The position numbers were made by a program, and so were the translations under genes. A DNA stretch of 64,000 nucleotides from Clostridiales bacterium Firm_14 (GTDB lineage Bacteria; Bacillota; Clostridia; Saccharofermentanales; Saccharofermentanaceae). The number at the start of each line of letters is the position of its first letter. The stretch's first letter is position 1. The stretch spans positions 186,001 to 250,000 of the forward strand of contig LVAT01000008.1 of NCBI GenBank assembly GCA_001604135.1. The letters run 5' to 3'. Of this stretch, positions 1 to 64,000 are shown piece by piece. The notes under the pieces were generated by a model that made no database searches, had not been told where the DNA came from, and saw only the letters and a program-made list of their open reading frames with translations.

Positions 1-394
1 TAACTACGTATCAGAGGCCCAGAACGACTACATCTTCTCGATCTATATAGAGGAGACCGGCTTTGTCGGAGGAGTCATCCTGATGCTGATGTACCTGGTG
101 ATATTCTTTATGTGCCTTGCCGTGTGCTGGCGGGCCAAAGACGTGTTCTCCAGAACAATTGCGACCGGGTGTACGGCTCTGATATTTGTCGAAGTCCTGA
201 TGAATATCTCGGTTGAGCTGCAGGTCATTCCTGCTACGGGCGTTACGCTTCCGTTCGTAAGCTACGGCGGTACGGCGCAGGTAACGCTCCTTATCGCATA
301 CGGCCTTATCCTCTCTGTCTCCAGAAGCGGAACCGTAAGGCCAGAGAAGAAGAGCCTTAAGTCTCCCAAAAAGATATTTAAGCTGGGAGCGTGA
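1..394 (+). CDS. ftsW: FtsW/RodA/SpoVE-family septal peptidoglycan polymerase (3' end only)
   Basis: The reading frame is open from base 2 and its start lies outside the window. The visible 130 residues begin with NYVSEAQNDYIFSIYIEETG, which matches the conserved SEDFIFA-xxxEExG loop of SEDS-family lipid II polymerases, and continue into two hydrophobic segments and the VPFVSYGGT-like motif (LPFVSYGGTAQVTLL) that ends this family. In the cell it would sit in the membrane at the division site and polymerise glycan strands. The stop codon overlaps the murG region, typical of a dcw cluster. FtsW is preferred over RodA or SpoVE because of the murG-ftsQ-ftsZ context; the sequence alone cannot separate them. 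Confidence 0.9.
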   Translation, partial: NYVSEAQNDYIFSIYIEETGFVGGVILMLMYLVIFFMCLAVCWRAKDVFSRTIATGCTALIFVEVLMNISVELQVIPATGVTLPFVSYGGTAQVTLLIAYGLILSVSRSGTVRPEKKSLKSPKKIFKLGA

Positions 395-399
395 GCCTT

Positions 400-1509
400 A
401 TGGAAAGACGCTACATCATTACCGGCGGCGGAACGTCGGGCCATATCAATCCTGCGCTCGCCATTGCGGATCTCCTTAAGGAAGACGCTTCTAAGAACGG
501 TGATACCTGTAAGATCATCTTCACGGGAAGGAAAGAAGGCCTCGAAGGCGAACTTGTGCCAAAGGCCGGTTATGATTTCAAGGATGTCGAATCCCTCCCG
601 ATGCCGTATAAACCGAGCCCCAAAGTGCTTAAGGTCATGAAAGCCAATAACCGCGGTAATAAGCAGTGCAGGGAGCTGATAAAAGAATTCAAACCCGACT
701 GCGTCATCAGTACCGGCGGCTTTGTAAGCGCGCCGCTTATCATGGCTGCGAAGAGAGCCGGCATACCAGTAATGATCCACGAAGCAAATGCTTTCCCGGG
801 CAGGGCCAACAAGCTCTTTGCCAGGGGCGCTCTTGTAATGACGGGCTTTCCAAATCAGGAATCCATTTTCCCGAGAGCCCGAAAAGTCGTATACACCGGA
901 AACCCTGTAAGAGGCAACATGTTCGGCAGGACGAAGGAAGGTTCCAGAAAAGAACTGGGCATCGCTCCTGATCAGAAACTGGTATTTGCGATGGGCGGAT
1001 CTCTGGGTTCGGCAACACTTACGAATTTTGTTTTCGAGACCGCCAAAAAGCCTGAATTCAGTGATGTTCATTTCGTGATCTCTGTTGGCAAACACAACTC
1101 GGTTGAGATCACTAAGGAAGTAATGGAGCTTCCGAATCTTGAGATCAGGAATTATATAGACAGGCCTGATCTTTATATGTCTGCGGCCGATTGTTCCATC
1201 CTTCGTGCCGGTGCAGTTACCTGTGCGGAGATAACGGCCACGGGCGCCTGCGCCATAATGGTGCCGTATCCTTATGCGGCTCACGACCATCAGACATATA
1301 ATGCGAGATCCCTTGCGGATAAGGGTGCAGGATTAGTCGTAAGTGACGATGACGTAAAAGCGGGAAAACTGGGAAGCATCCTGAGGGGCCTTCTGGATGA
1401 TCCGGAGAGGCAGGAGAAGATCAGGAAAGCAAGCCTGGATCTTGCCATCAAGGACACAGGTGAGAGAATAACCGAAGCTATCAAGACAGCGCTTGGGAAT
1501 AATCCCTAA
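400..1509 (+). CDS. murG: UDP-GlcNAc:undecaprenyl-PP-MurNAc-pentapeptide transferase
   Basis: Peripheral membrane GT28 enzyme that converts lipid I to lipid II. The N-terminus has the glycine-rich acceptor loop (GGGTSGHINPALAIA, about residues 5-19), then HEANAFPGRANK, the usual HEQNxxxGxxNK element. The C-terminal donor domain shows GAVTCAEITATG and PYPYAAHDHQTYNA, both diagnostic of MurG. Length 369 residues is normal. I place the start at ATG 400 because GGGAG at 385-389 is about ten bases upstream. A GTG at 391 overlaps the ftsW stop but would leave no room for that ribosome binding site. It is followed 17 bases later by ftsQ. Confidence 0.95.
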   Translation: MERRYIITGGGTSGHINPALAIADLLKEDASKNGDTCKIIFTGRKEGLEGELVPKAGYDFKDVESLPMPYKPSPKVLKVMKANNRGNKQCRELIKEFKPDCVISTGGFVSAPLIMAAKRAGIPVMIHEANAFPGRANKLFARGALVMTGFPNQESIFPRARKVVYTGNPVRGNMFGRTKEGSRKELGIAPDQKLVFAMGGSLGSATLTNFVFETAKKPEFSDVHFVISVGKHNSVEITKEVMELPNLEIRNYIDRPDLYMSAADCSILRAGAVTCAEITATGACAIMVPYPYAAHDHQTYNARSLADKGAGLVVSDDDVKAGKLGSILRGLLDDPERQEKIRKASLDLAIKDTGERITEAIKTALGNNP

Positions 1510-1511
1510 AC

Positions 1512-1526
1512 TGATAAAATAGCACT
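1512..1526 (+). promoter_or_regulatory. Extended -10 promoter abutting the ftsQ start
   Basis: TGATAAAAT (1512-1520) is an extended -10 element; TTGGGA at 1493-1498 lies 16 bases upstream of the TAAAAT hexamer. Six bases separate the hexamer from the ATG at 1527, so the predicted transcription start falls on or next to the start codon. No Shine-Dalgarno sequence is visible before this ATG. The reading of sequence is direct; promoter function is inference. Confidence 0.45.
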
Positions 1527-2777
1527 ATGGATGATAACGAATTAGACAGATTATTCGGTGAGGTATCAGAGTCCGGATCAAAACCGGAGAAAGAAACTTC
1601 AAAAGACAAAGAGAAAGAGCCTTCTGACAAGGAGGTTTCTGATTCCGAGCGTGCCGAAGAAGTCTTGAGAAAAAACGGTTTCATCATAAGCAAATACAAA
1701 GAATCCTCAGAAGATAAAGAAGGATCAGACGAAGACCCGTCTGACGATGATGATCAGGAAGAATCTGAAGAGCCCGGAGAGTCATCAGATAACGAAGAGC
1801 CCGGAGAATCCGAAGAGGAAGGCGAAGATTCCGAGTCAGAAGGATCCGAAGAAGATGATGGTTCCGAAGATGAATCAGATGAAGAGTCCGAAGAAAGATC
1901 TGATGAAGATGAAGAGGCTCCCTCTAAGGATAAGTCTTCTGAGAAGGCAAAAAAGAAGCCCAAAAAGCCCCGCCGCCGCTTAAATGCAAGGGGTATTACG
2001 ATCATAGCACTGCTTGTCCTGATCTTAGGACTTGCGGCACTCATATGGTTCCTTCCTGCATTCCGCGTAAGGAATGTTCACGTTGAGGGCAATGTCTCAC
2101 AGAGCGACCAGGAGATATTAAGGCAGCTTAAGCTCGAATATAATTCCCACCTGATGGGCGGTGTCAGCGGCAATATCCTTGATGTCATAAGGCTTGATTA
2201 CGGTAAGACCGAGGAACGCATCAAGAGGGAGAACCCTTATATCGAAGATATCAGAGTATCCGTAAAGCTGCCTTCGACAGTTGACGTTACCGTCAAGGAA
2301 CGAAGCAAGATCTGCTATATCAGGACGCCTGACGGTTATGCCGCGCTTGATAGGGACGGCATTGTGTTAGAGCTCTCTTCCAAAGATACGACCAAGAACG
2401 TAAGACCTGTTATCTGCGGTCTCAACGTTAAGTATGCCGAGCTCGGAAAGCCCGTAACCATAGGCAATTCCAACGATTACAAGAAGGCGATAATCGTATT
2501 GGGAGCGATCCTTGCTGCTGATAATGCCAGCATGGGCGATAATTATTCAATGTTCGAAAACACGCTGGAAGTAAGGATGCTGCCCAGCGGATACATATTC
2601 CTGACGGTAAAATCCCCCTCCGGAAAGTTCATCCAGATCAAGCTCAACAGCCTTGATAAGATCAGCGATAAGATGGCATGGCTCCTCTATGCCTTTAATT
2701 CAGAGGCTTTGGACAAGACAAAGACCAAAGGATTCCTTGATATGACCGGCGATGACCCGACTTTGAGGGAATACTAA
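1527..2777 (+). CDS. ftsQ: Cell division protein FtsQ/DivIB with long acidic cytoplasmic tail
   Basis: Bitopic divisome protein. Residues 1-150 are cytoplasmic and extremely rich in Glu, Asp and Ser between about 60 and 130, followed by a basic Lys/Arg stretch (about 140-152), one membrane segment (about 156-177) and a POTRA domain beginning FRVRNVHVEGNVSQ. The rest matches the FtsQ/DivIB beta domain. At 416 residues it is much longer than typical FtsQ because of the acidic tail. It sits between murG and ftsZ as expected in the dcw cluster. There is no ribosome binding site in front of the ATG and no other Met near the N-terminus, see the adjoining promoter. Family assignment is firm; the role of the acidic tail is unknown. 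Confidence 0.9.
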   Translation: MDDNELDRLFGEVSESGSKPEKETSKDKEKEPSDKEVSDSERAEEVLRKNGFIISKYKESSEDKEGSDEDPSDDDDQEESEEPGESSDNEEPGESEEEGEDSESEGSEEDDGSEDESDEESEERSDEDEEAPSKDKSSEKAKKKPKKPRRRLNARGITIIALLVLILGLAALIWFLPAFRVRNVHVEGNVSQSDQEILRQLKLEYNSHLMGGVSGNILDVIRLDYGKTEERIKRENPYIEDIRVSVKLPSTVDVTVKERSKICYIRTPDGYAALDRDGIVLELSSKDTTKNVRPVICGLNVKYAELGKPVTIGNSNDYKKAIIVLGAILAADNASMGDNYSMFENTLEVRMLPSGYIFLTVKSPSGKFIQIKLNSLDKISDKMAWLLYAFNSEALDKTKTKGFLDMTGDDPTLREY

Positions 2778-2862
2778 TTAAATTGATTGCTTTCCGCCAT
2801 TTAATGTTATTATAAATGTGAAGTTTTCTTTACAATCACACAGTTATTACTATTGTTTGTAT

Positions 2863-2897
2863 TGATTGAAACTTGTGTTTGGGTTAAAATTCTCAAT
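2863..2897 (+). promoter_or_regulatory. Promoter region of ftsZ
   Basis: The 196-base gap between ftsQ and ftsZ is AT-rich and holds TTGATT (2863-2868), a 16-base spacer and TAAAAT (2885-2890). A second candidate further upstream pairs TTGATT (2783-2788) with an extended -10 TGTTATTAT (2805-2813). Separate transcription of ftsZ from ftsQ is therefore likely. The leader is about 75 bases and ends in a GGAGG ribosome binding site. Confidence 0.5.
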
Positions 2898-2973
2898 GGT
2901 TAATAATATTTATTTAATCAAGAAATCTTTTAATTTATTTTTGGCACTATAAAGAGTACGGAGGAACAAAAGG

Positions 2974-4359
2974 ATGTCTGACAGCAAGCACAGCTATTCA
3001 ATGGACGAATCTAATGTTGCAAGCATTAAAGTAATCGGCGTAGGCGGCGGCGGAAGCAATGCCGTAAACCGCATGGTCGAGAGTGGTGTCCAGGGCGTCA
3101 CGTTCATCGCTATCAATACAGACAATCAGGCACTCGCCCGCAATAAGGCAGAGATCAAGATCCAGATCGGTGAGAAGGTTACCAGAGGCTTAGGCTGCGG
3201 TGCTGATCCCAGCGTTGGTGAGAAGGCTGCAGAAGAGTCCAGAGACGAGATCGCTGAAGCTATCGCTAATACAGACATGCTCTTCATCACAGCAGGTATG
3301 GGCGGCGGAACAGGTACAGGTGCTGCTCCCGTAGTTGCTCAGATCGCAAGAGATCTTGGCATCCTCACAGTTGCTGTTGTTACAAGTCCTTTCACATTTG
3401 AAGGCGCTAAGAGAGCTGCTAATGCTGAGCGCGGTATCCGTGAGCTCCAGAAGTCAGTTGACTCGCTCATCATCGTTTCCAACGATAAGCTCCTCGACGT
3501 AGTCGATGACAATACAAGCTTCGAAGAAGCATTCAACATGGCTGACCAGGTATTGAAGTTCGGTGTTGCCGGCATTTCAGACCTCGTTGCTATCCCCGGA
3601 CTCATCAACCTCGACTTGGCAGACGTTACACGTGTCATGAAGGACGCTGGTGTATGCCACATGGGTATCGGCCGTGCTTCCGGTGAGGACAGAGCTTCCG
3701 TTGCTATTAAGCAGGCTATCAATTCACCTCTCCTCGATACAACTATCGATGGTGCTACAGGTGTTATCCTTAACTTCACAGGCGGAAGAGGAATGCGTCT
3801 TTCCGAGATCGATGCAGCTTCTTCCATCGTTCGTCAGGCAGCTGCTCCCGAAGCAGAGATCATCGTTGGTGCAGTCGTTGATGATTCACTCGAAGATGAG
3901 CTCATGATCACAGTCATCGCTTCCGGTTTTGACGGAACAGTCAATGCTTCTGCAGGACACAGAGCAAGCACATCAGTTCTCTCCAGAGAGAATCCTACAT
4001 TGATTTCAGCTAGACAGCCTGTGGCTCCTCAGCCGAGAACAGACTACACACCCAGACAGCCCGAGCCCGCTCCGGCACCCGTTCCGGTACAGAGAGCACA
4101 GCCCGGCTTCAGATTCGGTGATGAGTCCGTTGCACCCGCTCCTCAGGTAGTTCAGCAGGTTCCTATGCAGCAGGCACCCGTTCAGCAGGTTCCTGTTCAG
4201 CCCATGCCTCAGCAGGCAGCACCCGCACCTGCACCCGCTCCTTCACAGCAGCCGGTACAGATGGGCGGCAGACCTCAGGCTAACGTAGCTCCTGCAGTTG
4301 ATGAGAAGGCTCAGAAGTCAGCAAAGCCCTGGTTCATGTTCGGTAAGGACGGACAGTAA
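2974..4359 (+). CDS. ftsZ: Cell division protein FtsZ
   Basis: Tubulin-like GTPase that forms the cytokinetic ring. The GTP-binding start [11 protein letters not shown] (about 24-34) and the tubulin signature [10 protein letters not shown] (about 110-119) are intact, as is the T7-loop region NLDLADV that supplies catalytic residues to the neighbouring subunit. The GTPase core ends near residue 325. After it comes a 100-residue Pro/Gln/Ala-rich linker with repeated QQVP/QQAP units and a short end, [12 protein letters not shown]. That end differs from the usual IPxFLR-type C-terminal peptide that binds FtsA, SepF and ZipA, though PWFMF may serve the same purpose. Codon choice is strongly biased, as expected for a highly expressed gene. 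The GGAGG before ATG 2974 supports the start. Confidence 0.98.
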
Positions 4360-4375
4360 TTTAGGGAGTCGTTCC

Positions 4376-4849
4376 GTGATCTGTCCGAAATGCGGCGCGA
4401 ATGACGACAAGGTCCTGGATTCAAGACCGACCGATGACGGTTTCGCTGTCAGAAGAAGACGAGTATGTCTTGTCTGCGGAGCAAGGTTCTCGACAATCGA
4501 GAAGATCGAAGGCTTAAAGCCTATGGTCGTCAAGAAAGACGGAACCAAGCAGCTTTACGAACCCGATAAGATCCTAAGAAGCCTTGACGTTGCCTGCCAG
4601 AAGCGCGGAGTATCACAACAGGTCAAAGAGAATATCGTTTCCGATATTACGCATCTCGTAGAAGAGAGATTTAATAAAGAGATAACCTCGTCCGAGATCG
4701 GCGAGTTTATCATGTCGAAGCTTATGGATATAGACCGCGTGTCTTATGTCCGCTTCGCATCGGTATATAAGAACTTCACAGATCTGGATTCTTATACGGC
4801 CGAGATCAACAATTTTGACGTGGGAAGCACTGCTTCTGGCGAAGAGTAA
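4376..4849 (+). CDS. nrdR: Transcriptional repressor NrdR
   Basis: Nucleotide-sensing repressor of ribonucleotide reductase genes. Residues 1-35 form the zinc ribbon with two CxxC pairs (ICPKCG and CLVCG), separated by VLDSRPTDDGFAVRRRR, the standard NrdR spacing, followed by the ATP-cone (KDGTKQLYEPDKILRSL onward). I place the start at GTG 4376, preceded by GGGAG at 4364-4368. This gives a 157-residue protein beginning VICPKCG, the family norm. Longer upstream in-frame starts would overlap ftsZ and add unrelated residues. It lies 16 bases after ftsZ and probably shares its transcript. No NrdR boxes or ribonucleotide reductase genes are seen in the window. Confidence 0.95.
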   Translation: MICPKCGANDDKVLDSRPTDDGFAVRRRRVCLVCGARFSTIEKIEGLKPMVVKKDGTKQLYEPDKILRSLDVACQKRGVSQQVKENIVSDITHLVEERFNKEITSSEIGEFIMSKLMDIDRVSYVRFASVYKNFTDLDSYTAEINNFDVGSTASGEE

Positions 4850-4852
4850 AGG

Positions 4853-4871
4853 TTTGTAACATTGTTACAAA
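4853..4871. promoter_or_regulatory. Palindrome before the two-component operon
   Basis: TTTGTAAC-ATT-GTTACAAA is a perfect inverted repeat with eight-base arms just after the nrdR stop and 40 bases before the response regulator. Its 15-base core TGTAACATTGTTACA recurs exactly at 18752-18766. It has no U-tract, so a protein-binding site is more likely than a terminator. The binding protein is unknown. Confidence 0.5.
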
Positions 4872-4911
4872 TAGGGAAAACCTAAGAAAGTTGTAGACCA
4901 GGGGTGATCTT

Positions 4912-5631
4912 ATGGCAGCTAACAAGGTTTTGCTCGTGGACGACGATCCGGGCATCATTGAAGTTCTTAAGCTTTACTTTGAGAAAGAGGGATATCAGGT
5001 ATCCACATGCATGCAGGGCGACAAAGCGATAGCAGCTTTTAATGCCTTTGTTCCTGACATCGTTATCCTGGACCTTATGCTTCCCGGCATGGATGGCAAC
5101 GACATCTGCCGCGAGATCAGAAAGACATCAGATTGTCCGATCATCATGCTTACTGCAAGAACCGATACTCTCGATAAGATCGTAGGTCTTGAATTAGGCG
5201 CAGATGACTACATCCCGAAGCCGTTTGAACCCAAAGAAGTACTTGCCAGAGTTAAGGCAGTATTGAGACGTACAGATAAGCGCGATGCTGCTCCGGCAGC
5301 CGCTGAAAAGAGTGAAGGATCTTCTGACATCATTACCTATCCCGGTTTTTCTGTCGACAAGATCCGTTATGTTGTAAGTGTAGACGGTAAAGAGATCTAC
5401 ATGCCGCCTAAAGAGCTTGAGCTCTTATTCTTCCTTGCATCCAATCCCAACAGGGTCTTCACGAGAGAACAGCTCCTGGAGAACGTTTGGGGATATGATT
5501 TCTACGGAGAATCCCGTACGGTCGATGTCCACATCAAGCGTATCAGAGAGAAGATCGAGAATCCTGACAGAGAGCAGAACTGGAGTATTAAGACCGTTTG
5601 GAGCAAGGGTTATAAATTCGAGACGAGGTAA
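4912..5631 (+). CDS. OmpR/PhoB-family response regulator
   Basis: DNA-binding regulator of a two-component system. The receiver domain shows the acidic pocket D10-D11-D12, phospho-acceptor D54 in IVILDLMLPG and Lys103 in YIPKPF. A linker at about 123-140 leads to a winged-helix Trans_reg_C domain (PPKELELLFFLASNPNRVFTREQLLENVWG, WSKGYKF at the end). All catalytic residues are present. GGGGTGAT before ATG 4912 is the ribosome binding site. The histidine kinase follows 7 bases downstream, so the two are one operon. The target genes are not evident; the palindrome at 4853 is a possible autoregulatory site. It resembles PhoP/ResD/WalR types but cannot be assigned further. Confidence 0.95.
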   Translation: MAANKVLLVDDDPGIIEVLKLYFEKEGYQVSTCMQGDKAIAAFNAFVPDIVILDLMLPGMDGNDICREIRKTSDCPIIMLTARTDTLDKIVGLELGADDYIPKPFEPKEVLARVKAVLRRTDKRDAAPAAAEKSEGSSDIITYPGFSVDKIRYVVSVDGKEIYMPPKELELLFFLASNPNRVFTREQLLENVWGYDFYGESRTVDVHIKRIREKIENPDREQNWSIKTVWSKGYKFETR

Positions 5632-5638
5632 GTAATAA

Positions 5639-7192
5639 ATGACGCCGAGAGCTGACGGTAAGCGGGTATCGGCGGGATTTGCCGTTTTTCTCATATCTTT
5701 CCTTGTATTGGCGACACTGATTGTTTTCGCAGTCTTGTTGTTCCTTTCCTATGAGAATATGTATAACAGCCTTGTTATCGACGTGTCTGCGGGTACGGAC
5801 GGTGCCTGCAGGGACTTGGCTTCCGACATTACATCCATTACTTCGCTTCAGTCAGAACAGTTCAGATATACGCTGAATGATGACGGTTCGGATAATTTCA
5901 AGAATTCCAGGCTGATCGATAAGTTTGTAAACTCGCAGACTTACAGTTCAAGCGGCTCGGTCTATATTACTGACAAAGACGGCAGGATCTACTGCCGTAA
6001 CAACTTTGTTTTCGATGCGCAGGATAACCTCGCAACGACAGAAGATGTTCCTTTGAGGATCAGCCAGGAAAATGTGCTGGACATGATCGTAACCGCAGAT
6101 GCAGACGGTTATGCCAAGGATACTGAGTTCAATACAGGAAGAGTAGTTTCTGTCAGCTGCGTAAAAATAGCCGGAACAGATTATTTTGTAATCGTCAGCA
6201 ACAGCGAAGGAACGGAACAGACAAAGGCAGAGTATGTGAAGATCATACTTATACCTGCAGTCGTAGCGATGATCATCGCAATCGTCCTCTATGCGGTATT
6301 CGTGTACTTCAGTCTCATGCCGATCAAGGACATCTCCCATGCGATATCAAGAGTTGCCGAAGGCGACTATTCCGTAAGAGTAAATCCGAAATATTCGGAT
6401 CCTGATGACTATGCGACGCTTTCAGTCTCTTCGGAGTTCTCGGAGATGGGAAGCACGGTCAATAAGATGATCGAATCGCTCGAAAACCAGGAACACGACA
6501 GAGAGATGTTCATCTCATCGATCGCTCACGATATAAGAACTCCTCTTACATCAATAAACGGCTTTGTAACAGCCATGTTGGACGGCACGATCCCGGAAGA
6601 TAAGCAGGATCATTATCTGGAGCTCATCAAGCAGCAGACCGACAGGATCAGAACTCTCGTAACCCAGATGACAGAAGCATCCTCGCTGTCTCATCCTGAT
6701 CCTGACATGATGGAAGAATTCAATATCAACGATATGATCAATGACATCGTGGATAACCTCGAAGCGCAGCTTACGGATAAGCAGATCAGGGTAATTAAGT
6801 CATTGGATCCGGGTCCGGGCATAATGGCATACGGCGAAGCGCAGCAGCTTTGCAGAGTAATAATAAACATCATCACAAACGCTATTAAGTTCACGCCTCA
6901 AAACGGCGAGATCAAGATATCTACTGAAACTAACCCCAAAGCAAGAAAAATATTCATCTCCATTGAGGACTCCGGCGCCGGCGTCGAAGAGTCAAAGAGA
7001 CAGAGGATCTTCGAGAGTTTCTATCAGGCAGATTCCTCACGTAAGTCAGAAGGATTCGGTCTCGGCCTTTATATCTGTAAGCAGATCCTTGCAGGTCACG
7101 GCCAGACAATAATCTGTGACGAAGGAAGGGAATTAGGCGGTGCGAGATTTGTGTTCTCGTTCCCGTATCCGCCTGAGGATCAGGAGCAGTAA
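5639..7192 (+). CDS. Membrane sensor histidine kinase
   Basis: Partner of the preceding response regulator. It has a first membrane segment at about 13-36, an extracytoplasmic sensor region (about 40-199) that looks like a dCache/PhoQ-type PAS fold (SVYITDKDGRIYCRNN), a second membrane segment at about 200-224 and a HAMP linker (about 225-285). The HisKA domain has His297 in SSIAHDIRTPLTS. The HATPase domain carries the N box (NIITNAIKFTP), G1 (EDSGAGV) and G2 (GFGLGLYI). The kinase is complete at 517 residues. The sensed signal cannot be read from sequence. Its stop is two bases before the TTG start of nth. Confidence 0.93.
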   Translation: MTPRADGKRVSAGFAVFLISFLVLATLIVFAVLLFLSYENMYNSLVIDVSAGTDGACRDLASDITSITSLQSEQFRYTLNDDGSDNFKNSRLIDKFVNSQTYSSSGSVYITDKDGRIYCRNNFVFDAQDNLATTEDVPLRISQENVLDMIVTADADGYAKDTEFNTGRVVSVSCVKIAGTDYFVIVSNSEGTEQTKAEYVKIILIPAVVAMIIAIVLYAVFVYFSLMPIKDISHAISRVAEGDYSVRVNPKYSDPDDYATLSVSSEFSEMGSTVNKMIESLENQEHDREMFISSIAHDIRTPLTSINGFVTAMLDGTIPEDKQDHYLELIKQQTDRIRTLVTQMTEASSLSHPDPDMMEEFNINDMINDIVDNLEAQLTDKQIRVIKSLDPGPGIMAYGEAQQLCRVIINIITNAIKFTPQNGEIKISTETNPKARKIFISIEDSGAGVEESKRQRIFESFYQADSSRKSEGFGLGLYICKQILAGHGQTIICDEGRELGGARFVFSFPYPPEDQEQ

Positions 7193-7194
7193 TC

Positions 7195-7836
7195 TTGGCC
7201 GGCAATATCTCCAGAAACAAAGCTCTAGCTAAAAAGATATATGATGCGCTGTCAACGGAATTTCCTGACAGCACATGTTCATTGGACTACGATTGTCCTC
7301 AAAATCTATGCATAAGAGGCATATTGTCCGCACAATGCACTGACAAAAGGGTTAATATAACTGCAGCAGATCTTTTCGCCAGATATCCGGACATGGAATC
7401 GATCGCAAATGAAGATCCTGAGGCCATCGCAGCGGTGATCAAGCCATGCGGTCTTACGGCTTCGAAGACAAAGTCCGTAATGGCATTTGCGAAGAAGATG
7501 ACCGGTGAATGGGGCGGCATAGTTCCTAATGATGTTGACCTTCTTATGGAAGTGCCTGGCATTGGAAGGAAGATTGCAAATCTCATAGTCGGAGAGATTT
7601 ACAGAACGCCTGCAGTCGTCGTTGACACGCACTGTAAGCGCGTAATGAAGAGAATAGGAATAACCGGGAGCAGCGACCCTGCAAAGGTAGAGAAGGATAT
7701 TATGAATTCCTTTCCTGAGGAACAGTGGATCAGCATAGGGCATCTGTCAGTGGATCTGGGCAGAAAGTACTGCACTGCCCAGTCACCCAAGTGTACCGAT
7801 TGTCCATGTGCATCTTTCTGCAAGAGGAGGATATAA
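7195..7836 (+). CDS. nth: Endonuclease III, DNA glycosylase/AP lyase
   Basis: Base-excision repair enzyme removing oxidised pyrimidines. It has the helix-hairpin-helix with catalytic lysine (VPGIGRKIANLI) and the catalytic aspartate region VVDTHCKRV. The C-terminal 4Fe-4S loop has the exact spacing C-x6-C-x2-C-x5-C (about residues 193-209). Length 213 residues is standard. The start is TTG 7195; AGGAG at 7182-7186 lies eight bases upstream inside the kinase gene. The recG ATG follows after three bases, so repair genes nth and recG are co-transcribed with the two-component system. Confidence 0.95.
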   Translation: MAGNISRNKALAKKIYDALSTEFPDSTCSLDYDCPQNLCIRGILSAQCTDKRVNITAADLFARYPDMESIANEDPEAIAAVIKPCGLTASKTKSVMAFAKKMTGEWGGIVPNDVDLLMEVPGIGRKIANLIVGEIYRTPAVVVDTHCKRVMKRIGITGSSDPAKVEKDIMNSFPEEQWISIGHLSVDLGRKYCTAQSPKCTDCPCASFCKRRI

Positions 7837-7839
7837 GAC

Positions 7840-10017
7840 ATGGCAGCAATCCATCTGTCTAATCCCGTAACTGACCTTTACGGTGTCGGTCCTTCTGCGG
7901 AAGAAAAGCTCGCAAAGCTCGATATCTACACGATCTACGACCTTATCGCTTTTATCCCGTGGCGTTACGACGACTGGTCCAATGTGGGCACCATCGGTTC
8001 TTTCGACATAGGTGAAAGATTCGATGACAACATTGGTTATGACTTATCCTTCAGAGGAACCATAACCACCAATCCTTCAGTCAATATCACGAGCAGGAAA
8101 AAGCCCCTGACTTTCTTTGTGTCTGACGGCACGGGCAGGATCAAGCTGACATTTTTCAATTCACCGTATCTGTCCGGAAAATTCTCCGTAGGTGACGAGT
8201 GCTTTATCCATGGTTCGGTAACTCTTTTCAACGGCCAGATGCAGATGGTAAATCCATATATCGAGAAGGCTGAGAAGATCGGTGATGACGCGCTCGTAAG
8301 GCCCGTATATCACTTAACGGCGGGACTTACATCCAACAACATTTCCAAGTGGGTAAGCACTGCGATCAAGCTCTGCGGTGATGAACTCCTGTCCTGCATT
8401 CCTGCAAGCATTGCAGAGCAGAAGGGCTTCGTATCACCCAAGGAAGCGTACATGATGGCGCACTTCCCGGCATCGCTTGAAGACGCAAGAAGAGCCAGGG
8501 AGCAGCTCGCTTATGAAGAATTGATCCTTCTCGGAATCGGCATGAAGCTCTACAGCTCCGGACACGGGATCAAGGAAGTTGCAGAGCAGGTAATACCGTC
8601 TGGTCCTAACGCCATCAGCCGCGATCTTGCAGCAAGATGGAATCAGATAAAGAGCAATCTCGGATTTGCACTGACAGGTGATCAGACGGCGGCTTTCAGA
8701 GACGTGCAGACAGACCTCATGTCCACGACTCCGATGAACAGGCTTATCCAGGGTGACGTAGGTTCCGGCAAGACCATGGTCGCGGCATTATCCATGCTAA
8801 TTACGGCGCTTATGGGCAAGCAGGCAGTTCTTCTCGCACCTACGTCAGTTCTCGCGACACAGCATTATAAGACCTTATCAAACCTTATGCAGGGAAGCGG
8901 CATGGAACCGGTGCTTTTGCTCGGTAAGACAAAGGCATCCGAGAAGACTGAGATAAAGGAAAAGATCGCAAGCGGTGAAGCGAGAGTAATCATCGGAACA
9001 CATGCGCTTTTGACTGATGACATTAGCTTTAATGATCTTGCACTCGTTATAGCAGATGAGCAGCACCGTTTCGGTGTTAAGCAGAGAGAAAAACTCCTCT
9101 TCAAGGATGAGGGAAAAGACGGCACGGTTAAGAGCGTCCATAACCTCGTTATGACCGCTACGCCGATCCCGAGGACTCTTGCAATGGTCATTTACGGAGA
9201 TATGGCAACTTCCGTAATCAGGGAAAAGCCTAAGGGCCGTCAGGAGATAACGACATGGTTCGTTAATTCCAAGAAGAGCAAGGCGATCGAGGAAATGATG
9301 AGCGTCAAGCTCTCGGCAGGTGAGCAGGTATATATCGTTTGCGCGAAGATCGATAAGGATGAGACCGAAGCAGGTTCTGACTATCTTGTCGGTGAACCCG
9401 TCGGAGGAGACGAGAGCGTAACCAGTGTTTTCGACATGAAGAAGCAGGTCGATTCAATGAGCAATCTCTCGCAGTATAAGAGCGCAGTCCTTTATGGTTC
9501 CATGAAGGAAAAAGACAAGCTCGAGACGATGGAGCGTTTTATCGCAGGCGACATTAAGATACTTATATCCACTACTGTCATTGAAGTCGGCGTCGACAAT
9601 CCGAATGCCAATGTCATGATAATCATGGATGCTGACAGATTCGGCTTATCGACCCTGCACCAGTTAAGAGGCCGTATCGGAAGAGGCGATAAGAAGTCTT
9701 TCTGTCTTTTGGTTTCCGAATCGAGATCGGAACTCGCGCTCTCGAGAATGAAGATGATGTGCGAATCATCGGACGGCTTCGAGCTTGCGGAAAAGGACCT
9801 TGAATTAAGAGGCCCGGGTGATTTCTACGGCACAAGACAGCACGGTATCCCTACACTTCGCGCCGCAAACCTTTATACTGATATGAAGATCGCTACAGAG
9901 GCAACGGAAGCCGTAAACAAGATAATCGAAGAAGGCGGCGAGGAAGCCGAACGCTTAAATGAAGCTATAAAGAAGATGTTCGAATTAAGATTCGCAAGGA
10001 AGATGGAGCAGTTATAA
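7840..10017 (+). CDS. recG: ATP-dependent DNA helicase RecG
   Basis: Branch-migration helicase for stalled forks and Holliday junctions. The N-terminal wedge/OB domain (about 1-230) contains GVGPSAEEKLAKL and FIPWRYDDWS. The SF2 helicase core has Walker A GDVGSGKTMVA, the DEQH box (ADEQHRFGVKQ), motif III TATPIPRTLA and motif VI QLRGRIGRG. The C-terminal TRG element ends the protein. At 725 residues it is full length. AGGAGG about ten bases before ATG 7840 supports the start. The stop shares a base with the rsmD ATG. Confidence 0.97.
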   Translation: MAAIHLSNPVTDLYGVGPSAEEKLAKLDIYTIYDLIAFIPWRYDDWSNVGTIGSFDIGERFDDNIGYDLSFRGTITTNPSVNITSRKKPLTFFVSDGTGRIKLTFFNSPYLSGKFSVGDECFIHGSVTLFNGQMQMVNPYIEKAEKIGDDALVRPVYHLTAGLTSNNISKWVSTAIKLCGDELLSCIPASIAEQKGFVSPKEAYMMAHFPASLEDARRAREQLAYEELILLGIGMKLYSSGHGIKEVAEQVIPSGPNAISRDLAARWNQIKSNLGFALTGDQTAAFRDVQTDLMSTTPMNRLIQGDVGSGKTMVAALSMLITALMGKQAVLLAPTSVLATQHYKTLSNLMQGSGMEPVLLLGKTKASEKTEIKEKIASGEARVIIGTHALLTDDISFNDLALVIADEQHRFGVKQREKLLFKDEGKDGTVKSVHNLVMTATPIPRTLAMVIYGDMATSVIREKPKGRQEITTWFVNSKKSKAIEEMMSVKLSAGEQVYIVCAKIDKDETEAGSDYLVGEPVGGDESVTSVFDMKKQVDSMSNLSQYKSAVLYGSMKEKDKLETMERFIAGDIKILISTTVIEVGVDNPNANVMIIMDADRFGLSTLHQLRGRIGRGDKKSFCLLVSESRSELALSRMKMMCESSDGFELAEKDLELRGPGDFYGTRQHGIPTLRAANLYTDMKIATEATEAVNKIIEEGGEEAERLNEAIKKMFELRFARKMEQL

Positions 10018-10595
10018 TGCCTAGAGTAGTAACGGGAAGATTCAGAGGGGCTGTCTTACAGGCGCCTGAAGGAGATAAGACAAGGCCTACGACCGATAAG
10101 GTAAAGGAGGCTTTGTTCTCGATAATACAGGCATATGTTCCTGATTCGGAATTCTTAGACCTTTTCGCCGGCTCCGGACAGATAGGAATAGAGGCGTTAA
10201 GCCGCGGTGCAAAGCGCGTAACGCTCGTAGAGAGGAGCGGTCAGGCAGCATCGATCATCGGAAAGAACATCGCCAAGATAAGGATGGACGGGTCTGACGA
10301 AATAAGGTTCTACAAGAAGAGCGTCGCCCAGGCACTGGAGACCTTAGGGCAGGAGGGCGAGAAATTTGATATCATATTCATGGACCCTCCCTATAAGGAC
10401 GTGCCTTTAAGGCTTGATGAGGCCACAAAGCTTATCACTGCTTTCGGTATGCTAAAAGAAGACGGCATGCTGATCGTAGAGCATGATAAAGACTGTGAGA
10501 TTCCTGAGGAACTTAACAGTTTGAAGCATGTTCGTTCTTGTAGTTACGGGCTTACAGTGTTAACATTTTTTAAGGATATTAATATTGGAGGATAA
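10017..10595 (+). CDS. rsmD: 16S rRNA (guanine966-N2)-methyltransferase
   Basis: Methylates small-subunit rRNA during ribosome assembly. Seen in sequence: the N-terminal RVVTGRFRGAVLQAP and RPTTDKVKEALFSII signature, SAM-binding motif I DLFAGSGQIGIEALSRGA and catalytic motif IV DPPYKD. Length is 192 residues. It begins in a one-base overlap with the recG stop (TAATG) and is followed directly by coaD, the rsmD-coaD pairing common in Firmicutes. Confidence 0.95.
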   Translation: MPRVVTGRFRGAVLQAPEGDKTRPTTDKVKEALFSIIQAYVPDSEFLDLFAGSGQIGIEALSRGAKRVTLVERSGQAASIIGKNIAKIRMDGSDEIRFYKKSVAQALETLGQEGEKFDIIFMDPPYKDVPLRLDEATKLITAFGMLKEDGMLIVEHDKDCEIPEELNSLKHVRSCSYGLTVLTFFKDINIGG

Positions 10596-10599
10596 TGGT

Positions 10600-11094
10600 T
10601 TGAAGGTAATGCTCTTTCCCGGGACGTTCGATCCCTTCACAAGAGGACATAGAGACATTGCTAGAAGAGCGAGCAAGCTCTGTGATAAACTTGTCATTGC
10701 AGTTATGGAAAATGCTGCGAAGAAACCGATATTTACTCCTGAAGAACGAGTTGAGCTCATCAAGCTGTCGCTTAAGAACGATAACTTGGACAACGTCGAA
10801 GTAATGGCGTGGGGAGGCCTTCTGGTCGATCTTTACCAGCAGCTCGGATGCTGTGCTTCCGTAAGGGGCATCAGATCAGAGTCTGACTTCAGATATGAGT
10901 CTGAGCACGCACTTGCAAACCGCCTGCTTTATTCAGGCTACGACGCAGTGCTCCTGCCCTGCAGAGACGACTTATCGCTCATCAGTTCTTCGATGGTAAA
11001 GGAAGTAGGCTCATACGGCGGAGACCTATCAAAGATGGTTCCGGCCGAGATATTAGATTTAGTTAAGGAAAAACTTTTGAAAGGAAGGAATTAA
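10600..11094 (+). CDS. coaD: Phosphopantetheine adenylyltransferase
   Basis: Fourth step of coenzyme A synthesis, joining 4'-phosphopantetheine and ATP to dephospho-CoA. It has the nucleotidyltransferase motif PGTFDPFTRGH at the N-terminus and the conserved RGIRSESDFRYE and SSSMVKEV elements. The start is TTG 10600, with GGAGG at 10587-10591 eight bases upstream, giving the standard MKVMLFPGTFDP start and 164 residues. An in-frame TTG at 10585 is upstream but lies on the ribosome binding site. It follows rsmD after four bases and precedes a coiled-coil protein gene by two bases. Confidence 0.95.
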   Translation: MKVMLFPGTFDPFTRGHRDIARRASKLCDKLVIAVMENAAKKPIFTPEERVELIKLSLKNDNLDNVEVMAWGGLLVDLYQQLGCCASVRGIRSESDFRYESEHALANRLLYSGYDAVLLPCRDDLSLISSSMVKEVGSYGGDLSKMVPAEILDLVKEKLLKGRN

Positions 11095-11096
11095 TA

Positions 11097-11591
11097 ATGG
11101 AGAACAGCAATTTTAATCAGGGCGGACAGCGCTATGACGCTATCAAGCACATCGACTATCTTATCGACATGGTCAAGGATGCTTCGAGCGTTCCTTTCTC
11201 CGATAAGTGCTCTATCGAGAGAACAGAGACGATCAATTCACTCCAGATCCTTAAGAATAATCTTCCTGCTTCAGTTGCACAGTCCAACGATATCGTAGCA
11301 AGAGCTCAGGATATAATCAGCACAGCAAGAGAGAAGAATAAGAAGATCATCGACGACGCTAACCGCATGTATGCCATGAAGGTTAATGACCACGAGATCA
11401 CAAGAGGCGCCCGTGAAGAAGCTGCCCAGATCATCGCTAATGCTGAGGCTCAGGCTGAAGAACTCAGAAGAAATGCTCATATCTACGTTAAGTCCCTCCT
11501 CGAGAACGTTAACGAGACATTGACAGACAACATCGCTAAGATCCAGACAAATCTTACTGAGATCAACTCAACTCTCGACGAGACCGAGTAA
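11097..11591 (+). CDS. Conserved coiled-coil protein (DivIVA/ATP-synthase b-like)
   Basis: A 164-residue soluble protein with no catalytic motif. Residues from about 60 to the end form a long helical, coiled-coil-prone stretch rich in Ala, Glu, Asn and Ile (IVARAQDIISTAREKNKKII, EEAAQIIANAEAQAEELRR). This resembles the stalk of ATP synthase b subunits and DivIVA-like proteins. Genes of this kind often follow coaD in clostridia, but I cannot assign a function. It is the last gene of the housekeeping run, with AAGGAA before its ATG and a terminator 31 bases after its stop. Confidence 0.75.
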   Translation: MENSNFNQGGQRYDAIKHIDYLIDMVKDASSVPFSDKCSIERTETINSLQILKNNLPASVAQSNDIVARAQDIISTAREKNKKIIDDANRMYAMKVNDHEITRGAREEAAQIIANAEAQAEELRRNAHIYVKSLLENVNETLTDNIAKIQTNLTEINSTLDETE

Positions 11592-11621
11592 TAGCAAAAG
11601 CCTTAAACAACAGGATCAGAC

Positions 11622-11655
11622 GGGATATCTCAAAATGAGGTATCCCTTTTTATTT
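11622..11655 (+). terminator. Intrinsic terminator closing the ftsZ-coaD block
   Basis: GGGATATCTC (11622-11631), a five-base loop and GAGGTATCCC (11637-11646) form a ten-pair stem with one G-U pair, followed directly by TTTTTATTT. This is a textbook rho-independent terminator on the plus strand. Confidence 0.9.
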
Positions 11656-11740
11656 GCCTTATCATTACGGTACATATATCAGCCAAAAGATTTATAATAT
11701 CGGTAGAAATGAACCAAAAGGATAATAGGAGGTGACAGCC

Positions 11741-12940
11741 ATGATATTGGGTATTGAGATTGAGAACTTCGATGTTTTCGATAAGGACAGAGCAGGAATA
11801 CTTATAGATGATTATCTCTCTGACAGGAATAACGGTACTTCACACAATGCTTTCAGAGGCCTTAATGCCCTGATCGGACGTAATAGCACCGGCAAGACTT
11901 CCTTCATGGGCTGCATGGCTTTCTTAAGGGATACCATTATCCAGGGCTGCGCTGTGGCTTCCATAAGTTACGGAAGACCGGGCTTTGCCAACATGACACC
12001 TGATATTACAAGTCCTTCGGTTTTCAGGATTTTCTTTAAGCTTGAGGACAAGATTACCGGCAAGCCGAAGTTCATCCAATATGAACTTTCCATTGTTACC
12101 AGCAGATTCAAGAGCCCCATTATCGACAGCGAGAAGGTAATAATCTTAGCTGATGTCGACGGCACCAAAAAGCCGCTTACGATATTGGATATAGAGCAGG
12201 GCAAAGGCACTATCGTAAATCTTGAGGACGGTACATCGGGAAATGCCATAGGCGTTGAAGATGAGCACCTTACTGTATTAAGCCTTTATGGCAAGATCAC
12301 CGGATACAGGGATTATGTATTGCTCTACAAAGAGATCTATAACTGGTTCTTCTGCAGCTTCTCTTCGGAGGAACACAGCACATATTACTACGACGGCGGC
12401 GCGCCGGGCGGACATAAGCATCTTAACAGCACCGGCTCTAACGTCGGAAATGTTCTTGAATATATCAGGATGGAGAACGAAGAAGAATACGAGCGCATCG
12501 TAAATGAGATCGAAGAGAAGATCCCCACGATGAAGAAAAAGAAGAATCTTCCGCTGGCGCTTAAAGAGAGCCCCAATAAGCTCTTCTTATATCTGCTCCT
12601 GCTGCGCGATTCAAGGCCCCGTTCAACGATCTTTATCGAGACGCCCGACAAGGACCTCTACCACGATATGGTCGACGTATTAAGCGATGAGATGCGCGAT
12701 TATACGATGAAGAACCACTATTGCCAGATAGTGTTCTCTACGCATAATCCGTACATCATTGAGACACTGTCACCTAAGGAGATCTGGGTCTTCGAGCGTA
12801 CTTTCGAGAAAGAATCAGGAGATGTCCAGATCCGCTGTGCAGGTGCAGATCCGCTTGTCATGGAATTATTCCACCAGGGTGTGGGAATGGGCTCCATCTG
12901 GTATGGCGGACACCTTGATGCAAAAACTGAGGAAGATTGA
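11741..12940 (+). CDS. AAA/ABC-type ATPase of a putative ATPase-TOPRIM defence-like pair
   Basis: Predicted OLD/RecF-like ATPase of 399 residues. The N-terminal strand-helix region (ILGIEIENFDVFD) runs into Walker A GRNSTGKTS (46-54). A Walker B-like strand IFIETPD ends in Glu300. The H-loop is STHNPYIIETL (His335), the STHSP-type element of AAA_15/AAA_21 proteins. No nuclease domain is fused to it; the next gene supplies a TOPRIM-like protein. The start is ATG 11741, with AGGAGG at 11727-11732 eight bases upstream; an in-frame GTG at 11732 overlaps that site. It stands alone after a terminator. ATPase plus TOPRIM partners are known in phage defence (OLD/Gabija, PARIS); a defence role here is inference. 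Confidence 0.85.
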   Translation: MILGIEIENFDVFDKDRAGILIDDYLSDRNNGTSHNAFRGLNALIGRNSTGKTSFMGCMAFLRDTIIQGCAVASISYGRPGFANMTPDITSPSVFRIFFKLEDKITGKPKFIQYELSIVTSRFKSPIIDSEKVIILADVDGTKKPLTILDIEQGKGTIVNLEDGTSGNAIGVEDEHLTVLSLYGKITGYRDYVLLYKEIYNWFFCSFSSEEHSTYYYDGGAPGGHKHLNSTGSNVGNVLEYIRMENEEEYERIVNEIEEKIPTMKKKKNLPLALKESPNKLFLYLLLLRDSRPRSTIFIETPDKDLYHDMVDVLSDEMRDYTMKNHYCQIVFSTHNPYIIETLSPKEIWVFERTFEKESGDVQIRCAGADPLVMELFHQGVGMGSIWYGGHLDAKTEED

Positions 12941-12954
12941 TTTAAGGCTTATTT

Positions 12955-13635
12955 ATGTTGATAGAGATACTTTCAGAAGATAAATCCGGAGCAGTCGTTG
13001 TAGAACGTCTGGTCAAACGGATAATCGATAACGAAGGCGTGGACGCAGAAGTAAATGTCCATCCGCACAGGGGCTGCGGGAGCCTTCCGAAGGACATGAC
13101 CGCAAAGCCTCCGAAGTTTGCAAATTCCCTGCTGGACCTCCTTCCTTCCGAACTCCGTGCTTATAACAAAGTCTATGGCGGAAAGGACCTGATCCTTATA
13201 ATCGCCATAGATTCCGATGACAAAGATCCGCAGGCATTAAGACAGGAGATATATGCGGTCGCTTCGAAATTTGCTCCTGATATAAGAAGTGTTGTCGGCA
13301 TAAGCACAGAAGAGATAGAAGCATGGATGCTGGGCGATAAGAATGCGATCTGCGATGCTTATCCGGACTGCAATAAGGAGATCCTCGATTCTTATGAGCA
13401 GGATTCTGTCTGCGGCACATGGGAGATCTTATGCAGAGCGATAAGTGAGAATGCAGAAGACCTGATTGAGATCGGGTATCCCGCCATTGGTCACTACAAG
13501 GCTTTGTGGGCTGATAATATCTCGAAATACATGCTCCCGCAAAAGAACGTGTCGCCGAGCTTCAACACATTTAAGATGGCGCTTATTACTGCACTTAAGA
13601 ATCCTGTTCCGATCTACCGCAGGCGTGAGTTCTGA
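12955..13635 (+). CDS. DUF4276-like TOPRIM-fold protein, partner of the ATPase
   Basis: A 226-residue protein 14 bases after the ATPase gene. The N-terminal strand MLIEILSEDKSGAVVVERLV resembles the TOPRIM glutamate motif. LIIAIDSDDKDP (Asp86 and Asp88) matches the TOPRIM DxD motif. GISTEEIEAWMLGDKNAI fits the conserved EIEAWLLAD box of DUF4276 proteins, which pair with AAA ATPases. This suggests a metal-dependent nuclease or nucleic-acid-modifying partner. The assignment is from motif reading only. Its stop overlaps the hemW ATG by one base (TGATG), so a putative defence gene is translationally coupled to a haem enzyme gene, which is odd. Confidence 0.7.
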   Translation: MLIEILSEDKSGAVVVERLVKRIIDNEGVDAEVNVHPHRGCGSLPKDMTAKPPKFANSLLDLLPSELRAYNKVYGGKDLILIIAIDSDDKDPQALRQEIYAVASKFAPDIRSVVGISTEEIEAWMLGDKNAICDAYPDCNKEILDSYEQDSVCGTWEILCRAISENAEDLIEIGYPAIGHYKALWADNISKYMLPQKNVSPSFNTFKMALITALKNPVPIYRRREF

Positions 13636-14837
13636 TGGCAAGACACATCTACGTCCACAATCCTTTCTGCGCGCGAAAATGTCCTTACTGTGATTTCTAT
13701 TCGGTCACCGATCTTTCATGTGAAGAGGCGTTCTATAAGGCTGCTTTAAAAGAGGTTGAACTCACAGCTTCGGTCATTGATGAGAACGCCGGAACAAATC
13801 CACTTACAGATATCGATAACGTGGATACGGTATATTTCGGAGGCGGCACACCTACTGTTCCTGACAGCAGGTTTATAACAGCTTTATTGAAGGCAATAAG
13901 AGAAGCCTTTAACATCGCCCCTGACGCTGAAATAACCATTGAGGCTAATCCGTCTTCAGTGACACCGGAAAAGCTCGCAGAGTACCTTCAGGCGGGTTTT
14001 AACCGCATATCTTTAGGCGTGCAGTCTTTGGACGATGAAGTTCTTAAGACTTTGGGAAGACTTCACGATTCAAAAGGTGCTGTCGATGCGCTCGAAAAGA
14101 TCTCCGGCGCGGGTTTTACGAACATCTCGGCAGACCTTATAACAGGCGTTCCGGGCGAGACTTTGGACGGGATAAAAAGAGACATAGAGACTTTTCGCGC
14201 ATATGGCGTAAAGCATATAAGCACATATTCTCTGATGCTCGAAGAAGGCACGCCGTTTTACGACAGATATAACAAAACGATAGAGGAATTTATCTCACCT
14301 GAATTAGAGCGCGAGATGTACCACGGGACGCGCGAGTTCTTAAATGGATCAGGCTATGAGACTTATGAGATCTCCAACAGCTGCATGTCAGGCTTTAAGA
14401 GCATTCATAATTCATCTTACTGGAACTCGTGCGAGTACTTTGCGATAGGCGCGGGAGCACACGGGTATCTTGGCAATCTCAGATACGGCCACAGAGACGA
14501 TGTGAGAGCTTACATAGAAGAAATGAATACGATTACGCCTGATATGTACAAAGCGTTTCTGGAGGGCAATAAGAGCGGCCTGAAGTCGCTTTATGCCGAA
14601 GAGATACTTGGCAGGGAAGATAAGATGCGCGAGGTGGCCTTTTTAAGGCTCAGGACAACAGACGGGATCCTTCTGGATGAGTTCAAAAAAGTATTTGGCA
14701 CTGAGTTCGAAAATGTTTTTGCTGACGCGGTAAAGACTAACATAGAAAAGGGATTATTGGAGCGCAAAGAAAGAACGCTCCGTTTAACACGGAGCGGCCT
14801 TGATCTTGCTAATGTTGTAATCGAAGATTTCCTTTAA
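13635..14837 (+). CDS. hemW: HemW-like radical SAM protein (haem chaperone / CPO-like)
   Basis: Radical SAM enzyme of the coproporphyrinogen III oxidase-like family. The N-terminus has C12-x3-C16-x2-C19 (FCARKCPYCDFYS), where three cysteines plus a following aromatic replace the HemN pattern. GGGTPTVP, EANPSSVTPEKL, RISLGVQSLDD and LITGVPGET follow, all family signatures, and the HemN C-terminal domain is complete. At 400 residues it is of usual HemW length. HemW binds haem and inserts it into respiratory proteins; the family is often misnamed coproporphyrinogen oxidase. Its 3' end overlaps the reverse acyl-CoA synthetase gene by four bases and contains that gene's terminator. Confidence 0.92.
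   Translation: MARHIYVHNPFCARKCPYCDFYSVTDLSCEEAFYKAALKEVELTASVIDENAGTNPLTDIDNVDTVYFGGGTPTVPDSRFITALLKAIREAFNIAPDAEITIEANPSSVTPEKLAEYLQAGFNRISLGVQSLDDEVLKTLGRLHDSKGAVDALEKISGAGFTNISADLITGVPGETLDGIKRDIETFRAYGVKHISTYSLMLEEGTPFYDRYNKTIEEFISPELEREMYHGTREFLNGSGYETYEISNSCMSGFKSIHNSSYWNSCEYFAIGAGAHGYLGNLRYGHRDDVRAYIEEMNTITPDMYKAFLEGNKSGLKSLYAEEILGREDKMREVAFLRLRTTDGILLDEFKKVFGTEFENVFADAVKTNIEKGLLERKERTLRLTRSGLDLANVVIEDFL
14767..14796 (-). terminator. Terminator of the acyl-CoA synthetase gene inside hemW
   Basis: CGCTCCGT (14776-14783) and ACGGAGCG (14789-14796) form an eight-pair GC-rich stem. Read on the minus strand the hairpin is followed by TTCTTTCTTT. It lies about 38 bases downstream of the synthetase stop and within hemW coding sequence, so it would work for the reverse transcript while being silent for hemW. 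Confidence 0.7.
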
Positions 14838-16543
14838 AGAATTGCCTTTGCAGCGGCTTCCTGCGCTTCTCTGTACTTGGCTTCGTCAGCCTTTCTGATA
14901 GCGGTACGCATGATCTTGCCGCTTGTAGTCTTAGGAAGTTCATCAACGAATTCGATAACTCTCGGATACTTGTAAGGCGCTGTAGCATTCTTTACGTGGT
15001 TCTGGAGTTCCTTAACGAGCTCAGGTGACGCCTTCTCCTTGTAAGCCTTGGTAAGGACTATCGTAGCCTTAACTACCTGGCCTCTCATGGGATCCGGAAC
15101 AGCCGTAACAGCGCACTCCAATACTGCATCGTGTGTCATTAAGGCACTCTCAACTTCGAAAGGTCCGATACGGTAACCGGAGCACTTGATAACGTCGTCG
15201 TTTCTTCCAACGAACCAGATATAGCCCTCAGGATCTCTCCATGCTGTATCGCCTGTGCTGTAGTCTGCTCCGGGCCACTGGTCAGCCATTGCTTCAGGGT
15301 TCTTGTAGTATTCGCGGAAAAGACCGGTAGGCTTGGAAGAAGCGTTCTTGATAACGATATTTCCTACGATACCGTCTTCTACAGGAACTCCGTTGTCGTC
15401 AACCAGCTGGATGTCGTAGATAGGTGTGGGCTTGCCTGTGGAACCGGGCTTAACGTCGAGCCAGGGGAAGTTTGCGAAAAGAACGCTTCCTTCTGTCTGG
15501 CCGAATCCTTCTCGGATCTCAAGGCCTGTATACTTCTGCCACTTGTAGAATACTTCAGGATTCAAAGGCTCGCCTGCCATTGAGCAGTGCTTGATGGAAG
15601 AGAAGTCATACTTGGTGAGGTCTTCCTGAATGAGATATCTGTAGATCGTGGAAGGGCCGCAGAAAGAATTAAGCTTGAGCTTTTCCATGATCTCGAGCAT
15701 TCTTGAAGCCTTGAACTTCTGTGTGTCGTAAGTAACGTTGACTGCACCGCAGATCCACTGTCCGTAGATCTTGCCCCATGCGAACTTTGCCCAGCCTGAG
15801 TCAGCCTGTGTTAAGTGCCTGCAGCCGTCGTAAACCTGCTGCCAGTACTTGGCTGTTACGATGTGGCCAAGAGGCAATGTGTAATCGTGCAGGATCATCT
15901 TAGGCTCACCTGTTGTGCCGGATGAGAAGTAGATCAGCATCGGATCGTATGCATGTGTTGCTTCGTCACCTGTGGGGCGCTCGAAAACAGGGGAGCTGTT
16001 ATCGATATCATCTGTCAGTGATCTCCAGCCTTCAGGAGCTTCTCCGATAACGCTGCAGTACTGAACTGTCTTGCAGTCGGGACGTGCTTTATTAACGTGC
16101 TCGATGATCTGCGGGTCGTCAGCACATACGATCATCTTAACGTCTGCAGCATTGCAGCGGTATACGATGTCGTGATAAAGGAGCTGGAACGTAGCAGGAA
16201 TAACCAGAGCGCCAAGCTTATGAAGACCTACCATCGTGAACCAAACTTCAGGACGCTGGCGGAGCATCATTAAGACTCTGTCGCCCTTCTTGATTCCTAA
16301 GTCCTTGAACATGTTTGCAACACGGTTGCTCTTCTCGCTGATATCCTTAAATGTGAAATGCTTTTCGTTGCCGTCGTCATCACACCAGATAAGAGCTTCC
16401 TGATCAGGAACCTCCTTGGCATATACGTCAACAACATCAAAACCGAAGTTGAAATCCTCCGGAACATTTATCTTGAAATTCTGTTTAAAATCCTCGTAAC
16501 TGTCAAAATCAATTCTGTTTACAAATCTGTTTAATAAATCCAT
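14834..16543 (-). CDS. AMP-forming acyl-CoA/acetyl-CoA synthetase
   Basis: Adenylate-forming ligase activating a short- or medium-chain carboxylic acid to its CoA thioester. Seen in sequence: the P-loop-like motif YFSSGTTGEPKM, the FGQTEG motif, YSTGDTAWRD, the hinge GRNDDVIKCSGYRIGP and the C-terminal catalytic lysine in LPKTTSGKIMR. Length 569 residues fits the medium-chain acyl-CoA synthetase family. AAAAGGA lies about ten bases before ATG. It is transcribed behind the XRE-cupin gene with a 56-base gap, a pairing frequent in clostridia in which the regulator presumably controls the ligase. The real substrate cannot be read. Confidence 0.9.
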   Translation of the reverse strand: MDLLNRFVNRIDFDSYEDFKQNFKINVPEDFNFGFDVVDVYAKEVPDQEALIWCDDDGNEKHFTFKDISEKSNRVANMFKDLGIKKGDRVLMMLRQRPEVWFTMVGLHKLGALVIPATFQLLYHDIVYRCNAADVKMIVCADDPQIIEHVNKARPDCKTVQYCSVIGEAPEGWRSLTDDIDNSSPVFERPTGDEATHAYDPMLIYFSSGTTGEPKMILHDYTLPLGHIVTAKYWQQVYDGCRHLTQADSGWAKFAWGKIYGQWICGAVNVTYDTQKFKASRMLEIMEKLKLNSFCGPSTIYRYLIQEDLTKYDFSSIKHCSMAGEPLNPEVFYKWQKYTGLEIREGFGQTEGSVLFANFPWLDVKPGSTGKPTPIYDIQLVDDNGVPVEDGIVGNIVIKNASSKPTGLFREYYKNPEAMADQWPGADYSTGDTAWRDPEGYIWFVGRNDDVIKCSGYRIGPFEVESALMTHDAVLECAVTAVPDPMRGQVVKATIVLTKAYKEKASPELVKELQNHVKNATAPYKYPRVIEFVDELPKTTSGKIMRTAIRKADEAKYREAQEAAAKAIL

Positions 16544-16599
16544 GGGTATTCATTCCTTTTCTACTTCAATTATTTTTGCCTTGGGGTAGAACTGCTAAA

Positions 16600-17145
16600 T
16601 CACTCGTTGATAATCGTGAGGAACTTAGCAGTCTCCGTCACGGCGCGCTGTCCGTGAGGCTTCTCAGGATTGAAGTAAATGGAATCTCCTGCCTCAAGAG
16701 TAAATTCTCTGTCTCCTACGACTACCTTGATCGCGCCTTCGATGACATAGTTGAACTCCTGGCCGCCATGGCGTACGAGCTCAGCCGTCTCGGACTTCGA
16801 CAGGGTAACGATCATAGGATCCATCTGTCTGTTCTTGTAATTGAAAGCAAGTGCGCTGAAGGAATAGCCGGGATAACGCTCGACCTTGATTCCGTTGCCG
16901 CCTCTTACCACTGTATAATCGTCCATTCTCGGAACGTCACCTGTCATAAGGACAGTCGGGTCGACCTTGAAAACGCTTGCCACCTTGTAAAGAAGGCTGA
17001 TCGGGATCTCCTTCTCGCCGTTCTCATATGCTAAATACTCTTCCGTGCTCACGCCGATCTGCTGTGCCACTTCTTCGGCTGTTAAGTCAAGGATGTCTCT
17101 AAGCTCTCTGATCCTGTCGGATATCTGCTTAATGTATTCGTTCAT
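16600..17145 (-). CDS. XRE-family regulator with C-terminal cupin sensor
   Basis: A 181-residue transcription factor. Residues 1-65 are a helix-turn-helix (LTAEEVAQQIGVSTEEYLAYENG) and about 105-180 a cupin_2 fold (EFNYVIEGAIKVVVGDREFTLEAGDSIYFNPEKPHG), which would bind a small molecule. The start is ATG at 17145 because GGAGG lies six bases upstream; an in-frame ATG at 17193 has no such site. It heads the reverse operon with the acyl-CoA synthetase and probably regulates it. The dyad at 17166-17182 over its own promoter is a candidate operator. Confidence 0.9.
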   Translation of the reverse strand: MNEYIKQISDRIRELRDILDLTAEEVAQQIGVSTEEYLAYENGEKEIPISLLYKVASVFKVDPTVLMTGDVPRMDDYTVVRGGNGIKVERYPGYSFSALAFNYKNRQMDPMIVTLSKSETAELVRHGGQEFNYVIEGAIKVVVGDREFTLEAGDSIYFNPEKPHGQRAVTETAKFLTIINE

Positions 17146-17165
17146 ATTGGCCTCCAGATGATAAT

Positions 17166-17190
17166 TAATCAGCGATTGATTATTGTACAA
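17166..17190 (-). promoter_or_regulatory. Promoter and dyad operator of the XRE-cupin operon
   Basis: On the minus strand TACAAT (17187-17182) is a possible -10 box. Immediately downstream lies the dyad TAATCA-GCGAT-TGATTA (17166-17182). A second small palindrome TTGTACAA overlaps the -10. Position at the expected start site suggests autoregulation by the XRE protein. No good -35 is visible. Confidence 0.4.
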
Positions 17191-17195
17191 CATTA

Positions 17196-17397
17196 TTTTC
17201 GCGCGTGCGAGTTATATAATATTACGCTAAATCAACCCTGTTTGTGAATAAACGATTTGTCCATCTTATAACGCCGCTAAGCCTCTGTTTTTAGTCGGTT
17301 TGGGGCCAAAACCCAGTATTTTTGCCTTCGGCCGCCGGGAAATGCCTTGCCTGAGGCAGACGGGAAGAGATATTAAAGTGCTGCATTCACTCAAAAA
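17196..17397. other. Intergenic region between the XRE operon and the mntP riboswitch
   Basis: About 200 bases with no convincing reading frame. It includes small GC-rich inverted repeats near 17280-17360 (for example TGCCT...AGGCA) but none with a U-tract. I see no function beyond spacing divergent promoters. Confidence 0.4.
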
Positions 17398-17434
17398 GTT
17401 AGTGTTGACTAACGCACTCTCCCATTGTTAGTAT
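17398..17434 (+). promoter_or_regulatory. Promoter of the mntP riboswitch transcript with overlapping dyad
   Basis: TTGACT (17405-17410) and TAGTAT (17429-17434) are spaced 18 bases and predict a start near 17441, just at the riboswitch 5' end. The inverted repeat GTTAGT-GTTG-ACTAAC (17398-17413) overlaps the -35 and could bind a repressor. Confidence 0.6.
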
Positions 17435-17440
17435 CATCAG

Positions 17441-17562
17441 CATTGAGGGAGTAGCAGACGCTGACAAGAGCGTTGATTAAGTCAACATACTGGTGATAAT
17501 ACCTGGCTTATTCTTTCGTGTGAGACTCAAGGCGATTATTAGGTAGCCTTGGGTTATTTTTT
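17441..17562 (+). ncRNA. yybP-ykoY manganese riboswitch with terminator
   Basis: The leader of mntP carries the class signature: GAGGGAGTAGC (17446-17456) and GTCAACATACTGG (17481-17493), closed by TTGAG (17444-17448) pairing with CTCAA (17526-17530). The 3' P1 strand is also the 5' arm of a terminator, CTCAAGGC (17526-17533) with GCCTTGGG (17546-17553), followed by a T-rich tail. Mn2+ binding would stabilise P1 and prevent the terminator, switching on the exporter. The motif is established for Mn2+ efflux genes; the on-switch mechanism here is read from the mutually exclusive pairings. Confidence 0.92.
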
Positions 17563-17585
17563 TGCCCGGGCAGGAAGGAAGATAA

Positions 17586-18182
17586 ATGATTCAACTCATA
17601 ATTAACAGCTTACTTCTTGGTGTCGGCCTTGCGATGGATGCTTTCTCGGTCTCTATAGCCAACGGCATAGTTGAGTCCGGCATGAGAAAGCGCAGGATGC
17701 TTGCAATAGCCGGTGTATATGCTGCATTCCAGTTCCTGATGCCTATGCTCGGCTGGCTCCTGGTAACTACTCTCGAAGAGATCTTCACAAAATTCAGTAT
17801 CCTTATCCCGTGGATAGCATTGATACTGCTCCTTTTTATCGGCGGCAAGATGATCGTCGAGGCAATTCTCGAAAAGAAGAACGGCAAAAAACCGGAGGCA
17901 GAGCAGGTCTCTAAGCTCACATTCAGGACATTGATCATTCAGGGCATAGCAACTTCGATCGACGCGCTATCGGTAGGATTTACCATTGCGGATTATTCAC
18001 TTAAGAGGGCATTTGCCGCATCTTTTATCATCGGCGCCGTTACGCTTGTGATATGCTTAATAGGGTTGATCTTCGGCAGGAAGATCGGCGAGAAAGTAGC
18101 AGGTACTGCCAGCATCATAGGCGGCATCATCCTGATAATCATCGGAATCGAGATATTTGTTAAGGGCATATTCGGCCTGTAA
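17586..18182 (+). CDS. mntP: Manganese efflux pump MntP
   Basis: Six-segment membrane protein of 198 residues (DUF204/MntP family). It has two related halves, each beginning with an acidic signature: LLGVGLAMDAFSVSIANG near residue 9 and IIQGIATSIDALSVGFTIAD near 117. These conserved aspartates are needed for Mn2+ export in characterised members. AAGGAAG precedes the ATG. Its control by the manganese riboswitch directly upstream supports the function strongly. It overlaps nothing and is followed ten bases later by a DJ-1 family gene, probably on the same transcript. Confidence 0.95.
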   Translation: MIQLIINSLLLGVGLAMDAFSVSIANGIVESGMRKRRMLAIAGVYAAFQFLMPMLGWLLVTTLEEIFTKFSILIPWIALILLLFIGGKMIVEAILEKKNGKKPEAEQVSKLTFRTLIIQGIATSIDALSVGFTIADYSLKRAFAASFIIGAVTLVICLIGLIFGRKIGEKVAGTASIIGGIILIIIGIEIFVKGIFGL

Positions 18183-18192
18183 GGAGGACGTT

Positions 18193-18756
18193 ATGGCAAA
18201 AGTTGCAGTTTTCATCGCGGACGGCAGTGAAGAGGTAGAGGCTATTACGCCCGTTGACCTGCTTAGAAGAGCTAAGGTAGATGTAGATGTCGTATCTGTT
18301 ATGGATACACTCGAGATTACCGCATCAAGGAACGTTAAGATCACGGCAGATAAGCTTATAGGTGAAATAAACTTCGACGAATATGATCTTCTGATGCTTC
18401 CGGGCGGCGTTAAGGGAACAAATAACCTCAATGCCTGCGAAGTCTTAAAGGAAAATCTCGTGAGATTTAACGAACAGGGCAAAGGAATTGCTGCTATCTG
18501 CGCTGCTCCTACCGTTTTTGCGGGGCTCGGACTTCTAAGCGGCAAGGATTCCACATGCAATCCCGGCTTCTGGGAAGTGCTTAAGTCTAATGGTGCTAAT
18601 GTCATCGAAGATTCCAAAGTTGTGGTCAACGGCAACATAATCACGAGCCAGGCAATGGGCACATCCGTAGATTTCGGTCTGGCATTGGTAGGTTTCCTCT
18701 GCGGCGAAGAATCCAGGGAAGAATTGCGTAAAAACATAAGATTTGGTGCATTGTAA
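18193..18756 (+). CDS. DJ-1/PfpI family protein (class I glutamine amidotransferase-like)
   Basis: A 187-residue protein of the DJ-1/ThiJ type. The nucleophile elbow is GIAAICAAPTVFAG with the reactive cysteine, preceded by the conserved glutamate region IADGSEEVEA. DVVSVMD and GTSVDFGLALV are further family landmarks. Members act as deglycases, glyoxalases or redox chaperones; which applies is not readable. The start is ATG 18193 with AAGGAGG eight bases upstream. It probably belongs to the mntP transcript. Its TAA stop lies within the 15-base palindrome at 18752. Confidence 0.9.
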   Translation: MAKVAVFIADGSEEVEAITPVDLLRRAKVDVDVVSVMDTLEITASRNVKITADKLIGEINFDEYDLLMLPGGVKGTNNLNACEVLKENLVRFNEQGKGIAAICAAPTVFAGLGLLSGKDSTCNPGFWEVLKSNGANVIEDSKVVVNGNIITSQAMGTSVDFGLALVGFLCGEESREELRKNIRFGAL

Positions 18757-18766
18757 CATTGTTACA
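18752..18766. promoter_or_regulatory. Second copy of the TGTAACATTGTTACA palindrome
   Basis: Exact copy of the core of the palindrome at 4853-4871, here covering the DJ-1 gene stop and ending 12 bases before the -35 box of the tRNA-Ser promoter. No U-tract follows. The identical 15 bases at two loci argue for a protein-binding site. Confidence 0.45.
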
Positions 18767-18778
18767 TAGCATATTCAG

Positions 18779-18807
18779 TTGAATAATCAGAGCTAATCTA
18801 TTACAAT
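18779..18807 (+). promoter_or_regulatory. Promoter of tRNA-Ser
   Basis: TTGAAT (18779-18784), a 17-base spacer and TACAAT (18802-18807) place the start near 18814, about five bases before the tRNA. Spacing is ideal for a housekeeping sigma factor. Confidence 0.75.
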
Positions 18808-18818
18808 AAGGCGCGTTT

Positions 18819-18909
18819 GGAGACGTATCGAAGTGGTCATAACGGGGCGCACTCGAAATGCGTTTGCCGGGCAACTGGCACGAGGGTTCGAATCCCTCCG
18901 TCTCCGCCA
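18819..18909 (+). tRNA. tRNA-Ser, anticodon CGA, CCA encoded
   Basis: Class II tRNA. The acceptor stem GGAGACG pairs with CGTCTCC, followed by G and encoded CCA. The anticodon arm GCGCA-CTCGAAA-TGCGT gives anticodon CGA, reading UCG serine codons. There is a long variable arm typical of tRNA-Ser and a T arm GAGGGTTCGAATCCCTC. It is a lone tRNA with its own promoter and stands at the left edge of the mobile remnant and glycan locus. Confidence 0.95.
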
Positions 18910-18921
18910 GATCAGATGAAG

Positions 18922-19057
18922 TTACCCCCGTAAGTTGGACAGTGATGTTACAATTTACGGGGGTGCTCTTATGTTTATAACAAGAGAAACGAAACTGGCA
19001 ATCGTAAAAAAGCACGTTGTAAGTGGTGTACATGTAAATTACCGCGTGTCATATTGA
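18922..19057 (+). mobile_element. Remnant of an IS3-type insertion sequence (orfA start)
   Basis: Just after the tRNA, ACCCCCGTAA (18924-18933) and TTACGGGGGT (18955-18964) form an inverted repeat with GTTGGACAG next to the left arm, the look of an IS3/IS150-group end. ATG 18971 opens a 28-codon frame, MFITRETKLAIVKKHVVSGV, like the start of an IS3 OrfA helix-turn-helix, ending at TGA 19057. The rest of the transposase is absent. The element is therefore truncated and cannot move by itself. Family assignment rests on a short peptide and the end motif. Confidence 0.55.
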
Positions 19058-19560
19058 TCGTAATATCCACTGCCGTGATTGTAGTGATTCTGTACGGAAC
19101 AGAAAATCCGACTTACAGCGTGCAGAAGATCCGTACACAAATAAAGTCTTCTTGTTCCTTTTGATCCTTATGCTTGCAGGTCTGGTCATACTGGTACTTT
19201 CCAAGTTTAAGATATGGAAAGACGTCGTGATCCATATACTTACAATGGGTTTCATGATGCTGATCGATAACTGCGGACTGGATGTTAAGAAGATGGTCAG
19301 GATCGCTCTTGCGGCAGTATTCTTTGTGTCTTTCTTTATGTGCAATTCATTGGCTGATACATTTTCCTGCATTAAGGACGACATCCTCTGGAATTATACT
19401 TCAGGTATGGAAATGGCTGAATACATTAATTCAAAACTGCCTGATGAAGACATGATCCTTGTTGACGGAAGCACATACATTAAGAGCATATGAAGAAGTC
19501 TACAGGACATCTGGATCCATAATGGGAGAAGATTATGTTCTGTACCGCATCGCTGAATAA
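19058..19560 (+). pseudogene. Decayed 3' end of a polytopic membrane-protein gene
   Basis: Coding-like sequence split over three frames. First comes a membrane-segment-like peptide (VISTAVIVVILYGTENPTY). Then DPYTNKVFLFLLILMLAGLV continues through two more hydrophobic segments to a stop at 19493. A frame change then gives AYEEVYRTSGSIMGEDYVLY and a stop at 19560. At least two frameshifts are needed and no start remains, since the upstream part is replaced by the IS remnant. It resembles a C-terminal part of a glycan-locus membrane protein or GT-C transferase with an outside tail, but I cannot name the family. Confidence 0.55.
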
Positions 19561-19748
19561 TTTCTAAGTCCTCAAATAATGGACTTGTTCAGCCTCAATA
19601 TGGGGCTTTGGAGGCCGTAAGTTACGGACTATTTAGATTTATAATAATTATTTTATTTTTTAAGGTATAATAGTGTCATAATTGCTAAATCTGTCTTTTG
19701 GCTAAATCTAAAGGTCAGATTGGCGGGGCGAAGGATGGACACAGGCGA

Positions 19749-21371
19749 ATGAATAAAAAGGAGTTGGAAATCTCATACTCTGTTCTAAGGAGATGTGCAC
19801 TTGTTTTTATTGCATTGCCGATGCTCTGCTTTTTCATCGGATGGCTTAAATGGTATTGGGCTGTTCCGGCCTGCCTTGCTTTAGTTATCTGCATTCTCTC
19901 TTTGGATGACAACAACAAGCTGTTAAGATTGTTTTTCAAGAAGAAAGCTGAAAAGAGCGTATCACCTGATAATGACAGGAAGCTTGTTATCTCCCGGAAA
20001 ATGCTTATCGCGGTAATACTTGCTGCATTCGCATATCTTTTCTTCTGCGGCGTTGGAAGACTGTGGTCTCAGAGTGATGACTACCTCTGGAGAAATGCGA
20101 TATTCAGGGATCTTATAGTTAAGAAGTGGCCGGTCTTCTATGATGCATATGACGGCGCACTCTCATATTACATCGGCACATGGCTGCCGGCTGCGATCGT
20201 AGGTAAATGCGCTTATCTAATAGGAGCCGGCACGGAACCTTCATTCATGGTTGGTAACGTTACGCTCCTGATCTATTGCACATTCGGAATGAGCGTGCTC
20301 TTCCTGCTGCTTCTCATGTATTTCAAGACAACAAAACCCAAGCATGTCGCTTTCATCATCATCGGTTTTGTCTTCTTCTCCGGAATGGATTTTGTAGGAA
20401 ACGAGTTTAAGATCGACAGCTGGCACATCGAGTGGTGGGCTCTGACTTTTCAGTATTCGTCCCTGACTACATGCCTGTGCTGGGTATTCAATCAGACTAT
20501 TATCCCATGGGTATGTACGGCACTCCTGCTTCATGAGAAGACAATATCCAACTATGTTCTGATCGGAATGGCATGTTTATTCTGCGGCCCTTTCCCGTTC
20601 ATCGGTTTCTTTGTTTTCTGTCTGGCAATGGGAATAAAGCGACTGGTGGATATGGTAAAGGAAAAGAAGGGAAAGGACTTTGTAAAAGAGGTCTTCTCGG
20701 TTTCCAATGTCTGCTCGGTATTCTTTATATTCCCGATCATCGGATCTTTCCTGACTGCCAATACCCTGATGAGCAATTACAAGTCTGATGTGCCTATCTT
20801 TCTGCCGCCGACATGGTGTTTTGAGAATTACATTCTGTACATTCTTTTCCTGCTGTTCGAAGTGCTGATCTTTGCGGTGCTGATCGCAAAGCCGAACAGG
20901 AAGAACTACTTGTTCTACGTGATGCTCGCACAGCTTATCATCTACCCGATATTTAATGTCGGCATTAATTCGGATCTTACCATGAGATCTTCCATACCCG
21001 CGATCTTCATGCTCTATGTATTCTGCTATCAGTACATGCTGACAAATCCCATGATCAGTCCCAGAAATCCTAAGGCTAAGAGCAAGGAAAACTTTGAGAG
21101 TCTGATCTCAAGGATCAATCTGCTTCACATAGTGCTTGTTATCTGTCTTCTTATCGGAGCCATTACTCCCGGAGTCGAACTCGCGAGGGGATTTGGCAGA
21201 GTATATTACAGAGGTTTGAATGACCGTGCAACGGATTTCGTCATAACTTTGGAAAGAGACTATAATCCTGTGCCCTATGAGGAGCGGGATGCATGGCCGC
21301 CGACGAATTTCGTTGCCCTGAATTATGATGAGACGATCTTCTTCAGATATTTTGCAAGAAAGAAAGGATAA
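19749..21371 (+). CDS. Polytopic membrane protein of the glycan locus (GT-C/Gtr-like)
   Basis: About 540 residues with roughly ten to eleven hydrophobic segments. After the second segment pair lies an outside-type loop QSDDYLWRNAIFRDLI carrying acidic residues as in GT-C glycosyltransferases that use polyprenyl-phosphate sugars. No known domain is recognised with certainty. Context supports a glycosyltransferase: CDP-sugar genes follow, and GtrA/GtrB-like genes lie 3-5 kb downstream. The start is uncertain. ATG 19749 has AAGGATGG 12 bases upstream, and TTG 19698 would add 17 residues. TATAAT at 19666-19671 is a likely -10 box. Its stop is four bases before rfbF. Confidence 0.7.
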   Translation: MNKKELEISYSVLRRCALVFIALPMLCFFIGWLKWYWAVPACLALVICILSLDDNNKLLRLFFKKKAEKSVSPDNDRKLVISRKMLIAVILAAFAYLFFCGVGRLWSQSDDYLWRNAIFRDLIVKKWPVFYDAYDGALSYYIGTWLPAAIVGKCAYLIGAGTEPSFMVGNVTLLIYCTFGMSVLFLLLLMYFKTTKPKHVAFIIIGFVFFSGMDFVGNEFKIDSWHIEWWALTFQYSSLTTCLCWVFNQTIIPWVCTALLLHEKTISNYVLIGMACLFCGPFPFIGFFVFCLAMGIKRLVDMVKEKKGKDFVKEVFSVSNVCSVFFIFPIIGSFLTANTLMSNYKSDVPIFLPPTWCFENYILYILFLLFEVLIFAVLIAKPNRKNYLFYVMLAQLIIYPIFNVGINSDLTMRSSIPAIFMLYVFCYQYMLTNPMISPRNPKAKSKENFESLISRINLLHIVLVICLLIGAITPGVELARGFGRVYYRGLNDRATDFVITLERDYNPVPYEERDAWPPTNFVALNYDETIFFRYFARKKG

Positions 21372-21375
21372 GCGC

Positions 21376-22158
21376 ATGAAGGTAGTAATCTTAGCCGGCG
21401 GTTACGGAACCCGTATTACTGAAGAAAGCCAGTTCAGGCCTAAGCCTATGATCGAGATCGGCGGAAAGCCTATCTTGTGGCACATCATGAAGGAATATTC
21501 CCATTTCGGGTATAACGATTTTGTTATCTGTGCAGGATACAAGCAGCACATGATAAAGCAGTGGTTTGCGGATTACTTCCTGCGCTGCAGCGATGTCACT
21601 TTCGATTACTCCGAAGGCAACAATAATATGATCGTTCATGAGACATCCATCGAACCGTGGAAAGTTACAGTCTGTGATACCGGATACAGCACGATGACCG
21701 GTGGCCGTGTCAAGAGAATTGAGAAGTTTATCGGAGACGAACCGTTCATGCTGACCTACGGTGACGGTGTCTGCGATGTAGATATCAATAAGCTCGTTGA
21801 ATTCCATAAATCACACGGAAAGATCGCTACACTTACTTCAGTAGTTATCGAGCAGCAGAAAGGGATCCTCGACATAGCTGAGAATAATTCAGTCCGTTCG
21901 TTCCGTGAAAAAAGCTTATCTGACGGTGCCATGATCAATGCAGGGTATATGGTGCTCCAGCCGGAAATCTTTAAGTATATCGAAGGCGATAACACCGTAT
22001 TTGAGAAGGAACCTCTGGAAGCTCTCGCATCCGAAGGACAGCTGATGTCATATACACACAGAGGTTTCTGGCAGTGTATGGATAACGCACGTGAGAAAGA
22101 TATCCTCGAAAAACTCTGGGAATCCGGCAGGGCTCAGTGGAAGAGCTGGGAAGACTGA
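21376..22158 (+). CDS. rfbF: Glucose-1-phosphate cytidylyltransferase
   Basis: Makes CDP-glucose from CTP and glucose-1-phosphate, the first step to CDP-3,6-dideoxyhexoses. The nucleotidyltransferase signature LAGGYGTRITEESQFRPKPM, IGGKPILWHIMKEYSHFG and the metal-binding YGDGVCDVD are near identical to family consensus. Length 260 residues is standard. The start is ATG 21376 with AAAGGA upstream; a longer upstream frame would run into the previous gene. It is first of rfbF-rfbH-rfbG, which differs from the rfbF-rfbG-rfbH order of enterobacteria. Confidence 0.95.
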   Translation: MKVVILAGGYGTRITEESQFRPKPMIEIGGKPILWHIMKEYSHFGYNDFVICAGYKQHMIKQWFADYFLRCSDVTFDYSEGNNNMIVHETSIEPWKVTVCDTGYSTMTGGRVKRIEKFIGDEPFMLTYGDGVCDVDINKLVEFHKSHGKIATLTSVVIEQQKGILDIAENNSVRSFREKSLSDGAMINAGYMVLQPEIFKYIEGDNTVFEKEPLEALASEGQLMSYTHRGFWQCMDNAREKDILEKLWESGRAQWKSWED

Positions 22159-22189
22159 TAGACAAAACAAACGAATGGGAAATTTAAGT

Positions 22190-23527
22190 ATGCGTAATTG
22201 GAATAACGAAGCAGATGCAAGAGAAGAGATCCTGAAGCTGGTAGAACAGTACTATCACGATTTCAAGGAACAGAAGAAGGAATTCGTTCCCGGAGACCGA
22301 ATCAACTACGCTTCGCGTGTTTATGACAGTGAGGAAATGACTAACCTTGTTGATTCCGCACTGGAATTCTGGCTTACAAGCGGCAGATATACTGAGCAGT
22401 TCGAGAAGGAATTCGCAAAGTATCTGGGTGTGCGCTTTGTAAATCTTGTTAACTCAGGTTCTTCCGCTAATCTTCTTGCTTTCATGACGCTTACTTCACC
22501 GCTCTTGAAGGAGCGACAGGTCCTGCCCGGTGATGAGATGATCACTGTAGCAGCAGGATTCCCGACTACGGTTACACCTGCAATTCAGTATGGTGTTGTT
22601 CCTGTGTTCGTAGATGTTACGATCCCTCAGTACAACATTGATGTTACCAAACTTGAAGCAGCACTTTCCGATAAGACCAAAGTGGTCATGATAGCTCATA
22701 CATTGGGAAATCCGTTTGATCTTAAAGCTGTTAAGGCTTTCTGTGATAAACATAATCTCTGGCTCATTGAAGATAACTGCGACGCATTGGGAAGTGAATA
22801 TGTTCTTGACGGCAAGAAATATCTTACGGGTACCGTAGGCGATATCGGAACTTCTTCTTTCTATCCGCCTCATCACATGACGATGGGTGAAGGTGGAGCG
22901 GTTTACACAAACGATCCGCTGCTCAATAAGATCGTCAGATCATTCAGAGACTGGGGCAGAGACTGCTCTTGTCCTTCAGGAAGAGATAATCTCTGCGGTC
23001 ACCGTTTTGACGGTCAGTTCGGAGAGCTTCCCAAAGGTTACGATCACAAATATGTTTATTCGCATTTCGGATACAACCTCAAAGCAACTGATATGCAGGC
23101 TGCAATAGGCTGTGCTCAGATAAAGAAATTCCCTTCTTTTGTTGAGAGAAGAAAGCATAATTTCAAGAGGCTTTATGAGGGCCTCAAAGGAACTGAAGGA
23201 ATAATCCTTCCTGAAGCCTGTGAGAATTCAGATCCTTCCTGGTTCGGATTCCTTATCACTTGCAAGGAAGGAATTGATCGTAAAAAGGTCGTACCATTTA
23301 TTGAATCCAAAGGAATACAGACAAGAATGCTGTTTGCAGGAAATCTCACAAAGCACCCTTGCTTTGATCAGATGAGAGCAAACAAAAAAGGTTACCGTAT
23401 CGTCGGTGATCTCTCAAATACTGATTACATCATGGAGAATTCTTTCTGGGTCGGTGTATATCCGGGAATGACAGATGAGAAGATTGATTATATGGCTGAG
23501 ACGATAAAGGAAGCGATTAAGAATTGA
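22190..23527 (+). CDS. rfbH: CDP-4-keto-6-deoxy-D-glucose-3-dehydrase (E1)
   Basis: PMP-dependent, 2Fe-2S enzyme that removes the C3 hydroxyl. It has the aminotransferase class V/DegT fold, but the PLP lysine is replaced by histidine in FYPPHHMTMGEGG, the mark of the dehydrase. The cluster ligands are visible as RDCSCPSGRDNLCGH, the C-x-C-x7-C part of the motif. Length 445 residues is normal. ATG 22190 is preferred to ATG 22175 because GGGAA lies upstream. The usual E3 reductase partner (DdhD/AscD) is not found in this window, so another electron donor must serve. Confidence 0.95.
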   Translation: MRNWNNEADAREEILKLVEQYYHDFKEQKKEFVPGDRINYASRVYDSEEMTNLVDSALEFWLTSGRYTEQFEKEFAKYLGVRFVNLVNSGSSANLLAFMTLTSPLLKERQVLPGDEMITVAAGFPTTVTPAIQYGVVPVFVDVTIPQYNIDVTKLEAALSDKTKVVMIAHTLGNPFDLKAVKAFCDKHNLWLIEDNCDALGSEYVLDGKKYLTGTVGDIGTSSFYPPHHMTMGEGGAVYTNDPLLNKIVRSFRDWGRDCSCPSGRDNLCGHRFDGQFGELPKGYDHKYVYSHFGYNLKATDMQAAIGCAQIKKFPSFVERRKHNFKRLYEGLKGTEGIILPEACENSDPSWFGFLITCKEGIDRKKVVPFIESKGIQTRMLFAGNLTKHPCFDQMRANKKGYRIVGDLSNTDYIMENSFWVGVYPGMTDEKIDYMAETIKEAIKN

Positions 23528-23558
23528 ATAAGCAGGCGGCTGTTTTGAGGAAAAGAAA

Positions 23559-24665
23559 ATGATCAAAGATTTCTATCGCAACAAAAAAGTTCTCATTACT
23601 GGACATACGGGTTTTAAAGGAACCTGGATGTGTGAGGTCTTGATAAATCTTGGTGCGGATGTATACGGTTACGCATTAAATCCACCGACGGAACCGAGTT
23701 TGTTTGAAATAAGCAATATGGCAGAGCGGATCCATTCTTATGAAGGTGATGTAAGAGATCTGGGACATTTGAAGGAAGTGTTCTCGGAAGTTCAGCCCGA
23801 GATCGTTATTCATATGGCTGCCCAGCCACTTGTACGCGAATCTTACAAGAATCCGGTATATACCTATGACGTCAACGTTATGGGAACGGTTAACATTCTC
23901 GAATGTGTACGTATTACCGAATCAGTCAAGTCATTCGTAAACGTAACTACTGATAAGGTTTATCGCAACTTCGAATGGGAAAGAGGTTATAAGGAAGACG
24001 ATATTCTAAATGGTTTTGACCCTTATTCCAATTCCAAATCGTGTTCGGAATTAGTTACGAGCTGCTACAAGAATTCTTTCTTTGGCGGTGAGACCGGTAT
24101 TATGAGAGATGGCAGAAAAGTCGCCATATCTACATGCCGTGCCGGAAATGTTTTGGGCGGCGGCGATTTTGCGACAGACAGGATAATTCCTGACTGCATC
24201 CGTGCCGTTCAAAAAGGTGAACAGATAATTGTAAGGAATCCTAATTCAACACGCCCTTATCAGCATGTGTTAGAGCCCGTTGTAAGTTATCTCACGGTTG
24301 CCGCTGAGCAGTATAACGACATAGCAAAGGCAGACTGTTATAACATAGGTCCTGATGAGGGTGACTGTGTAACAACAGGCATGCTTGTTGATCTATTCTG
24401 CAGCAAGTGGAATGAAGTTGCCAAGGCAAACGGACTTCAGGAAGCATCCTGGTTAAATAAGTCTGATGGCGGTCCGCACGAAGCAGGTTTTCTTAAGCTT
24501 GACAGTTCAAAGATATATGCCGAACTCAATATCCATAACAGATGGCATATTGATACCGAGATGGATAAGATCACTGAATGGACAGCCGCTTATTTAACTG
24601 GTGGCGATACTTTAAAAATTATGGATAAACAGATCCATAGTTATTTGGAGCTTTTGGATCTATGA
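23559..24665 (+). CDS. rfbG: CDP-glucose 4,6-dehydratase
   Basis: Converts CDP-glucose to CDP-4-keto-6-deoxyglucose, the substrate of RfbH. Extended SDR with NAD motif GHTGFKGTWM (TGxTGFxG), the family-specific TTDKVY and catalytic YSNSK. DRIIPDCIRA and RPYQHVLEP are typical of RfbG/AscB. Length 368 residues is standard. Its stop overlaps the GtrA gene start by four bases (ATGA). Confidence 0.95.
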   Translation: MIKDFYRNKKVLITGHTGFKGTWMCEVLINLGADVYGYALNPPTEPSLFEISNMAERIHSYEGDVRDLGHLKEVFSEVQPEIVIHMAAQPLVRESYKNPVYTYDVNVMGTVNILECVRITESVKSFVNVTTDKVYRNFEWERGYKEDDILNGFDPYSNSKSCSELVTSCYKNSFFGGETGIMRDGRKVAISTCRAGNVLGGGDFATDRIIPDCIRAVQKGEQIIVRNPNSTRPYQHVLEPVVSYLTVAAEQYNDIAKADCYNIGPDEGDCVTTGMLVDLFCSKWNEVAKANGLQEASWLNKSDGGPHEAGFLKLDSSKIYAELNIHNRWHIDTEMDKITEWTAAYLTGGDTLKIMDKQIHSYLELLDL

Positions 24666-25123
24666 AAAAGTTTATAACGGTAGTTTTCGAAAAACTCCAT
24701 ATTAAAGTATCGGAAGAAAAGATAGAGACTCTGGCTCAATTCATTAAATTTGGTTTAGTCGGATTAAGTAACACATTGCTTAGCTATGCCATTTACTTGT
24801 TGACACTGCTTATATTGAGTCCGTTGAAACTATCCTGGGATTATTTTGTTGCCAGTTTTTTAAGCTTTGTACTTAGCGTATTATGGTCATATTTTTGGAA
24901 TAACCGTTTTGTATTTAAGCAGGATTCAAAGAAACGCAGTTTTTGGAAAAGTTTATTTAAGACTTATCTTTCATATGCCTTTACGGGTATTATTCTGGGA
25001 AATATACTGCTTTATGTTTGGGTAGCTTTATTAGGTATCCCTAAAACGTTAGCACCGCTTCTGAGTCTTGTTATAACTGTTCCTCTGAATTTCCTGTTGA
25101 ACAAGTACTGGGCTTTCCATTGA
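24662..25123 (+). CDS. GtrA-like flippase
   Basis: Small membrane protein of 153 residues with four hydrophobic segments. It carries the GtrA_DPMS_TM pattern: FIKFGLVGLSNTLLSYAIY at the first segment, VLSVLWSYFWNNRFVF in the middle and LNFLLNKYWAF at the end. GtrA proteins are thought to flip polyprenyl-phosphate sugars across the membrane. Start and rfbG stop share ATGA, implying coupled translation. From here on the sequence is visibly richer in A and T than upstream. Confidence 0.85.
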   Translation: MKKFITVVFEKLHIKVSEEKIETLAQFIKFGLVGLSNTLLSYAIYLLTLLILSPLKLSWDYFVASFLSFVLSVLWSYFWNNRFVFKQDSKKRSFWKSLFKTYLSYAFTGIILGNILLYVWVALLGIPKTLAPLLSLVITVPLNFLLNKYWAFH

Positions 25124-25254
25124 GGCATTTGTTGAAGAGAAAGTGATAAAATATTTATGCTTATTGAGTGCTTTGGACATGTTGATAGCGAGCTAAAACA
25201 AAAGAGTAAGCTGAAAATCTTTATGATTTCTTACTGAAGTATGAGGAGAATCAG

Positions 25255-26202
25255 ATGAAGAAAATTTCCATAGCGAGTTCTTGTTATAACGAGTCTGCTA
25301 ATATTGAAACTTTATATGACGAGTTAATTAAACAGATTGATAAGTATCCTGAGTACGAGTGGGAAATAGTTTTAGCGGATAATTGCTCAACAGATAACAC
25401 TGTCGAATTGCTCCGTTCTTTGGCTGAAAGGGATAAGCGTGTTAAGGTAATATTGAATCAGGCGAACTATGGCCCGGACAATTCCTGCATAAATGCTTTT
25501 TTTGCTGCCACGGGAGATGCGGTTATTATTATGGCATCTGATCTTGAAGATCCCCCGGAATTAATCCCCCAGTTTATTGAGGCTTGGGAGAGCGGATATA
25601 AAGTTGCAATGGCTCAATATTCTTCTCGAACAGGAAATCCGATAACAGCTTTATTCCGTAAGATCTATTATAAGATAATTGCTTCTTTGACCAGTGTAAA
25701 TGTCGAGAATAATGTTACCGGATTTGGAATATATGACAAGTCGGTTGTAGATACTATTCGAGGTTTAAATGAATACAGTTTTGTTCTGAGATTTTTATGT
25801 CCGGAATTGGGATATAAGATAAAATACATTTCTTTTGTTAAACCAAAACGCAGAGGCGGCCGGTCTTCATATTCGTTTCTTCGTTATTATAACTATGCTG
25901 TTGAGACTTTGGTGCTTACATCACATGCCCCTCTTCACATGGCTTGTTTAGTAGGATTTGTAATGTCGTTAATAAGCATTTTGGTAGCGTTGTTTTATTT
26001 CGTTATGAAACTGGTTAATTGGTACACTTTTGATTTCGGTTTTGCGCCGATCATGATAGGTTTGTTTTTTCTTGGCGGCGTTCAACTGTTCTTTATCGGA
26101 ATCATAGGTGAGTATCTTTCAAGCGCGATCAAACGTGTAACCATAAGACCTTTTGTAATCGAAAAAGAACGCATTAATTTTGATGATGAAGAAAACAAAT
26201 AA
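25255..26202 (+). CDS. GtrB/DPMS-like family 2 glycosyltransferase
   Basis: A 315-residue GT2 enzyme. ASSCYNESANIETLYDEL begins the GT-A fold, ADNCSTDNTVELL follows, then ASDLEDPPELI, the DxD-equivalent seen in dolichol/undecaprenyl-phosphate glycosyltransferases. Two membrane segments near residues 225-285 and a short basic tail complete the GtrB layout. It would load a sugar onto undecaprenyl phosphate for the GtrA-like flippase. GAGGAG precedes the ATG. The 131 bases before it show no clear terminator or promoter. Confidence 0.88.
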   Translation: MKKISIASSCYNESANIETLYDELIKQIDKYPEYEWEIVLADNCSTDNTVELLRSLAERDKRVKVILNQANYGPDNSCINAFFAATGDAVIIMASDLEDPPELIPQFIEAWESGYKVAMAQYSSRTGNPITALFRKIYYKIIASLTSVNVENNVTGFGIYDKSVVDTIRGLNEYSFVLRFLCPELGYKIKYISFVKPKRRGGRSSYSFLRYYNYAVETLVLTSHAPLHMACLVGFVMSLISILVALFYFVMKLVNWYTFDFGFAPIMIGLFFLGGVQLFFIGIIGEYLSSAIKRVTIRPFVIEKERINFDDEENK

Positions 26203-26231
26203 ATATTCGAAAAGAGAGAGCTATATCAACC

Positions 26232-28025
26232 ATGAAAGTTTCTGATTTCATAATGGATTTTCTTGTTAAGCAAGGCGTCAAGCATCTGTTTTTGTTGTCG
26301 GGTGGTGGAATGATGCATCTTTTGGATGCAGCCCAAAGATGCAAAGAACTTGAATTAGTATTCAATCTTAACGAGCAGGCTACCGGAATATGCGGTGATG
26401 GTTATGCTCAATATACCGGTAATATAGGAGCATGTATGTTGACGACCGGTCCCGGTGCAACAAATGCAATCACAGGTTGTGCTGGTGCCTGGCTTGACTC
26501 GACGCCTGTAATTTACATAAGCGGACAGTGCAGAACCCAACAGATGGGACAGCTTCGTGGGCTTAGAATATACGGAGCACAGGAAGTAGCTATTATTCCG
26601 TGTGTGACACCTATAACTAAATATGCTGTTACTATCCTGGATAAGAACCTTATAAGATATCATTTGGAAAAGGCCCTTTATCTAGCGACACATGGAAGAA
26701 AAGGTCCTGTTTGGATCGATGTTCCGTTGGACATTCAAGGCGCTGATGTCGATGTGGATTCTCTTGTTGGCTTCAACAATGAATCAGAAGGTCTTGAACT
26801 GCCAAACCCGGTGAGTGTAAGTGATATTTCTAAAGTATATGAGTTGCTTAATGCTTCTCTGCGACCGGCTATTTTGTTTGGACATGGAGTAATAGCGGCA
26901 AAACGACAGCAATTAATTCGGAATATATCCGAGAAATACTCTATTCCAATGTTGTGTACTTGGCGTGCAAAAGGCGTTTTCGGTGATGATGAAGACCTGT
27001 TTATGGGTTGTCCCGGAATTCCGGCAGTGCGTTATTCAAATTATGTCCTTCAGAATACAGACTTCTTATTGATAATAGGAACCCGTTTGAATCCTGCGAT
27101 TACTGCATATGATGAGCAGAGCTTTGCTCCCAATGCAAAGAAAGTAATGGTCGATATAGAAGCGGCTGAAATAGACAAACTGGATATGCCATTTGCTTTA
27201 AAGATAGTGGCTGATGCAGCCGATTTCCTGGACGCCATGGCTGCTAATGAACAATTATATCAGCATAAAGACAGAGACAAATGGTTGAGTTATTGCTCTA
27301 GAATGAAGAAAAAATACCCATTAAACAAGGAGATTCAACCAATCGATCAAGAGAATAAGGTCGACGGATATAAATTCGGAGAACACTTGTCGAATTATAC
27401 AACAGCTGAAGATGTGTTTGTTGGTTCTTCTTCCGGCAGAACATGCGGCATTTCGCATATGGCATATAAGTTGAAAAAAGGCCAGCCTTTCGTTACTTCA
27501 ATGGGAATTGGGTCCATGGGCTGGGTTTTGCCAAGCGCTATTGCATGCTGTTTTGCTTCCGGAAAGAAGAGAACGGTAATAATGGAAGGAGATGGAAGTC
27601 TTCAGCATAATATTCAGGAATTACAGTTGATAAGCACATATAAACTGCCAATGAAAATATTTGTTTTGGTAAATGGCGGATATGCAAGTATTTATGCCAT
27701 GCAAAGAAATAATTTCGCCAGCAGATTTGCCGGCTGTACTCCGGAGAGCGGACTTACTCTTCCTGCAGTTCGGGATATAGCAGCTTTGTATCACTTGCCA
27801 TATTATTGTATTCACAACGATAATGAGATTGACGGTGTATTAAGCGAAGTAATGGCAGATGATAAGCCCTGTCTTTGCGAGATTGTTTGTTCCAGGCAAT
27901 TTGATGAAATTCCAAAATCGGTTACCGTGGCAAATCCTGATGGTACTTTCTCATCTATGAAATTAGAGAATCTGTATCCTTTTGTCGATCCGGAAGAACA
28001 GAAAGAAAACATGCCGAACTGGTGA
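26232..28025 (+). CDS. ThDP-dependent acetolactate-synthase-like enzyme, possibly YerE-type
   Basis: A 597-residue thiamine-diphosphate enzyme with the three domains of the acetolactate synthase family. Catalytic glutamate 48 sits in NLNEQATG. The ThDP/metal motif GDGSLQHN near 453 ends with LVNGGYASI, the GDG-x(25)-N pattern. In a CDP-deoxyhexose locus this points to YerE-like chemistry: transfer of a two-carbon acetyl unit from pyruvate to the C4 ketone of CDP-3,6-dideoxy-4-keto-glucose, making a branched yersiniose-type sugar. That link is inference from context; a plain acetolactate synthase is less likely because ilv genes are absent nearby. GAGAGAG lies upstream of the ATG. Confidence 0.8.
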   Translation: MKVSDFIMDFLVKQGVKHLFLLSGGGMMHLLDAAQRCKELELVFNLNEQATGICGDGYAQYTGNIGACMLTTGPGATNAITGCAGAWLDSTPVIYISGQCRTQQMGQLRGLRIYGAQEVAIIPCVTPITKYAVTILDKNLIRYHLEKALYLATHGRKGPVWIDVPLDIQGADVDVDSLVGFNNESEGLELPNPVSVSDISKVYELLNASLRPAILFGHGVIAAKRQQLIRNISEKYSIPMLCTWRAKGVFGDDEDLFMGCPGIPAVRYSNYVLQNTDFLLIIGTRLNPAITAYDEQSFAPNAKKVMVDIEAAEIDKLDMPFALKIVADAADFLDAMAANEQLYQHKDRDKWLSYCSRMKKKYPLNKEIQPIDQENKVDGYKFGEHLSNYTTAEDVFVGSSSGRTCGISHMAYKLKKGQPFVTSMGIGSMGWVLPSAIACCFASGKKRTVIMEGDGSLQHNIQELQLISTYKLPMKIFVLVNGGYASIYAMQRNNFASRFAGCTPESGLTLPAVRDIAALYHLPYYCIHNDNEIDGVLSEVMADDKPCLCEIVCSRQFDEIPKSVTVANPDGTFSSMKLENLYPFVDPEEQKENMPNW

Positions 28026-28030
28026 TAATA

Positions 28031-28906
28031 ATGACTAAGATCTTACTTACAGGCGGAAGCGGTTTTATCGGCAGAAATCTCTATGAACAACTTAGAGATA
28101 AATATGACATTTTTGCTCCGAGACATAAGGAGCTGGATCTTTTGGATTTTTCTTCATTACAGCAATTTGTTAAGAAGAATAATATTGAAGTCATAATCCA
28201 TTCTGCTGTTCATGTGCCTGCCTTTAACGGTCTTGAAAAGGAATTCTTTAATGACATGCAGATGTTTTGGAATTTAGAGAGGCTTAGTCAGGATCTGGAT
28301 AAGATCATATATTTTGGTTCCGGCGCAGAATATGATAAGCGCTATGACATTCGTAATGTATCCGAGTCTCAATTTGGTGCAAGCATACCAGTCAGTGAAT
28401 ATGGACTTGCGAAATACACGATGAATCAATTTGCCAGACGGAGCAGTAATATCTATAATCTCAGACTGTTCGGAGTATTTGGAAAATACGAACTTTGGCA
28501 GATCAAGTTTCTTTCAAACCTTTGTTGTAAAGCGGTTTATGAATTACCGCTTACGATTAGAAAGGATTGTTACTTTAATTTTTTGTTTATTGATGATTTG
28601 GTAAAGATAACCGATTCATTTATTAACATGAAGCCTAGATACCATGACTATAATGCTTGTCATGATAATGAATACCTGCTGAGTGATTTGGCAAAAATGG
28701 TTGTTGAGGTGAGCGGGAAAGATCTGGATATAGTTATGCTCTCGGATGAACGCAATTTGGATTATTCGGCCAGCAATAAGCGTCTGCACGGCGAACTTCC
28801 GCAATTGGAAATAACTCCTATGAAAAGATCACTTGAAAAGCTTTATCAATATTATATGGATAATCGCGACCAGATAGATTTTGATGTTCTGAAAGAAACT
28901 CGATGA
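28031..28906 (+). CDS. NAD(P)-dependent SDR epimerase/reductase
   Basis: Extended SDR of 291 residues with nucleotide motif LTGGSGFIGRNLYEQL and active-site tyrosine in SEYGLAKYTMNQ (YxxxK). VFGKYELWQIKFLSN matches the nucleoside-diphosphate-sugar epimerase/reductase group. Directly after the ThDP enzyme it would fit a YerF-like reductase of the branched sugar or a CDP-sugar C4 reductase. ATG 28031 with GGTGA upstream is preferred; a GTG at 28022 overlaps the preceding stop. The sequence is AT-rich. Confidence 0.75.
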   Translation: MTKILLTGGSGFIGRNLYEQLRDKYDIFAPRHKELDLLDFSSLQQFVKKNNIEVIIHSAVHVPAFNGLEKEFFNDMQMFWNLERLSQDLDKIIYFGSGAEYDKRYDIRNVSESQFGASIPVSEYGLAKYTMNQFARRSSNIYNLRLFGVFGKYELWQIKFLSNLCCKAVYELPLTIRKDCYFNFLFIDDLVKITDSFINMKPRYHDYNACHDNEYLLSDLAKMVVEVSGKDLDIVMLSDERNLDYSASNKRLHGELPQLEITPMKRSLEKLYQYYMDNRDQIDFDVLKETR

Positions 28907-28930
28907 GATTAACTGTTTAACGGGGGAGAA

Positions 28931-30562
28931 ATGAAAGTTCTTGCAATAATTCCGGCGTGTGAAGGCTCAACAGAATTGCCTAACAAGAATCTGAGGGTGA
29001 TCAAAGGGATCCCGATGATTTGTTATACGATTCGCAATGCTTTGTCATCGCGTTATATTACAGATGTAATAGTTTCGAGCAATTCTAAGGAACTGTTATC
29101 TCTTGCCAGACAGATGGGCGCTATTACAAGAGAAAGATGTCAAGATCTGTGCAACCCGAAGGTTTCAATCGATAAGGTTGTTTGGGATGTGTTCAATCAG
29201 TTGTCCCTTGACGACTACGACTGCGTTGTAACTATGCAGCCGATTTCTCCTACACTGAAGGCGGAAACTTTGGATAAGGCATTTGAGATGCTTTTTTCGC
29301 AAGACTTTGACACGGTAATATCGGTCAGGAATCAGGCCCATTTCTATTGGACGATGAAAGATGATGTACCGGTCCCAATGCAAAGCAAAAGGGTAAACAG
29401 ACATTTATTAGATCCATTTTATAAAGAAACAGGAGCTTTTTTGATTTCCAGGAGTTCTTGTATTAGGGAAGATTCACGCATTGGACAAAAGGTAGGTCTG
29501 TATGAGCTGTTTGGAGATGAAGCGATAGATGTCTATAGCTTTGGTGATCTCAAGCAAGTGGAAAATGCTATGAACAGGCAGTTGACCGCTTTTTATGTTA
29601 ACGGAAATGAGACAATCGGAATAGGCCATATTACCCGTTCATTGCAGATCGCGGATGAGATGTTTTCAAAACCGGACATATATTACGATTACAACAGAAC
29701 GACGGCCGCCAGCTTCGGCCAGACAACTTATAATTTAGTTCCTGTTGACGGCGATCACGGTTTTGTTGAGAGGATGAGAGACAGCAACTATGACATCATC
29801 ATCAATGATGTTTTAAGTACGGAGCGTGACTTTATGCGGTCGCTCAAGGATGCTGCACCAATTGCCAAGATTATTAATTTTGAGGACGAAGGTGAGGGTG
29901 CGAGTTGTGCGGATTATGTTATAAATGCACTTTATGAGAATTCAAGTGAAAGCAATGCAATTTGTGGCAGCCGATACTTTATTATTCCTAAGCAGTTTTT
30001 AATCTATCATGAGATCGATATTGGTGATTGCGTTAAAAATGTAATTGTTACTTTTGGCGGAGCAGATCCTCAAAACTATACGGAAACTGTTTTGAATATA
30101 ATTTCCCAGCCGCTTTATAAAGATGTCCATTTTTATGTTGTTGTAGGAAAGATCAATAAACGGATCGATGTAATCAAGAAATATGAGAGTTTCACTAATG
30201 TTTCAATACTATATGACATTGATAATATGGCAGAAATAATGTGCCGTTGTGATGTCGCAATTAGTTCGAGAGGGCGGACCTGTTTTGAGTTGGCTGCTTT
30301 GGGAATCCCTACCCTTTCAATAGCCCAGCACGAAAGAGAAGAAAGACATACATTTGTATGTGAAGCAAACGGTTTTGTGATCTTAGCACCTGAGTCTGAT
30401 GTTAAAGTAATAGAAAACGCGATACATGACCTTGTTTTTTCTGACAGGGAGAATAGACAGGAATTGCAGAATAAAATGATCATTCATGATTTGAGGAGCG
30501 GACGCCGGAATATTGCTAATATATTAAATAATTTGGAGGGATATTCTAATGAGAAACAGTAA
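28931..30562 (+). CDS. Fusion of acylneuraminate cytidylyltransferase and SpsG/PseG-like glycosyltransferase-fold hydrolase
   Basis: A 543-residue two-domain protein. Residues 1-225 match CMP-nonulosonate synthetases (NeuA/PseF/LegF): LAIIPA at the start, PNKNLR and TMQPISPTL. The canonical PARGGSK loop reads PACEGST, so Arg is Cys10 and Lys is Thr14. Residues about 230-535 match SpsG/PseG nucleotide-sugar hydrolases: GNETIGIGHITRSLQIA with the catalytic His, VTFGGADPQN and SSRGRTCFELAALG. PseG acts before sugar condensation and PseF after it, so the fusion joins non-adjacent steps. GGGGGAG precedes the ATG; the end overlaps neuB by 14 bases. Confidence 0.85.
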   Translation: MKVLAIIPACEGSTELPNKNLRVIKGIPMICYTIRNALSSRYITDVIVSSNSKELLSLARQMGAITRERCQDLCNPKVSIDKVVWDVFNQLSLDDYDCVVTMQPISPTLKAETLDKAFEMLFSQDFDTVISVRNQAHFYWTMKDDVPVPMQSKRVNRHLLDPFYKETGAFLISRSSCIREDSRIGQKVGLYELFGDEAIDVYSFGDLKQVENAMNRQLTAFYVNGNETIGIGHITRSLQIADEMFSKPDIYYDYNRTTAASFGQTTYNLVPVDGDHGFVERMRDSNYDIIINDVLSTERDFMRSLKDAAPIAKIINFEDEGEGASCADYVINALYENSSESNAICGSRYFIIPKQFLIYHEIDIGDCVKNVIVTFGGADPQNYTETVLNIISQPLYKDVHFYVVVGKINKRIDVIKKYESFTNVSILYDIDNMAEIMCRCDVAISSRGRTCFELAALGIPTLSIAQHEREERHTFVCEANGFVILAPESDVKVIENAIHDLVFSDRENRQELQNKMIIHDLRSGRRNIANILNNLEGYSNEKQ

Positions 30563-31592
30563 ACCATATGTTATTGCAGAGATTGGTGTAAATTATTACG
30601 ACACGGCCAAGATTATGGGAATTACACCGCTTGAAGCGGCAAAACTATATATAGAAAAAGTTGCTGAAGCAGGCATTGACTGTGCGAAATTCCAGTCTTA
30701 CAAAGCAGGAACGATAGTATCGAAAAACTCTCCCGCGTATTGGGATACAACGAAGGAACCGACTAAGACACAATATGAGTTGTTCTTGAAATACGATCAT
30801 TTCGGCGCGAATGAATATAGGGAACTTGCCCAGTATGCACATTCAAAGAACATAGATTTTACTTCTACACCATTTGATTATGCATCAGCTGATTATTTGG
30901 AGGATTTAGTCGATTTTTATAAGATAAGTTCCTCTGACTTGACTAACCTGCCGTTTATTCGTTATATCGGTCAGAAGAAAAAGCCGGTGGTTATTTCCGT
31001 TGGAGCTGCATACTTATCAGAAGTAGATGAAGCTGTTCGCACTTTGAAAGACGCTAATTGTGATGACATCACTATTCTTCATTGTGTCCTTTCATATCCT
31101 ACAGACCCCAAGAATGCAAATTTGAGAATCATTACAACGTTAAAAAAGGATTTTCCTGATCTTAAAGTTGGTTTCAGTGATCATGTTGCTCCTGACGACA
31201 CGATGATGACTCTTGCCACGGCGTACCTTTTAGGTGCCGAGGTCATAGAAAAGCACTTTACACTGGATAAGACTTTGCCCGGCAATGATCACTATCATGC
31301 CGGTGATCCGGATGACTTCAAAAAAGCAATATCTAACTTTAAGTGGATAGATACTGTTATGGGAACTGAAGAAAAGACAGTACTTGCATGTGAACAAATA
31401 CCAAGGCGAGAAGCGCGGAGATCGTTAGTTTTAACTCGTGACATGAAGGCCGGCGAGATTATAACCCCAGAGGACTTAATGCCAAAGCGTCCGGGAACCG
31501 GCATCTCTCCTAAATATACGGATATAGTTATTGGACGTACAGTAAAAAAGGATCTCAAAGAGGATACTATCCTTACTTGGGATATGGTTTAA
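30549..31592 (+). CDS. neuB: Nonulosonate (sialic/legionaminic/pseudaminic acid) synthase
   Basis: Condenses phosphoenolpyruvate with a six-carbon amino sugar to a nine-carbon acid. It has the NeuB TIM barrel with AEIGVNYYDTAKIMG at the start, AKFQSYKAG, KISSSDLTNLPFI, HCVLSYPTDPKNANL, GFSDHVAPD and EKHFTLDKTLPGNDH. A C-terminal SAF (antifreeze-like) domain spans about 285-345 (RRSLVLTRDMKAGEIITPEDL). Length is 347 residues. TTGGAGGG before the ATG gives the start inside the preceding gene. Which acid is made cannot be told; the amino-sugar supply genes are not in the window. Confidence 0.93.
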   Translation: MRNSKPYVIAEIGVNYYDTAKIMGITPLEAAKLYIEKVAEAGIDCAKFQSYKAGTIVSKNSPAYWDTTKEPTKTQYELFLKYDHFGANEYRELAQYAHSKNIDFTSTPFDYASADYLEDLVDFYKISSSDLTNLPFIRYIGQKKKPVVISVGAAYLSEVDEAVRTLKDANCDDITILHCVLSYPTDPKNANLRIITTLKKDFPDLKVGFSDHVAPDDTMMTLATAYLLGAEVIEKHFTLDKTLPGNDHYHAGDPDDFKKAISNFKWIDTVMGTEEKTVLACEQIPRREARRSLVLTRDMKAGEIITPEDLMPKRPGTGISPKYTDIVIGRTVKKDLKEDTILTWDMV

Positions 31593-32689
31593 ATAGCAAA
31601 CAAAACTGTATCGGTTCCACAATAACCCCAATAATGCCGGAGAAACAATTTGTACTTTGAATCAATACTCAAGATTGTTTGGGGAATGGTAATTAAATCA
31701 TCGATTTTATGATAAACACTTACTGCTAATTTGGGATGATATTGCCGAATTGAAAAGCTGGCACCAGACAAGGCTGAAAGTTCCATGCCTTCAATATCCA
31801 TCTTCAGATATGTGTATTCTTCTTTAATAAAATCATCGATTCTAACTATTTGTATTTGGGAAGAGTCTTGTTCCTTTTCTCTCGAAATATGGGCGAAGTC
31901 ATCTACTCCTTTTGCTCCGGCCAGGAATAACACTTCGTTTTTGTCACCAATTCCATAGGGATAAAACCGCACTCGTTTGTCTTTTATTGTTGAATTGGCT
32001 ATCTCAATATTTTCCTGTTTTGGCTCGAACCCTATGATTTTTGAAAACTTATTGTTAGTGGCCTTAATAAACTCAAGAGCCGTGTCTCCGTTAAAAGCAC
32101 CAACATCAAGGAATACTTCGTGGTCAGAAAGATTCGATCTGATTATCTCAGGGAAATATTGACTGCCGGAGGCTATCTCATTGTAACAAAATACGTTGTT
32201 AGTTATCGAACCTTCGATTATTTTATTCAGCGTAAGTCTGGATTGATCATCAGACAGAATATCATATAAGGAATTCAATTCATTTATGTGTTTAGAAAAA
32301 AAGGCACGCCTATCTTGGTGATTGCAGTTCTGGATAATATCCAGTGAAGGATCAAAGGTAATAATATTATAATCCGTCGAGATTGAATTGAGCTGTTTGG
32401 TTATGGCTGCATAATGAGAAGGAGCAGAGATAATAATATAAGCCCCCGTATATTTTTTTAATTCTTCAACATTGCAAATTTTATAGCCATCATAGAATGT
32501 TCCGTTTTTTGAAGGATCATTATCAACGATGAAATCAGGCCTGAGTCCATGTTTTGTTAAAAAACCAATATACAAACTGATAGATGCGCCGACACCAAAC
32601 AATATTATCGGTTGATGTGAGTGATTGTAGCGGCGGAGAAATCCGTCAGCACTGTTATTTAGAGAATTAAAAAAATCAAGTGTAAACAT
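31589..32689 (-). CDS. FkbM-family methyltransferase with N-terminal Rossmann-like domain
   Basis: A 366-residue protein. Residues about 25-125 contain IILFGVGASISLYIGFL and VDNDPSKNG, a nucleotide-binding-like domain often found ahead of sugar-modifying enzymes. Residues about 180-350 are a SAM methyltransferase of FkbM type: VFLDVGAFNGDTALEF, IIGFEPKQENIEIA and YLKMDIEGMELSAL. It probably O-methylates a sugar of the surface glycan. Its stop overlaps the end of neuB (convergent). No clear ribosome binding site precedes its ATG. It is the last gene of the reverse trio beginning near 34.5 kb. Confidence 0.85.
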   Translation of the reverse strand: MFTLDFFNSLNNSADGFLRRYNHSHQPIILFGVGASISLYIGFLTKHGLRPDFIVDNDPSKNGTFYDGYKICNVEELKKYTGAYIIISAPSHYAAITKQLNSISTDYNIITFDPSLDIIQNCNHQDRRAFFSKHINELNSLYDILSDDQSRLTLNKIIEGSITNNVFCYNEIASGSQYFPEIIRSNLSDHEVFLDVGAFNGDTALEFIKATNNKFSKIIGFEPKQENIEIANSTIKDKRVRFYPYGIGDKNEVLFLAGAKGVDDFAHISREKEQDSSQIQIVRIDDFIKEEYTYLKMDIEGMELSALSGASFSIRQYHPKLAVSVYHKIDDLITIPQTILSIDSKYKLFLRHYWGYCGTDTVLFAI

Positions 32690-32783
32690 TTATATACTAC
32701 GTGTTTCTTAACCATTCAGTTTTGAAAATGTGTTTTGTTGATCAGTCGTTGGCTTTGTTAGATCTGATAATGAAAAGCATAAC

Positions 32784-33554
32784 TTACCAAGCAGTTTGTC
32801 CGCCGTCAACCATAATATTTATACCGGTTATATATTTGGATGCTTCAGAAGCAAGAAATATCATTACTCCAACAAGGTCTTCAGGATAACCGATGCGACC
32901 AAGCATAGTCTTATCCTCTAATCTTTTTTTGAAGAGTGCATTCTCCTGAACGTTGGTATGAGGGTATGATCCCGGACTGACGCTGTTAGCTCGAATTCCA
33001 TATTTAGCTAGATACGAAGCGCAAAACTTAGTAAGTTCTACGGTTGCTGCTTTTCCGGCTCCATAATTTGGTGTGCTGCTAAAAGGTGTATCAAAATATG
33101 TTCTGGGATCAGGAGCTCCTACAGCATATAACGAACCGATATTAATAATGCTTCCGGAAGTGCTGTTTTTCATATACGGGATTGCTTCACGAATTGACCT
33201 AAAGGTGTAACCAACAGTTCCGTCAATTCCTTTGGCCCAATATTCATCATCCATAGTCTCAACATCGTTTAAAACGCCAGCACCTAAATTTGCAGCCAAC
33301 GTAATAAGAACATCTATACATTCGTTTGCTCCGGCTGCCTCTTTCATAACATCTTTGATGTTGCTGGTATTTCCGAGATCGCACTTGATATAGTGTGCAT
33401 TGGTATCTTCAATTGGAGAAATGTTCCAATCGACAACAACAACTTCAGCACCAAAATCAGAAAGTCCCTTTACTATTTCTCTGCCAAGATAACCACAACC
33501 ACCGGTAACAACAGCTTTTTTTCCATTAAGTGAAAACAAATCGTTATAACTCAT
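32784..33554 (-). CDS. Classical SDR oxidoreductase (PtmA-like)
   Basis: A 256-residue short-chain dehydrogenase with VTGGCGYLGREIV (TGxxxGxG), LAANLGAG, the catalytic Ser region INIGSLYAV and Tyr-Lys in NYGAGKAATVEL, ending GINIMVDGGQTAW. The extended loop with DPRTYFDTPFSSTPNY resembles PtmA-type oxidoreductases found in nonulosonate/flagellin glycan loci. AGGAG lies before the ATG. It is 12 bases behind the Gfo/Idh/MocA gene and probably acts in the same sugar-modifying step. The substrate is unknown. Confidence 0.88.
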   Translation of the reverse strand: MSYNDLFSLNGKKAVVTGGCGYLGREIVKGLSDFGAEVVVVDWNISPIEDTNAHYIKCDLGNTSNIKDVMKEAAGANECIDVLITLAANLGAGVLNDVETMDDEYWAKGIDGTVGYTFRSIREAIPYMKNSTSGSIINIGSLYAVGAPDPRTYFDTPFSSTPNYGAGKAATVELTKFCASYLAKYGIRANSVSPGSYPHTNVQENALFKKRLEDKTMLGRIGYPEDLVGVMIFLASEASKYITGINIMVDGGQTAW

Positions 33555-33566
33555 ATCTCTAGTCTC

Positions 33567-34499
33567 CTACTCTCCTTTAGATATTTTTAAATTCTCGAAT
33601 GCATTGGGTATTGGATTAATATTCAATGCAGAACCAGAACTGTTTATCATTGAAATAAAATAACGCATCTCGTTTTGATAGAATTGATCATCAACGCCAT
33701 AATCAAAGCTGGTTGATGCTAATTGATGCTCAACAGTATGCTTATTATAGTCAACTACAATAACATCGTCTTTTGTGAAGAATTCCACTCTTCTGTTATT
33801 GGTTCTGCCGAAATAGTCCAAGTGAACTTCAATTAATTTGTCATTATATTCAAGAATATAAGTCGCCAAATCCGGTGCATTCATTTCGAGATTTGAATAC
33901 TTGCCGGCAACTCGATGTGTTTTTTGAGGAAAACCAAACAATGAAGTAACATAGTCGATTTCGTGTAACGAATCAATATCAACACCCCCGCCTCGTTCCT
34001 TAAAGCAGCGGAAACTGAGACGATAATCTCTGCCTTTCTGCCAATTTGGCATATAACTGGAGAATATTACACGCGCTGAATATACTTCAGAGTTATTAGC
34101 GATATTTTTTAGTTCTTCGTAATACTTCGAAAATCTTATAGGACAAGCAACATAATAAACAGAATCACCAGTAGGAAGAACAGAAGAAATATCATAATTC
34201 ACATCATCAAAAATGGGTTTTTCAATAAATAAATGGTGACATCTGCTCTTAAGTAACAAAATATTATCATAATGCGTTCTTGTCTCATCAGTTATAAACC
34301 CAACATCATAATGATCTGATAAGGATTTATTATCCCGTATTTCAAGATTGATTAAATTCTTAATATCAGGAGGCAAAACACGTTCAGTCTTTCGCATTAC
34401 ATCAATTGTCAAAGGAATCCCTTGTGATTTACATATGTCGGAAAGATTCCGTATATGACGGCTCCCTATAGAACCTGCTGAAGTAAATAATGCTTTCAA
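33567..34499 (-). CDS. Gfo/Idh/MocA-family oxidoreductase
   Basis: A 310-residue nucleotide-sugar-type oxidoreductase. The N-terminal Rossmann start is KALFTSAGSIGSRHIRNL, where the usual GxGxxG is SAGSIG. FIEKPIF carries the EKP motif, and the C-terminal domain contains GGGVDIDSLHEIDYV with the active-site histidine. The start is best placed at TTG 34499, seven bases after AGGAGG; a GTG at 34505 is too close to that site. It leads the reverse operon MocA-SDR-FkbM, facing neuB. Two oxidoreductases together suggest oxidation and re-reduction of a sugar, as in C-epimerisation. AT-rich codon use as in its neighbours. Confidence 0.85.
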   Translation of the reverse strand: MKALFTSAGSIGSRHIRNLSDICKSQGIPLTIDVMRKTERVLPPDIKNLINLEIRDNKSLSDHYDVGFITDETRTHYDNILLLKSRCHHLFIEKPIFDDVNYDISSVLPTGDSVYYVACPIRFSKYYEELKNIANNSEVYSARVIFSSYMPNWQKGRDYRLSFRCFKERGGGVDIDSLHEIDYVTSLFGFPQKTHRVAGKYSNLEMNAPDLATYILEYNDKLIEVHLDYFGRTNNRRVEFFTKDDVIVVDYNKHTVEHQLASTSFDYGVDDQFYQNEMRYFISMINSSGSALNINPIPNAFENLKISKGE

Positions 34500-34566
34500 A
34501 AGCACACCTCCTATACTTGAATTTTACGAATCTTTATATCAATTATAATTTATTTATAACTAAATA

Positions 34567-34575
34567 ATTATATCA
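34567..34575 (-). promoter_or_regulatory. Extended -10 promoter of the reverse MocA-SDR-FkbM operon
   Basis: Read on the minus strand, TGATATAAT (34575-34567) is a perfect extended -10 element, giving a leader of about 60 bases before the AGGAGG ribosome binding site. The intergenic region is very AT-rich, so other starts are possible. Confidence 0.5.
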
Positions 34576-34678
34576 CAACGGCAATAACGAGGATAATTTG
34601 TATCTTTTTAAAACGATGTTGATAAAAAGAGGCTGATTACAATAGAAACATTAATCTTGACTTTTTATCAACTGATTA

Positions 34679-34711
34679 TTGTTTTTCGCGCAATACTAGT
34701 ATAATCAAACC
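34679..34711 (+). promoter_or_regulatory. Promoter abutting the acyltransferase start codon
   Basis: A perfect TATAAT (34700-34705) lies six bases before ATG 34712; TTGTTT (34679-34684) is 15 bases upstream of it. The predicted RNA start coincides with the ATG, and no Shine-Dalgarno sequence is present, as at ftsQ. A leaderless mRNA is the simplest reading. Confidence 0.5.
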
Positions 34712-35989
34712 ATGAAGATCAAGACCAAACATCTATCCTATGATGAAGTAATGAGCCTCCCTTCATGGGAGCACAAGAAGCCCAAGAAGCCTTCCAAACT
34801 TCTTGCGTTTGTAGCTCGCACCGGACTTAAGGGCGAGCTTAAAAAAGTAGGTTTTACCTGCAGGAAAGTCGATATGGAGAAAGCCGGCGACGGTCCCTGG
34901 ATGATCCTGATGAACCATTGCAGCTTTACGGATCTTGCCATAGCCTTTGAAGTGCTCAAGGGAAGGCCTTTCAGCATTGTCTGCACATCAGATGCGCTTG
35001 TCGGCAAAGAGGGTCTGATGAGATCTTTGGGATGCATCCCGACAAGAAAGTTTGTATCCGATATGTCACTTATCACGGACATGGATTATGCGCTGAGCGT
35101 CAACAAGGCGAGCGTCCTTATGTATCCGGAGGCCGGCTATTCATTGGACGGCACCGGCACGAGGATCCCCAGAAGAATGGGCGTGCTCCTCAAGAAACTG
35201 AAATACCCGGTCGTCATGATCACTACCTACGGCGCATTTACGAGAGATCCTCTTTATAACAATCTTCAGAAGAGAGATGTTAAGGTGTCCTGTGAGATGA
35301 AGTGCCTCTTCACGCCTGAAGAACTTGCTAATACCAAGGTAAGACAGATCGATGAAGTGCTTGATGAGGCGTTCACTTTCGATTACTTCAAGTGGCAGCA
35401 GGATAACAATGTAGAGATCGATGAGCCTTTCAGGGCTGACGGTCTTAACAGGATCCTTTATAAGTGCCCTCACTGCATGACTGAAGGTGAGACGGAAGGC
35501 AAAGGAATCACACTGAAATGCAAAAAGTGCGGTGCCACTTATGAGCTCGATACATTGGGAAGGCTTAAGGGCATTAATGTCGAACCGAAGTTTACTCATG
35601 TACCTGACTGGTTCGCCTGGGAGCGCGAGCAGTTTAAGGAAGAACTGGAAAATGGAACTTATAAGCTCGATGTCCCATGTGACATAGCGATCCTCAAAGA
35701 TTCCAAGGCACTGTACATGGTAGGAACGGGAACGCTTCACCATGATGCAAACGGTTTTGTGCTGGACGGATGTGACGGCAAACTTCACTACGAGCAGTCA
35801 CCTAGTGTTTCTTACAGCGTTAACTCCGATTACTTCTGGTATGAGATCGGTGACATAGTATCGATCGGCACTAACGACTGCCTTTATTTCTGCTTCCCTA
35901 AGGAAGGTGATATCGTAGCAAAGACCAGGATCGCCGCAGAAGAACTATATAAGCTTTCCAAAGGCAAGGGTTCTTCAGAGAAGGACTGA
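34712..35989 (+). CDS. PlsC-like acyltransferase with C-terminal zinc ribbon
   Basis: A 425-residue protein. The lysophospholipid acyltransferase core has the HX4D catalytic motif NHCSFTD (His69, Asp74) and the glycerol-phosphate-binding block VLMYPEAGYSLDGTG (about 135-149), close to the FPEGTRS consensus. From about residue 250 there is a zinc ribbon with two CxxC pairs (YKCPHC and LKCKKCG) and then a domain without recognised family. No membrane segment is evident. It likely acylates a lipid or glycan precursor. The alpha/beta hydrolase gene follows after three bases. The start codon seems to lack a ribosome binding site. Confidence 0.85.
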   Translation: MKIKTKHLSYDEVMSLPSWEHKKPKKPSKLLAFVARTGLKGELKKVGFTCRKVDMEKAGDGPWMILMNHCSFTDLAIAFEVLKGRPFSIVCTSDALVGKEGLMRSLGCIPTRKFVSDMSLITDMDYALSVNKASVLMYPEAGYSLDGTGTRIPRRMGVLLKKLKYPVVMITTYGAFTRDPLYNNLQKRDVKVSCEMKCLFTPEELANTKVRQIDEVLDEAFTFDYFKWQQDNNVEIDEPFRADGLNRILYKCPHCMTEGETEGKGITLKCKKCGATYELDTLGRLKGINVEPKFTHVPDWFAWEREQFKEELENGTYKLDVPCDIAILKDSKALYMVGTGTLHHDANGFVLDGCDGKLHYEQSPSVSYSVNSDYFWYEIGDIVSIGTNDCLYFCFPKEGDIVAKTRIAAEELYKLSKGKGSSEKD

Positions 35990-35992
35990 CAT

Positions 35993-36862
35993 ATGATCAA
36001 CTGGATAATGAAAAAGTCCGGAGAGATAGCGCTTAAGACCGATGTCGGTAAGCTTGATCTTGCGCGTCTTCCTGAAGAAGTAACCGAGATAAAAGACATA
36101 AGTTATATAGACGATAACGACCCCGGCCATAAAATGGATATCTATGTGCGTAAGGATGGCTCGAAAAAGCCTGTCCTCATTGATATCCACGGCGGCGGTT
36201 TTATTTCCGAAGATAAAGCCATGAACAGGCTCTTCGGAAACTACATGGCAAAGCTCGGATTCGTTGTTTTCGAGCTTAACGTCAGACTTGCATATCCCGA
36301 GTGGACTGTTTTCGATCAGATAGAAGATATCGATAAAGGCGTCAGATTTGCGCTGGAACGCGCGGAAGAGTATGAAGGCGATACCGACATGCTTTTTGTC
36401 GCCGGACACTCCTCAGGCGGCGTTCTCGCGTTTACGGAGTGCATGCTGAATAGCTCGCCCGAGATGCTCTCTGATTTCGGCCTTCAAAAACGCGAATACA
36501 AGTATAAAGGCCTGATCACAGACTGCGGCCTCATGCACTTTTACAAGAGCAGCATCGCATACTGGGGCATGCGGAAGATGATCTTCCCCAAAGGTTATAA
36601 GGACGACAAGAGATATAAGTATCTGACAGCGGAGAATAATGAGTATATCAGAAAGCTCCCTAAGGCTGCGCTTCTGACTAATTCAAAAGATGTACTGAAG
36701 AAGATGACTTATTTCTTCGATGGTGTACTGACTCAGAAGTCAGTTGAACACCGATTATTCGAATATGGCAAAGACGGCCATACAGGCATTATCTTCAAGC
36801 CCTATACGGATGAGAACCAGGAGATCCTGAAGAGGGTTAAGGATTATCTTCTGAACGCTTAG
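35993..36862 (+). CDS. Alpha/beta hydrolase (HGGG esterase type)
   Basis: A 289-residue hydrolase of the alpha/beta-hydrolase_3 family: oxyanion-hole HGGG at 66-69 (LIDIHGGGF), nucleophile elbow GHSSGG with Ser140, and a likely catalytic His near the end (GKDGHTGIIF). It likely cleaves small esters. Three bases separate it from the acyltransferase, so acylation and de-acylation genes are paired. Its 3' end overlaps the reverse membrane-protein gene by 26 bases. Confidence 0.85.
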   Translation: MINWIMKKSGEIALKTDVGKLDLARLPEEVTEIKDISYIDDNDPGHKMDIYVRKDGSKKPVLIDIHGGGFISEDKAMNRLFGNYMAKLGFVVFELNVRLAYPEWTVFDQIEDIDKGVRFALERAEEYEGDTDMLFVAGHSSGGVLAFTECMLNSSPEMLSDFGLQKREYKYKGLITDCGLMHFYKSSIAYWGMRKMIFPKGYKDDKRYKYLTAENNEYIRKLPKAALLTNSKDVLKKMTYFFDGVLTQKSVEHRLFEYGKDGHTGIIFKPYTDENQEILKRVKDYLLNA

Positions 36863-37601
36863 CTTCTTTTGCTTTCTTGCGTTCTTTGGCTTTGGCTTTT
36901 TTATCCTCAATGAATTCAATGAACTCATCGCCATAATCTTGTTTAAGTGACACGCAGCACCAATATATATAATGGGCGGCCAGTCCTTCGACGAGAATAA
37001 TCACAAAGATGTAATACCATTCTTCTTCTCCTGATATGATTCGAGGTATCTGATATACCGGCAGCGCGATCATGATAGCGAGGGGCAGCAGTATGTTGAA
37101 TAACATTACAAGGATCATGCCGTAATATTCGAACATCTCATTTCTTCTGTCATCACGGGTAAAGTATGCAATCAGTGCGAATACTATAGCCCAGCCGATA
37201 AAGATCCAGAACATATAGTTGATCTCGCCAAGGTAGATCTGATATCCTGCTCCTGCCACACCCATCAGCGCGCCGAAAACAAAAAGGCCTGTTAAGAAGT
37301 TGCGCGAGAAAGGAGTGGCATTTCTTCTGTAACCTTTCCAATACGCGGGCTTATCCTCAAGTTCTTTCTTGTTCAGATATTGGCGCAGGAGCTTTGCAAA
37401 AGCATCACAGGCTTCTTTCTGCGTGTTGAATATCTGGGCGTCGGATTTCTTTCCCTGCTCACCGTAGAAGATCTCCCATTTGCCGTTCTTTCTGTGGAGC
37501 AGATTAAAGCAGCCGTCATAACGCCCGCGCACACCTATGTTGATGTTGTTCTGATCGATGCCGAGAGACTCGATCTCTTCCTCAAGTTGTTTAATAGTCA
37601 T
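36837..37601 (-). CDS. Hypothetical membrane protein with N-terminal soluble domain
   Basis: About 254 residues. The first 100 are soluble and include a repeat-like unit YDGCFNLLHRKNGKWEIFYGEQGKK, reminiscent of small domains that bind or sense nucleotides but not identified. Then follow four hydrophobic segments (about 105-220) and a lysine-rich tail ending KERKKAKEAKRSEDNP. Start at 37601 is preferred over 37610 because of spacing from AGGGG. No family is recognised. It is convergent with the hydrolase gene. Confidence 0.65.
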   Translation of the reverse strand: MTIKQLEEEIESLGIDQNNINIGVRGRYDGCFNLLHRKNGKWEIFYGEQGKKSDAQIFNTQKEACDAFAKLLRQYLNKKELEDKPAYWKGYRRNATPFSRNFLTGLFVFGALMGVAGAGYQIYLGEINYMFWIFIGWAIVFALIAYFTRDDRRNEMFEYYGMILVMLFNILLPLAIMIALPVYQIPRIISGEEEWYYIFVIILVEGLAAHYIYWCCVSLKQDYGDEFIEFIEDKKAKAKERKKAKEAKRSEDNP

Positions 37602-37733
37602 ATTTCCCATTTCCCCTTAATGGTTTTATGTTAGCATACATTTTTCTTCTTGTGTTCCGTAAGAAACGCTCAAAAACGGGAGCTTTACTTGTGTTAGAAT
37701 GACGATAAATAACTGATGCTGAGAGGAACGAAG

Positions 37734-38255
37734 ATGGTAATACTGATAACCGGCGCATCCCATACGGGAAAGACAATGCTGGCGCAGAAACTGCTCGAGA
37801 AATATCACTATCCGTACATATCGATCGACCATCTGAAGATGGGCCTCATAAGAAGCAGAAATACTGATCTCACACCTGAGGACGATGACAAGCTTACGGA
37901 CTATCTGTGGCCCATAGCAAGGGAGATGGTAAAGACAGCTGTTGAGAATGATCAGAATCTTATAGTCGAAGGCTGCTATATTCCTTTCGGCTGGAGAAAA
38001 GACTTCGATGATGATTATCTGAAGAACATCAGATTTATCTGCCTCGCGATGACTGATGAATATATTGATGCTCATTACGATGACATAAAGGGTCACGCAT
38101 CGGATATAGAGAACAGATTGGATGAATCGTACTTAAATCCCGAATGGATAAAAGCAGAAAATCAGAAATACATAAGAGGGTTCGAAGCAACCGGTGAAAA
38201 GGTTGTCCTGATAGAGGAAGACTACATTTCCGTAATCGATAAGTTGTCCCATTAA
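37734..38255 (+). CDS. P-loop kinase-like protein
   Basis: A 173-residue protein with Walker A GASHTGKTMLAQKL at the N-terminus, DHLKMGLIRS as a likely acceptor-binding element and IVEGCYIPFGW as Walker B-like strand. It resembles adenylate-kinase or zeta-toxin-type small kinases used on metabolites or antibiotics; the substrate is unknown. The start is ATG 37734 with AGAGGAA upstream. An extended -10 (TGTTAGAAT, 37692-37700) lies 34 bases before. It stands alone between a reverse gene and the VOC gene. Confidence 0.75.
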   Translation: MVILITGASHTGKTMLAQKLLEKYHYPYISIDHLKMGLIRSRNTDLTPEDDDKLTDYLWPIAREMVKTAVENDQNLIVEGCYIPFGWRKDFDDDYLKNIRFICLAMTDEYIDAHYDDIKGHASDIENRLDESYLNPEWIKAENQKYIRGFEATGEKVVLIEEDYISVIDKLSH

Positions 38256-38306
38256 CGGGATGGCACTTGTGATAGTATTATCCAATAAAGTTTGGAGGAT
38301 AAGGAA

Positions 38307-38741
38307 ATGAGATTAGACGGATTTGGGTTATTTGTTGAAGATATGGGTTCGATGATCAGGTTCTACAGGGATGTTCTGGGATTTGAGATCAAGGAAACCG
38401 AAGATACCGGTAATGTGTATCTTGTTAAGGACGGTACTCTGTTCCTCCTTTACGGCAGGAAAGATTTTGAGAAGATGACCAGCCGCCGGTATGAATATGT
38501 TAAGGGCCTTAACGGCCATTTTGAGATCGCGCTTTATGTTGATACTTTTGAAGAAGTCGATGAGGCTTATAAGCGCGCTGTAGAAGGCGGTGCTACATCC
38601 GTATTGGAACCAGAGGATGAGCCTTGGGGACAGAGGACTTGTTATATTGCCGATCCTGAAGGAAATCTGATCGAGATCGGTTCATGGAACAAGCCATATG
38701 AGGATAAGGATAGATACGTATTGGAGGAGAAGAATGGATAA
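38307..38741 (+). CDS. VOC-family (glyoxalase/bleomycin resistance) protein
   Basis: A 144-residue protein with paired beta-alpha-beta-beta-beta units: FGLFVEDMGSMIRFYRDVLGFEI at the start and the closing WGQRTCYIADPEGNLIEIGSW. Glu near the end (NLIEIGSW) is a usual metal ligand. The first VOC metal site is not clearly a histidine. The start is ATG 38307 with GGAGG nine bases upstream. An extended -10 TGATAGTAT (38270-38278) precedes it. Its end overlaps the next gene by eight bases. Confidence 0.85.
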   Translation: MRLDGFGLFVEDMGSMIRFYRDVLGFEIKETEDTGNVYLVKDGTLFLLYGRKDFEKMTSRRYEYVKGLNGHFEIALYVDTFEEVDEAYKRAVEGGATSVLEPEDEPWGQRTCYIADPEGNLIEIGSWNKPYEDKDRYVLEEKNG

Positions 38742-39174
38742 CAGGATAATCGGTTTTCTTATTAAGGCCAAGAAGGCTACATATGCAGGGAAGGGTGCGG
38801 AGACAACTTCTTCGAGGCCCAAGTCCCATGATCTGATCTATCGTGAAGATGACCTGATGTATTACGATACCTACTTAGGCGGCAATAAGTTTGCCGGAGA
38901 AGAAGCGTTGTGGATATCGGATAAGCCTTACTGGAGCATGAATTACGTTGGCAGGGTAACAGGCGATAACTTCAGCGGTGATTTCCTGAAGGAGGCTTTG
39001 CTCAATGTCCCTGCCGATAAGCCCTTCAGAGGACCTGATTTATACACGAACGGCGATTATACCTTTAAGTGTGATGTTACAGGCTCTTTTGAATGGTTTC
39101 AGGGTTATGAGACAATAAGCTATAAGGGAGATAAGATCTACGAGTGTTATTTCCATGGCGGGATCATCGAATAA
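38734..39174 (+). CDS. DUF5680-type protein
   Basis: A 146-residue soluble protein that matches my memory of the DUF5680 pattern: FLIKAKKATYAGKGAETTSS, YYDTYLGGNKFAGEEALW, WSMNYVGRV and FEWFQGYETISY. The family has no known activity; members often sit beside small resistance or modification genes. GGAGGAGAAG before ATG 38734 sets the start, inside the end of the VOC gene, suggesting coupled translation. Confidence 0.75.
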   Translation: MDNRIIGFLIKAKKATYAGKGAETTSSRPKSHDLIYREDDLMYYDTYLGGNKFAGEEALWISDKPYWSMNYVGRVTGDNFSGDFLKEALLNVPADKPFRGPDLYTNGDYTFKCDVTGSFEWFQGYETISYKGDKIYECYFHGGIIE

Positions 39175-39213
39175 GAGTATAATGTTCGGAAATTCATTTT
39201 AGGGGAAACTTGG

Positions 39214-40941
39214 ATGTTAAAGAATCTGAAGAAGCTCTTAAGTTACTATAAACCCTATATTGGAACATTCCTTCTGGATATGTTCTTTGCTGTTGTGGCT
39301 TCAGCCATAGCGCTCGTTGTTCCGCTTATAGTCCGATACATTACTTCAGAAGTGATCTATCTTGAAGAAGGTGCAAAGGAGAGGATAATCCAGCTCGGAA
39401 TCCTCCTTATCATTCTTGTTGTAATCCAGTTCTTATCCAATTTCTACATAACCAATATCGGTCATGTTATGGGTGCAAAGATGGAATATAACATGCGTGC
39501 CGAGATCTTCGAGCATTACCAGAAACTGTCCTTCTCGTTCTTCGACGACCAGAAGGTAGGACAGCTCATGAGCAGGATCACTAACGATCTGTTTGACATA
39601 ACCGAGCTCCTGCATCACGGTCCTGAGAATATTGTTATTTCTCTCATCAAGATCATCGGCGCATTTATCATTCTGTTCGGCATAAGCAAATATCTGACGG
39701 CTGCATCGTTTGTTATTCTGCCGTTTATGTTTATCTATGTCTTCTTCCTTAACAAGAAGATGAGAAAGACCTTCAAAGAAAACAGGAAAAAAGTGGCAGA
39801 TATAAACTCGAGGACTGAAGACAATCTTTCAGGTATCAGAGTTGTTAAGTCATTTGCGAATGAAGAGATCGAGATGGCAAAGTTCAAGGATGGCAATGAT
39901 GCTTTCTTAAAGACCAAGAAGAAAAGCTATCTCTATCTTGGCCTGTTCCAGTCTGGAATGACGGCTTTTATCCTTCTTGTAAATATCGTTGTCATCATTA
40001 CCGGCGCTGTTCTTATTTCTGACGGTCTGGTCGAGATACCTGATTTTATTGCATTCCTCTTGTACATCAATACATTCACTGAGCCTATCAGAGTCATTGT
40101 TGATTTCACGGAACAGTTCCAGAACGGTTATACGGGATTTGAGAGATTTACCGAGATCCTTAACATTGAACCTGATATCAAGGACAAGGATGGCGCTATA
40201 GATCTGAATGACGTAAAGGGCGATATTATATTTGATGATGTATCGTTCAAATATAAGGACGGTGCCCACAGGGTTCTGCGTCACATAAATCTTGAGATCG
40301 AAGCAGGTTCTTATGTCGCTCTTGTCGGTTCATCAGGCGGCGGCAAGACAACGCTCTGCAGCCTCATTCCGAGATTCTACGACGTTACTAACGGCTCCAT
40401 TAAGATCGACGGGAAAGACATCCGCGACATTAAGCTCAAGAGCCTTAGAGACCATATCGGAATCGTACAGCAGGATGTATATCTTTTCGCAGGAACCGTA
40501 ATCGAGAACATCAGTTACGGAAGGCCCGGAGCAACGAGAGAAGAGATAATCGAAGCGGCTAAGCTTGCTAATGCCCACGACTTCATCATGGAGCTTCCTA
40601 ACGGCTACGATACTGATATCGGACAGCGCGGAATCAAGCTCTCGGGCGGCCAGAAGCAGAGGCTTTCCATTGCGAGAGTATTCCTTAAGAACCCGCCTAT
40701 CCTTATCTTCGATGAGGCGACGAGCGCGCTCGATAACGAGAGCGAGAATATCGTTAAGGAATCTTTGGAGAAGCTCGCGAAAAACAGAACTACGATCGTT
40801 ATCGCTCACCGCTTATCAACGGTAAGAAATGCTGAGCGCATTCTTGTCCTAACAGAGAACGGAATTGAAGAGAGCGGTACCCATGATGAACTCATGGCAA
40901 AGAATGGAATATATGCAGGCCTTTATAAGTGGAATGCGTGA
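39214..40941 (+). CDS. ABC exporter, fused permease and ATPase
   Basis: A 575-residue half-transporter of the MsbA/LmrA/BmrA type. Six membrane segments occupy residues about 15-300. The ATPase has Walker A GSSGGGKTT (about 371-379), Q-loop IVQQDVYLF, signature LSGGQKQR (about 476), Walker B ILIFDEATSALD with the catalytic Glu and the H-loop IVIAHRLSTV. It probably works as a homodimer, exporting lipid or drug-like substrates. TATAAT at 39178-39183 may be its own -10 box and AGGGGAA its ribosome binding site. The GNAT gene follows after nine bases. Confidence 0.95.
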   Translation: MLKNLKKLLSYYKPYIGTFLLDMFFAVVASAIALVVPLIVRYITSEVIYLEEGAKERIIQLGILLIILVVIQFLSNFYITNIGHVMGAKMEYNMRAEIFEHYQKLSFSFFDDQKVGQLMSRITNDLFDITELLHHGPENIVISLIKIIGAFIILFGISKYLTAASFVILPFMFIYVFFLNKKMRKTFKENRKKVADINSRTEDNLSGIRVVKSFANEEIEMAKFKDGNDAFLKTKKKSYLYLGLFQSGMTAFILLVNIVVIITGAVLISDGLVEIPDFIAFLLYINTFTEPIRVIVDFTEQFQNGYTGFERFTEILNIEPDIKDKDGAIDLNDVKGDIIFDDVSFKYKDGAHRVLRHINLEIEAGSYVALVGSSGGGKTTLCSLIPRFYDVTNGSIKIDGKDIRDIKLKSLRDHIGIVQQDVYLFAGTVIENISYGRPGATREEIIEAAKLANAHDFIMELPNGYDTDIGQRGIKLSGGQKQRLSIARVFLKNPPILIFDEATSALDNESENIVKESLEKLAKNRTTIVIAHRLSTVRNAERILVLTENGIEESGTHDELMAKNGIYAGLYKWNA

Positions 40942-40950
40942 GGTGTTAAT

Positions 40951-41742
40951 ATGGACACATTTGCTGACGAGAGAGACTATAAGCTGTTAGATCAGGATAA
41001 GTACACATTCTCGGTATTGTCGAGGATCATCAGAGGCGAATTGGAACTTTGCCTTACTGATCACGAGAAGCTCATTATCTGCTTTAGCGGCCAACCGTAT
41101 CCGGTATGGATATGGACTCCTGACGGAGCTTCTGAAGCTGATATGGAGCGCGCATATCAGATCGCCAAAGAGAATTCATTTACGGATGGCGAACACCATT
41201 TCAACATTAAGTATGAACTTGCAGAATACTTCATTAAGAGAGCTGCAGAAGACGGTCTGGAACTTAAGATAACGACGAACCTTTTTGCATACGATTGTCC
41301 TTCTCCGGTAGCTCCCTCATCCGTCGTTGACGGTGAGCTGCACCTGTGTACGGATGAAGACGCTGATGTTATGGTCGAGTTTTTCGACATGTTCCACACT
41401 GAGCTTAATATCGATCAGGAGAGCCTGGAGCAGTACAGACTCTATGTTGAAGACGGCATAAAGACCGGCTCTTTGTATACGTGGAAAAATGGTGACGGCA
41501 AGATCATCGCAAGCTGCAACTGGCATCCTGTTCAGGAGATGGCTTCAATAGGTCTTGTGTATACGCTCAAGGAATATAGGAGAAAGCACTATGCTGAGCA
41601 TCTTGTTTATCAGGTAACAAAGATCGTACAGGACAATGGTTACCTCCCGATGCTTTATACAGATGCTGATTATGTCGCTTCGAATAAATGCTATGAGAAG
41701 ATCGGCTACATACTCAGAGGAAAACTTTGCACTTTAGGGTGA
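40951..41742 (+). CDS. GNAT-family N-acetyltransferase
   Basis: A 263-residue protein with an N-terminal half of unclear fold and a C-terminal GNAT domain: IIASCNWHPVQEMASIGLVYTL, then EYRRKHYAEHLVYQ, the acetyl-CoA pyrophosphate loop in slightly altered form, and ASNKCYEKIGYILRGKL, the classical closing motif. The substrate is unknown. It is embedded in a tight run: nine bases after the ABC gene and four bases before the HAD gene. Confidence 0.85.
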   Translation: MDTFADERDYKLLDQDKYTFSVLSRIIRGELELCLTDHEKLIICFSGQPYPVWIWTPDGASEADMERAYQIAKENSFTDGEHHFNIKYELAEYFIKRAAEDGLELKITTNLFAYDCPSPVAPSSVVDGELHLCTDEDADVMVEFFDMFHTELNIDQESLEQYRLYVEDGIKTGSLYTWKNGDGKIIASCNWHPVQEMASIGLVYTLKEYRRKHYAEHLVYQVTKIVQDNGYLPMLYTDADYVASNKCYEKIGYILRGKLCTLG

Positions 41743-41746
41743 TTTT

Positions 41747-42391
41747 ATGGGCTTTAAATACTGCTTGTTTGATTTGGACGGAACACTTACAGATCCTGCA
41801 ATCGGAATTACCAATTCCGTTATGCATGCGCTCGAGAAGTACGATATTCATGTAGAGGACAGATCTGTACTCTATCCTTTTATCGGTCCTCCGCTTGATT
41901 ATTCTTTCAAGACCTTCTACGGCTTTTCTGAAGAACAGGCTGTTCAGGCGATCAAGTACTACAGAGAATATTTCAGCGTCACGGGATTGTTTGAGAACAA
42001 GGTCTACGACGGTATTCCTGAGATGCTTGAGGCATTGAAGGATAAGGGCGTCACGATCGCTCTCGCAACTTCCAAGCCGTATGAGTTTTCTGTAAGGATA
42101 TTAGAGCATTTCGATCTCATGAAATACTTTGACCATGTTGGCGCTGCTACCATGGACGGACGCATCAGCAAGAAAGCTGATGTTATCTCGAATCTCCTAA
42201 ATGAGATGTGCGCTCCGGGCAAGGATGAGATCCTGATGGTCGGTGACAGATTTCACGATATCGAAGGAGCGAAGGCTAATGGCCTTATGAGTGCCGGTGT
42301 TTTATGGGGATACGGCTCAAAAGAAGAGTTGCAAAATGCAGGTGCGGAGTATATACTTTCCGAACCTTCGGAAATCCCGAAGTTGTTTTAA
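41747..42391 (+). CDS. HAD-family phosphatase, phosphoglycolate-phosphatase-like
   Basis: A 214-residue HAD hydrolase: motif I FDLDGTLTD with both aspartates, motif II LATSKPYEF, motif III Lys in SKKADVI and motif IV MVGDRFHDIEGAKANG. The cap between residues about 15 and 80 is helical (C1 type), as in Gph and beta-phosphoglucomutase-like enzymes. GVLWGYGSKEEL fits phosphoglycolate phosphatase. It follows GNAT after four bases with AGGGTGAT as ribosome binding site. Confidence 0.9.
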   Translation: MGFKYCLFDLDGTLTDPAIGITNSVMHALEKYDIHVEDRSVLYPFIGPPLDYSFKTFYGFSEEQAVQAIKYYREYFSVTGLFENKVYDGIPEMLEALKDKGVTIALATSKPYEFSVRILEHFDLMKYFDHVGAATMDGRISKKADVISNLLNEMCAPGKDEILMVGDRFHDIEGAKANGLMSAGVLWGYGSKEELQNAGAEYILSEPSEIPKLF

Positions 42392-42406
42392 GTATAGGGG
42401 GATAAT

Positions 42407-42889
42407 ATGAAAAACTTACAACTGATCAATGATGACTATCTCGGATATGTCAACAGGCTTCGGCATGCCTGCAGAGGTATTGTCGTAAAAGACGGCAAAG
42501 TGCTCTTAAGCTACGAGAGCAAGAACAACAAGTACATGATTCCCGGCGGCGGTGTTGAAGAGGACGAGAATTACGCTCAATGCTGCGAGAGAGAGCTTCT
42601 GGAAGAGACCGGATTTAAGGTCAGGGCAACAGAAGAATATCTGGAGATTGAAGAGCTTTTCTTGGACTGGAGACACATTAATCACTATTTCGTTTGCGAA
42701 TACGTTGAAGATACCGGCAAACAGAACCTCACCGAAGGTGAGAAGGAAGCAGGCTTTGAAGCTGTGTGGGTGCCGCTTGATGAAGCTGTTGATATGTTTA
42801 GTAAGTATGAGGACTTCCATCAGACCGCAATCGAAGATTACGGCCTCTACAAGCGGGAATATATAGCGCTTAAAGAATATGCTGAATGA
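42407..42889 (+). CDS. NUDIX hydrolase
   Basis: A 160-residue protein. The NUDIX box is readable from IPGGGVEEDENYAQCCEREL through LEETGF, matching Gx5Ex7REUxEExGU with Glu residues in place. It hydrolyses a nucleoside diphosphate linked to an unknown moiety. AGGGGG precedes the ATG. The end overlaps the kinase-like gene by 11 bases. Confidence 0.92.
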   Translation: MKNLQLINDDYLGYVNRLRHACRGIVVKDGKVLLSYESKNNKYMIPGGGVEEDENYAQCCERELLEETGFKVRATEEYLEIEELFLDWRHINHYFVCEYVEDTGKQNLTEGEKEAGFEAVWVPLDEAVDMFSKYEDFHQTAIEDYGLYKREYIALKEYAE

Positions 42890-43592
42890 TAACAAGATGT
42901 TTGACGGAACACAGACTGTAATAGGACACGGCGCGCAGGCTGATGTCTACAGTTATCGCGGCTATGCATACAAAGTATACAGGCCAACTTATAATCCTGA
43001 ATGGATAAAGTTTGAGAAAGCGCAGCAATCTGCCGTAAATGAGACCGGACTTTGTGATATCAGATATTACGATACTGATGATCTTTACATTGTTAAGATG
43101 GATCTCATTGAAGGCGAGACTCTTGAGAAAAAGATCTTAGCAGGATTTGAAGGCGGCTTTGGTATTCTTGCAGACATGTTCCGCAAGGTTCATGATGCTA
43201 AACTTGACGGCGTAAAGATGCCGAGATTAATCGAGACTGCAGGCTTCGGTGTAAGTGATGAAAACAGGCAAAAGATACTTCCTGTAATTGAGAGATTATC
43301 AGAGACGATGGACAGCTGTATCTGTCATCTTGATATGCATTTTTTGAATATCATGTTGCCCTTTGACGGATCAGAGCCTGTGATAATCGATTGGATAAAT
43401 GCGAGGATCGCACCTGCGGTTTTCGATTATGCGCGCACATATGTCATCTTAAGAGAATGTGCACCTGACGTCCTCGGCATGTACGAGGCTGCTGTTGCAG
43501 CAGATATGAGATCACTTGGCATTACAGATGAGGACTTTGCAGATGCCGTAATGGTAAGTCAGGTTATCCGCGACAGAGAAAAGAAAGACTGA
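42879..43592 (+). CDS. Aminoglycoside-phosphotransferase/choline-kinase-like protein
   Basis: A 237-residue small-molecule kinase-fold protein. It has a short ATP loop VIGHGAQADVYSYRG and AYKVYRP with the ATP-binding lysine, then CHLDMHFLNIML (HxDxxxxN Brenner motif) and VIIDWINARIAP (the metal-binding IDW motif). Motifs are intact, so activity is likely; the substrate is unknown. The start at 42879 lies within the NUDIX gene; ATG 42897 is an alternative and neither has a strong ribosome binding site. Confidence 0.82.
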   Translation: MLNDNKMFDGTQTVIGHGAQADVYSYRGYAYKVYRPTYNPEWIKFEKAQQSAVNETGLCDIRYYDTDDLYIVKMDLIEGETLEKKILAGFEGGFGILADMFRKVHDAKLDGVKMPRLIETAGFGVSDENRQKILPVIERLSETMDSCICHLDMHFLNIMLPFDGSEPVIIDWINARIAPAVFDYARTYVILRECAPDVLGMYEAAVAADMRSLGITDEDFADAVMVSQVIRDREKKD

Positions 43593-43597
43593 TAAAA

Positions 43598-44470
43598 ATG
43601 CATTTCGTTGAGGCAAAGGGAATAATCCATACCAAGAACGGATTAAGCGGTATGAACATCTACCGCGGATGTACGCACGGCTGCATCTATTGTGATGGCC
43701 GGAGTCTTTGCTATCAGTTCACTCATAAGTTTGAAGACGTGGAAGTAAAGAAAAATGCACCAGAGCTTTTGGAGCAGGCTCTTAAGTCAAAGCGGACAAA
43801 GTGCATGATCGGTACGGGTTATATGTCTGATTCATATAACCATTACGAACCCGAACTCCGTCTTACAAGAAGGTGTCTTGAGATAATACTAAAATATGGT
43901 TTTGGTCTTGCTATCCAGACCAAGTCCGACAGGATACTTGAAGATATAGATCTTCTCGATGCGATAAATAAGAAATCAAAATGCGTAGTGCAGACTACAC
44001 TGACAACATATGACGATGATCTCTGCAGCAAGATCGAACCTAATGTCTGTAATACCAAAAGACGCATCGAAGTGCTGGAGGAAATGCATAAGCGCGGAAT
44101 CCCTACGGTTGTCTGGCTTACGCCGATCCTTCCGTTCATCAATGACACCGAAGATAATATCACTGCCATTGTCAATGAATGTGCACGTGTGGGAGTAAAA
44201 GGAATAATATGTCCCGATATGGGCGTGACCTTAAGGGATGGCGACAGGGAGTATTTCTATGCTGCCCTTGATAAGCATTTCCCCGGTCTTAAGGAAAAAT
44301 ATATACACACGTACGGCAATTCCTATAACATTCCTTCGCCTGACTCTAAGAAACTCATGCGGATTTTCAGGAAGATATGTACTGAGAACGGCATTATCTG
44401 GGATACCGATGAGTGCTTCAGATTCATGAATGATCTGCCTGATAAGCAGATTAGTATTTTTGATCTGTAA
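43598..44470 (+). CDS. Radical SAM protein (SplB-like COG1533 group)
   Basis: A 290-residue radical SAM enzyme with C25-x3-C29-x2-C32 (YRGCTHGCIYCDGRS) near the N-terminus. IGTGYMSDSYNHYEP and TLTTYDDDLCSKIEPN match the Rv2578c/SplB-related group of unknown function. No auxiliary iron-sulfur cluster is obvious. It is the last gene of a nine-gene forward run (VOC to radical SAM, 38.3-44.5 kb) with short gaps or overlaps, which suggests joint expression without an evident common pathway. Confidence 0.88.
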   Translation: MHFVEAKGIIHTKNGLSGMNIYRGCTHGCIYCDGRSLCYQFTHKFEDVEVKKNAPELLEQALKSKRTKCMIGTGYMSDSYNHYEPELRLTRRCLEIILKYGFGLAIQTKSDRILEDIDLLDAINKKSKCVVQTTLTTYDDDLCSKIEPNVCNTKRRIEVLEEMHKRGIPTVVWLTPILPFINDTEDNITAIVNECARVGVKGIICPDMGVTLRDGDREYFYAALDKHFPGLKEKYIHTYGNSYNIPSPDSKKLMRIFRKICTENGIIWDTDECFRFMNDLPDKQISIFDL

Positions 44471-44529
44471 AACTGCCAAAATCTCTGTGATTTGACGAAA
44501 AGAATCAGGATTTATGTTGCTTTTTCTTA

Positions 44530-44538
44530 TGTTATAAT
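44530..44538 (+). promoter_or_regulatory. Extended -10 promoter of the 7TM sensor gene
   Basis: TGTTATAAT (44530-44538) is a perfect extended -10 element; TTTATG (44510-44515) lies 17 bases upstream of the hexamer. The leader is about 90 bases long, with an AGGGGG ribosome binding site before ATG 44634. I see no known riboswitch in it. Confidence 0.6.
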
Positions 44539-44633
44539 TTGCGATAATCGCAGAAATCCGACTGTTGTTATACCTTTTTTACTTAAGTTATTGTAGGTGT
44601 CTTTTCGTGTTTGTAATAGGGGGTTAACGCACA

Positions 44634-45740
44634 ATGGTCCTGAATTTTTACGTTGTCATTTGTGTGCTTTCTTTGGCTTGCTGTGTGCTTTTCTTCTGGA
44701 ACAGGCGCAGCTATTATCCTGTGCTCTATGCGCTGGTCTATCTTCTGGCGTTGCTGTCTCATGTGTGTTACGTTCTTCTGGCGTTATCCAAGGATGTAAG
44801 GGAAGCCATTATAATCAATAAGGGCATATATGTCGGCGGGTGCTTTTTCCCGCTCGTCGGCATGATGATCGTATTATCTGTCTGTCAGATAAAGATACCG
44901 AGATTTCTCAACTTTATCCTGATCCTTATTGCTTCCGGCGTTTATTGTCTCGCGTTTACGGCAGGATACAGCCCGATTTTTTATAAGAGCGTCTCCATCG
45001 AGCAAAGGTACGGGATAACGGTTCTCATCAAAGAATACGGACCTCTGCATATTCTTTTTTATGTCATGATCGGCCTTTTCCTGATCGCTACATTGGTGGT
45101 CCTTGCGTACGGCTGGTTCAAAAAGCCCAACATCTCCAAAAGAGATCTTGCGATCGCTGCATTCATGCAGATCTTTTCGATATTCTGTTATTTCATCGGA
45201 CGCATGGTAATGAAGGAGATCGAGTGGATGGCTTTGGCAGACCTGGTCGATGAGATCGGATTCCTTCTTATCATGAACCATATAGGCCTTTATCAGGTCG
45301 ACGATCTCGTCTTAAGTTCCATTCAGAATGAAGGCAAGGTCGGATACATTGCTCTGGATTTCAATAAGAATTATCTGAGTTCATCTGATGTTGCCAAGCG
45401 CTTCCTTCCTGAGCTCGCGAAAACGCCGGCCGACCATGTCATTACTGACGATACGCTGCGTGAGAATTTCGATAAGTGGATCGAGCAGTACGCAGTCGAA
45501 AAGATGTCGATAGACCATACGCTTCATAAGGACAAGTTCATTTACTTAGTCCATGTCGGCGACCTCTATGACGGAACCCAGAAGAGGGGATTCCTTATAG
45601 AGATCACGGATGATACTGAGCACCAGGAGCGTGTCGAAGACATTGAACGCTACAACATGACGCTTAACAGGGAACTCATGGCTAAGGCCAAGAAGATCAA
45701 GGAACTTGAATCACAAAAAGGATCTTCGGAATCGAATTAA
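44634..45740 (+). CDS. 7TM sensor protein with PAS-like domain and no output domain
   Basis: A 368-residue protein. Seven hydrophobic segments (about 3-230) resemble the histidine-kinase N-terminal 7TM domain (PF16927-like). A soluble PAS-like region (about 235-335: VGYIALDFNKNYLSSSDVAKRFL, RGFLIEITDDTEHQERVEDI) follows. It ends in a charged coiled coil (YNMTLNRELMAKAKKIKELE) at the place where related proteins continue into GGDEF, HD-GYP or kinase domains. None is present and the next gene is an unrelated TetR regulator, so signal output must go through a partner. The sequence shows no frameshift after the stop. Confidence 0.75.
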   Translation: MVLNFYVVICVLSLACCVLFFWNRRSYYPVLYALVYLLALLSHVCYVLLALSKDVREAIIINKGIYVGGCFFPLVGMMIVLSVCQIKIPRFLNFILILIASGVYCLAFTAGYSPIFYKSVSIEQRYGITVLIKEYGPLHILFYVMIGLFLIATLVVLAYGWFKKPNISKRDLAIAAFMQIFSIFCYFIGRMVMKEIEWMALADLVDEIGFLLIMNHIGLYQVDDLVLSSIQNEGKVGYIALDFNKNYLSSSDVAKRFLPELAKTPADHVITDDTLRENFDKWIEQYAVEKMSIDHTLHKDKFIYLVHVGDLYDGTQKRGFLIEITDDTEHQERVEDIERYNMTLNRELMAKAKKIKELESQKGSSESN

Positions 45741-45749
45741 GATTTCCCG

Positions 45750-45778
45750 TTGACAATCTAACAGTCGTTAGATAAAAT
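45750..45778 (+). promoter_or_regulatory. Promoter of the TetR-glycosyltransferase operon
   Basis: A perfect TTGACA (45750-45755), a 17-base spacer and TAAAAT (45773-45778). One operator palindrome fills the spacer and another covers the predicted start site. Confidence 0.85.
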
Positions 45779-45800
45779 CTCTCTAACAATCGTTAGAGAG
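45757..45800. promoter_or_regulatory. Tandem TetR operators
   Basis: TCTAAC-AGTC-GTTAGA (45757-45772) lies between -35 and -10. CTCTCTAAC-AATC-GTTAGAGAG (45779-45800) lies just downstream of the -10. Both share the half-site CTAAC/GTTAG with a four-base centre. The right arm of the second merges into GAGAGG, the ribosome binding site of the regulator. Autorepression is the natural reading. Confidence 0.85.
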
Positions 45801-45808
45801 GTCTTGCT

Positions 45809-46414
45809 ATGAGCACCAGAGATAAGATAATGGATGTCGCTCTCAATATGTTCTCGGAAAGAGGCTATGAGGCCGTATCGATCAGGGATATATGCGGCGA
45901 AGTAGGCATCAAGGAAAGCACGCTTTACTATCATTTCAAGAATAAGAAAGATATTCTGGATTCACTTATTGAGAAGTTTAGATCTCATATAGACGGGCTT
46001 CTTGCGCATGTCGATGAGATCACGGATAAGCCTGCTCAGAAGAAGGGGAAGAATGTTGACCCCAGTGTTCAAATAGTGGATTCATACATGATCGACAGCT
46101 ATCTTTTCGATCCGTTCTGCAACCTCATGCTAAGGCTCATGATGATAGAGCAGTTCCATAACGAAGAGATAAGGGCGCTTTATGAGAAGACCCTGTTCAC
46201 AGATCCGTATGAGATACAGCTGAACATATTTAAAAAGCTTGGCGCGGCAGGAGTTATCCCTGAGAAAGATGTTGAATGGATAGTTAAGGAATACTATTCC
46301 TACATGACGATGCTCACATTCAGATATCTGCTTAACGGTGACCTTACGGAAGAGCGCAAGAAGGCATATTACAATGAAGTCCATAACCTCATGACTAGGA
46401 GGTTCATGGCATGA
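45809..46414 (+). CDS. TetR/AcrR-family repressor
   Basis: A 201-residue regulator. The helix-turn-helix reads ALNMFSERGYEAVSIRDICGEVGIKESTLYYHFKNKKDIL, a canonical TetR_N domain. The C-terminal ligand domain is not assignable. It probably represses its own operon via the two palindromes in the promoter. Its stop overlaps the glycosyltransferase ATG (ATGA). Together they resemble inducible self-resistance or detoxification pairs in which the transferase glucosylates the inducing compound; this is inference. Confidence 0.92.
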   Translation: MSTRDKIMDVALNMFSERGYEAVSIRDICGEVGIKESTLYYHFKNKKDILDSLIEKFRSHIDGLLAHVDEITDKPAQKKGKNVDPSVQIVDSYMIDSYLFDPFCNLMLRLMMIEQFHNEEIRALYEKTLFTDPYEIQLNIFKKLGAAGVIPEKDVEWIVKEYYSYMTMLTFRYLLNGDLTEERKKAYYNEVHNLMTRRFMA

Positions 46415-47619
46415 AGAAGATCGCGATGTTCACGATGGGCACGCGGGGAGATGTTCAGCCATATATATATCTTTCGAAGGGGCTCATGAAGGCAGGTTAT
46501 GAAGTTACCTTGGGAACACACCCGTGCTGGAGAGAACTCGTGGAGAGTTTCGGCGTTCATTTCGAGCCTGTCGGACCTGATATTGATATCGAGGAAGAGA
46601 CGAGTATTATCCGCGGCAGATCAAAGAATGCTGTGATGAGCATCCTTAAGACGATGAACTTCATAATGAAGATAATCGAGGGCTCATCCAAAGAGGTATA
46701 TGAGATCTGCAAGGGCAAGGATCTTATTATCGTCACCCACAGCCAGATGGGCGCCGTGGAGGCGGGCGTTCTTGGCATTCCGAAGGTAAATGTTACTCTC
46801 CAGACTGAGATGATCGGTGAGAAACTCAGAAAGCAGAAATTTTCTGAGAAACTTATTGGTGGCTTCATCTCAAAGCAGGCAGCAAAGCCCCCAAACAAGA
46901 TCCGCAAGATTTATGGCTTAAAGCCCGTTAAGTCTGCAGATGAAGAGATGTCGGATAAGCTCAATCTCATTCCGATAAGCAAGTATGTGATCGACAGGAA
47001 TCCTTACTGGGAAGCAAAGAACGTCATTTGCGGATACTGGTACGATGAGAACGAGGAATATACTCCTGATGAGAAGCTCAAGTCGTTTATGGAAAGCGGT
47101 GAGAAGCCGATAGTCCTTGCACTAGGCGCGATGTCATTTGAGACCGCTGCTGATAAGGCCAAACTCGATATGTTCGTCAATGCATTTAAGAAAACAGAGC
47201 AGAGGGCGGTCATTCAGGGATTTAAAAAATCACTTGAAGATTATGATCTTCCTGATTCCATGATTTCCGTCGGAAGCGTTCCGCACAGCTGGCTTTTCCG
47301 TCATGCAAAATGCGTGATCCATCACTGCGGATTCGGTACCACCGCAGCTTCAATGATCTATGGTGTTCCGTCTATTCCGGTGCCGCATGTTCTTGACCAG
47401 CTTGGCTTTGCGATGCAGTTAGAGAAGAAGGCTGTTGCGACAAAGCATGTCAAGGCAAAGGACCTTTCCGAACAGACCATCATTGCTGCGATTGAAGAAC
47501 TTAACAGCACATATGCCGTTAAGAAGAGAAATGCTGAAGCGATCTCTTCTAAGATTGCTTCAGAAAACGGTGTCAATGAGGCTGTAAGACTGATATCATC
47601 TGTCATAGAAGAAAAATAG
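46411..47619 (+). CDS. GT1-family glycosyltransferase (MGT/sterol-glucosyltransferase-like)
   Basis: A 402-residue UDP-sugar-type transferase with the GT28/GT1 N-terminal domain (AMFTMGTRGDVQPYIYLSKGL) and a C-terminal donor-binding domain. The latter has VPHSWLFRHAKCVIHHCGFGTTAASMIYGVP and PHVLDQLGFAMQLEKKAVA, matching the (H/C)HGGxGT...PxxxDQ block. It likely glycosylates a small hydrophobic molecule such as a macrolide or a sterol-like lipid. It is coupled to the TetR gene and followed 13 bases later by the histidine phosphatase. Confidence 0.9.
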   Translation: MKKIAMFTMGTRGDVQPYIYLSKGLMKAGYEVTLGTHPCWRELVESFGVHFEPVGPDIDIEEETSIIRGRSKNAVMSILKTMNFIMKIIEGSSKEVYEICKGKDLIIVTHSQMGAVEAGVLGIPKVNVTLQTEMIGEKLRKQKFSEKLIGGFISKQAAKPPNKIRKIYGLKPVKSADEEMSDKLNLIPISKYVIDRNPYWEAKNVICGYWYDENEEYTPDEKLKSFMESGEKPIVLALGAMSFETAADKAKLDMFVNAFKKTEQRAVIQGFKKSLEDYDLPDSMISVGSVPHSWLFRHAKCVIHHCGFGTTAASMIYGVPSIPVPHVLDQLGFAMQLEKKAVATKHVKAKDLSEQTIIAAIEELNSTYAVKKRNAEAISSKIASENGVNEAVRLISSVIEEK

Positions 47620-47632
47620 GAAACCACATAAA

Positions 47633-48325
47633 ATGAGAATAATATTTATACGCCATGGCGAGCCGGATTACGAGAATGACACTCTGACAGAGACAGGCTT
47701 TAAGCAGGCACAGTTGGTTGCTCAAAGACTTAAGGATGAAAACATAGAGGAGATATGGTCTTCCACTCACGGAAGAGCCCTTAATTCGGCAAAGCCAACT
47801 GCTGAATTGTTGGGACTGCCCGTTAAGGCTGTTGACTTCATGCGTGAAGTCACGTGGGGAAGCAAGACCGGAGAAAAGCTTTTTGCAGGCGGACATCCAT
47901 GGGATATTGCCGATGAGATGGCTAGACTCGGAATGGATCTTAATAGCCCTGACTGGCTTACAAATGCTTTTTTCAAAGATAATAAAGTCGTCGATTATGC
48001 TGAAACTGTTGAAAAAGGCATCGATGAGTGGCTTGAAGAACATGGCTACAAGAGAAACGGTCTTTACTACGAACACCTGATCGAAGAAGAATACCACCGC
48101 ACTGTCGCGTTTTTCTGCCATGGCGGTTCGTCGAGTGTGGCGATCGCACACATCATGAATCTGCCGTTCCCTTATGTCTGTGCATTACTGCACATGGAGT
48201 TTACAGGCATTACGATCCTCAGAATGGACAGAAAGAAGGGGCCCTGCACTTTGCCCTGCATGGAGCTTGCCAATGACGGAAGACATATAAAAGAAGGCAG
48301 CTATCATCGATTGCTGAATAAGTGA
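47633..48325 (+). CDS. Histidine phosphatase superfamily protein
   Basis: A 230-residue protein with the phosphoglycerate-mutase-like RHG motif at the N-terminus (IFIRHGEPDYEND), SSTHGRALNSAKPTAELL as the second active-site block and the later histidine in FFCHGGSSSVAIAH. The substrate is unknown. It probably belongs to the TetR-controlled operon. After its stop comes a 117-base gap with no clear terminator. Confidence 0.88.
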   Translation: MRIIFIRHGEPDYENDTLTETGFKQAQLVAQRLKDENIEEIWSSTHGRALNSAKPTAELLGLPVKAVDFMREVTWGSKTGEKLFAGGHPWDIADEMARLGMDLNSPDWLTNAFFKDNKVVDYAETVEKGIDEWLEEHGYKRNGLYYEHLIEEEYHRTVAFFCHGGSSSVAIAHIMNLPFPYVCALLHMEFTGITILRMDRKKGPCTLPCMELANDGRHIKEGSYHRLLNK

Positions 48326-48442
48326 CAGATAGCAGAATTTAGCGGTAAACATAATAGAGTTTGTCCCCTGTTGAAGACAGTTCCGGCATGCTACTCTTAA
48401 GTGGTAAGCGAAGGTCTTTCAAGTGGCATGGGGTAACTGAAG

Positions 48443-49498
48443 ATGAACAAAAAGATTATGTGTTGTCTGCTGACCGCAGCTTTTGTGTTAGGTGTTTCCG
48501 GGTGCTCATCTCAAACAGAAGAAAGCAGTGAAGTTTCAACTGAGATAATTGAAACTACAACAACTGCTACCGTTACGACGACAACTGAGACTACGGAAGA
48601 GACCACTGTGGAGACTGAACCGGAATATACCGGCAATAATCCTTATGGGGATCTGAAGATAGGCTATGCGGAAGGTGACGTGGCTCTTTGTGTGAGGCAT
48701 GATCTGAAGCTCCCGGCAAAAATGGGTTCAACTGACATAACCTGGAAAAGCAGTGACGAGAGTGTCGTAAAGCCGGACGGGACAGTAATAAGACCTGCTG
48801 AACGCTCATGCCTTGTAACTCTCACAGCAACATTAACTGTTGACGGTGAAGAGAAGGAGAAGGATTTCGAAGTCAGAGTTATTAAAACCGCTAATGACCA
48901 TCTCACTCCGGATGACATTTATATCAATGATGAACCCGATCAGATATATTTTTACAATGACATCATTGAAGACTGTAAGATCTATGTGAATAAGAAAGGC
49001 TATGTGACCAGGGTCATCGGATCCATCATAGACTTTAAGGTCGATTCTCCTGAAGACGCACTGCTCGCCATACACGGAATTCATAAGCTCATAGGATGCG
49101 AAAATGTTTTCGAAGAATTGAAGATCGATCACATCATCAAGGATGATACATGCTACTATTTTGTCTTTAACCAGGTCCATAATTCCGTCCCTGTCAATGG
49201 CATTATGCTGACTCTAACAACTGACCTGGAAGGAAACACAAACGGCTTTATAAACTATTATGTTCCGATCGATATTTCTACCGATCCGGCTGTCGATAAG
49301 GATGCTGCTATTGCTGCTATCGGCGATTATGAAAAGATCTTCAGTGAAGAGTTAATGATCGACATAGATGGAGAAAAAGCAACGCTTATCTGGAAGATCG
49401 AATATTCCAAAGCAGGCGAGGCAATTACATATAGTGCTAAAGTCGATGCACAGACCGGGAAGCTCATATGGAGCGGACAGAATGTGATAGTAGACTGA
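48443..49498 (+). CDS. Secreted lipoprotein with Ig-like and PepSY-like regions
   Basis: A 351-residue lipoprotein: signal peptide with lipobox VSGC (Cys21), then a Thr/Glu-rich linker (about 22-65). Next is a short bacterial Ig-like region (about 80-150: ITWKSSDESVVKPDGTVIRP). The C-terminal part ends in ITYSAKVDAQTGKLIWSGQN, a PepSY/FTP-like motif as in propeptide-like inhibitors. A surface role is likely; no enzymatic motif is seen. GGGGTAA precedes the ATG. Its TGA stop abuts the LysR stop on the other strand (TGATCA). Confidence 0.8.
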   Translation: MNKKIMCCLLTAAFVLGVSGCSSQTEESSEVSTEIIETTTTATVTTTTETTEETTVETEPEYTGNNPYGDLKIGYAEGDVALCVRHDLKLPAKMGSTDITWKSSDESVVKPDGTVIRPAERSCLVTLTATLTVDGEEKEKDFEVRVIKTANDHLTPDDIYINDEPDQIYFYNDIIEDCKIYVNKKGYVTRVIGSIIDFKVDSPEDALLAIHGIHKLIGCENVFEELKIDHIIKDDTCYYFVFNQVHNSVPVNGIMLTLTTDLEGNTNGFINYYVPIDISTDPAVDKDAAIAAIGDYEKIFSEELMIDIDGEKATLIWKIEYSKAGEAITYSAKVDAQTGKLIWSGQNVIVD

Positions 49499-50398
49499 TC
49501 ACGCTGTCAGCGATTTAAGGATATCTATATATTCCAGCGTCATGTGCGATGGCCTGATGGACATCGGAAGTATATAGCCGATCTCCATGTAATCGTCCAC
49601 CTTAAGAGGCTTGGCAATGATATTGGGGCCGTTTAATTCTTCGTTGATCACGCCGCTGCAGATCGTATATCCGTTAAGACCTATGAGCATATTAAATAGT
49701 GTGGCACGGTCAAGGACTACAAGCTCCTTGTCGCAGTCAACGGTGCTTAAGATCTCCTCTGAGAAATAGAATGAGTTATGGCTGCCCTGTTCGTAAGAGA
49801 GCCTGGGATAAGGCTTTAGATCTTCTAAAGTCAGGTATTTCTTCTTCGCCAGAGGGGAATTCTTTCCTATGAAGACGTGAGGCTTGGCTTTGAATAAGGG
49901 CGTAAAGGATAAGTTGTTATCTTTAAGCGTCTTCCTTATGACTTCTTCATTGAACTTATTTAAGTAAAGGATCCCTATCTCAGATCTTAAGTGCGCAACA
50001 TCGTCGATGATGTTGAATGTCTGGGTCTCTCTCATGTGAAATTCGTATTTGTCTGCACCGCTCACCTTAAGGAGTTCCACGAAGGCTTCGACAGCAAAGG
50101 AATAGTGCTGTGAAGATACGAAGAACTTGAGCTTGCCGGATCCTTTTCCTGCATAGCGCTCTTCGATGAGTTCTGTCTGGTCCAATACCTGTCTGGCATA
50201 GCCTAAGAATTCTTCGCCTTCGGGTGTGAGCTTTATGCCTTTGTTCGATCTTGTGAAGATCGTGATGTTATATTCGTTCTCCAGTTCGCGGATCGCTGAT
50301 GTGAGGCTCGGCTGGGCGATGAATAGCTTCTTTGCCGCGTTAGTGATATTACCTTCTTCTGCTACGGTAACTATGTATTGGAGCTGCTTAAGTGTCAT
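49499..50398 (-). CDS. LysR-family regulator, probably of methionine genes
   Basis: A 299-residue LTTR. The N-terminal helix-turn-helix (QLQYIVTVAEEGNITNAAKKLFIAQPSLTSAIRELE) is classical, followed by the periplasmic-binding-protein-like co-inducer domain. The start is ATG at 50398, six bases after AGGAGG; a longer in-frame start at 50449 would reach into the operator. It is divergent from metE-metF, the arrangement of MetR, CmbR and MtaR regulators, so it likely activates metE in response to a methionine precursor. Confidence 0.9.
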   Translation of the reverse strand: MTLKQLQYIVTVAEEGNITNAAKKLFIAQPSLTSAIRELENEYNITIFTRSNKGIKLTPEGEEFLGYARQVLDQTELIEERYAGKGSGKLKFFVSSQHYSFAVEAFVELLKVSGADKYEFHMRETQTFNIIDDVAHLRSEIGILYLNKFNEEVIRKTLKDNNLSFTPLFKAKPHVFIGKNSPLAKKKYLTLEDLKPYPRLSYEQGSHNSFYFSEEILSTVDCDKELVVLDRATLFNMLIGLNGYTICSGVINEELNGPNIIAKPLKVDDYMEIGYILPMSIRPSHMTLEYIDILKSLTA

Positions 50399-50447
50399 GA
50401 GGAGCCTCCTGTTGTGAATAGGTATTTTCTCGATTTTAACATCAACC

Positions 50448-50514
50448 ATAGATTTTATCTATAGATACACGACAGTTATTTGTATTTTACCTATAGGATT
50501 AGTGGGCTTATACT
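50448..50514. promoter_or_regulatory. LysR box and metE promoter
   Basis: ATAGAT-TTT-ATCTAT (50448-50462) is a perfect dyad of T-N11-A type, similar to MetR/MtaR boxes. CTATAG recurs at 50459-50464 and 50490-50495. The metE promoter is TTTACC (50486-50491), a 17-base spacer and TATACT (50509-50514). No T-box or S-box leader is visible, so control appears to be by the LysR protein. Confidence 0.65.
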
Positions 50515-50554
50515 CGCAAGCAATAAATCAGCCGCGAATATGGAGGAAATACAA

Positions 50555-52810
50555 ATGAACACATCAGTAATCGGTTATCCGAGAATCGGTAAAGACAGAG
50601 AATTAAAGTTTGCTTCAGAGAAGTTCTTCAAAGGTGAACTTGATGAAGCAGGACTTTTGGAAGCAGCAAAGGCAATCAGAAAGGAAGACCTTCTTAAGCA
50701 GAAGGAAGCAGGAATCACATATATCTCCAGCAACGATTTTTCTTTCTACGATAATGTTCTTGATACAGCGTTCCTGTTCAACATCATCCCTCAGAGATAT
50801 AAGGATCTCGGCCTTTCAGAACTTGAGACTTATTTCGCTCTTGCAAGAGGATATCAGGGAGACAAGGGCAACGTTAAGGCCCTCGCAATGAAGAAGTGGT
50901 TCAACACAAACTACCACTATCTCGTACCCGAGATCGACGACGATACGAATATCGCGCTTACAGGTTCCAAGCCCCTCGATGAATTCGTTGAGGCTAAGGA
51001 ATCCGGCGTTGATACGAAGGTTGCTTTAGTAGGACCTTTCACATTCTTGAAGCTTGCAAAGTTCACAGGCTCAAAGAAGATATCTGATGTTTACGCAGTA
51101 CTTACAGCTGAATACATCAAGCTCGTATCACTTCTTACATCAGTCGGTGCAAAGACTATCGAGTTCGACGAGCCTTATCTCGTAAGAGACCTTAGTGGAG
51201 AAGACATAGATCTTTTTAAGGAGATTTATTCACTTATTCTTGCAAACAAGAACGGCGCAAAGATCCTTCTTCAGACTTATTTTGGCGACATCAGGGATAT
51301 CTATAATGAATTAGTGTCTCTTGATTTCGATCTCATCGGTCTTGATTTTGTTGAAGGCAGAAAGACATTGGAACTCGTAAAGACCAATGGTTTCCCCGCT
51401 GACAAGATCCTCGTTGCAGGGCTTGTAAACGGTAAGAACATCTGGAGAAATGACTACAAGAAGACGTTATCTGTCCTTGCAGAACTCGGTGCTGCAAATG
51501 TTGTCTTAGGCACTTCATGCTCACTTCTCCACGTTCCTTATACGCTTGCTAATGAGACAAAGCTCTCAGATGAATATAAGAAGCATTTTGCATTTGCAGA
51601 AGAAAAGCTCACAGAGCTTAATGAGATCGCAAAACTCTTCGGAACAGACCTCGAAAACAGCGATGTTTATAAGAAGAACCAGAGCCTTTTCGAGGGCAGA
51701 GTAGACAGTGAAGACAAGGAAGTACAGGCTAAGGTTGCAGCTATCACAGACAGCGACTATGTAAGACTTCCTGTTTTCGAAGAGCGCGAAAAGATCCAGA
51801 AGCAGATCCTCAATCTGCCTTTGTTCCCGACAACAACTATCGGATCTTTCCCTCAGACTTCTGATGTAAGAAAGAACAGGCAGGAATTCAAGAAGGGCTT
51901 AAAGTCCAAGGAAGAATATGTAGAGTTCAACAAGCAGAAGATTGCAGAGTGCATCAAGCTCCAGGAAGAGATCGGTCTTGATGTTCTGGTCCACGGCGAG
52001 TTCGAGAGAAACGACATGGTCGAGTACTTCGGTGAGAACTTGAACGGTTATGTGTTCACAGAGAAGGCGTGGGTACAGTCCTATGGTACAAGAAATGTTA
52101 AGCCGCCGATCATCTGGGGCGACGTATCAAGAAAAGCACCAATCACGGTATTCTGGTCCAAGTTTGCAAAGTCCTGCACGGATAAGCCGGTAAAGGGCAT
52201 GCTCACAGGTCCTGTTACTATCCTCAACTGGTCATTCCCGAGAGAAGACATCTCCATCAAGGAGAGCATCCTCCAGATCGCTCTTGCCATAAGAGATGAG
52301 GTACTGGATCTTGAAGCTAACGGTATCAATATCATTCAGATCGACGAAGCCGCTCTCCGTGAGAAGCTCCCTTTGAGAAAGTCCGACTGGAACAGCGAAT
52401 ATCTTGATTTTGCCATCCCTGCATTCAGACTCGTTCACAGCAAGGTGAGCCCCAAGACTCAGATCCATACACATATGTGCTACAGCGAGTTCACGGACAT
52501 CATTCCCGCGATCGACGCAATGGATGCTGACGTCATTACTTTCGAGGCATCAAGATCAGATCTCCAGATCCTTGATTCATTGAAGGAAAACAACTTCAAG
52601 ACTGAAGTAGGCCCGGGCGTTTACGACATTCACAGCCCCCGCGTCCCTTCAGTAGAAGAGATCGTAACAGCGCTCACAAAGATGAGAGCAAAGATCGAAG
52701 ATAACAAGCTCTGGGTCAACCCGGACTGCGGCCTTAAGACAAGAGGCAATGAGGAGACTGTAAAGAGCCTTAAGAACCTCGTTGCGGCTGCAAAGCAGAT
52801 CAGAGGATAA
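50555..52810 (+). CDS. metE: Cobalamin-independent methionine synthase
   Basis: Transfers the methyl group of 5-methyltetrahydropteroyl-triglutamate to homocysteine. A 751-residue two-barrel protein: [22 protein letters not shown] at the N-terminus, [11 protein letters not shown] in the first barrel. The catalytic second barrel has [39 protein letters not shown] and HTHMCYSEF (zinc-binding His-x-Cys), with the final Cys in NPDCGLKTR. All zinc ligands are present. The start is ATG 50555 with GGAGG eight bases upstream. metF follows after three bases. Confidence 0.97.
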
Positions 52811-52813
52811 GTC

Positions 52814-53671
52814 ATGAAAGTATCACAGGTTTACAAGAAAAAAAGAAGTCTCTCCTTCGAAATCTTTCCGCCGAAGAAAGACGCTGAACTCGACAATATC
52901 GACGAGACGCTCGAAGTCTTAGCTGAACTTAAGCCTGACTTCATAAGCGTTACGTTCGGTGCCGGCGGATCTTCCAACTGTAACCGTACTATTGAGCTTG
53001 CCAAGAAGATCAAGTACGACTATAAGATCGAGCCTGTGGTACACCTGACTTGTCTGCATTATGACAGGAATGAGATCGACGAGTTTGCCAGAGTCCTTAA
53101 GGGCGAAGGCATCGAGAATATACTTGCCCTAAGGGGTGACCCGAACCCGAATATTCCGGCCAAGAATGATTTCAGGCACTCGTCTGATCTTATTTCATAC
53201 CTGAAGAATGACGATGACTTCTGCTTCCTCGGTGCATGCTATCCGGAATGTCATCCTGAATCACCCAGCGTAGTCACGGAGATAAAGAGCCTCAAGAAGA
53301 AGGTCGACGCAGGAGCAGAAGTATTGCTCTCACAGTTGTTCTTTGATAATGAGATCTTCTACAGATTCCATGAGGAGTGCAGGATCGCTGACATAGACGT
53401 TCCAGTCATTCCGGGTGTAATGCCCGTCATCAATGCAGCACAGATAAAGAGAATGGTGTCTTTGTGCCACGCGTCTTTTCCGACGAGGTTCCAGAAGATC
53501 ATATCGCGCTATGAGGATAACAAAGAGGCGCTTTTCGACGCCGGAATATCTTATTGCTTAAGCCAGATAATCGATCTTCTCGTAAGCGACATCAACGGCA
53601 TTCATCTATACACGATGAATAATCCCCTTGTCGCCAGAAGGATCTGCGAGGGCATAAAGAACATCGTCTGA
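52814..53671 (+). CDS. metF: 5,10-methylenetetrahydrofolate reductase
   Basis: FAD-containing TIM-barrel enzyme of 285 residues that supplies the methyl donor to MetE. Seen: SFEIFPPK with the catalytic Glu, SVTFGAGGSS, HLTCLHYDRNEI, ALRGDPNPN, SQLFFDNEIFYRF and PGVMPVIN, all family signatures. Co-transcribed with metE. Its TGA stop abuts the stop of the reverse PEBP gene (TGATCA). Confidence 0.96.
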   Translation: MKVSQVYKKKRSLSFEIFPPKKDAELDNIDETLEVLAELKPDFISVTFGAGGSSNCNRTIELAKKIKYDYKIEPVVHLTCLHYDRNEIDEFARVLKGEGIENILALRGDPNPNIPAKNDFRHSSDLISYLKNDDDFCFLGACYPECHPESPSVVTEIKSLKKKVDAGAEVLLSQLFFDNEIFYRFHEECRIADIDVPVIPGVMPVINAAQIKRMVSLCHASFPTRFQKIISRYEDNKEALFDAGISYCLSQIIDLLVSDINGIHLYTMNNPLVARRICEGIKNIV

Positions 53672-54328
53672 TCAGATGCAGGGAGTTGATTCGGGCGTCT
53701 TGCCGTCACGGAATCTCGAGTCGGTATAAAGGCCTGAGATCTTGCCGTAAGAGATGATGTTTCCCTTGTTGCCGTCTATATCAGTATCAAGCTCGGTTAT
53801 AAATTCGCCGAGCTTTTTATTTTGTCCGTTGACGGTGCCCTTAAGTCTCGCGACGGGAGCTTTAAGCGCTATTACGTAAATATCGAAATTATGCGTATAA
53901 CCGTGTCCGATGTGAGGACCGTTATAGTCAAGCGGGGAGGCCCAGCCTTCGGGAAGTGTCGTCTCAGTGATCCCGCCTGATTTCCAGTGGAGATAACCAT
54001 TGGTATTTGTATCGAACATGTAGACGGCATAGACATTTGCGCCTTCCACAGGCTCCCATTTCAGCTGGGGAGATTTATTGCCTCCGATGTCGGTATTGGA
54101 GATGACGTCGTCCCAGACGCCGTCTATAAGATCAGTTGAAGTCACTTCGAAAGTCTCATATCCGTCAAGGTAGCCGCCGCACATGTTGTCAGTCAGCGGA
54201 TTTACCGTATCTGTTGTTGACTGTAAAGTATCTTGGATAGTGGTCACTTCAGTGTTGTCCTGACAGCCCGTAAAGCTCAAAAGCAAGGCCATTGTTATTA
54301 CGCAAGCTGTTATCCTGGCATTTTTCAT
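53672..54328 (-). CDS. PEBP/YbhB-family lipoprotein
   Basis: About 218 residues. Signal peptide with lipobox SFTGC (Cys22 from ATG 54328), then a phosphatidylethanolamine-binding-protein fold: GGNKSPQLKWEPVEGANVYAVYM (the DxxxxSPxLxW motif), LHWKSGGI and GPHIGHGYTHNFDIYVIAL. Function of bacterial members is unsettled. A GTG at 54352 with AGGAT nearby would add eight residues; the ATG gives a more usual lipoprotein signal. It is convergent with metF and contains the metEF terminator on its non-coding strand. Confidence 0.85.
   Translation of the reverse strand: MKNARITACVITMALLLSFTGCQDNTEVTTIQDTLQSTTDTVNPLTDNMCGGYLDGYETFEVTSTDLIDGVWDDVISNTDIGGNKSPQLKWEPVEGANVYAVYMFDTNTNGYLHWKSGGITETTLPEGWASPLDYNGPHIGHGYTHNFDIYVIALKAPVARLKGTVNGQNKKLGEFITELDTDIDGNKGNIISYGKISGLYTDSRFRDGKTPESTPCI
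53789..53823 (+). terminator. Terminator of metE-metF inside the PEBP gene
   Basis: AAGCTCGG (53789-53796) and CCGAGCTT (53808-53815) form an eight-pair stem followed by TTTATTTTG on the plus strand, about 118 bases after the metF stop. It overlaps reverse coding sequence. Confidence 0.75.
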
Positions 54329-54445
54329 TATTTCTTCAAAACCCTTTTTCACTTGATCCTGAAATTATATCAAAAGATTTCATTTGTGGTCGAAAAGGCG
54401 TATATTCATTGATATAAAATGTTTTTTACAAGAGGCGGATGAGGG

Positions 54446-56332
54446 TTGGAAAAGATAGATAAAGTATTCATGATCTTGCGGAGACGTATCGCAGAGCTGT
54501 TCCAGAACTTTGGACAGTTCTTTAAGCGCGTGCTTCTATTGTTTACGCAGGACTATGTCGAGACTGCTCTCTTTATCCTGTTCTGCTCCATCATCACCGC
54601 TGCCACGACATCGCTTCTTAAAAAGCTCCTGGTCAAGGCCATGATGCTCGTCAGCGGCGAGACTTACATTGCTCCCGTTAATCTGCAGAAGGTCCTCTTA
54701 AACCCGCTGTCGATACTGATGATGCTGATCTTCGCGGTTATTGTGACGCTGATGTCTCTGTTCGAGATAGCAGGACTTCTTCATACATTCTCAGTAGCGC
54801 AGGCAGGATGCGAGACAAATCTCACATGTATGTTCATGGCAGGCTTCCGTGCGTGCTGGAAGGCGCTTAACCCCAGAAACTGGCCGATAATGATATTCAT
54901 TCTGGTGCTTGTTCCTCTTACAAAGCTTTTGCCCTTGTCAGGTTCCACTTTTAAGCTCATCCTGCCGGGATTTGTCAACCAGACGATCGACTATACAAAG
55001 TGGCTTAATGTCCTCTATTATGTCTTATACTGGGTGCTTATCCTGTTCCTTGCGGTTTATATCTTCTCGATCAACGGATTTGTGCTTCAGAAAGAATCAT
55101 TCTTTAAGAGCTGCTCCAAATCCAGAAAACTCTGCAAAGGGCACATCCTCGAAGTCTTATTCAATATGTTCCTTTTGACGGTCATCCTGAATTTTACTAT
55201 CAATTCGATCTCTTCGATACTCGTTGTAAACGGCGAGGAACTGATGTCCTTCGTGCGCAGAACAGGAAATGTCGTAGCCAAATCCGAAGCTGTCGGAACA
55301 TATACGTATGCTTTAAGACAGATCCTTAAGAGCTTTCTTTCTCCTGCGATAAATAACGCTGCACTGACGGTGCTGTTCTATAAATTCCTTGACGATAAGA
55401 CTAAGAAAGAGACAGTGTCCAGTGAAGTCCGTGAGCTCAAGCAGTTCTCGATGAAGAGAACCGTTGCCTTTGTAGTCTCATTGGCAGTTGCCTCGGGTGC
55501 CATCATCGGCTTTATGATCTTCAGATATTCTTATCTTTTCGAGAGCGTTGACAGACCGCTGGTATGCGCGCACAGAGGAGATAACGTTAACGCACCCGAG
55601 AACACGATGCCTGCCTTCGAGCTTGCCGCAAGCGAGAACCTGAAGTGGATCGAACTTGATGTCCATCAGACCTCCGACGGCGTCATCGTCTGCAATCACG
55701 ATTCGACGATAAAGAGAGTAACCGGCAGAAACATCGCGATACATGATGCCACTTATGAGGAGCTCTCGAAGATCGAACTCGGTCCCTGGATGCCCGGTGA
55801 ATATGAGCACGTCCATATCTGCACATTAAGAGAAGCACTGGCGCTCGCGAAAGAAAACGACATAAACGTTCAGGTCGAGCTCAAAGGCCACGCTGCCGAC
55901 AAGAACTTCGAAGAAAATGTTCTTGCCGTTATCAACGAGACCGGAATGCACGATAATGTCATGATCATCGCGCAGGATGCATCAAGACTTCAGCGCATGA
56001 TGGAACTCGATCCGACGATAACAAAGGGATACTGCATGGTAATCGCAGTAGGCGATCTCTATGACATCGAATATACCGATAACATTACTATCGAGGAATC
56101 CTATGTAACGCCTGAGCTTGTCCGAGCAATGCACGAGAAGGGAATCAAGGTATTCTGCTGGACAGTCGATCTTGATGATACGGTCCAGTATCTCGTAAGC
56201 TGTGATGTCGATGTCATCGGAACGGACAACCCGATGCTGATCAATAACGCTTTGGATAAGGCAGACTATTCAGGGGGCCTGTCACGAGCCGCTCATATCC
56301 TGATGCACATGATCGCCAACATGGATAAGTAA
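54446..56332 (+). CDS. Membrane-anchored glycerophosphodiester phosphodiesterase
   Basis: A 628-residue protein. Residues 1-350 carry about eight hydrophobic segments (GPDPase membrane domain). From about 372 the GDPD catalytic domain begins: VCAHRGDNVNAPENTMPAF (HRG...ENT with catalytic His376), WIELDVHQTSDGVIVCNHDSTIKR with metal-binding Glu/Asp and the second catalytic His, ELKG, and DVIGTDNP at the end. It releases glycerol-3-phosphate from glycerophosphodiesters or lipid anchors. The start is TTG 54446 with AGAGGCGG upstream. The 3' end overlaps the SLH-like gene by 51 bases. Confidence 0.9.
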   Translation: MEKIDKVFMILRRRIAELFQNFGQFFKRVLLLFTQDYVETALFILFCSIITAATTSLLKKLLVKAMMLVSGETYIAPVNLQKVLLNPLSILMMLIFAVIVTLMSLFEIAGLLHTFSVAQAGCETNLTCMFMAGFRACWKALNPRNWPIMIFILVLVPLTKLLPLSGSTFKLILPGFVNQTIDYTKWLNVLYYVLYWVLILFLAVYIFSINGFVLQKESFFKSCSKSRKLCKGHILEVLFNMFLLTVILNFTINSISSILVVNGEELMSFVRRTGNVVAKSEAVGTYTYALRQILKSFLSPAINNAALTVLFYKFLDDKTKKETVSSEVRELKQFSMKRTVAFVVSLAVASGAIIGFMIFRYSYLFESVDRPLVCAHRGDNVNAPENTMPAFELAASENLKWIELDVHQTSDGVIVCNHDSTIKRVTGRNIAIHDATYEELSKIELGPWMPGEYEHVHICTLREALALAKENDINVQVELKGHAADKNFEENVLAVINETGMHDNVMIIAQDASRLQRMMELDPTITKGYCMVIAVGDLYDIEYTDNITIEESYVTPELVRAMHEKGIKVFCWTVDLDDTVQYLVSCDVDVIGTDNPMLINNALDKADYSGGLSRAAHILMHMIANMDK

Positions 56333-56713
56333 CAGGCGGTCTATCGCGGCGCTGTTATAAGCATCATCATCTTCGCCGTTCAGATCAAACCACCAAAACT
56401 CACCGTCACGCCTGATATTCTTCGCGTCCATTATTCCGCGCAAATATACCTGTGCGACGTGGTTAGCGCACACCCTGCAGTCGTAGAGATCCTTGAGCAT
56501 GCCTGCGCCGCTAATGTCCAGATCAGAAGCTTTCATCGCTTTGAGAAGATACATGTGGCATATCCTGGCAACGTTTTTTCTTGTTATCGGCGTGTCTTTA
56601 TACACTTCATCTTCTGCGTCGAGCCAGCCTTCTTTACGCCCGCGTTCGAAAACGCCGGCAAAAGGAATACCTGCTTTTTGGCAGAGTTCTCTTATGAAGA
56701 CTTCTGTGGTCAT
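56282..56713 (-). CDS. Small SLH-like domain protein coupled to alpha-galactosidase
   Basis: A 143-residue protein without signal peptide. The middle, TPITRKNVARICHMYLL then LKDLYDCRVCANHVAQVYLRGIM, resembles the S-layer-homology pattern (TRxExAxxLxR...FxDxxxxxxxxxVAxxYxxGI) with two cysteines unusual for SLH domains. Its ATG overlaps the stop of the GH27 gene (ATGA) and no independent ribosome binding site is needed. Its end runs 51 bases into the 3' end of the oppositely oriented phosphodiesterase gene. Role unknown; family call is tentative. Confidence 0.6.
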   Translation of the reverse strand: MTTEVFIRELCQKAGIPFAGVFERGRKEGWLDAEDEVYKDTPITRKNVARICHMYLLKAMKASDLDISGAGMLKDLYDCRVCANHVAQVYLRGIMDAKNIRRDGEFWWFDLNGEDDDAYNSAAIDRLLLIHVGDHVHQDMSGS

Positions 56714-58455
56714 GAGACAGGCGTGATCCTTATGACTTTGCTGTCGCAAGCTGCAAGCGTTCCTGCGCCAAAGACTCTGCTCTCAGTCTCAGCTGCTTCG
56801 CCGGTATAGAGATCTTTGATCCGGTATGTTTTCGCATTGGCGAAAAGATCTTTATTAACAGTCTTACCGCCTGTCTTATTCAAGATCTCATCGGTGCTGA
56901 CAGACGGGACTTCTTTTTCTTCCTGGCTTAAGTTAAAGAAACCGAGCGCGATGCTGCCGTCATTAAGAGGCTTTGCGAGGATGTCGATCCTGTTGTTGTC
57001 TCTTATGTATTCCTTATCGGGCTCGCTGCATTCGTATGTCGTGAAGATGCGCTTTGCCTGTATGCCCAGAGGGTCCCGGTCTAATGCGATCAGATCTTCA
57101 TTTGCGATGATGTTATAGATCTCATCGCCTTTAGCAACTCTTCTCAAGTCAACGCCGAGCATAAGGGGAGAGTTCATCATGCACCACATTGCCATGTGCG
57201 AACGGCACATGATGTTATCTATCCCGTCCATTCCTATGACCAGCATGTCAGGATCGTTCCAGCCTCTGCCAAGTCCCGCGAATTCATCCATTATTACCGC
57301 CTTGTTGTACTGCGAAGTAATGGATGTCGTATAGTCGCACTCCCAGGCTGCCGTACCGTGATTGCCGTCTGATCCGACCTGGAAAGTGATGTCATTTAAT
57401 ATGCGCCATGAATCGCCAACTTTGTGCCCCCAGTTCTGCGGCTGCGTCTTCCCCCATTCGCAGATCGAGAAGACGATGTCGCGGCCGCCGGCATTTTCGA
57501 GTTCGCGTCTGATCTCGGCATATGAATGAAGAGTATTCTCCTGCCTTCTGTGATTCATTATGCGGATCTTATTTGCGCCCTTCTTGAGCTCCACTTTAAT
57601 GGCAGGGGATACCGTAAATGTCTCCCTGCTTTGCGTAGGAGCTAAGAGCGCATCAAAACACGTCTTTTCCCCGACAGCCACCTGGAGCCACTGTCCGGCG
57701 CCTTCTACGGCGTCTGAGGCGTATGTGACGAACAAATCCCTGATGCCATCTTCAGATGCATTGATCTCGAAAATAATCTCACTGGATCTGAGACCGACAG
57801 GGGAGTGGTCAGGAGCCGTTCCGTCAAATGTGCCGATAAACGCTACACAGTCTTCTTTTATCTCTGCTCTGGTACCTGTTATCGCTGCGTTTGCGGCATC
57901 ATATGTTACGCCGTCAATTCCAATGCTCTTAATGACCGGCGCATATGAATATTTCGCATTCTCCGGATCTGCGAAAGTAGCGTTGTCCCACATGTAATAG
58001 CAGTTATCGACTTTTATGAAATCTATGTCCCACTTGAAGTAGTCTTCGCAGTCAGTTTTCTCATATCCGTAAATGCCTACTTCTGCGCCTGAGCAGAGCC
58101 TTGTTCCGATGTCGTTATACATTCCGAATTTAAGGCCGCTTCCGTGAACGAAATCTGCCATTGCCTTAAAGCCTGAAGGGAACTTGACCTTGTCTGCCTT
58201 AAGATGTCCGTCTATTCTCTCCGGATGGTAGCAGCCGTCATCTAATACGACGTATTCATACCCCAGCTTATCGAGCCCCAATTCCTTGATCTTAAGTACC
58301 ATTGCTTTTGTGAGCTCTTCGGTGTTGCCGCTTCCGAAAGCGTTCCAGCTGTTCCAGCCCATGGCAGGGAGGCGGGGCTTTTTCGAGAATATATCGGAAT
58401 TATCGAAATCATCAAATCTGAGTCTGTGATCGTCAATGGGAGAAGGTCCTGACAT
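56710..58455 (-). CDS. GH27 alpha-galactosidase with inserted beta-sandwich module
   Basis: A 581-residue glycoside hydrolase removing alpha-1,6-galactose from raffinose-type sugars or galactomannan. The barrel starts PAMGWNSWNAFG and LDDGCYHPE. The nucleophile is Asp150 in DFIKVDNCYY and the acid/base Asp401 in GRGWNDPDMLV. Between them residues about 172-315 hold an extra domain not found in typical GH27: IIFEINASEDGIRDLFVTYA and KVELKKGANKIRIMNH, like a carbohydrate-binding beta-sandwich (CBM35/CBM6-like). No signal peptide is seen, suggesting action on imported oligosaccharides. AGGAGAG precedes the ATG, and an extended -10 TGTTATAAT (58493-58485) lies upstream. Confidence 0.92.
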   Translation of the reverse strand: MSGPSPIDDHRLRFDDFDNSDIFSKKPRLPAMGWNSWNAFGSGNTEELTKAMVLKIKELGLDKLGYEYVVLDDGCYHPERIDGHLKADKVKFPSGFKAMADFVHGSGLKFGMYNDIGTRLCSGAEVGIYGYEKTDCEDYFKWDIDFIKVDNCYYMWDNATFADPENAKYSYAPVIKSIGIDGVTYDAANAAITGTRAEIKEDCVAFIGTFDGTAPDHSPVGLRSSEIIFEINASEDGIRDLFVTYASDAVEGAGQWLQVAVGEKTCFDALLAPTQSRETFTVSPAIKVELKKGANKIRIMNHRRQENTLHSYAEIRRELENAGGRDIVFSICEWGKTQPQNWGHKVGDSWRILNDITFQVGSDGNHGTAAWECDYTTSITSQYNKAVIMDEFAGLGRGWNDPDMLVIGMDGIDNIMCRSHMAMWCMMNSPLMLGVDLRRVAKGDEIYNIIANEDLIALDRDPLGIQAKRIFTTYECSEPDKEYIRDNNRIDILAKPLNDGSIALGFFNLSQEEKEVPSVSTDEILNKTGGKTVNKDLFANAKTYRIKDLYTGEAAETESRVFGAGTLAACDSKVIRITPVS

Positions 58456-58495
58456 GAATGCTCTCCTTTAAGTTTTATAGGTCGATTATAACAAA

Positions 58496-58521
58496 GAGGC
58501 TGCCTCAGATGAGACAGCCTC
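58496..58521 (-). terminator. Hairpin between the zinc-ribbon gene and the GH27 operon
   Basis: GAGGCTGCCTC (58496-58506) and GAGACAGCCTC (58511-58521) form an 11-base stem with one mismatch and a four-base loop, 25 bases after the zinc-ribbon gene stop. The following minus-strand tail (TTTGTTATAA) is only weakly U-rich and doubles as the GH27 -10 region. Confidence 0.6.
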
Positions 58522-58545
58522 GAAAGATTTAATCCGATTGAACGA

Positions 58546-60348
58546 TTACATTCCGTCAGCTCCGCCGGAAACTGTCTTGGAACCGACATTGCCGCTTGTG
58601 CCTGACTGGAGTGTCAGAGTGTATGAGTAGTTCTTCTTAAGCGTGAAGGACTCGCTTGTACCGTTCTTGAGCTGGAGGTAAGCACCCTTGGCGCCGAAGA
58701 GATCCTTCTCACCAAACCACTCGGAACCATAAGCAACCTTGATGGTATAAGTGCCTGCACCGAGCTTGATCGTTGCATTCTTGCCTGCTGCGATGAATAC
58801 CTGGGCTACTACTTCATTGCTGGAGTTATAGACTCTCATGAGAGCGTTGATGCTGGAAGGAGCGTTGATCTTCAGGGAGATGCTGCCGCTGCCTTTCTTC
58901 ATGGAGCCGTTCTCAGGCATGGGCTGCGGGCATGACTTGGCCTTATCAGCTGAATCTTTCCATTCGGAAATGGCGTTCCAGGCAACCATTGCCTTGTAGT
59001 ATTCGCCGTTATCGTAGAGCGCCTGGGCTGCTTCATACTTCTTGTTGTATTCGTCGAGCTTGCCCTTTGCTACATCATACTGTGTCTTAGAATCAAGGAA
59101 GTCACCGAGCTCTGAGAAGATAGCCATGGCTTCTTCGAACTTCAGTTTTTCCATGAGCTGGAATGCGTTATCGTACTTGAGGCCCTTGATGGCAGCTTCG
59201 AGCAGAGCTTTCTGTTCGTCATCCGCAGGCTTAACTACGCTCTTGATCTTGTCGTAGTCTGTTGTGCCTTCGGAATAAACTGTGCTGATGAACTTGTCGT
59301 CGTCATTCTTGGGAGATTTGATGAATGCGAGTTCGAGATCATTTGTCTGGATGCCGTAGAGATTGGCGATGATCGTTGACCATGCTTTGTTGGTCTCTGC
59401 AAGATGTGCGTCGCAGAGATTAACCTGAACTGCATACTTGTCTTTAAGTGTTGTAAGGGACTTGAACTTGTCCTTAGCTTCGAAATAGTTCTTCGAATTC
59501 TTATCAGCGAAAGCGTCCTTTACGGTCTGGCACTCGGTCATGAGAGCGAGTGCTTCATCACTCTTGGGATCAGTTTCATAGAAATCTACGACTTCCTTAA
59601 GGATAGTGATGGCGCCGTCAAAATCTTCCTGCTCAATAAGTCCGTCGACCTTCTGGTAGTCGAGCTCGACCTGTGAGCACTCAGCCCAGTATTCGGAATC
59701 CTTGAATGTCTTGAGCTGTGTATAGAGTTCCAAAGACTGTTCGTAATCGCCATTCTCGAAAGCATCAGTAGCCTTGTTGTACTTCTGTACGAGCAGGAAA
59801 TAGAAGATTCCTACGCCGGCACCGGCAAGAATGATAACGGCGCCGATGATGCTCAATACGATGACGAGGGGCTTCTTGGACTTCTTAGGCTTAGCAGCAA
59901 CGGGAGCAGCTGCAACAGGCGCTGCCTCAGGTGCGGGCTCTGCAACTGAAGGCCCCTCAACGGGTGCAGGTGCCGGAGCCGGAGCGGGTGCTGCTTCGAT
60001 AGGTGAAGGAACTGTCTCTGCAGGATTCTCGATGGGAGTTGTTTCAGTAACTTCAGATGAGATTGCCTCAACGGGTTCCAGGATGGAAGGCTCTTCGGGA
60101 GCAGCTGCGGCTGCGGGTTCCTCGGAAGCGGGTGTTTCTTCGATTACGGGAGCTTCTTCTGCAGCTTTCTCTTCTGCAGCAGGAGCCTCTTCAGCAGGGG
60201 TCTCTGCGACAGCTTCTTCTACAGGCTTTTCTTCAGCAGCGGGTGCTTCAGCTGCGGGCGCCTCTGCTGCGGGTGCTTCAACGGCAGTTCCACAGAAAGG
60301 ACAGAACTTACCGCCTTCGATCTCTTTTCCACAATTGGAGCAAATCAT
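58546..60348 (-). CDS. Zinc-ribbon membrane protein with Ala/Glu/Pro linker and TPR-like repeats
   Basis: A 600-residue protein. Residues 1-20 are a zinc ribbon (CSNCGKEI, FCPFCGT; Cys3, 6, 16, 19). Residues 21-155 are a repetitive Ala-Pro-Glu linker (AEAPAAE units, later PAPAPAP). A basic patch KPKKSKK precedes one membrane segment (161-186). Then come TPR-like helices (YNKATDAFENGDYEQSLELY, QEDFDGAITILKEVVDFY and similar, to about 480). The C-terminal domain is beta-rich (GSISLKINAPSSINALMRVY). The topology suggests a cytoplasmic ribbon and extracytoplasmic repeats. Function unknown; such proteins are common in clostridia. Confidence 0.8.
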   Translation of the reverse strand: MICSNCGKEIEGGKFCPFCGTAVEAPAAEAPAAEAPAAEEKPVEEAVAETPAEEAPAAEEKAAEEAPVIEETPASEEPAAAAAPEEPSILEPVEAISSEVTETTPIENPAETVPSPIEAAPAPAPAPAPVEGPSVAEPAPEAAPVAAAPVAAKPKKSKKPLVIVLSIIGAVIILAGAGVGIFYFLLVQKYNKATDAFENGDYEQSLELYTQLKTFKDSEYWAECSQVELDYQKVDGLIEQEDFDGAITILKEVVDFYETDPKSDEALALMTECQTVKDAFADKNSKNYFEAKDKFKSLTTLKDKYAVQVNLCDAHLAETNKAWSTIIANLYGIQTNDLELAFIKSPKNDDDKFISTVYSEGTTDYDKIKSVVKPADDEQKALLEAAIKGLKYDNAFQLMEKLKFEEAMAIFSELGDFLDSKTQYDVAKGKLDEYNKKYEAAQALYDNGEYYKAMVAWNAISEWKDSADKAKSCPQPMPENGSMKKGSGSISLKINAPSSINALMRVYNSSNEVVAQVFIAAGKNATIKLGAGTYTIKVAYGSEWFGEKDLFGAKGAYLQLKNGTSESFTLKKNYSYTLTLQSGTSGNVGSKTVSGGADGM

Positions 60349-60432
60349 ATCTATTCCTCACTTTTGTTATGTTTCCAGGTTGTCTGGTTACGATGGAGAA
60401 TACTTAAAAACTATCCCCCGTATATATTTGCA

Positions 60433-60461
60433 AGTATATCGTACTAATAAAAGATAAACAA
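60433..60461 (-). promoter_or_regulatory. Promoter of the zinc-ribbon membrane protein gene
   Basis: Read on the minus strand: TTGTTT (60461-60456), a 17-base spacer and TATACT (60438-60433). The leader is about 78 bases and ends in GAGGAA before the ATG. Confidence 0.7.
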
Positions 60462-60518
60462 TATTTTACGGATTCGTTCGAAAGCGGTGTTCCGGGGGCA
60501 GCCGGCGCGGGTCTGTAA

Positions 60519-60524
60519 TATAAT
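60519..60524 (+). promoter_or_regulatory. -10 box of the cellulase gene
   Basis: A perfect TATAAT 26 bases before the cellulase ATG, with GGAGGGG in between as ribosome binding site. No recognisable -35 lies at 16-18 bases, so an activator may be needed. Confidence 0.45.
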
Positions 60525-60550
60525 GTGGTTATCTTTTTTCGGAGGGGCAT

Positions 60551-63100
60551 ATGAAGAAGATTCTAAGACCCATAGCGTTGGTCCTTGCAGGCGCAATTGC
60601 TTTGACTGCATGCAATAAAGGACCTGAGGCAGATTCAGACAACACATCAGAGACAGACATATCAACCGTATCAGAGAGCACTGAGACTTCTGAAAGCGGC
60701 GGTTTCAACGGAGTATCCGGCGGCAGCCATTCCATTAAGGATCTGACCTGCACGGGCAAAGGTTATGAGGGCATTGAAGGCACCGGAGATTATAACTACG
60801 GTGAGGCGCTCCAGAAGTCACTTCTCTTCTACGAACTGCAGAGAAGCGGCAAGCTCCCTGAAGATACCAGATGCAACTGGAGAGGCGATTCCGCTCTTAC
60901 CGACGGTGCTGATAACAACCTGGATCTTACGGGCGGCTGGTACGATGCCGGCGATAACGTAAAATTCAATCTTCCTATGGCATATTCCGCTGCAATGCTC
61001 GGCTGGTCGGTCATTGAAGACAGGAAAGCATACGAAGAGAGCGGCCAGCTCGAATACGTGCTCGGTGACATAAAGTGGGTCACAGATTACCTCATAAAGT
61101 GCCATCCCGAAGATGAAGTCTTCTACTATCAGGTTGGCGACGGAAATGCCGATCACTCATGGTGGGACCCCTGCGAAGTCATGACCATGAACAGGCCTTC
61201 ATACAAGGTTACGAAAGACAACCCCGGTTCTGCTGTTGTCGGCGAGGCGGCTGCCGCACTGGCTATCGCATCCCTTGTTTTCGAGGATACCGACAAAGAC
61301 TATTCGAAGCTCTGCCTGGATCACGCAAAGAGCCTTTATGCATTTGCCGATTCGACGAGAAGCGATTCGGGATACACTGCGGCAAACGGTTTCTATAATT
61401 CCTGGAGCGGCTTTTACGATGAACTCTCATGGGCAGGATGCTGGCTTTATATCGCTGCTGATGACAGCAAGTATCTGGATAATGCGAAAAGCTGTTTTAC
61501 CAAGGCAGGTCATGATTTTGACTGGGCACACTGCTGGGACGATGTTCATATCGGAGCAGCGCTCATGCTCGCAAAGATAACCGGCGAGAAGACCTATAAG
61601 GATGAGATCCAGAAGCACCTGGATTTCTGGTCCTGCGGCACGTCAGACGGCAAGAAGATCACATACTCTCCCAAAGGCCTTGCATGGCTCGACCAGTGGG
61701 GTTCATTAAGATATGCAACAACGACAGCATTTGTAGCAACCGTTTACAGCAGATGGGACGGATGCCCTTCTGACAAGGCATCAGTATATTGGGACTTCGC
61801 AGTATCCCAGGCAAACTATGCCTTAGGTTCTTCGGGAAGATCTTATGTCGTAGGTTTTGGAGAGAATCCTCCTTCACATCCCCACCACAGGACATGCCAG
61901 GGTTCTTACTGCGACAACATGAATGAGCCTTCTGAGTTCAGACACACCTTATATGGCGCTCTCGTCGGAGGTCCGGATGCTTCCGACAGCTACACAGATA
62001 CCGTAACCGATTACTGCAAGAATGAGGTGGCATGCGATTATAACGCAGGCTTTACGGGTCTTCTTGCTGCCATGTATTCCAAGTATCACGGCAAGACCCT
62101 CATCGATTTCGGTGCGGTAGAAGAGATCCCCGGTGACGAGTATTCTGCAGACTGCAGCCTGAACGTTCAGGGCAATGATTTTGTTGAGATAAAAGCATTC
62201 ATATATAACAAGACTGCATGGCCTGCAAGAGCAGCAGACAAGCTCGAATTCAGATACTATGTCGACCTTAGCGAGATCTACAAAGCAGGCGGTGACGCAT
62301 CAGGCGTAAAGATCACCACAAACTATATGCAGTCAGGAAGAGTAGACGGACTTAAGGTCTGGAATGAGGAAAACCACATCTACTATCTTTCCGTGGTTTT
62401 CGATGACGGCAGCTTAAGACCCGGCGGCCAGTCCCAATACAAATCTGAGATCCAGGTAAGGATGACCAGCCCCAACGGTGCATGGGATAACAGCAATGAT
62501 TTCTCATATGGCAAGGGCGCAGTCCTGCTCGATGATGGCAAGCTCGTATTCGGAACTCTGCCCGACGAAGAAGGCACGGGTTCAGGCGAATCGGCAGGCG
62601 GCATAGTGCCTTCGCAGCCTTCACAGGGCTCTGATCCTACGGCAGCGCAGACGCAGCCTGCAGGCGGTTCAGGATCGGCATCTGCAGGTGATCTGAGCAT
62701 CAAGATGAATTACGACAATAACAACTCCAACGCGAATGCTATCGCAGGTACGATAGAGATTACCAACAACGGTAATTCCACAGTCGATCTGTCAAAGCTT
62801 AAGATCAATTACTACTTCACAAAAGACGGCGGAGACATGGTTTTCGACTGCTATCACGCAGCAACGAATTCTTCATCAGGCAAATATACTGCCCTGACCG
62901 ATAAGGTTAAGGGAACATATTCAGCCGCTACGGGTGAAGACCGTGACACGTGCCTGACGATAACTGTAGGAAGCGGCTCGCTTGCAAAGGGCGACACGCT
63001 GACAATAAGCTTCAGCGCGCACAGATCCGACTGGCAGAATATGAACCTTGCAAACGACTGGTCGCATAAGAGCGTTGATAATATTGAGATCGTTAAGTAA
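60551..63100 (+). CDS. GH9 endoglucanase lipoprotein with two CBM3-type modules
   Basis: An 849-residue cellulase. Signal peptide with lipobox LTAC (Cys21), Ser/Thr/Glu linker (22-58), GH9 barrel (about 78-530) with [16 protein letters not shown] (catalytic DAGD 132-135), [12 protein letters not shown] and the end motif [13 protein letters not shown] with the catalytic Glu. A CBM3c-like module follows (about 540-690: [30 protein letters not shown]), then a Gly/Ser/Gln linker and a second CBM3-like module (about 710-849). CBM3c usually makes GH9 processive. No dockerin is present; the lipid anchor would hold the enzyme on the cell surface, unusual for a clostridial GH9. Confidence 0.95.
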
Positions 63101-63126
63101 GCGGTATTGGCAGTGCAAGAATTATT

Positions 63127-63221
63127 TACTGTAATTGTTGCCTCTAAAAAAGGCCGACAATTATATAAAATCGCGTTTTTATATAATTGTTGATGCCAAA
63201 AAAGGGCCAACAATTACAGTA
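63127..63221. repeat. Nested palindrome between convergent genes
   Basis: Outer arms TACTGTAATTGTTG (63127-63140) and CAACAATTACAGTA (63208-63221) are perfectly complementary over 14 bases. Nested inside, ACAATTATATAAAA (63157-63170) and TTTTATATAATTGT (63177-63190) form a second perfect 14-base stem around a six-base loop. Between the stems lie similar A6 tracts flanked by GG/CC. The 95-base unit could act as a bidirectional terminator of the cellulase and NlpC/P60 genes or be a miniature palindromic repeat element. Confidence 0.75.
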
Positions 63222-63260
63222 GGAGAGTATTCCGGCTCCGGTTAAGCCTGCCTTCAGGTT

Positions 63261-64000
63261 TTACGCATCTTCCGGCGCAGCCTTTATGAGAGTTAATGCC
63301 GTTGTTGACTTGTCTAGCCAGGTCACAAGGCTCCTGTTCCTCACATAGAGCGTGTTAAGGATCACGCTCTCGGGATGTATTGCTTCGGTAGATCCGGGAG
63401 CGGGTGCGACGAATGTGCCGCAGGCGCTTATTACGTAAGGCTTTCCTTCTCTGGTGCCGACGTAGATCGTCATGTGGCCGGGGAATGAGATGAGACTTCC
63501 CGGTTTAAGCTCGCTGATCACTGCGAGTTTTTCTTTCTCGTTCATGCCGCTCATGTCGACTTTGTATACGCCCTTGGAGCTCGACTGGCCGACACGCGGG
63601 AGGAGTACGCCGAAGCAGCGGTAGATCTCTCTTGTGATTCCGGTGCAGTCATTTGCCTGAAGGTCGCCGCCCCAACCGTATCTGTCGCCTAAGAGCTTAA
63701 ATGCCTGCCTTACGATATTTGCGGGTGTGAGAGGGAGGAAGCCGGCATTGACATCATCTGATACGGGGATAAGGACGAGCTCATCCTTGATATAGCCGTC
63801 AGCGCCTCTCGTGGGAACCTTTACCACGTAGTTGCCGTATGTTGAACGCTGATTGATCGTCTTCGGCGCGTCCTTAGCGGGGACGAGCTCCATCTGTGTG
63901 CCCATGGGTAGAACGAGGTCAGTCGTAAGAGGGCTGTAGGGATCGTTGCCTAATCTGATCTCTCTCTCGGTTACGACGAGCCACTGGCCGGGATTCTGTC
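63261..64000 (-). CDS. NlpC/P60-family peptidoglycan hydrolase (5' end outside window)
   Basis: The frame stays open to the window edge (246 codons visible), so the N-terminus is missing; an ATG at 63905 is internal. Before it the peptide NPGQWLVVTEREIRLGNDPYSP reads as an SH3b-like domain, which continues to about VPVSDDVN. The NlpC/P60 domain has catalytic Cys in GWGGDLQANDCTGITREIY and His in SFPGHMTIYVG. This matches SH3-linked gamma-D-glutamyl-diaminopimelate endopeptidases (YkfC-like). It would cleave or recycle cell-wall peptides. Confidence 0.88.
   Translation of the reverse strand, partial: QNPGQWLVVTEREIRLGNDPYSPLTTDLVLPMGTQMELVPAKDAPKTINQRSTYGNYVVKVPTRGADGYIKDELVLIPVSDDVNAGFLPLTPANIVRQAFKLLGDRYGWGGDLQANDCTGITREIYRCFGVLLPRVGQSSSKGVYKVDMSGMNEKEKLAVISELKPGSLISFPGHMTIYVGTREGKPYVISACGTFVAPAPGSTEAIHPESVILNTLYVRNRSLVTWLDKSTTALTLIKAAPEDA

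Follow-up and report, generated by a model that had tools for sequence, protein, structure and literature searches.

The ulosonic acids made by NeuB-family synthases are 3-deoxy-4-hydroxy-2-oxo acids, and the sugar aurantose is a C14 tetradecose. Among ThDP-dependent carboligases, YerE couples a unit derived from pyruvate to CDP-3,6-dideoxy-4-keto-glucose and takes only pyruvate and 2-oxobutyrate as donors (PMC12247030). The same review reports that pyruvate is not a substrate of ErwE, whose preferred donors are functionalised and larger than C4, for example 4-hydroxy-2-oxo acids, with CDP-4-keto-3,6-dideoxyglucose as acceptor, that MygE accepts C3 to C8 donors with benzaldehyde, and that the assumed branching enzyme for aurantose had yet to show ketone acceptance (PMC12247030). 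For the meningococcal CMP-Neu5Ac synthetase, a mutational study names Arg12 and Lys21 as important nucleotide-binding residues, reports a D209A mutant whose kinetics were not measurable and a D211A mutant with kcat lowered 15,000-fold, and places Q166A among the mutants with no or strongly reduced activity (PMC2901514).

Here we describe a locus within a 64,000-nucleotide stretch of Clostridiales bacterium Firm_14 DNA (the window) that shares CDP-4-keto-dideoxyhexose genes and a YerE-like enzyme with the YerE, ErwE and JanthE carboligase systems of the yersiniose and erwiniose pathways. Those systems draw on pyruvate or a short hydroxy-oxo acid, whereas the donor proposed here is an ulosonic acid made by NeuB. 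The linked set is an apparently dead CMP-ulosonate synthetase domain, a conserved NeuB and a YerE-like ThDP enzyme.

A synthetase-hydrolase fusion in a polysaccharide cluster

The open reading frame at 28931-30562 (+ strand) encodes 543 amino acids in an intact frame, with an ATG start codon and GGGGGAG ahead of it. Pfam, NCBIfam, AlphaFold2 and Foldseek all identify two fused halves, CMP-ulosonate-synthetase-like at the N-terminus and PseG/SpsG-like at the C-terminus. The N half has the PF02348 fold, with a match at residues 5-131 (64.5 bits against a cut-off of 22.6). The PseF-like match at residues 4-208 (TIGR03584, 81.7 bits) and the PseG-like match at residues 220-465 (TIGR03590, 105.8 bits) fall below their equivalog cut-offs of 205.7 and 153.55, respectively. 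The AlphaFold2 model of the window fusion, built on an input alignment of 29 fusions, has a mean pLDDT of 90.5; its top Foldseek matches are the CMP-sialate/CMP-Kdn synthetases 9t4z, 1qwj, 6ifd and 1eyr for the N half (TM by target 0.82-0.88) and PseG 3hbn for the C half (TM by target 0.75). The C half shares its fold and a GxGHxxR motif with PseG/SpsG UDP-sugar hydrolases, and differs from them in being fused and in scoring below the TIGR03590 cut-off. The motif is present in the window fusion, as an earlier note on this DNA had claimed.

The same note had stressed that the fusion joins two non-consecutive steps. This reading fits the known pathway order, and neuB, the gene for the intervening step, is present within the stretch fetched for 38 of the 41 other fusion loci, but the architecture is widespread and the emphasis was misplaced: with 41 other fusion loci compared, the architecture itself is ruled out as the novelty. 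The more informative feature, a link to a ThDP branching-enzyme gene, lies outside 28931-30562. The fusion gene sits in a compact polysaccharide cluster at 19698-34505, flanked by genes that by eye appear unrelated, with the following features:

19698..21371, + strand: large membrane protein that may be a GT-C enzyme or a ligase (weak match to Wzy_C, below cut-off)
21325..22158, + strand: RfbF, glucose-1-phosphate cytidylyltransferase, likely start 21376 (TIGR02623, 373.3 bits against a cut-off of 300.25)
22091..23527, + strand: RfbH, CDP-4-keto-6-deoxyglucose 3-dehydratase, likely start 22187 (NF011936, 719.3 bits against a cut-off of 423)
23559..24665, + strand: RfbG, CDP-glucose 4,6-dehydratase (TIGR02622, 414.4 bits against a cut-off of 278.45)
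24662..25123, + strand: GtrA-type flippase (PF04138)
25255..26202, + strand: GT2 glycosyltransferase, polyprenyl-phosphate type (PF00535; PgfS/ArnC-like under cut-off)
26232..28025, + strand: YerE-like ThDP-dependent enzyme of the decarboxylase superfamily, nearest among solved structures to JanthE (8rph), with the catalytic Glu in an NEQ motif and a GDG motif
28022..28906, + strand: NAD-dependent epimerase/reductase-like protein (family match; homologues in L072, L146 and L147)
28931..29575, + strand: N half of the fusion, residues 1-215, NeuA/PseF-like CMP-ulosonate synthetase fold with CTP/metal-site residues lost (PF02348, Foldseek, residue tables)
28958..28960, + strand: codon of Cys10, equivalent to the CTP-binding Arg12 of CMP-Neu5Ac synthetase (alignment, residue table; PMC2901514)
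29534..29536, + strand: codon of Tyr202, equivalent to Asp211, a catalytic Mg2+ ligand (alignment, residue table; PMC2901514)
29585..30559, + strand: C half of the fusion, residues 219-543, PseG/SpsG-like nucleotide-sugar hydrolase with GxGHxxR motif (NCBIfam, Foldseek, residue table)
30549..31592, + strand: ulosonate synthase of the NeuB family with a SAF domain, its ORF overlapping that of the fusion (Pfam, NCBIfam); compared motifs as in loci with no ThDP gene
31589..32689, - strand: FkbM-type methyltransferase (Pfam, NCBIfam)
32784..33554, - strand: SDR oxidoreductase with 78% identity to its counterparts in L072 and L146 (family match)
33567..34505, - strand: Gfo/Idh/MocA-like oxidoreductase with 58-61% identity to its counterparts in L072 and L146 (family match)

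Because RfbF, RfbH and RfbG pass curated cut-offs, the cluster can plausibly make CDP-4-keto-3,6-dideoxyhexose. Genes for all three lie near the fusion in the window, in G881 (locus L033) and in G649, and none was found in the stretches fetched for L146 and L147. Compared with solved structures, the ThDP enzyme matches 8rph best (311.5 bits; next 217.5), which is the YerE-like enzyme JanthE (PMC12188165). Among the 13 cluster genes, glycosyltransferase matches are confined to the GT2 family and the GT28-like domain in the PseG half. The window and L072 clusters have most of their genes in common.

No PseC-LegC-type aminotransferase ORF was seen in the fetched stretches of the window, L072, L146 and L147, and one lies near the fusion in L139. 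This 828-residue ORF (L139:12953-15439) scores over curated cut-offs for both PseC (residues 3-396) and a LegC-type aminotransferase (residues 416-771); L140-L145 carry a similar long ORF by weak match to RfbH, the family models having been run on L139 alone. A candidate nonulosonic acid precursor set near 73 kb of contig C8 in G000 was set aside, since by eye it resembles UDP-FucNAc genes. Five cluster genes (24662-26202, 28022-28906, 31589-32689 and 33567-34505) have a GC content of 0.34-0.37 against 0.45 for the window, which suggests acquired DNA. We rejected a phage or plasmid origin of the fusion: a scan of viral contigs found no relative, and the 55 plasmid records matched were all below 60% identity (15 listed). 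Plasmid relatives of the ThDP proteins came to one distant IlvB for the window and none for L072.

Residue loss in the synthetase half and its link to the ThDP gene

We numbered residues after N. meningitidis CMP-Neu5Ac synthetase, transferred through an alignment to solved enzymes. Reading the ORF bears out that the PARGGSK-type loop is PACEGST in the window fusion (residues 6-20, IIPACEGSTELPNKN). By alignment, the window carries Arg12 to Cys, Lys16 to Thr, Thr106 to Ile, Gln166 to His and Asp211 to Tyr, and keeps the equivalents of Lys21 (Lys19), Gln104, Arg165 and Asp209 (Asp200). The CTP-binding pair Arg12/Lys21 is thus reduced to Lys19, with Cys10 in place of the arginine, and the metal-ligand pair Asp209/Asp211 to Asp200, with Tyr202 in place of its partner. 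Compared with NeuA, PseF and LegF (PF02348, TIGR03584), the N half has the same fold and overall alignment and the four kept residues, and differs in Arg12 to Cys, Asp211 to Tyr, Gln166 to His and Thr106 to Ile and in a score below the PseF cut-off.

The two loop substitutions that the earlier note had singled out differ in weight. The Arg to Cys change at residue 10 holds up and is rare: the position is Arg in all four solved enzymes listed and in all 36 scorable fusions with no linked ThDP gene. The Lys to Thr change at residue 14 has no diagnostic value and is ruled out as the decisive one, as the same position is Val in PpNeuA and Arg in three of those 36 fusions. Beyond that note, the window also departs from the 36 at the otherwise invariant positions D76P, L80I, T105I, Q158H and D202Y.

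We compared homologous fusions drawn from overlapping samples: 391 genomes of the class (four full-length fusions), 115 of the window's own family (two), 397 of one related family (21, one a fragment and one split), a phylum sample of 398 (six), 116 relatives of G881 (three), 61 of one genus (11) and a genome-contig scan for close relatives (three). In a further set of 150 genomes, nine of ten matches were loci already known from the related-family search. After removal of copies, the comparison set held 41 fusion loci and the window (42 rows), of which 41 were scored at the equivalents of R12, K21, Q104, D209 and D211; L081 was left out of the residue count, its N half missing beyond a contig end. 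We dropped L063 and L226 as the same loci as L034 and L068, repeated copies of L033, L038, L039, L041 and L082, and L062 of G537, a distant match with an internal stop and two ORFs. Fetched stretches span at most about 20 kb and some end at contig ends (L039, L041, L081, L138, L142 and others), so the absence of a ThDP gene is less certain in some loci.

Five of the 42 fusion loci have a ThDP gene within the stretch fetched: the window, L033, L072, L146 and L147. All five ThDP-linked fusions have lost two or three of the five catalytic residues, and none of the 36 others has lost any (Fisher p 1.3e-6 with kinship ignored; an independent-pairs test of loss against ThDP gene yields two pairs, too few for significance). 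The losses follow two patterns. In the window and L033, Cys replaces Arg12 and either Tyr or Phe replaces Asp211; in L072, L146 and L147, Gln replaces Lys21 and Gly replaces Asp209, and L072 additionally has Lys in place of Arg12. Surveying homologous fusions for the same substitutions, as the earlier note had suggested, therefore shows the combined loss of R12 and D211 again in L033, from another genome and at 54% identity. The 36 fusions that keep all five residues, L034 and L139 among them, have the same architecture, with NeuB adjoining in nearly all; unlike the window, they have no ThDP gene in the fetched stretch. The GxGHxxR motif is present in all five ThDP-linked fusions, and the compared motifs of their NeuB proteins are unchanged.

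The changes are concentrated in the N half. Of 33 invariant N-half positions, six are changed in the window, five in L033, seven in L072 and five each in L146 and L147; of 36 in the C half, three are changed in the window and none in the other four. Leave-one-out comparison among the 36 fusions with no linked ThDP gene gives at most three changes in the N half and two in the C half. The Arg165 equivalent is Lys in L033 and Ser in six of these 36. Because Arg12 and Asp211 are gone together, the related set has lost Asp209 and Lys21, and changes hit N-half invariants far more than C-half ones, we favour loss of cytidylyltransferase function. Residue loss in the CTP/metal site is well supported, and from it we infer that the synthetase half is catalytically dead. 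Between the two options of the earlier note, another substrate or a binding domain, the data favour the latter; nothing points to another nucleotide, as the window N half shows no sign of a replacement site and has lost a metal ligand. The window and L033 share 59% identity across their N halves against 51% across their C halves, while in the other nine pairs of ThDP-linked fusions the N half is the less conserved. The closer likeness of the window and L033 N halves suggests that this half is still constrained, and its role may be that of a scaffold, a holder of the ulosonic acid or an enzyme with a new activity.

The synthetase site was likely, although not certainly, lost twice independently. 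In the C-half tree the ThDP-linked rows need three changes, at least two of them on starred branches. A single clade of the five is rejected by the NeuB tree (AU p 0.0002) and the joint tree (p 0.0004), but not by the C half alone (AU p 0.247), so the case for two losses rests on NeuB and on the different residues lost. The window fusion is fast-evolving, with an end branch of 1.1 in the C-half tree. It is 32-54% identical to other fusions, and its NeuB is up to 85% identical to those of loci with no ThDP gene; rates or histories therefore differ between the two genes. For 28931-31592 of the window, this means either very unequal rates of fusion and NeuB or a replaced NeuB.

The fate of the ulosonic acid

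In G000, G649, G1530 and G1515, PF02348 matches no CMP-ulosonate-synthetase-like protein other than the fusion. G000 has one other PF02348 match, GlmU (579 bits against a cut-off of 450), and G1515 two further weak ones, a GlmU-type uridylyltransferase and a ribitol-5-phosphate/IspD-type cytidylyltransferase. G000, G649 and G1515 are each at least 99% complete, and G1530 is 69% complete. G881, the genome of L033, encodes an intact PseF on another contig (L086; 284.9 bits against a cut-off of 205.7), adjoining an ORF that matches the C half of the fusion, along with PseC about 23 kb from the fusion (535.5 bits against a cut-off of 423.5) and two ribitol-5-phosphate/IspD-type PF02348 proteins. 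With an intact PseF and a PseC present, a pseudaminic-type acid in G881 could be activated in trans, which for this genome counts against the donor role proposed below.

As an independent check, we searched the related family for rfbH, which matched in 83 of 250 genomes, and fetched 40 loci, mainly the best-scoring. A ThDP gene is present in 17 of the 40, and no ORF in these loci has either half of the fusion as its best match. Four of the 17 encode an HMGL-like protein (L178:10491-12116, L183:6255-7676, L191:10830-12449 and L208:11439-13043) whose best NCBIfam match, below cut-off in all four, is 4-hydroxy-2-oxovalerate aldolase; three of these loci also have a related HAD phosphatase. One further locus, L209 of G595, combines the ThDP gene with a distant NeuB, a KdsC-like phosphatase, and SDR and Gfo genes; the phosphatase (L209:17344-18411) is fused to a GmhA-like SIS domain, adjoins NeuB and lies near the ThDP gene. 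G595 (three contigs, 96% complete) gave zero PF02348 matches, in a search whose control was positive in 11 of 14 genomes. The other 12 of the 17 have neither supplier, and their ThDP enzymes may use pyruvate. Across the rfbH and fusion loci, 22 ThDP sequences cluster by supplier type (four changes, where shuffling gives 8.8 on average and none of 200 shuffles went as low), near-copies contributing to this result.

Since NeuB products are 4-hydroxy-2-oxo acids, NeuB would be a natural supplier of an ErwE-type donor, and for an acid used in this way CMP activation would be useless. Taking these points together, we think it more likely than not that the ulosonic acid serves as acyl donor for ThDP-dependent branching of a CDP-sugar, free of CMP activation. 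The acid's role as donor, the product and the order of steps are inferred as follows. The PseG-type hydrolase half and the adjoining NeuB-type synthase would yield a 3-deoxy-2-ulosonic acid, a long 4-hydroxy-2-oxo acid, that would bypass CMP-sugar activation. The YerE/ErwE-like ThDP enzyme would decarboxylate it and attach the acyl group at C4 of a CDP-4-keto-3,6-dideoxyhexose supplied by RfbF, RfbG and RfbH. The epimerase-like enzyme would reduce the branched product, presumably at the new ketone by analogy with YerF, and the GT2 enzyme, GtrA and the large membrane protein would bring the composite sugar onto the surface. As NeuB motifs are kept and the synthetase site is lost, the acid is presumably still made and the CMP-joining step gone; in this proposal the CTP/Mg site was lost because CMP activation was no longer needed, and the dead domain would be kept as a scaffold or ulosonate holder.

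Other explanations have to be weighed against this donor role. The synthetase half could be dead and the acid meet another fate, through activation in trans, as a free intermediate or by a non-PF02348 enzyme, with the ThDP gene co-occurring through a travelling cluster. Polysaccharide genes do move in blocks, the window and L072 clusters are mostly alike, and G881 has its intact PseF and a PseC, but the three near-complete genomes G000, G649 and G1515 have no second CMP-ulosonate synthetase, and L033 and L147 combine ThDP gene, fusion, NeuB and residue loss with no SDR or Gfo gene in the searched stretches. The pairing of a distant NeuB with a ThDP gene in L209 and the clustering of ThDP sequences by supplier also speak against it, and we consider it unlikely. 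Less likely again is that the cluster makes two separate sugars, CDP-yersiniose from pyruvate through the ThDP enzyme and a CMP-nonulosonic acid through an altered, working synthetase half. A yersiniose-type sugar might need no more than the rfbF/G/H, YerE-like and epimerase genes, and the N half is folded in the AlphaFold2 model and still constrained in the window/L033 pair; the two-sugar reading conflicts with the loss of residues that bind CTP and the metal and that, when mutated, leave little or no activity (PMC2901514), with the link of that loss to the ThDP gene, with the single glycosyltransferase family besides the GT28-like part of the PseG half, and with G595, which pairs NeuB with a ThDP gene and has zero PF02348 matches.

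Neutral decay of one lineage, with no pathway logic, or a sequencing or annotation artefact would account for a fast-evolving window fusion with an end branch of 1.1. We hold this to be very improbable given the intact open frame, the recurrence of the R12 and D211 loss in another genome at 54% identity, a second set of fusions with losses of its own, and the retention of NeuB motifs and nearly all C-half invariants.

A broader version of the donor proposal is more speculative, and we hold it as doubtful. It would give ulosonic acids a second bacterial fate as C-C acyl donors built whole, minus CO2, into a CDP-branched sugar of about 14 carbons, with the synthetase domain as a nucleotide-free holder passing the donor to the ThDP enzyme. 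The holder reading draws on the window keeping the sugar-side Gln104 and Arg165 while the CTP/metal side is lost, although the Arg165 equivalent is replaced in L033 and in six of the 36 fusions with the full set. Among the matches listed, we found no literature joining NeuB or nonulosonic acids with YerE-like enzymes, and a search for Spirochaeta aurantia with tetradecose found none.

If true, the nonulosonic-acid and CDP-branched-sugar pathways would here be one pathway, offering a genetic route to very large branched sugars; the C14 of aurantose would be accounted for by a C6 unit joined to C8, the remainder of a C9 acid after loss of CO2. An annotation as 'pseudaminic acid cytidylyltransferase' would then mislead prediction of surface sugars, and the residue pattern of the synthetase would serve as a sequence test to tell NeuB clusters that supply free donors from those that produce CMP-sugars.
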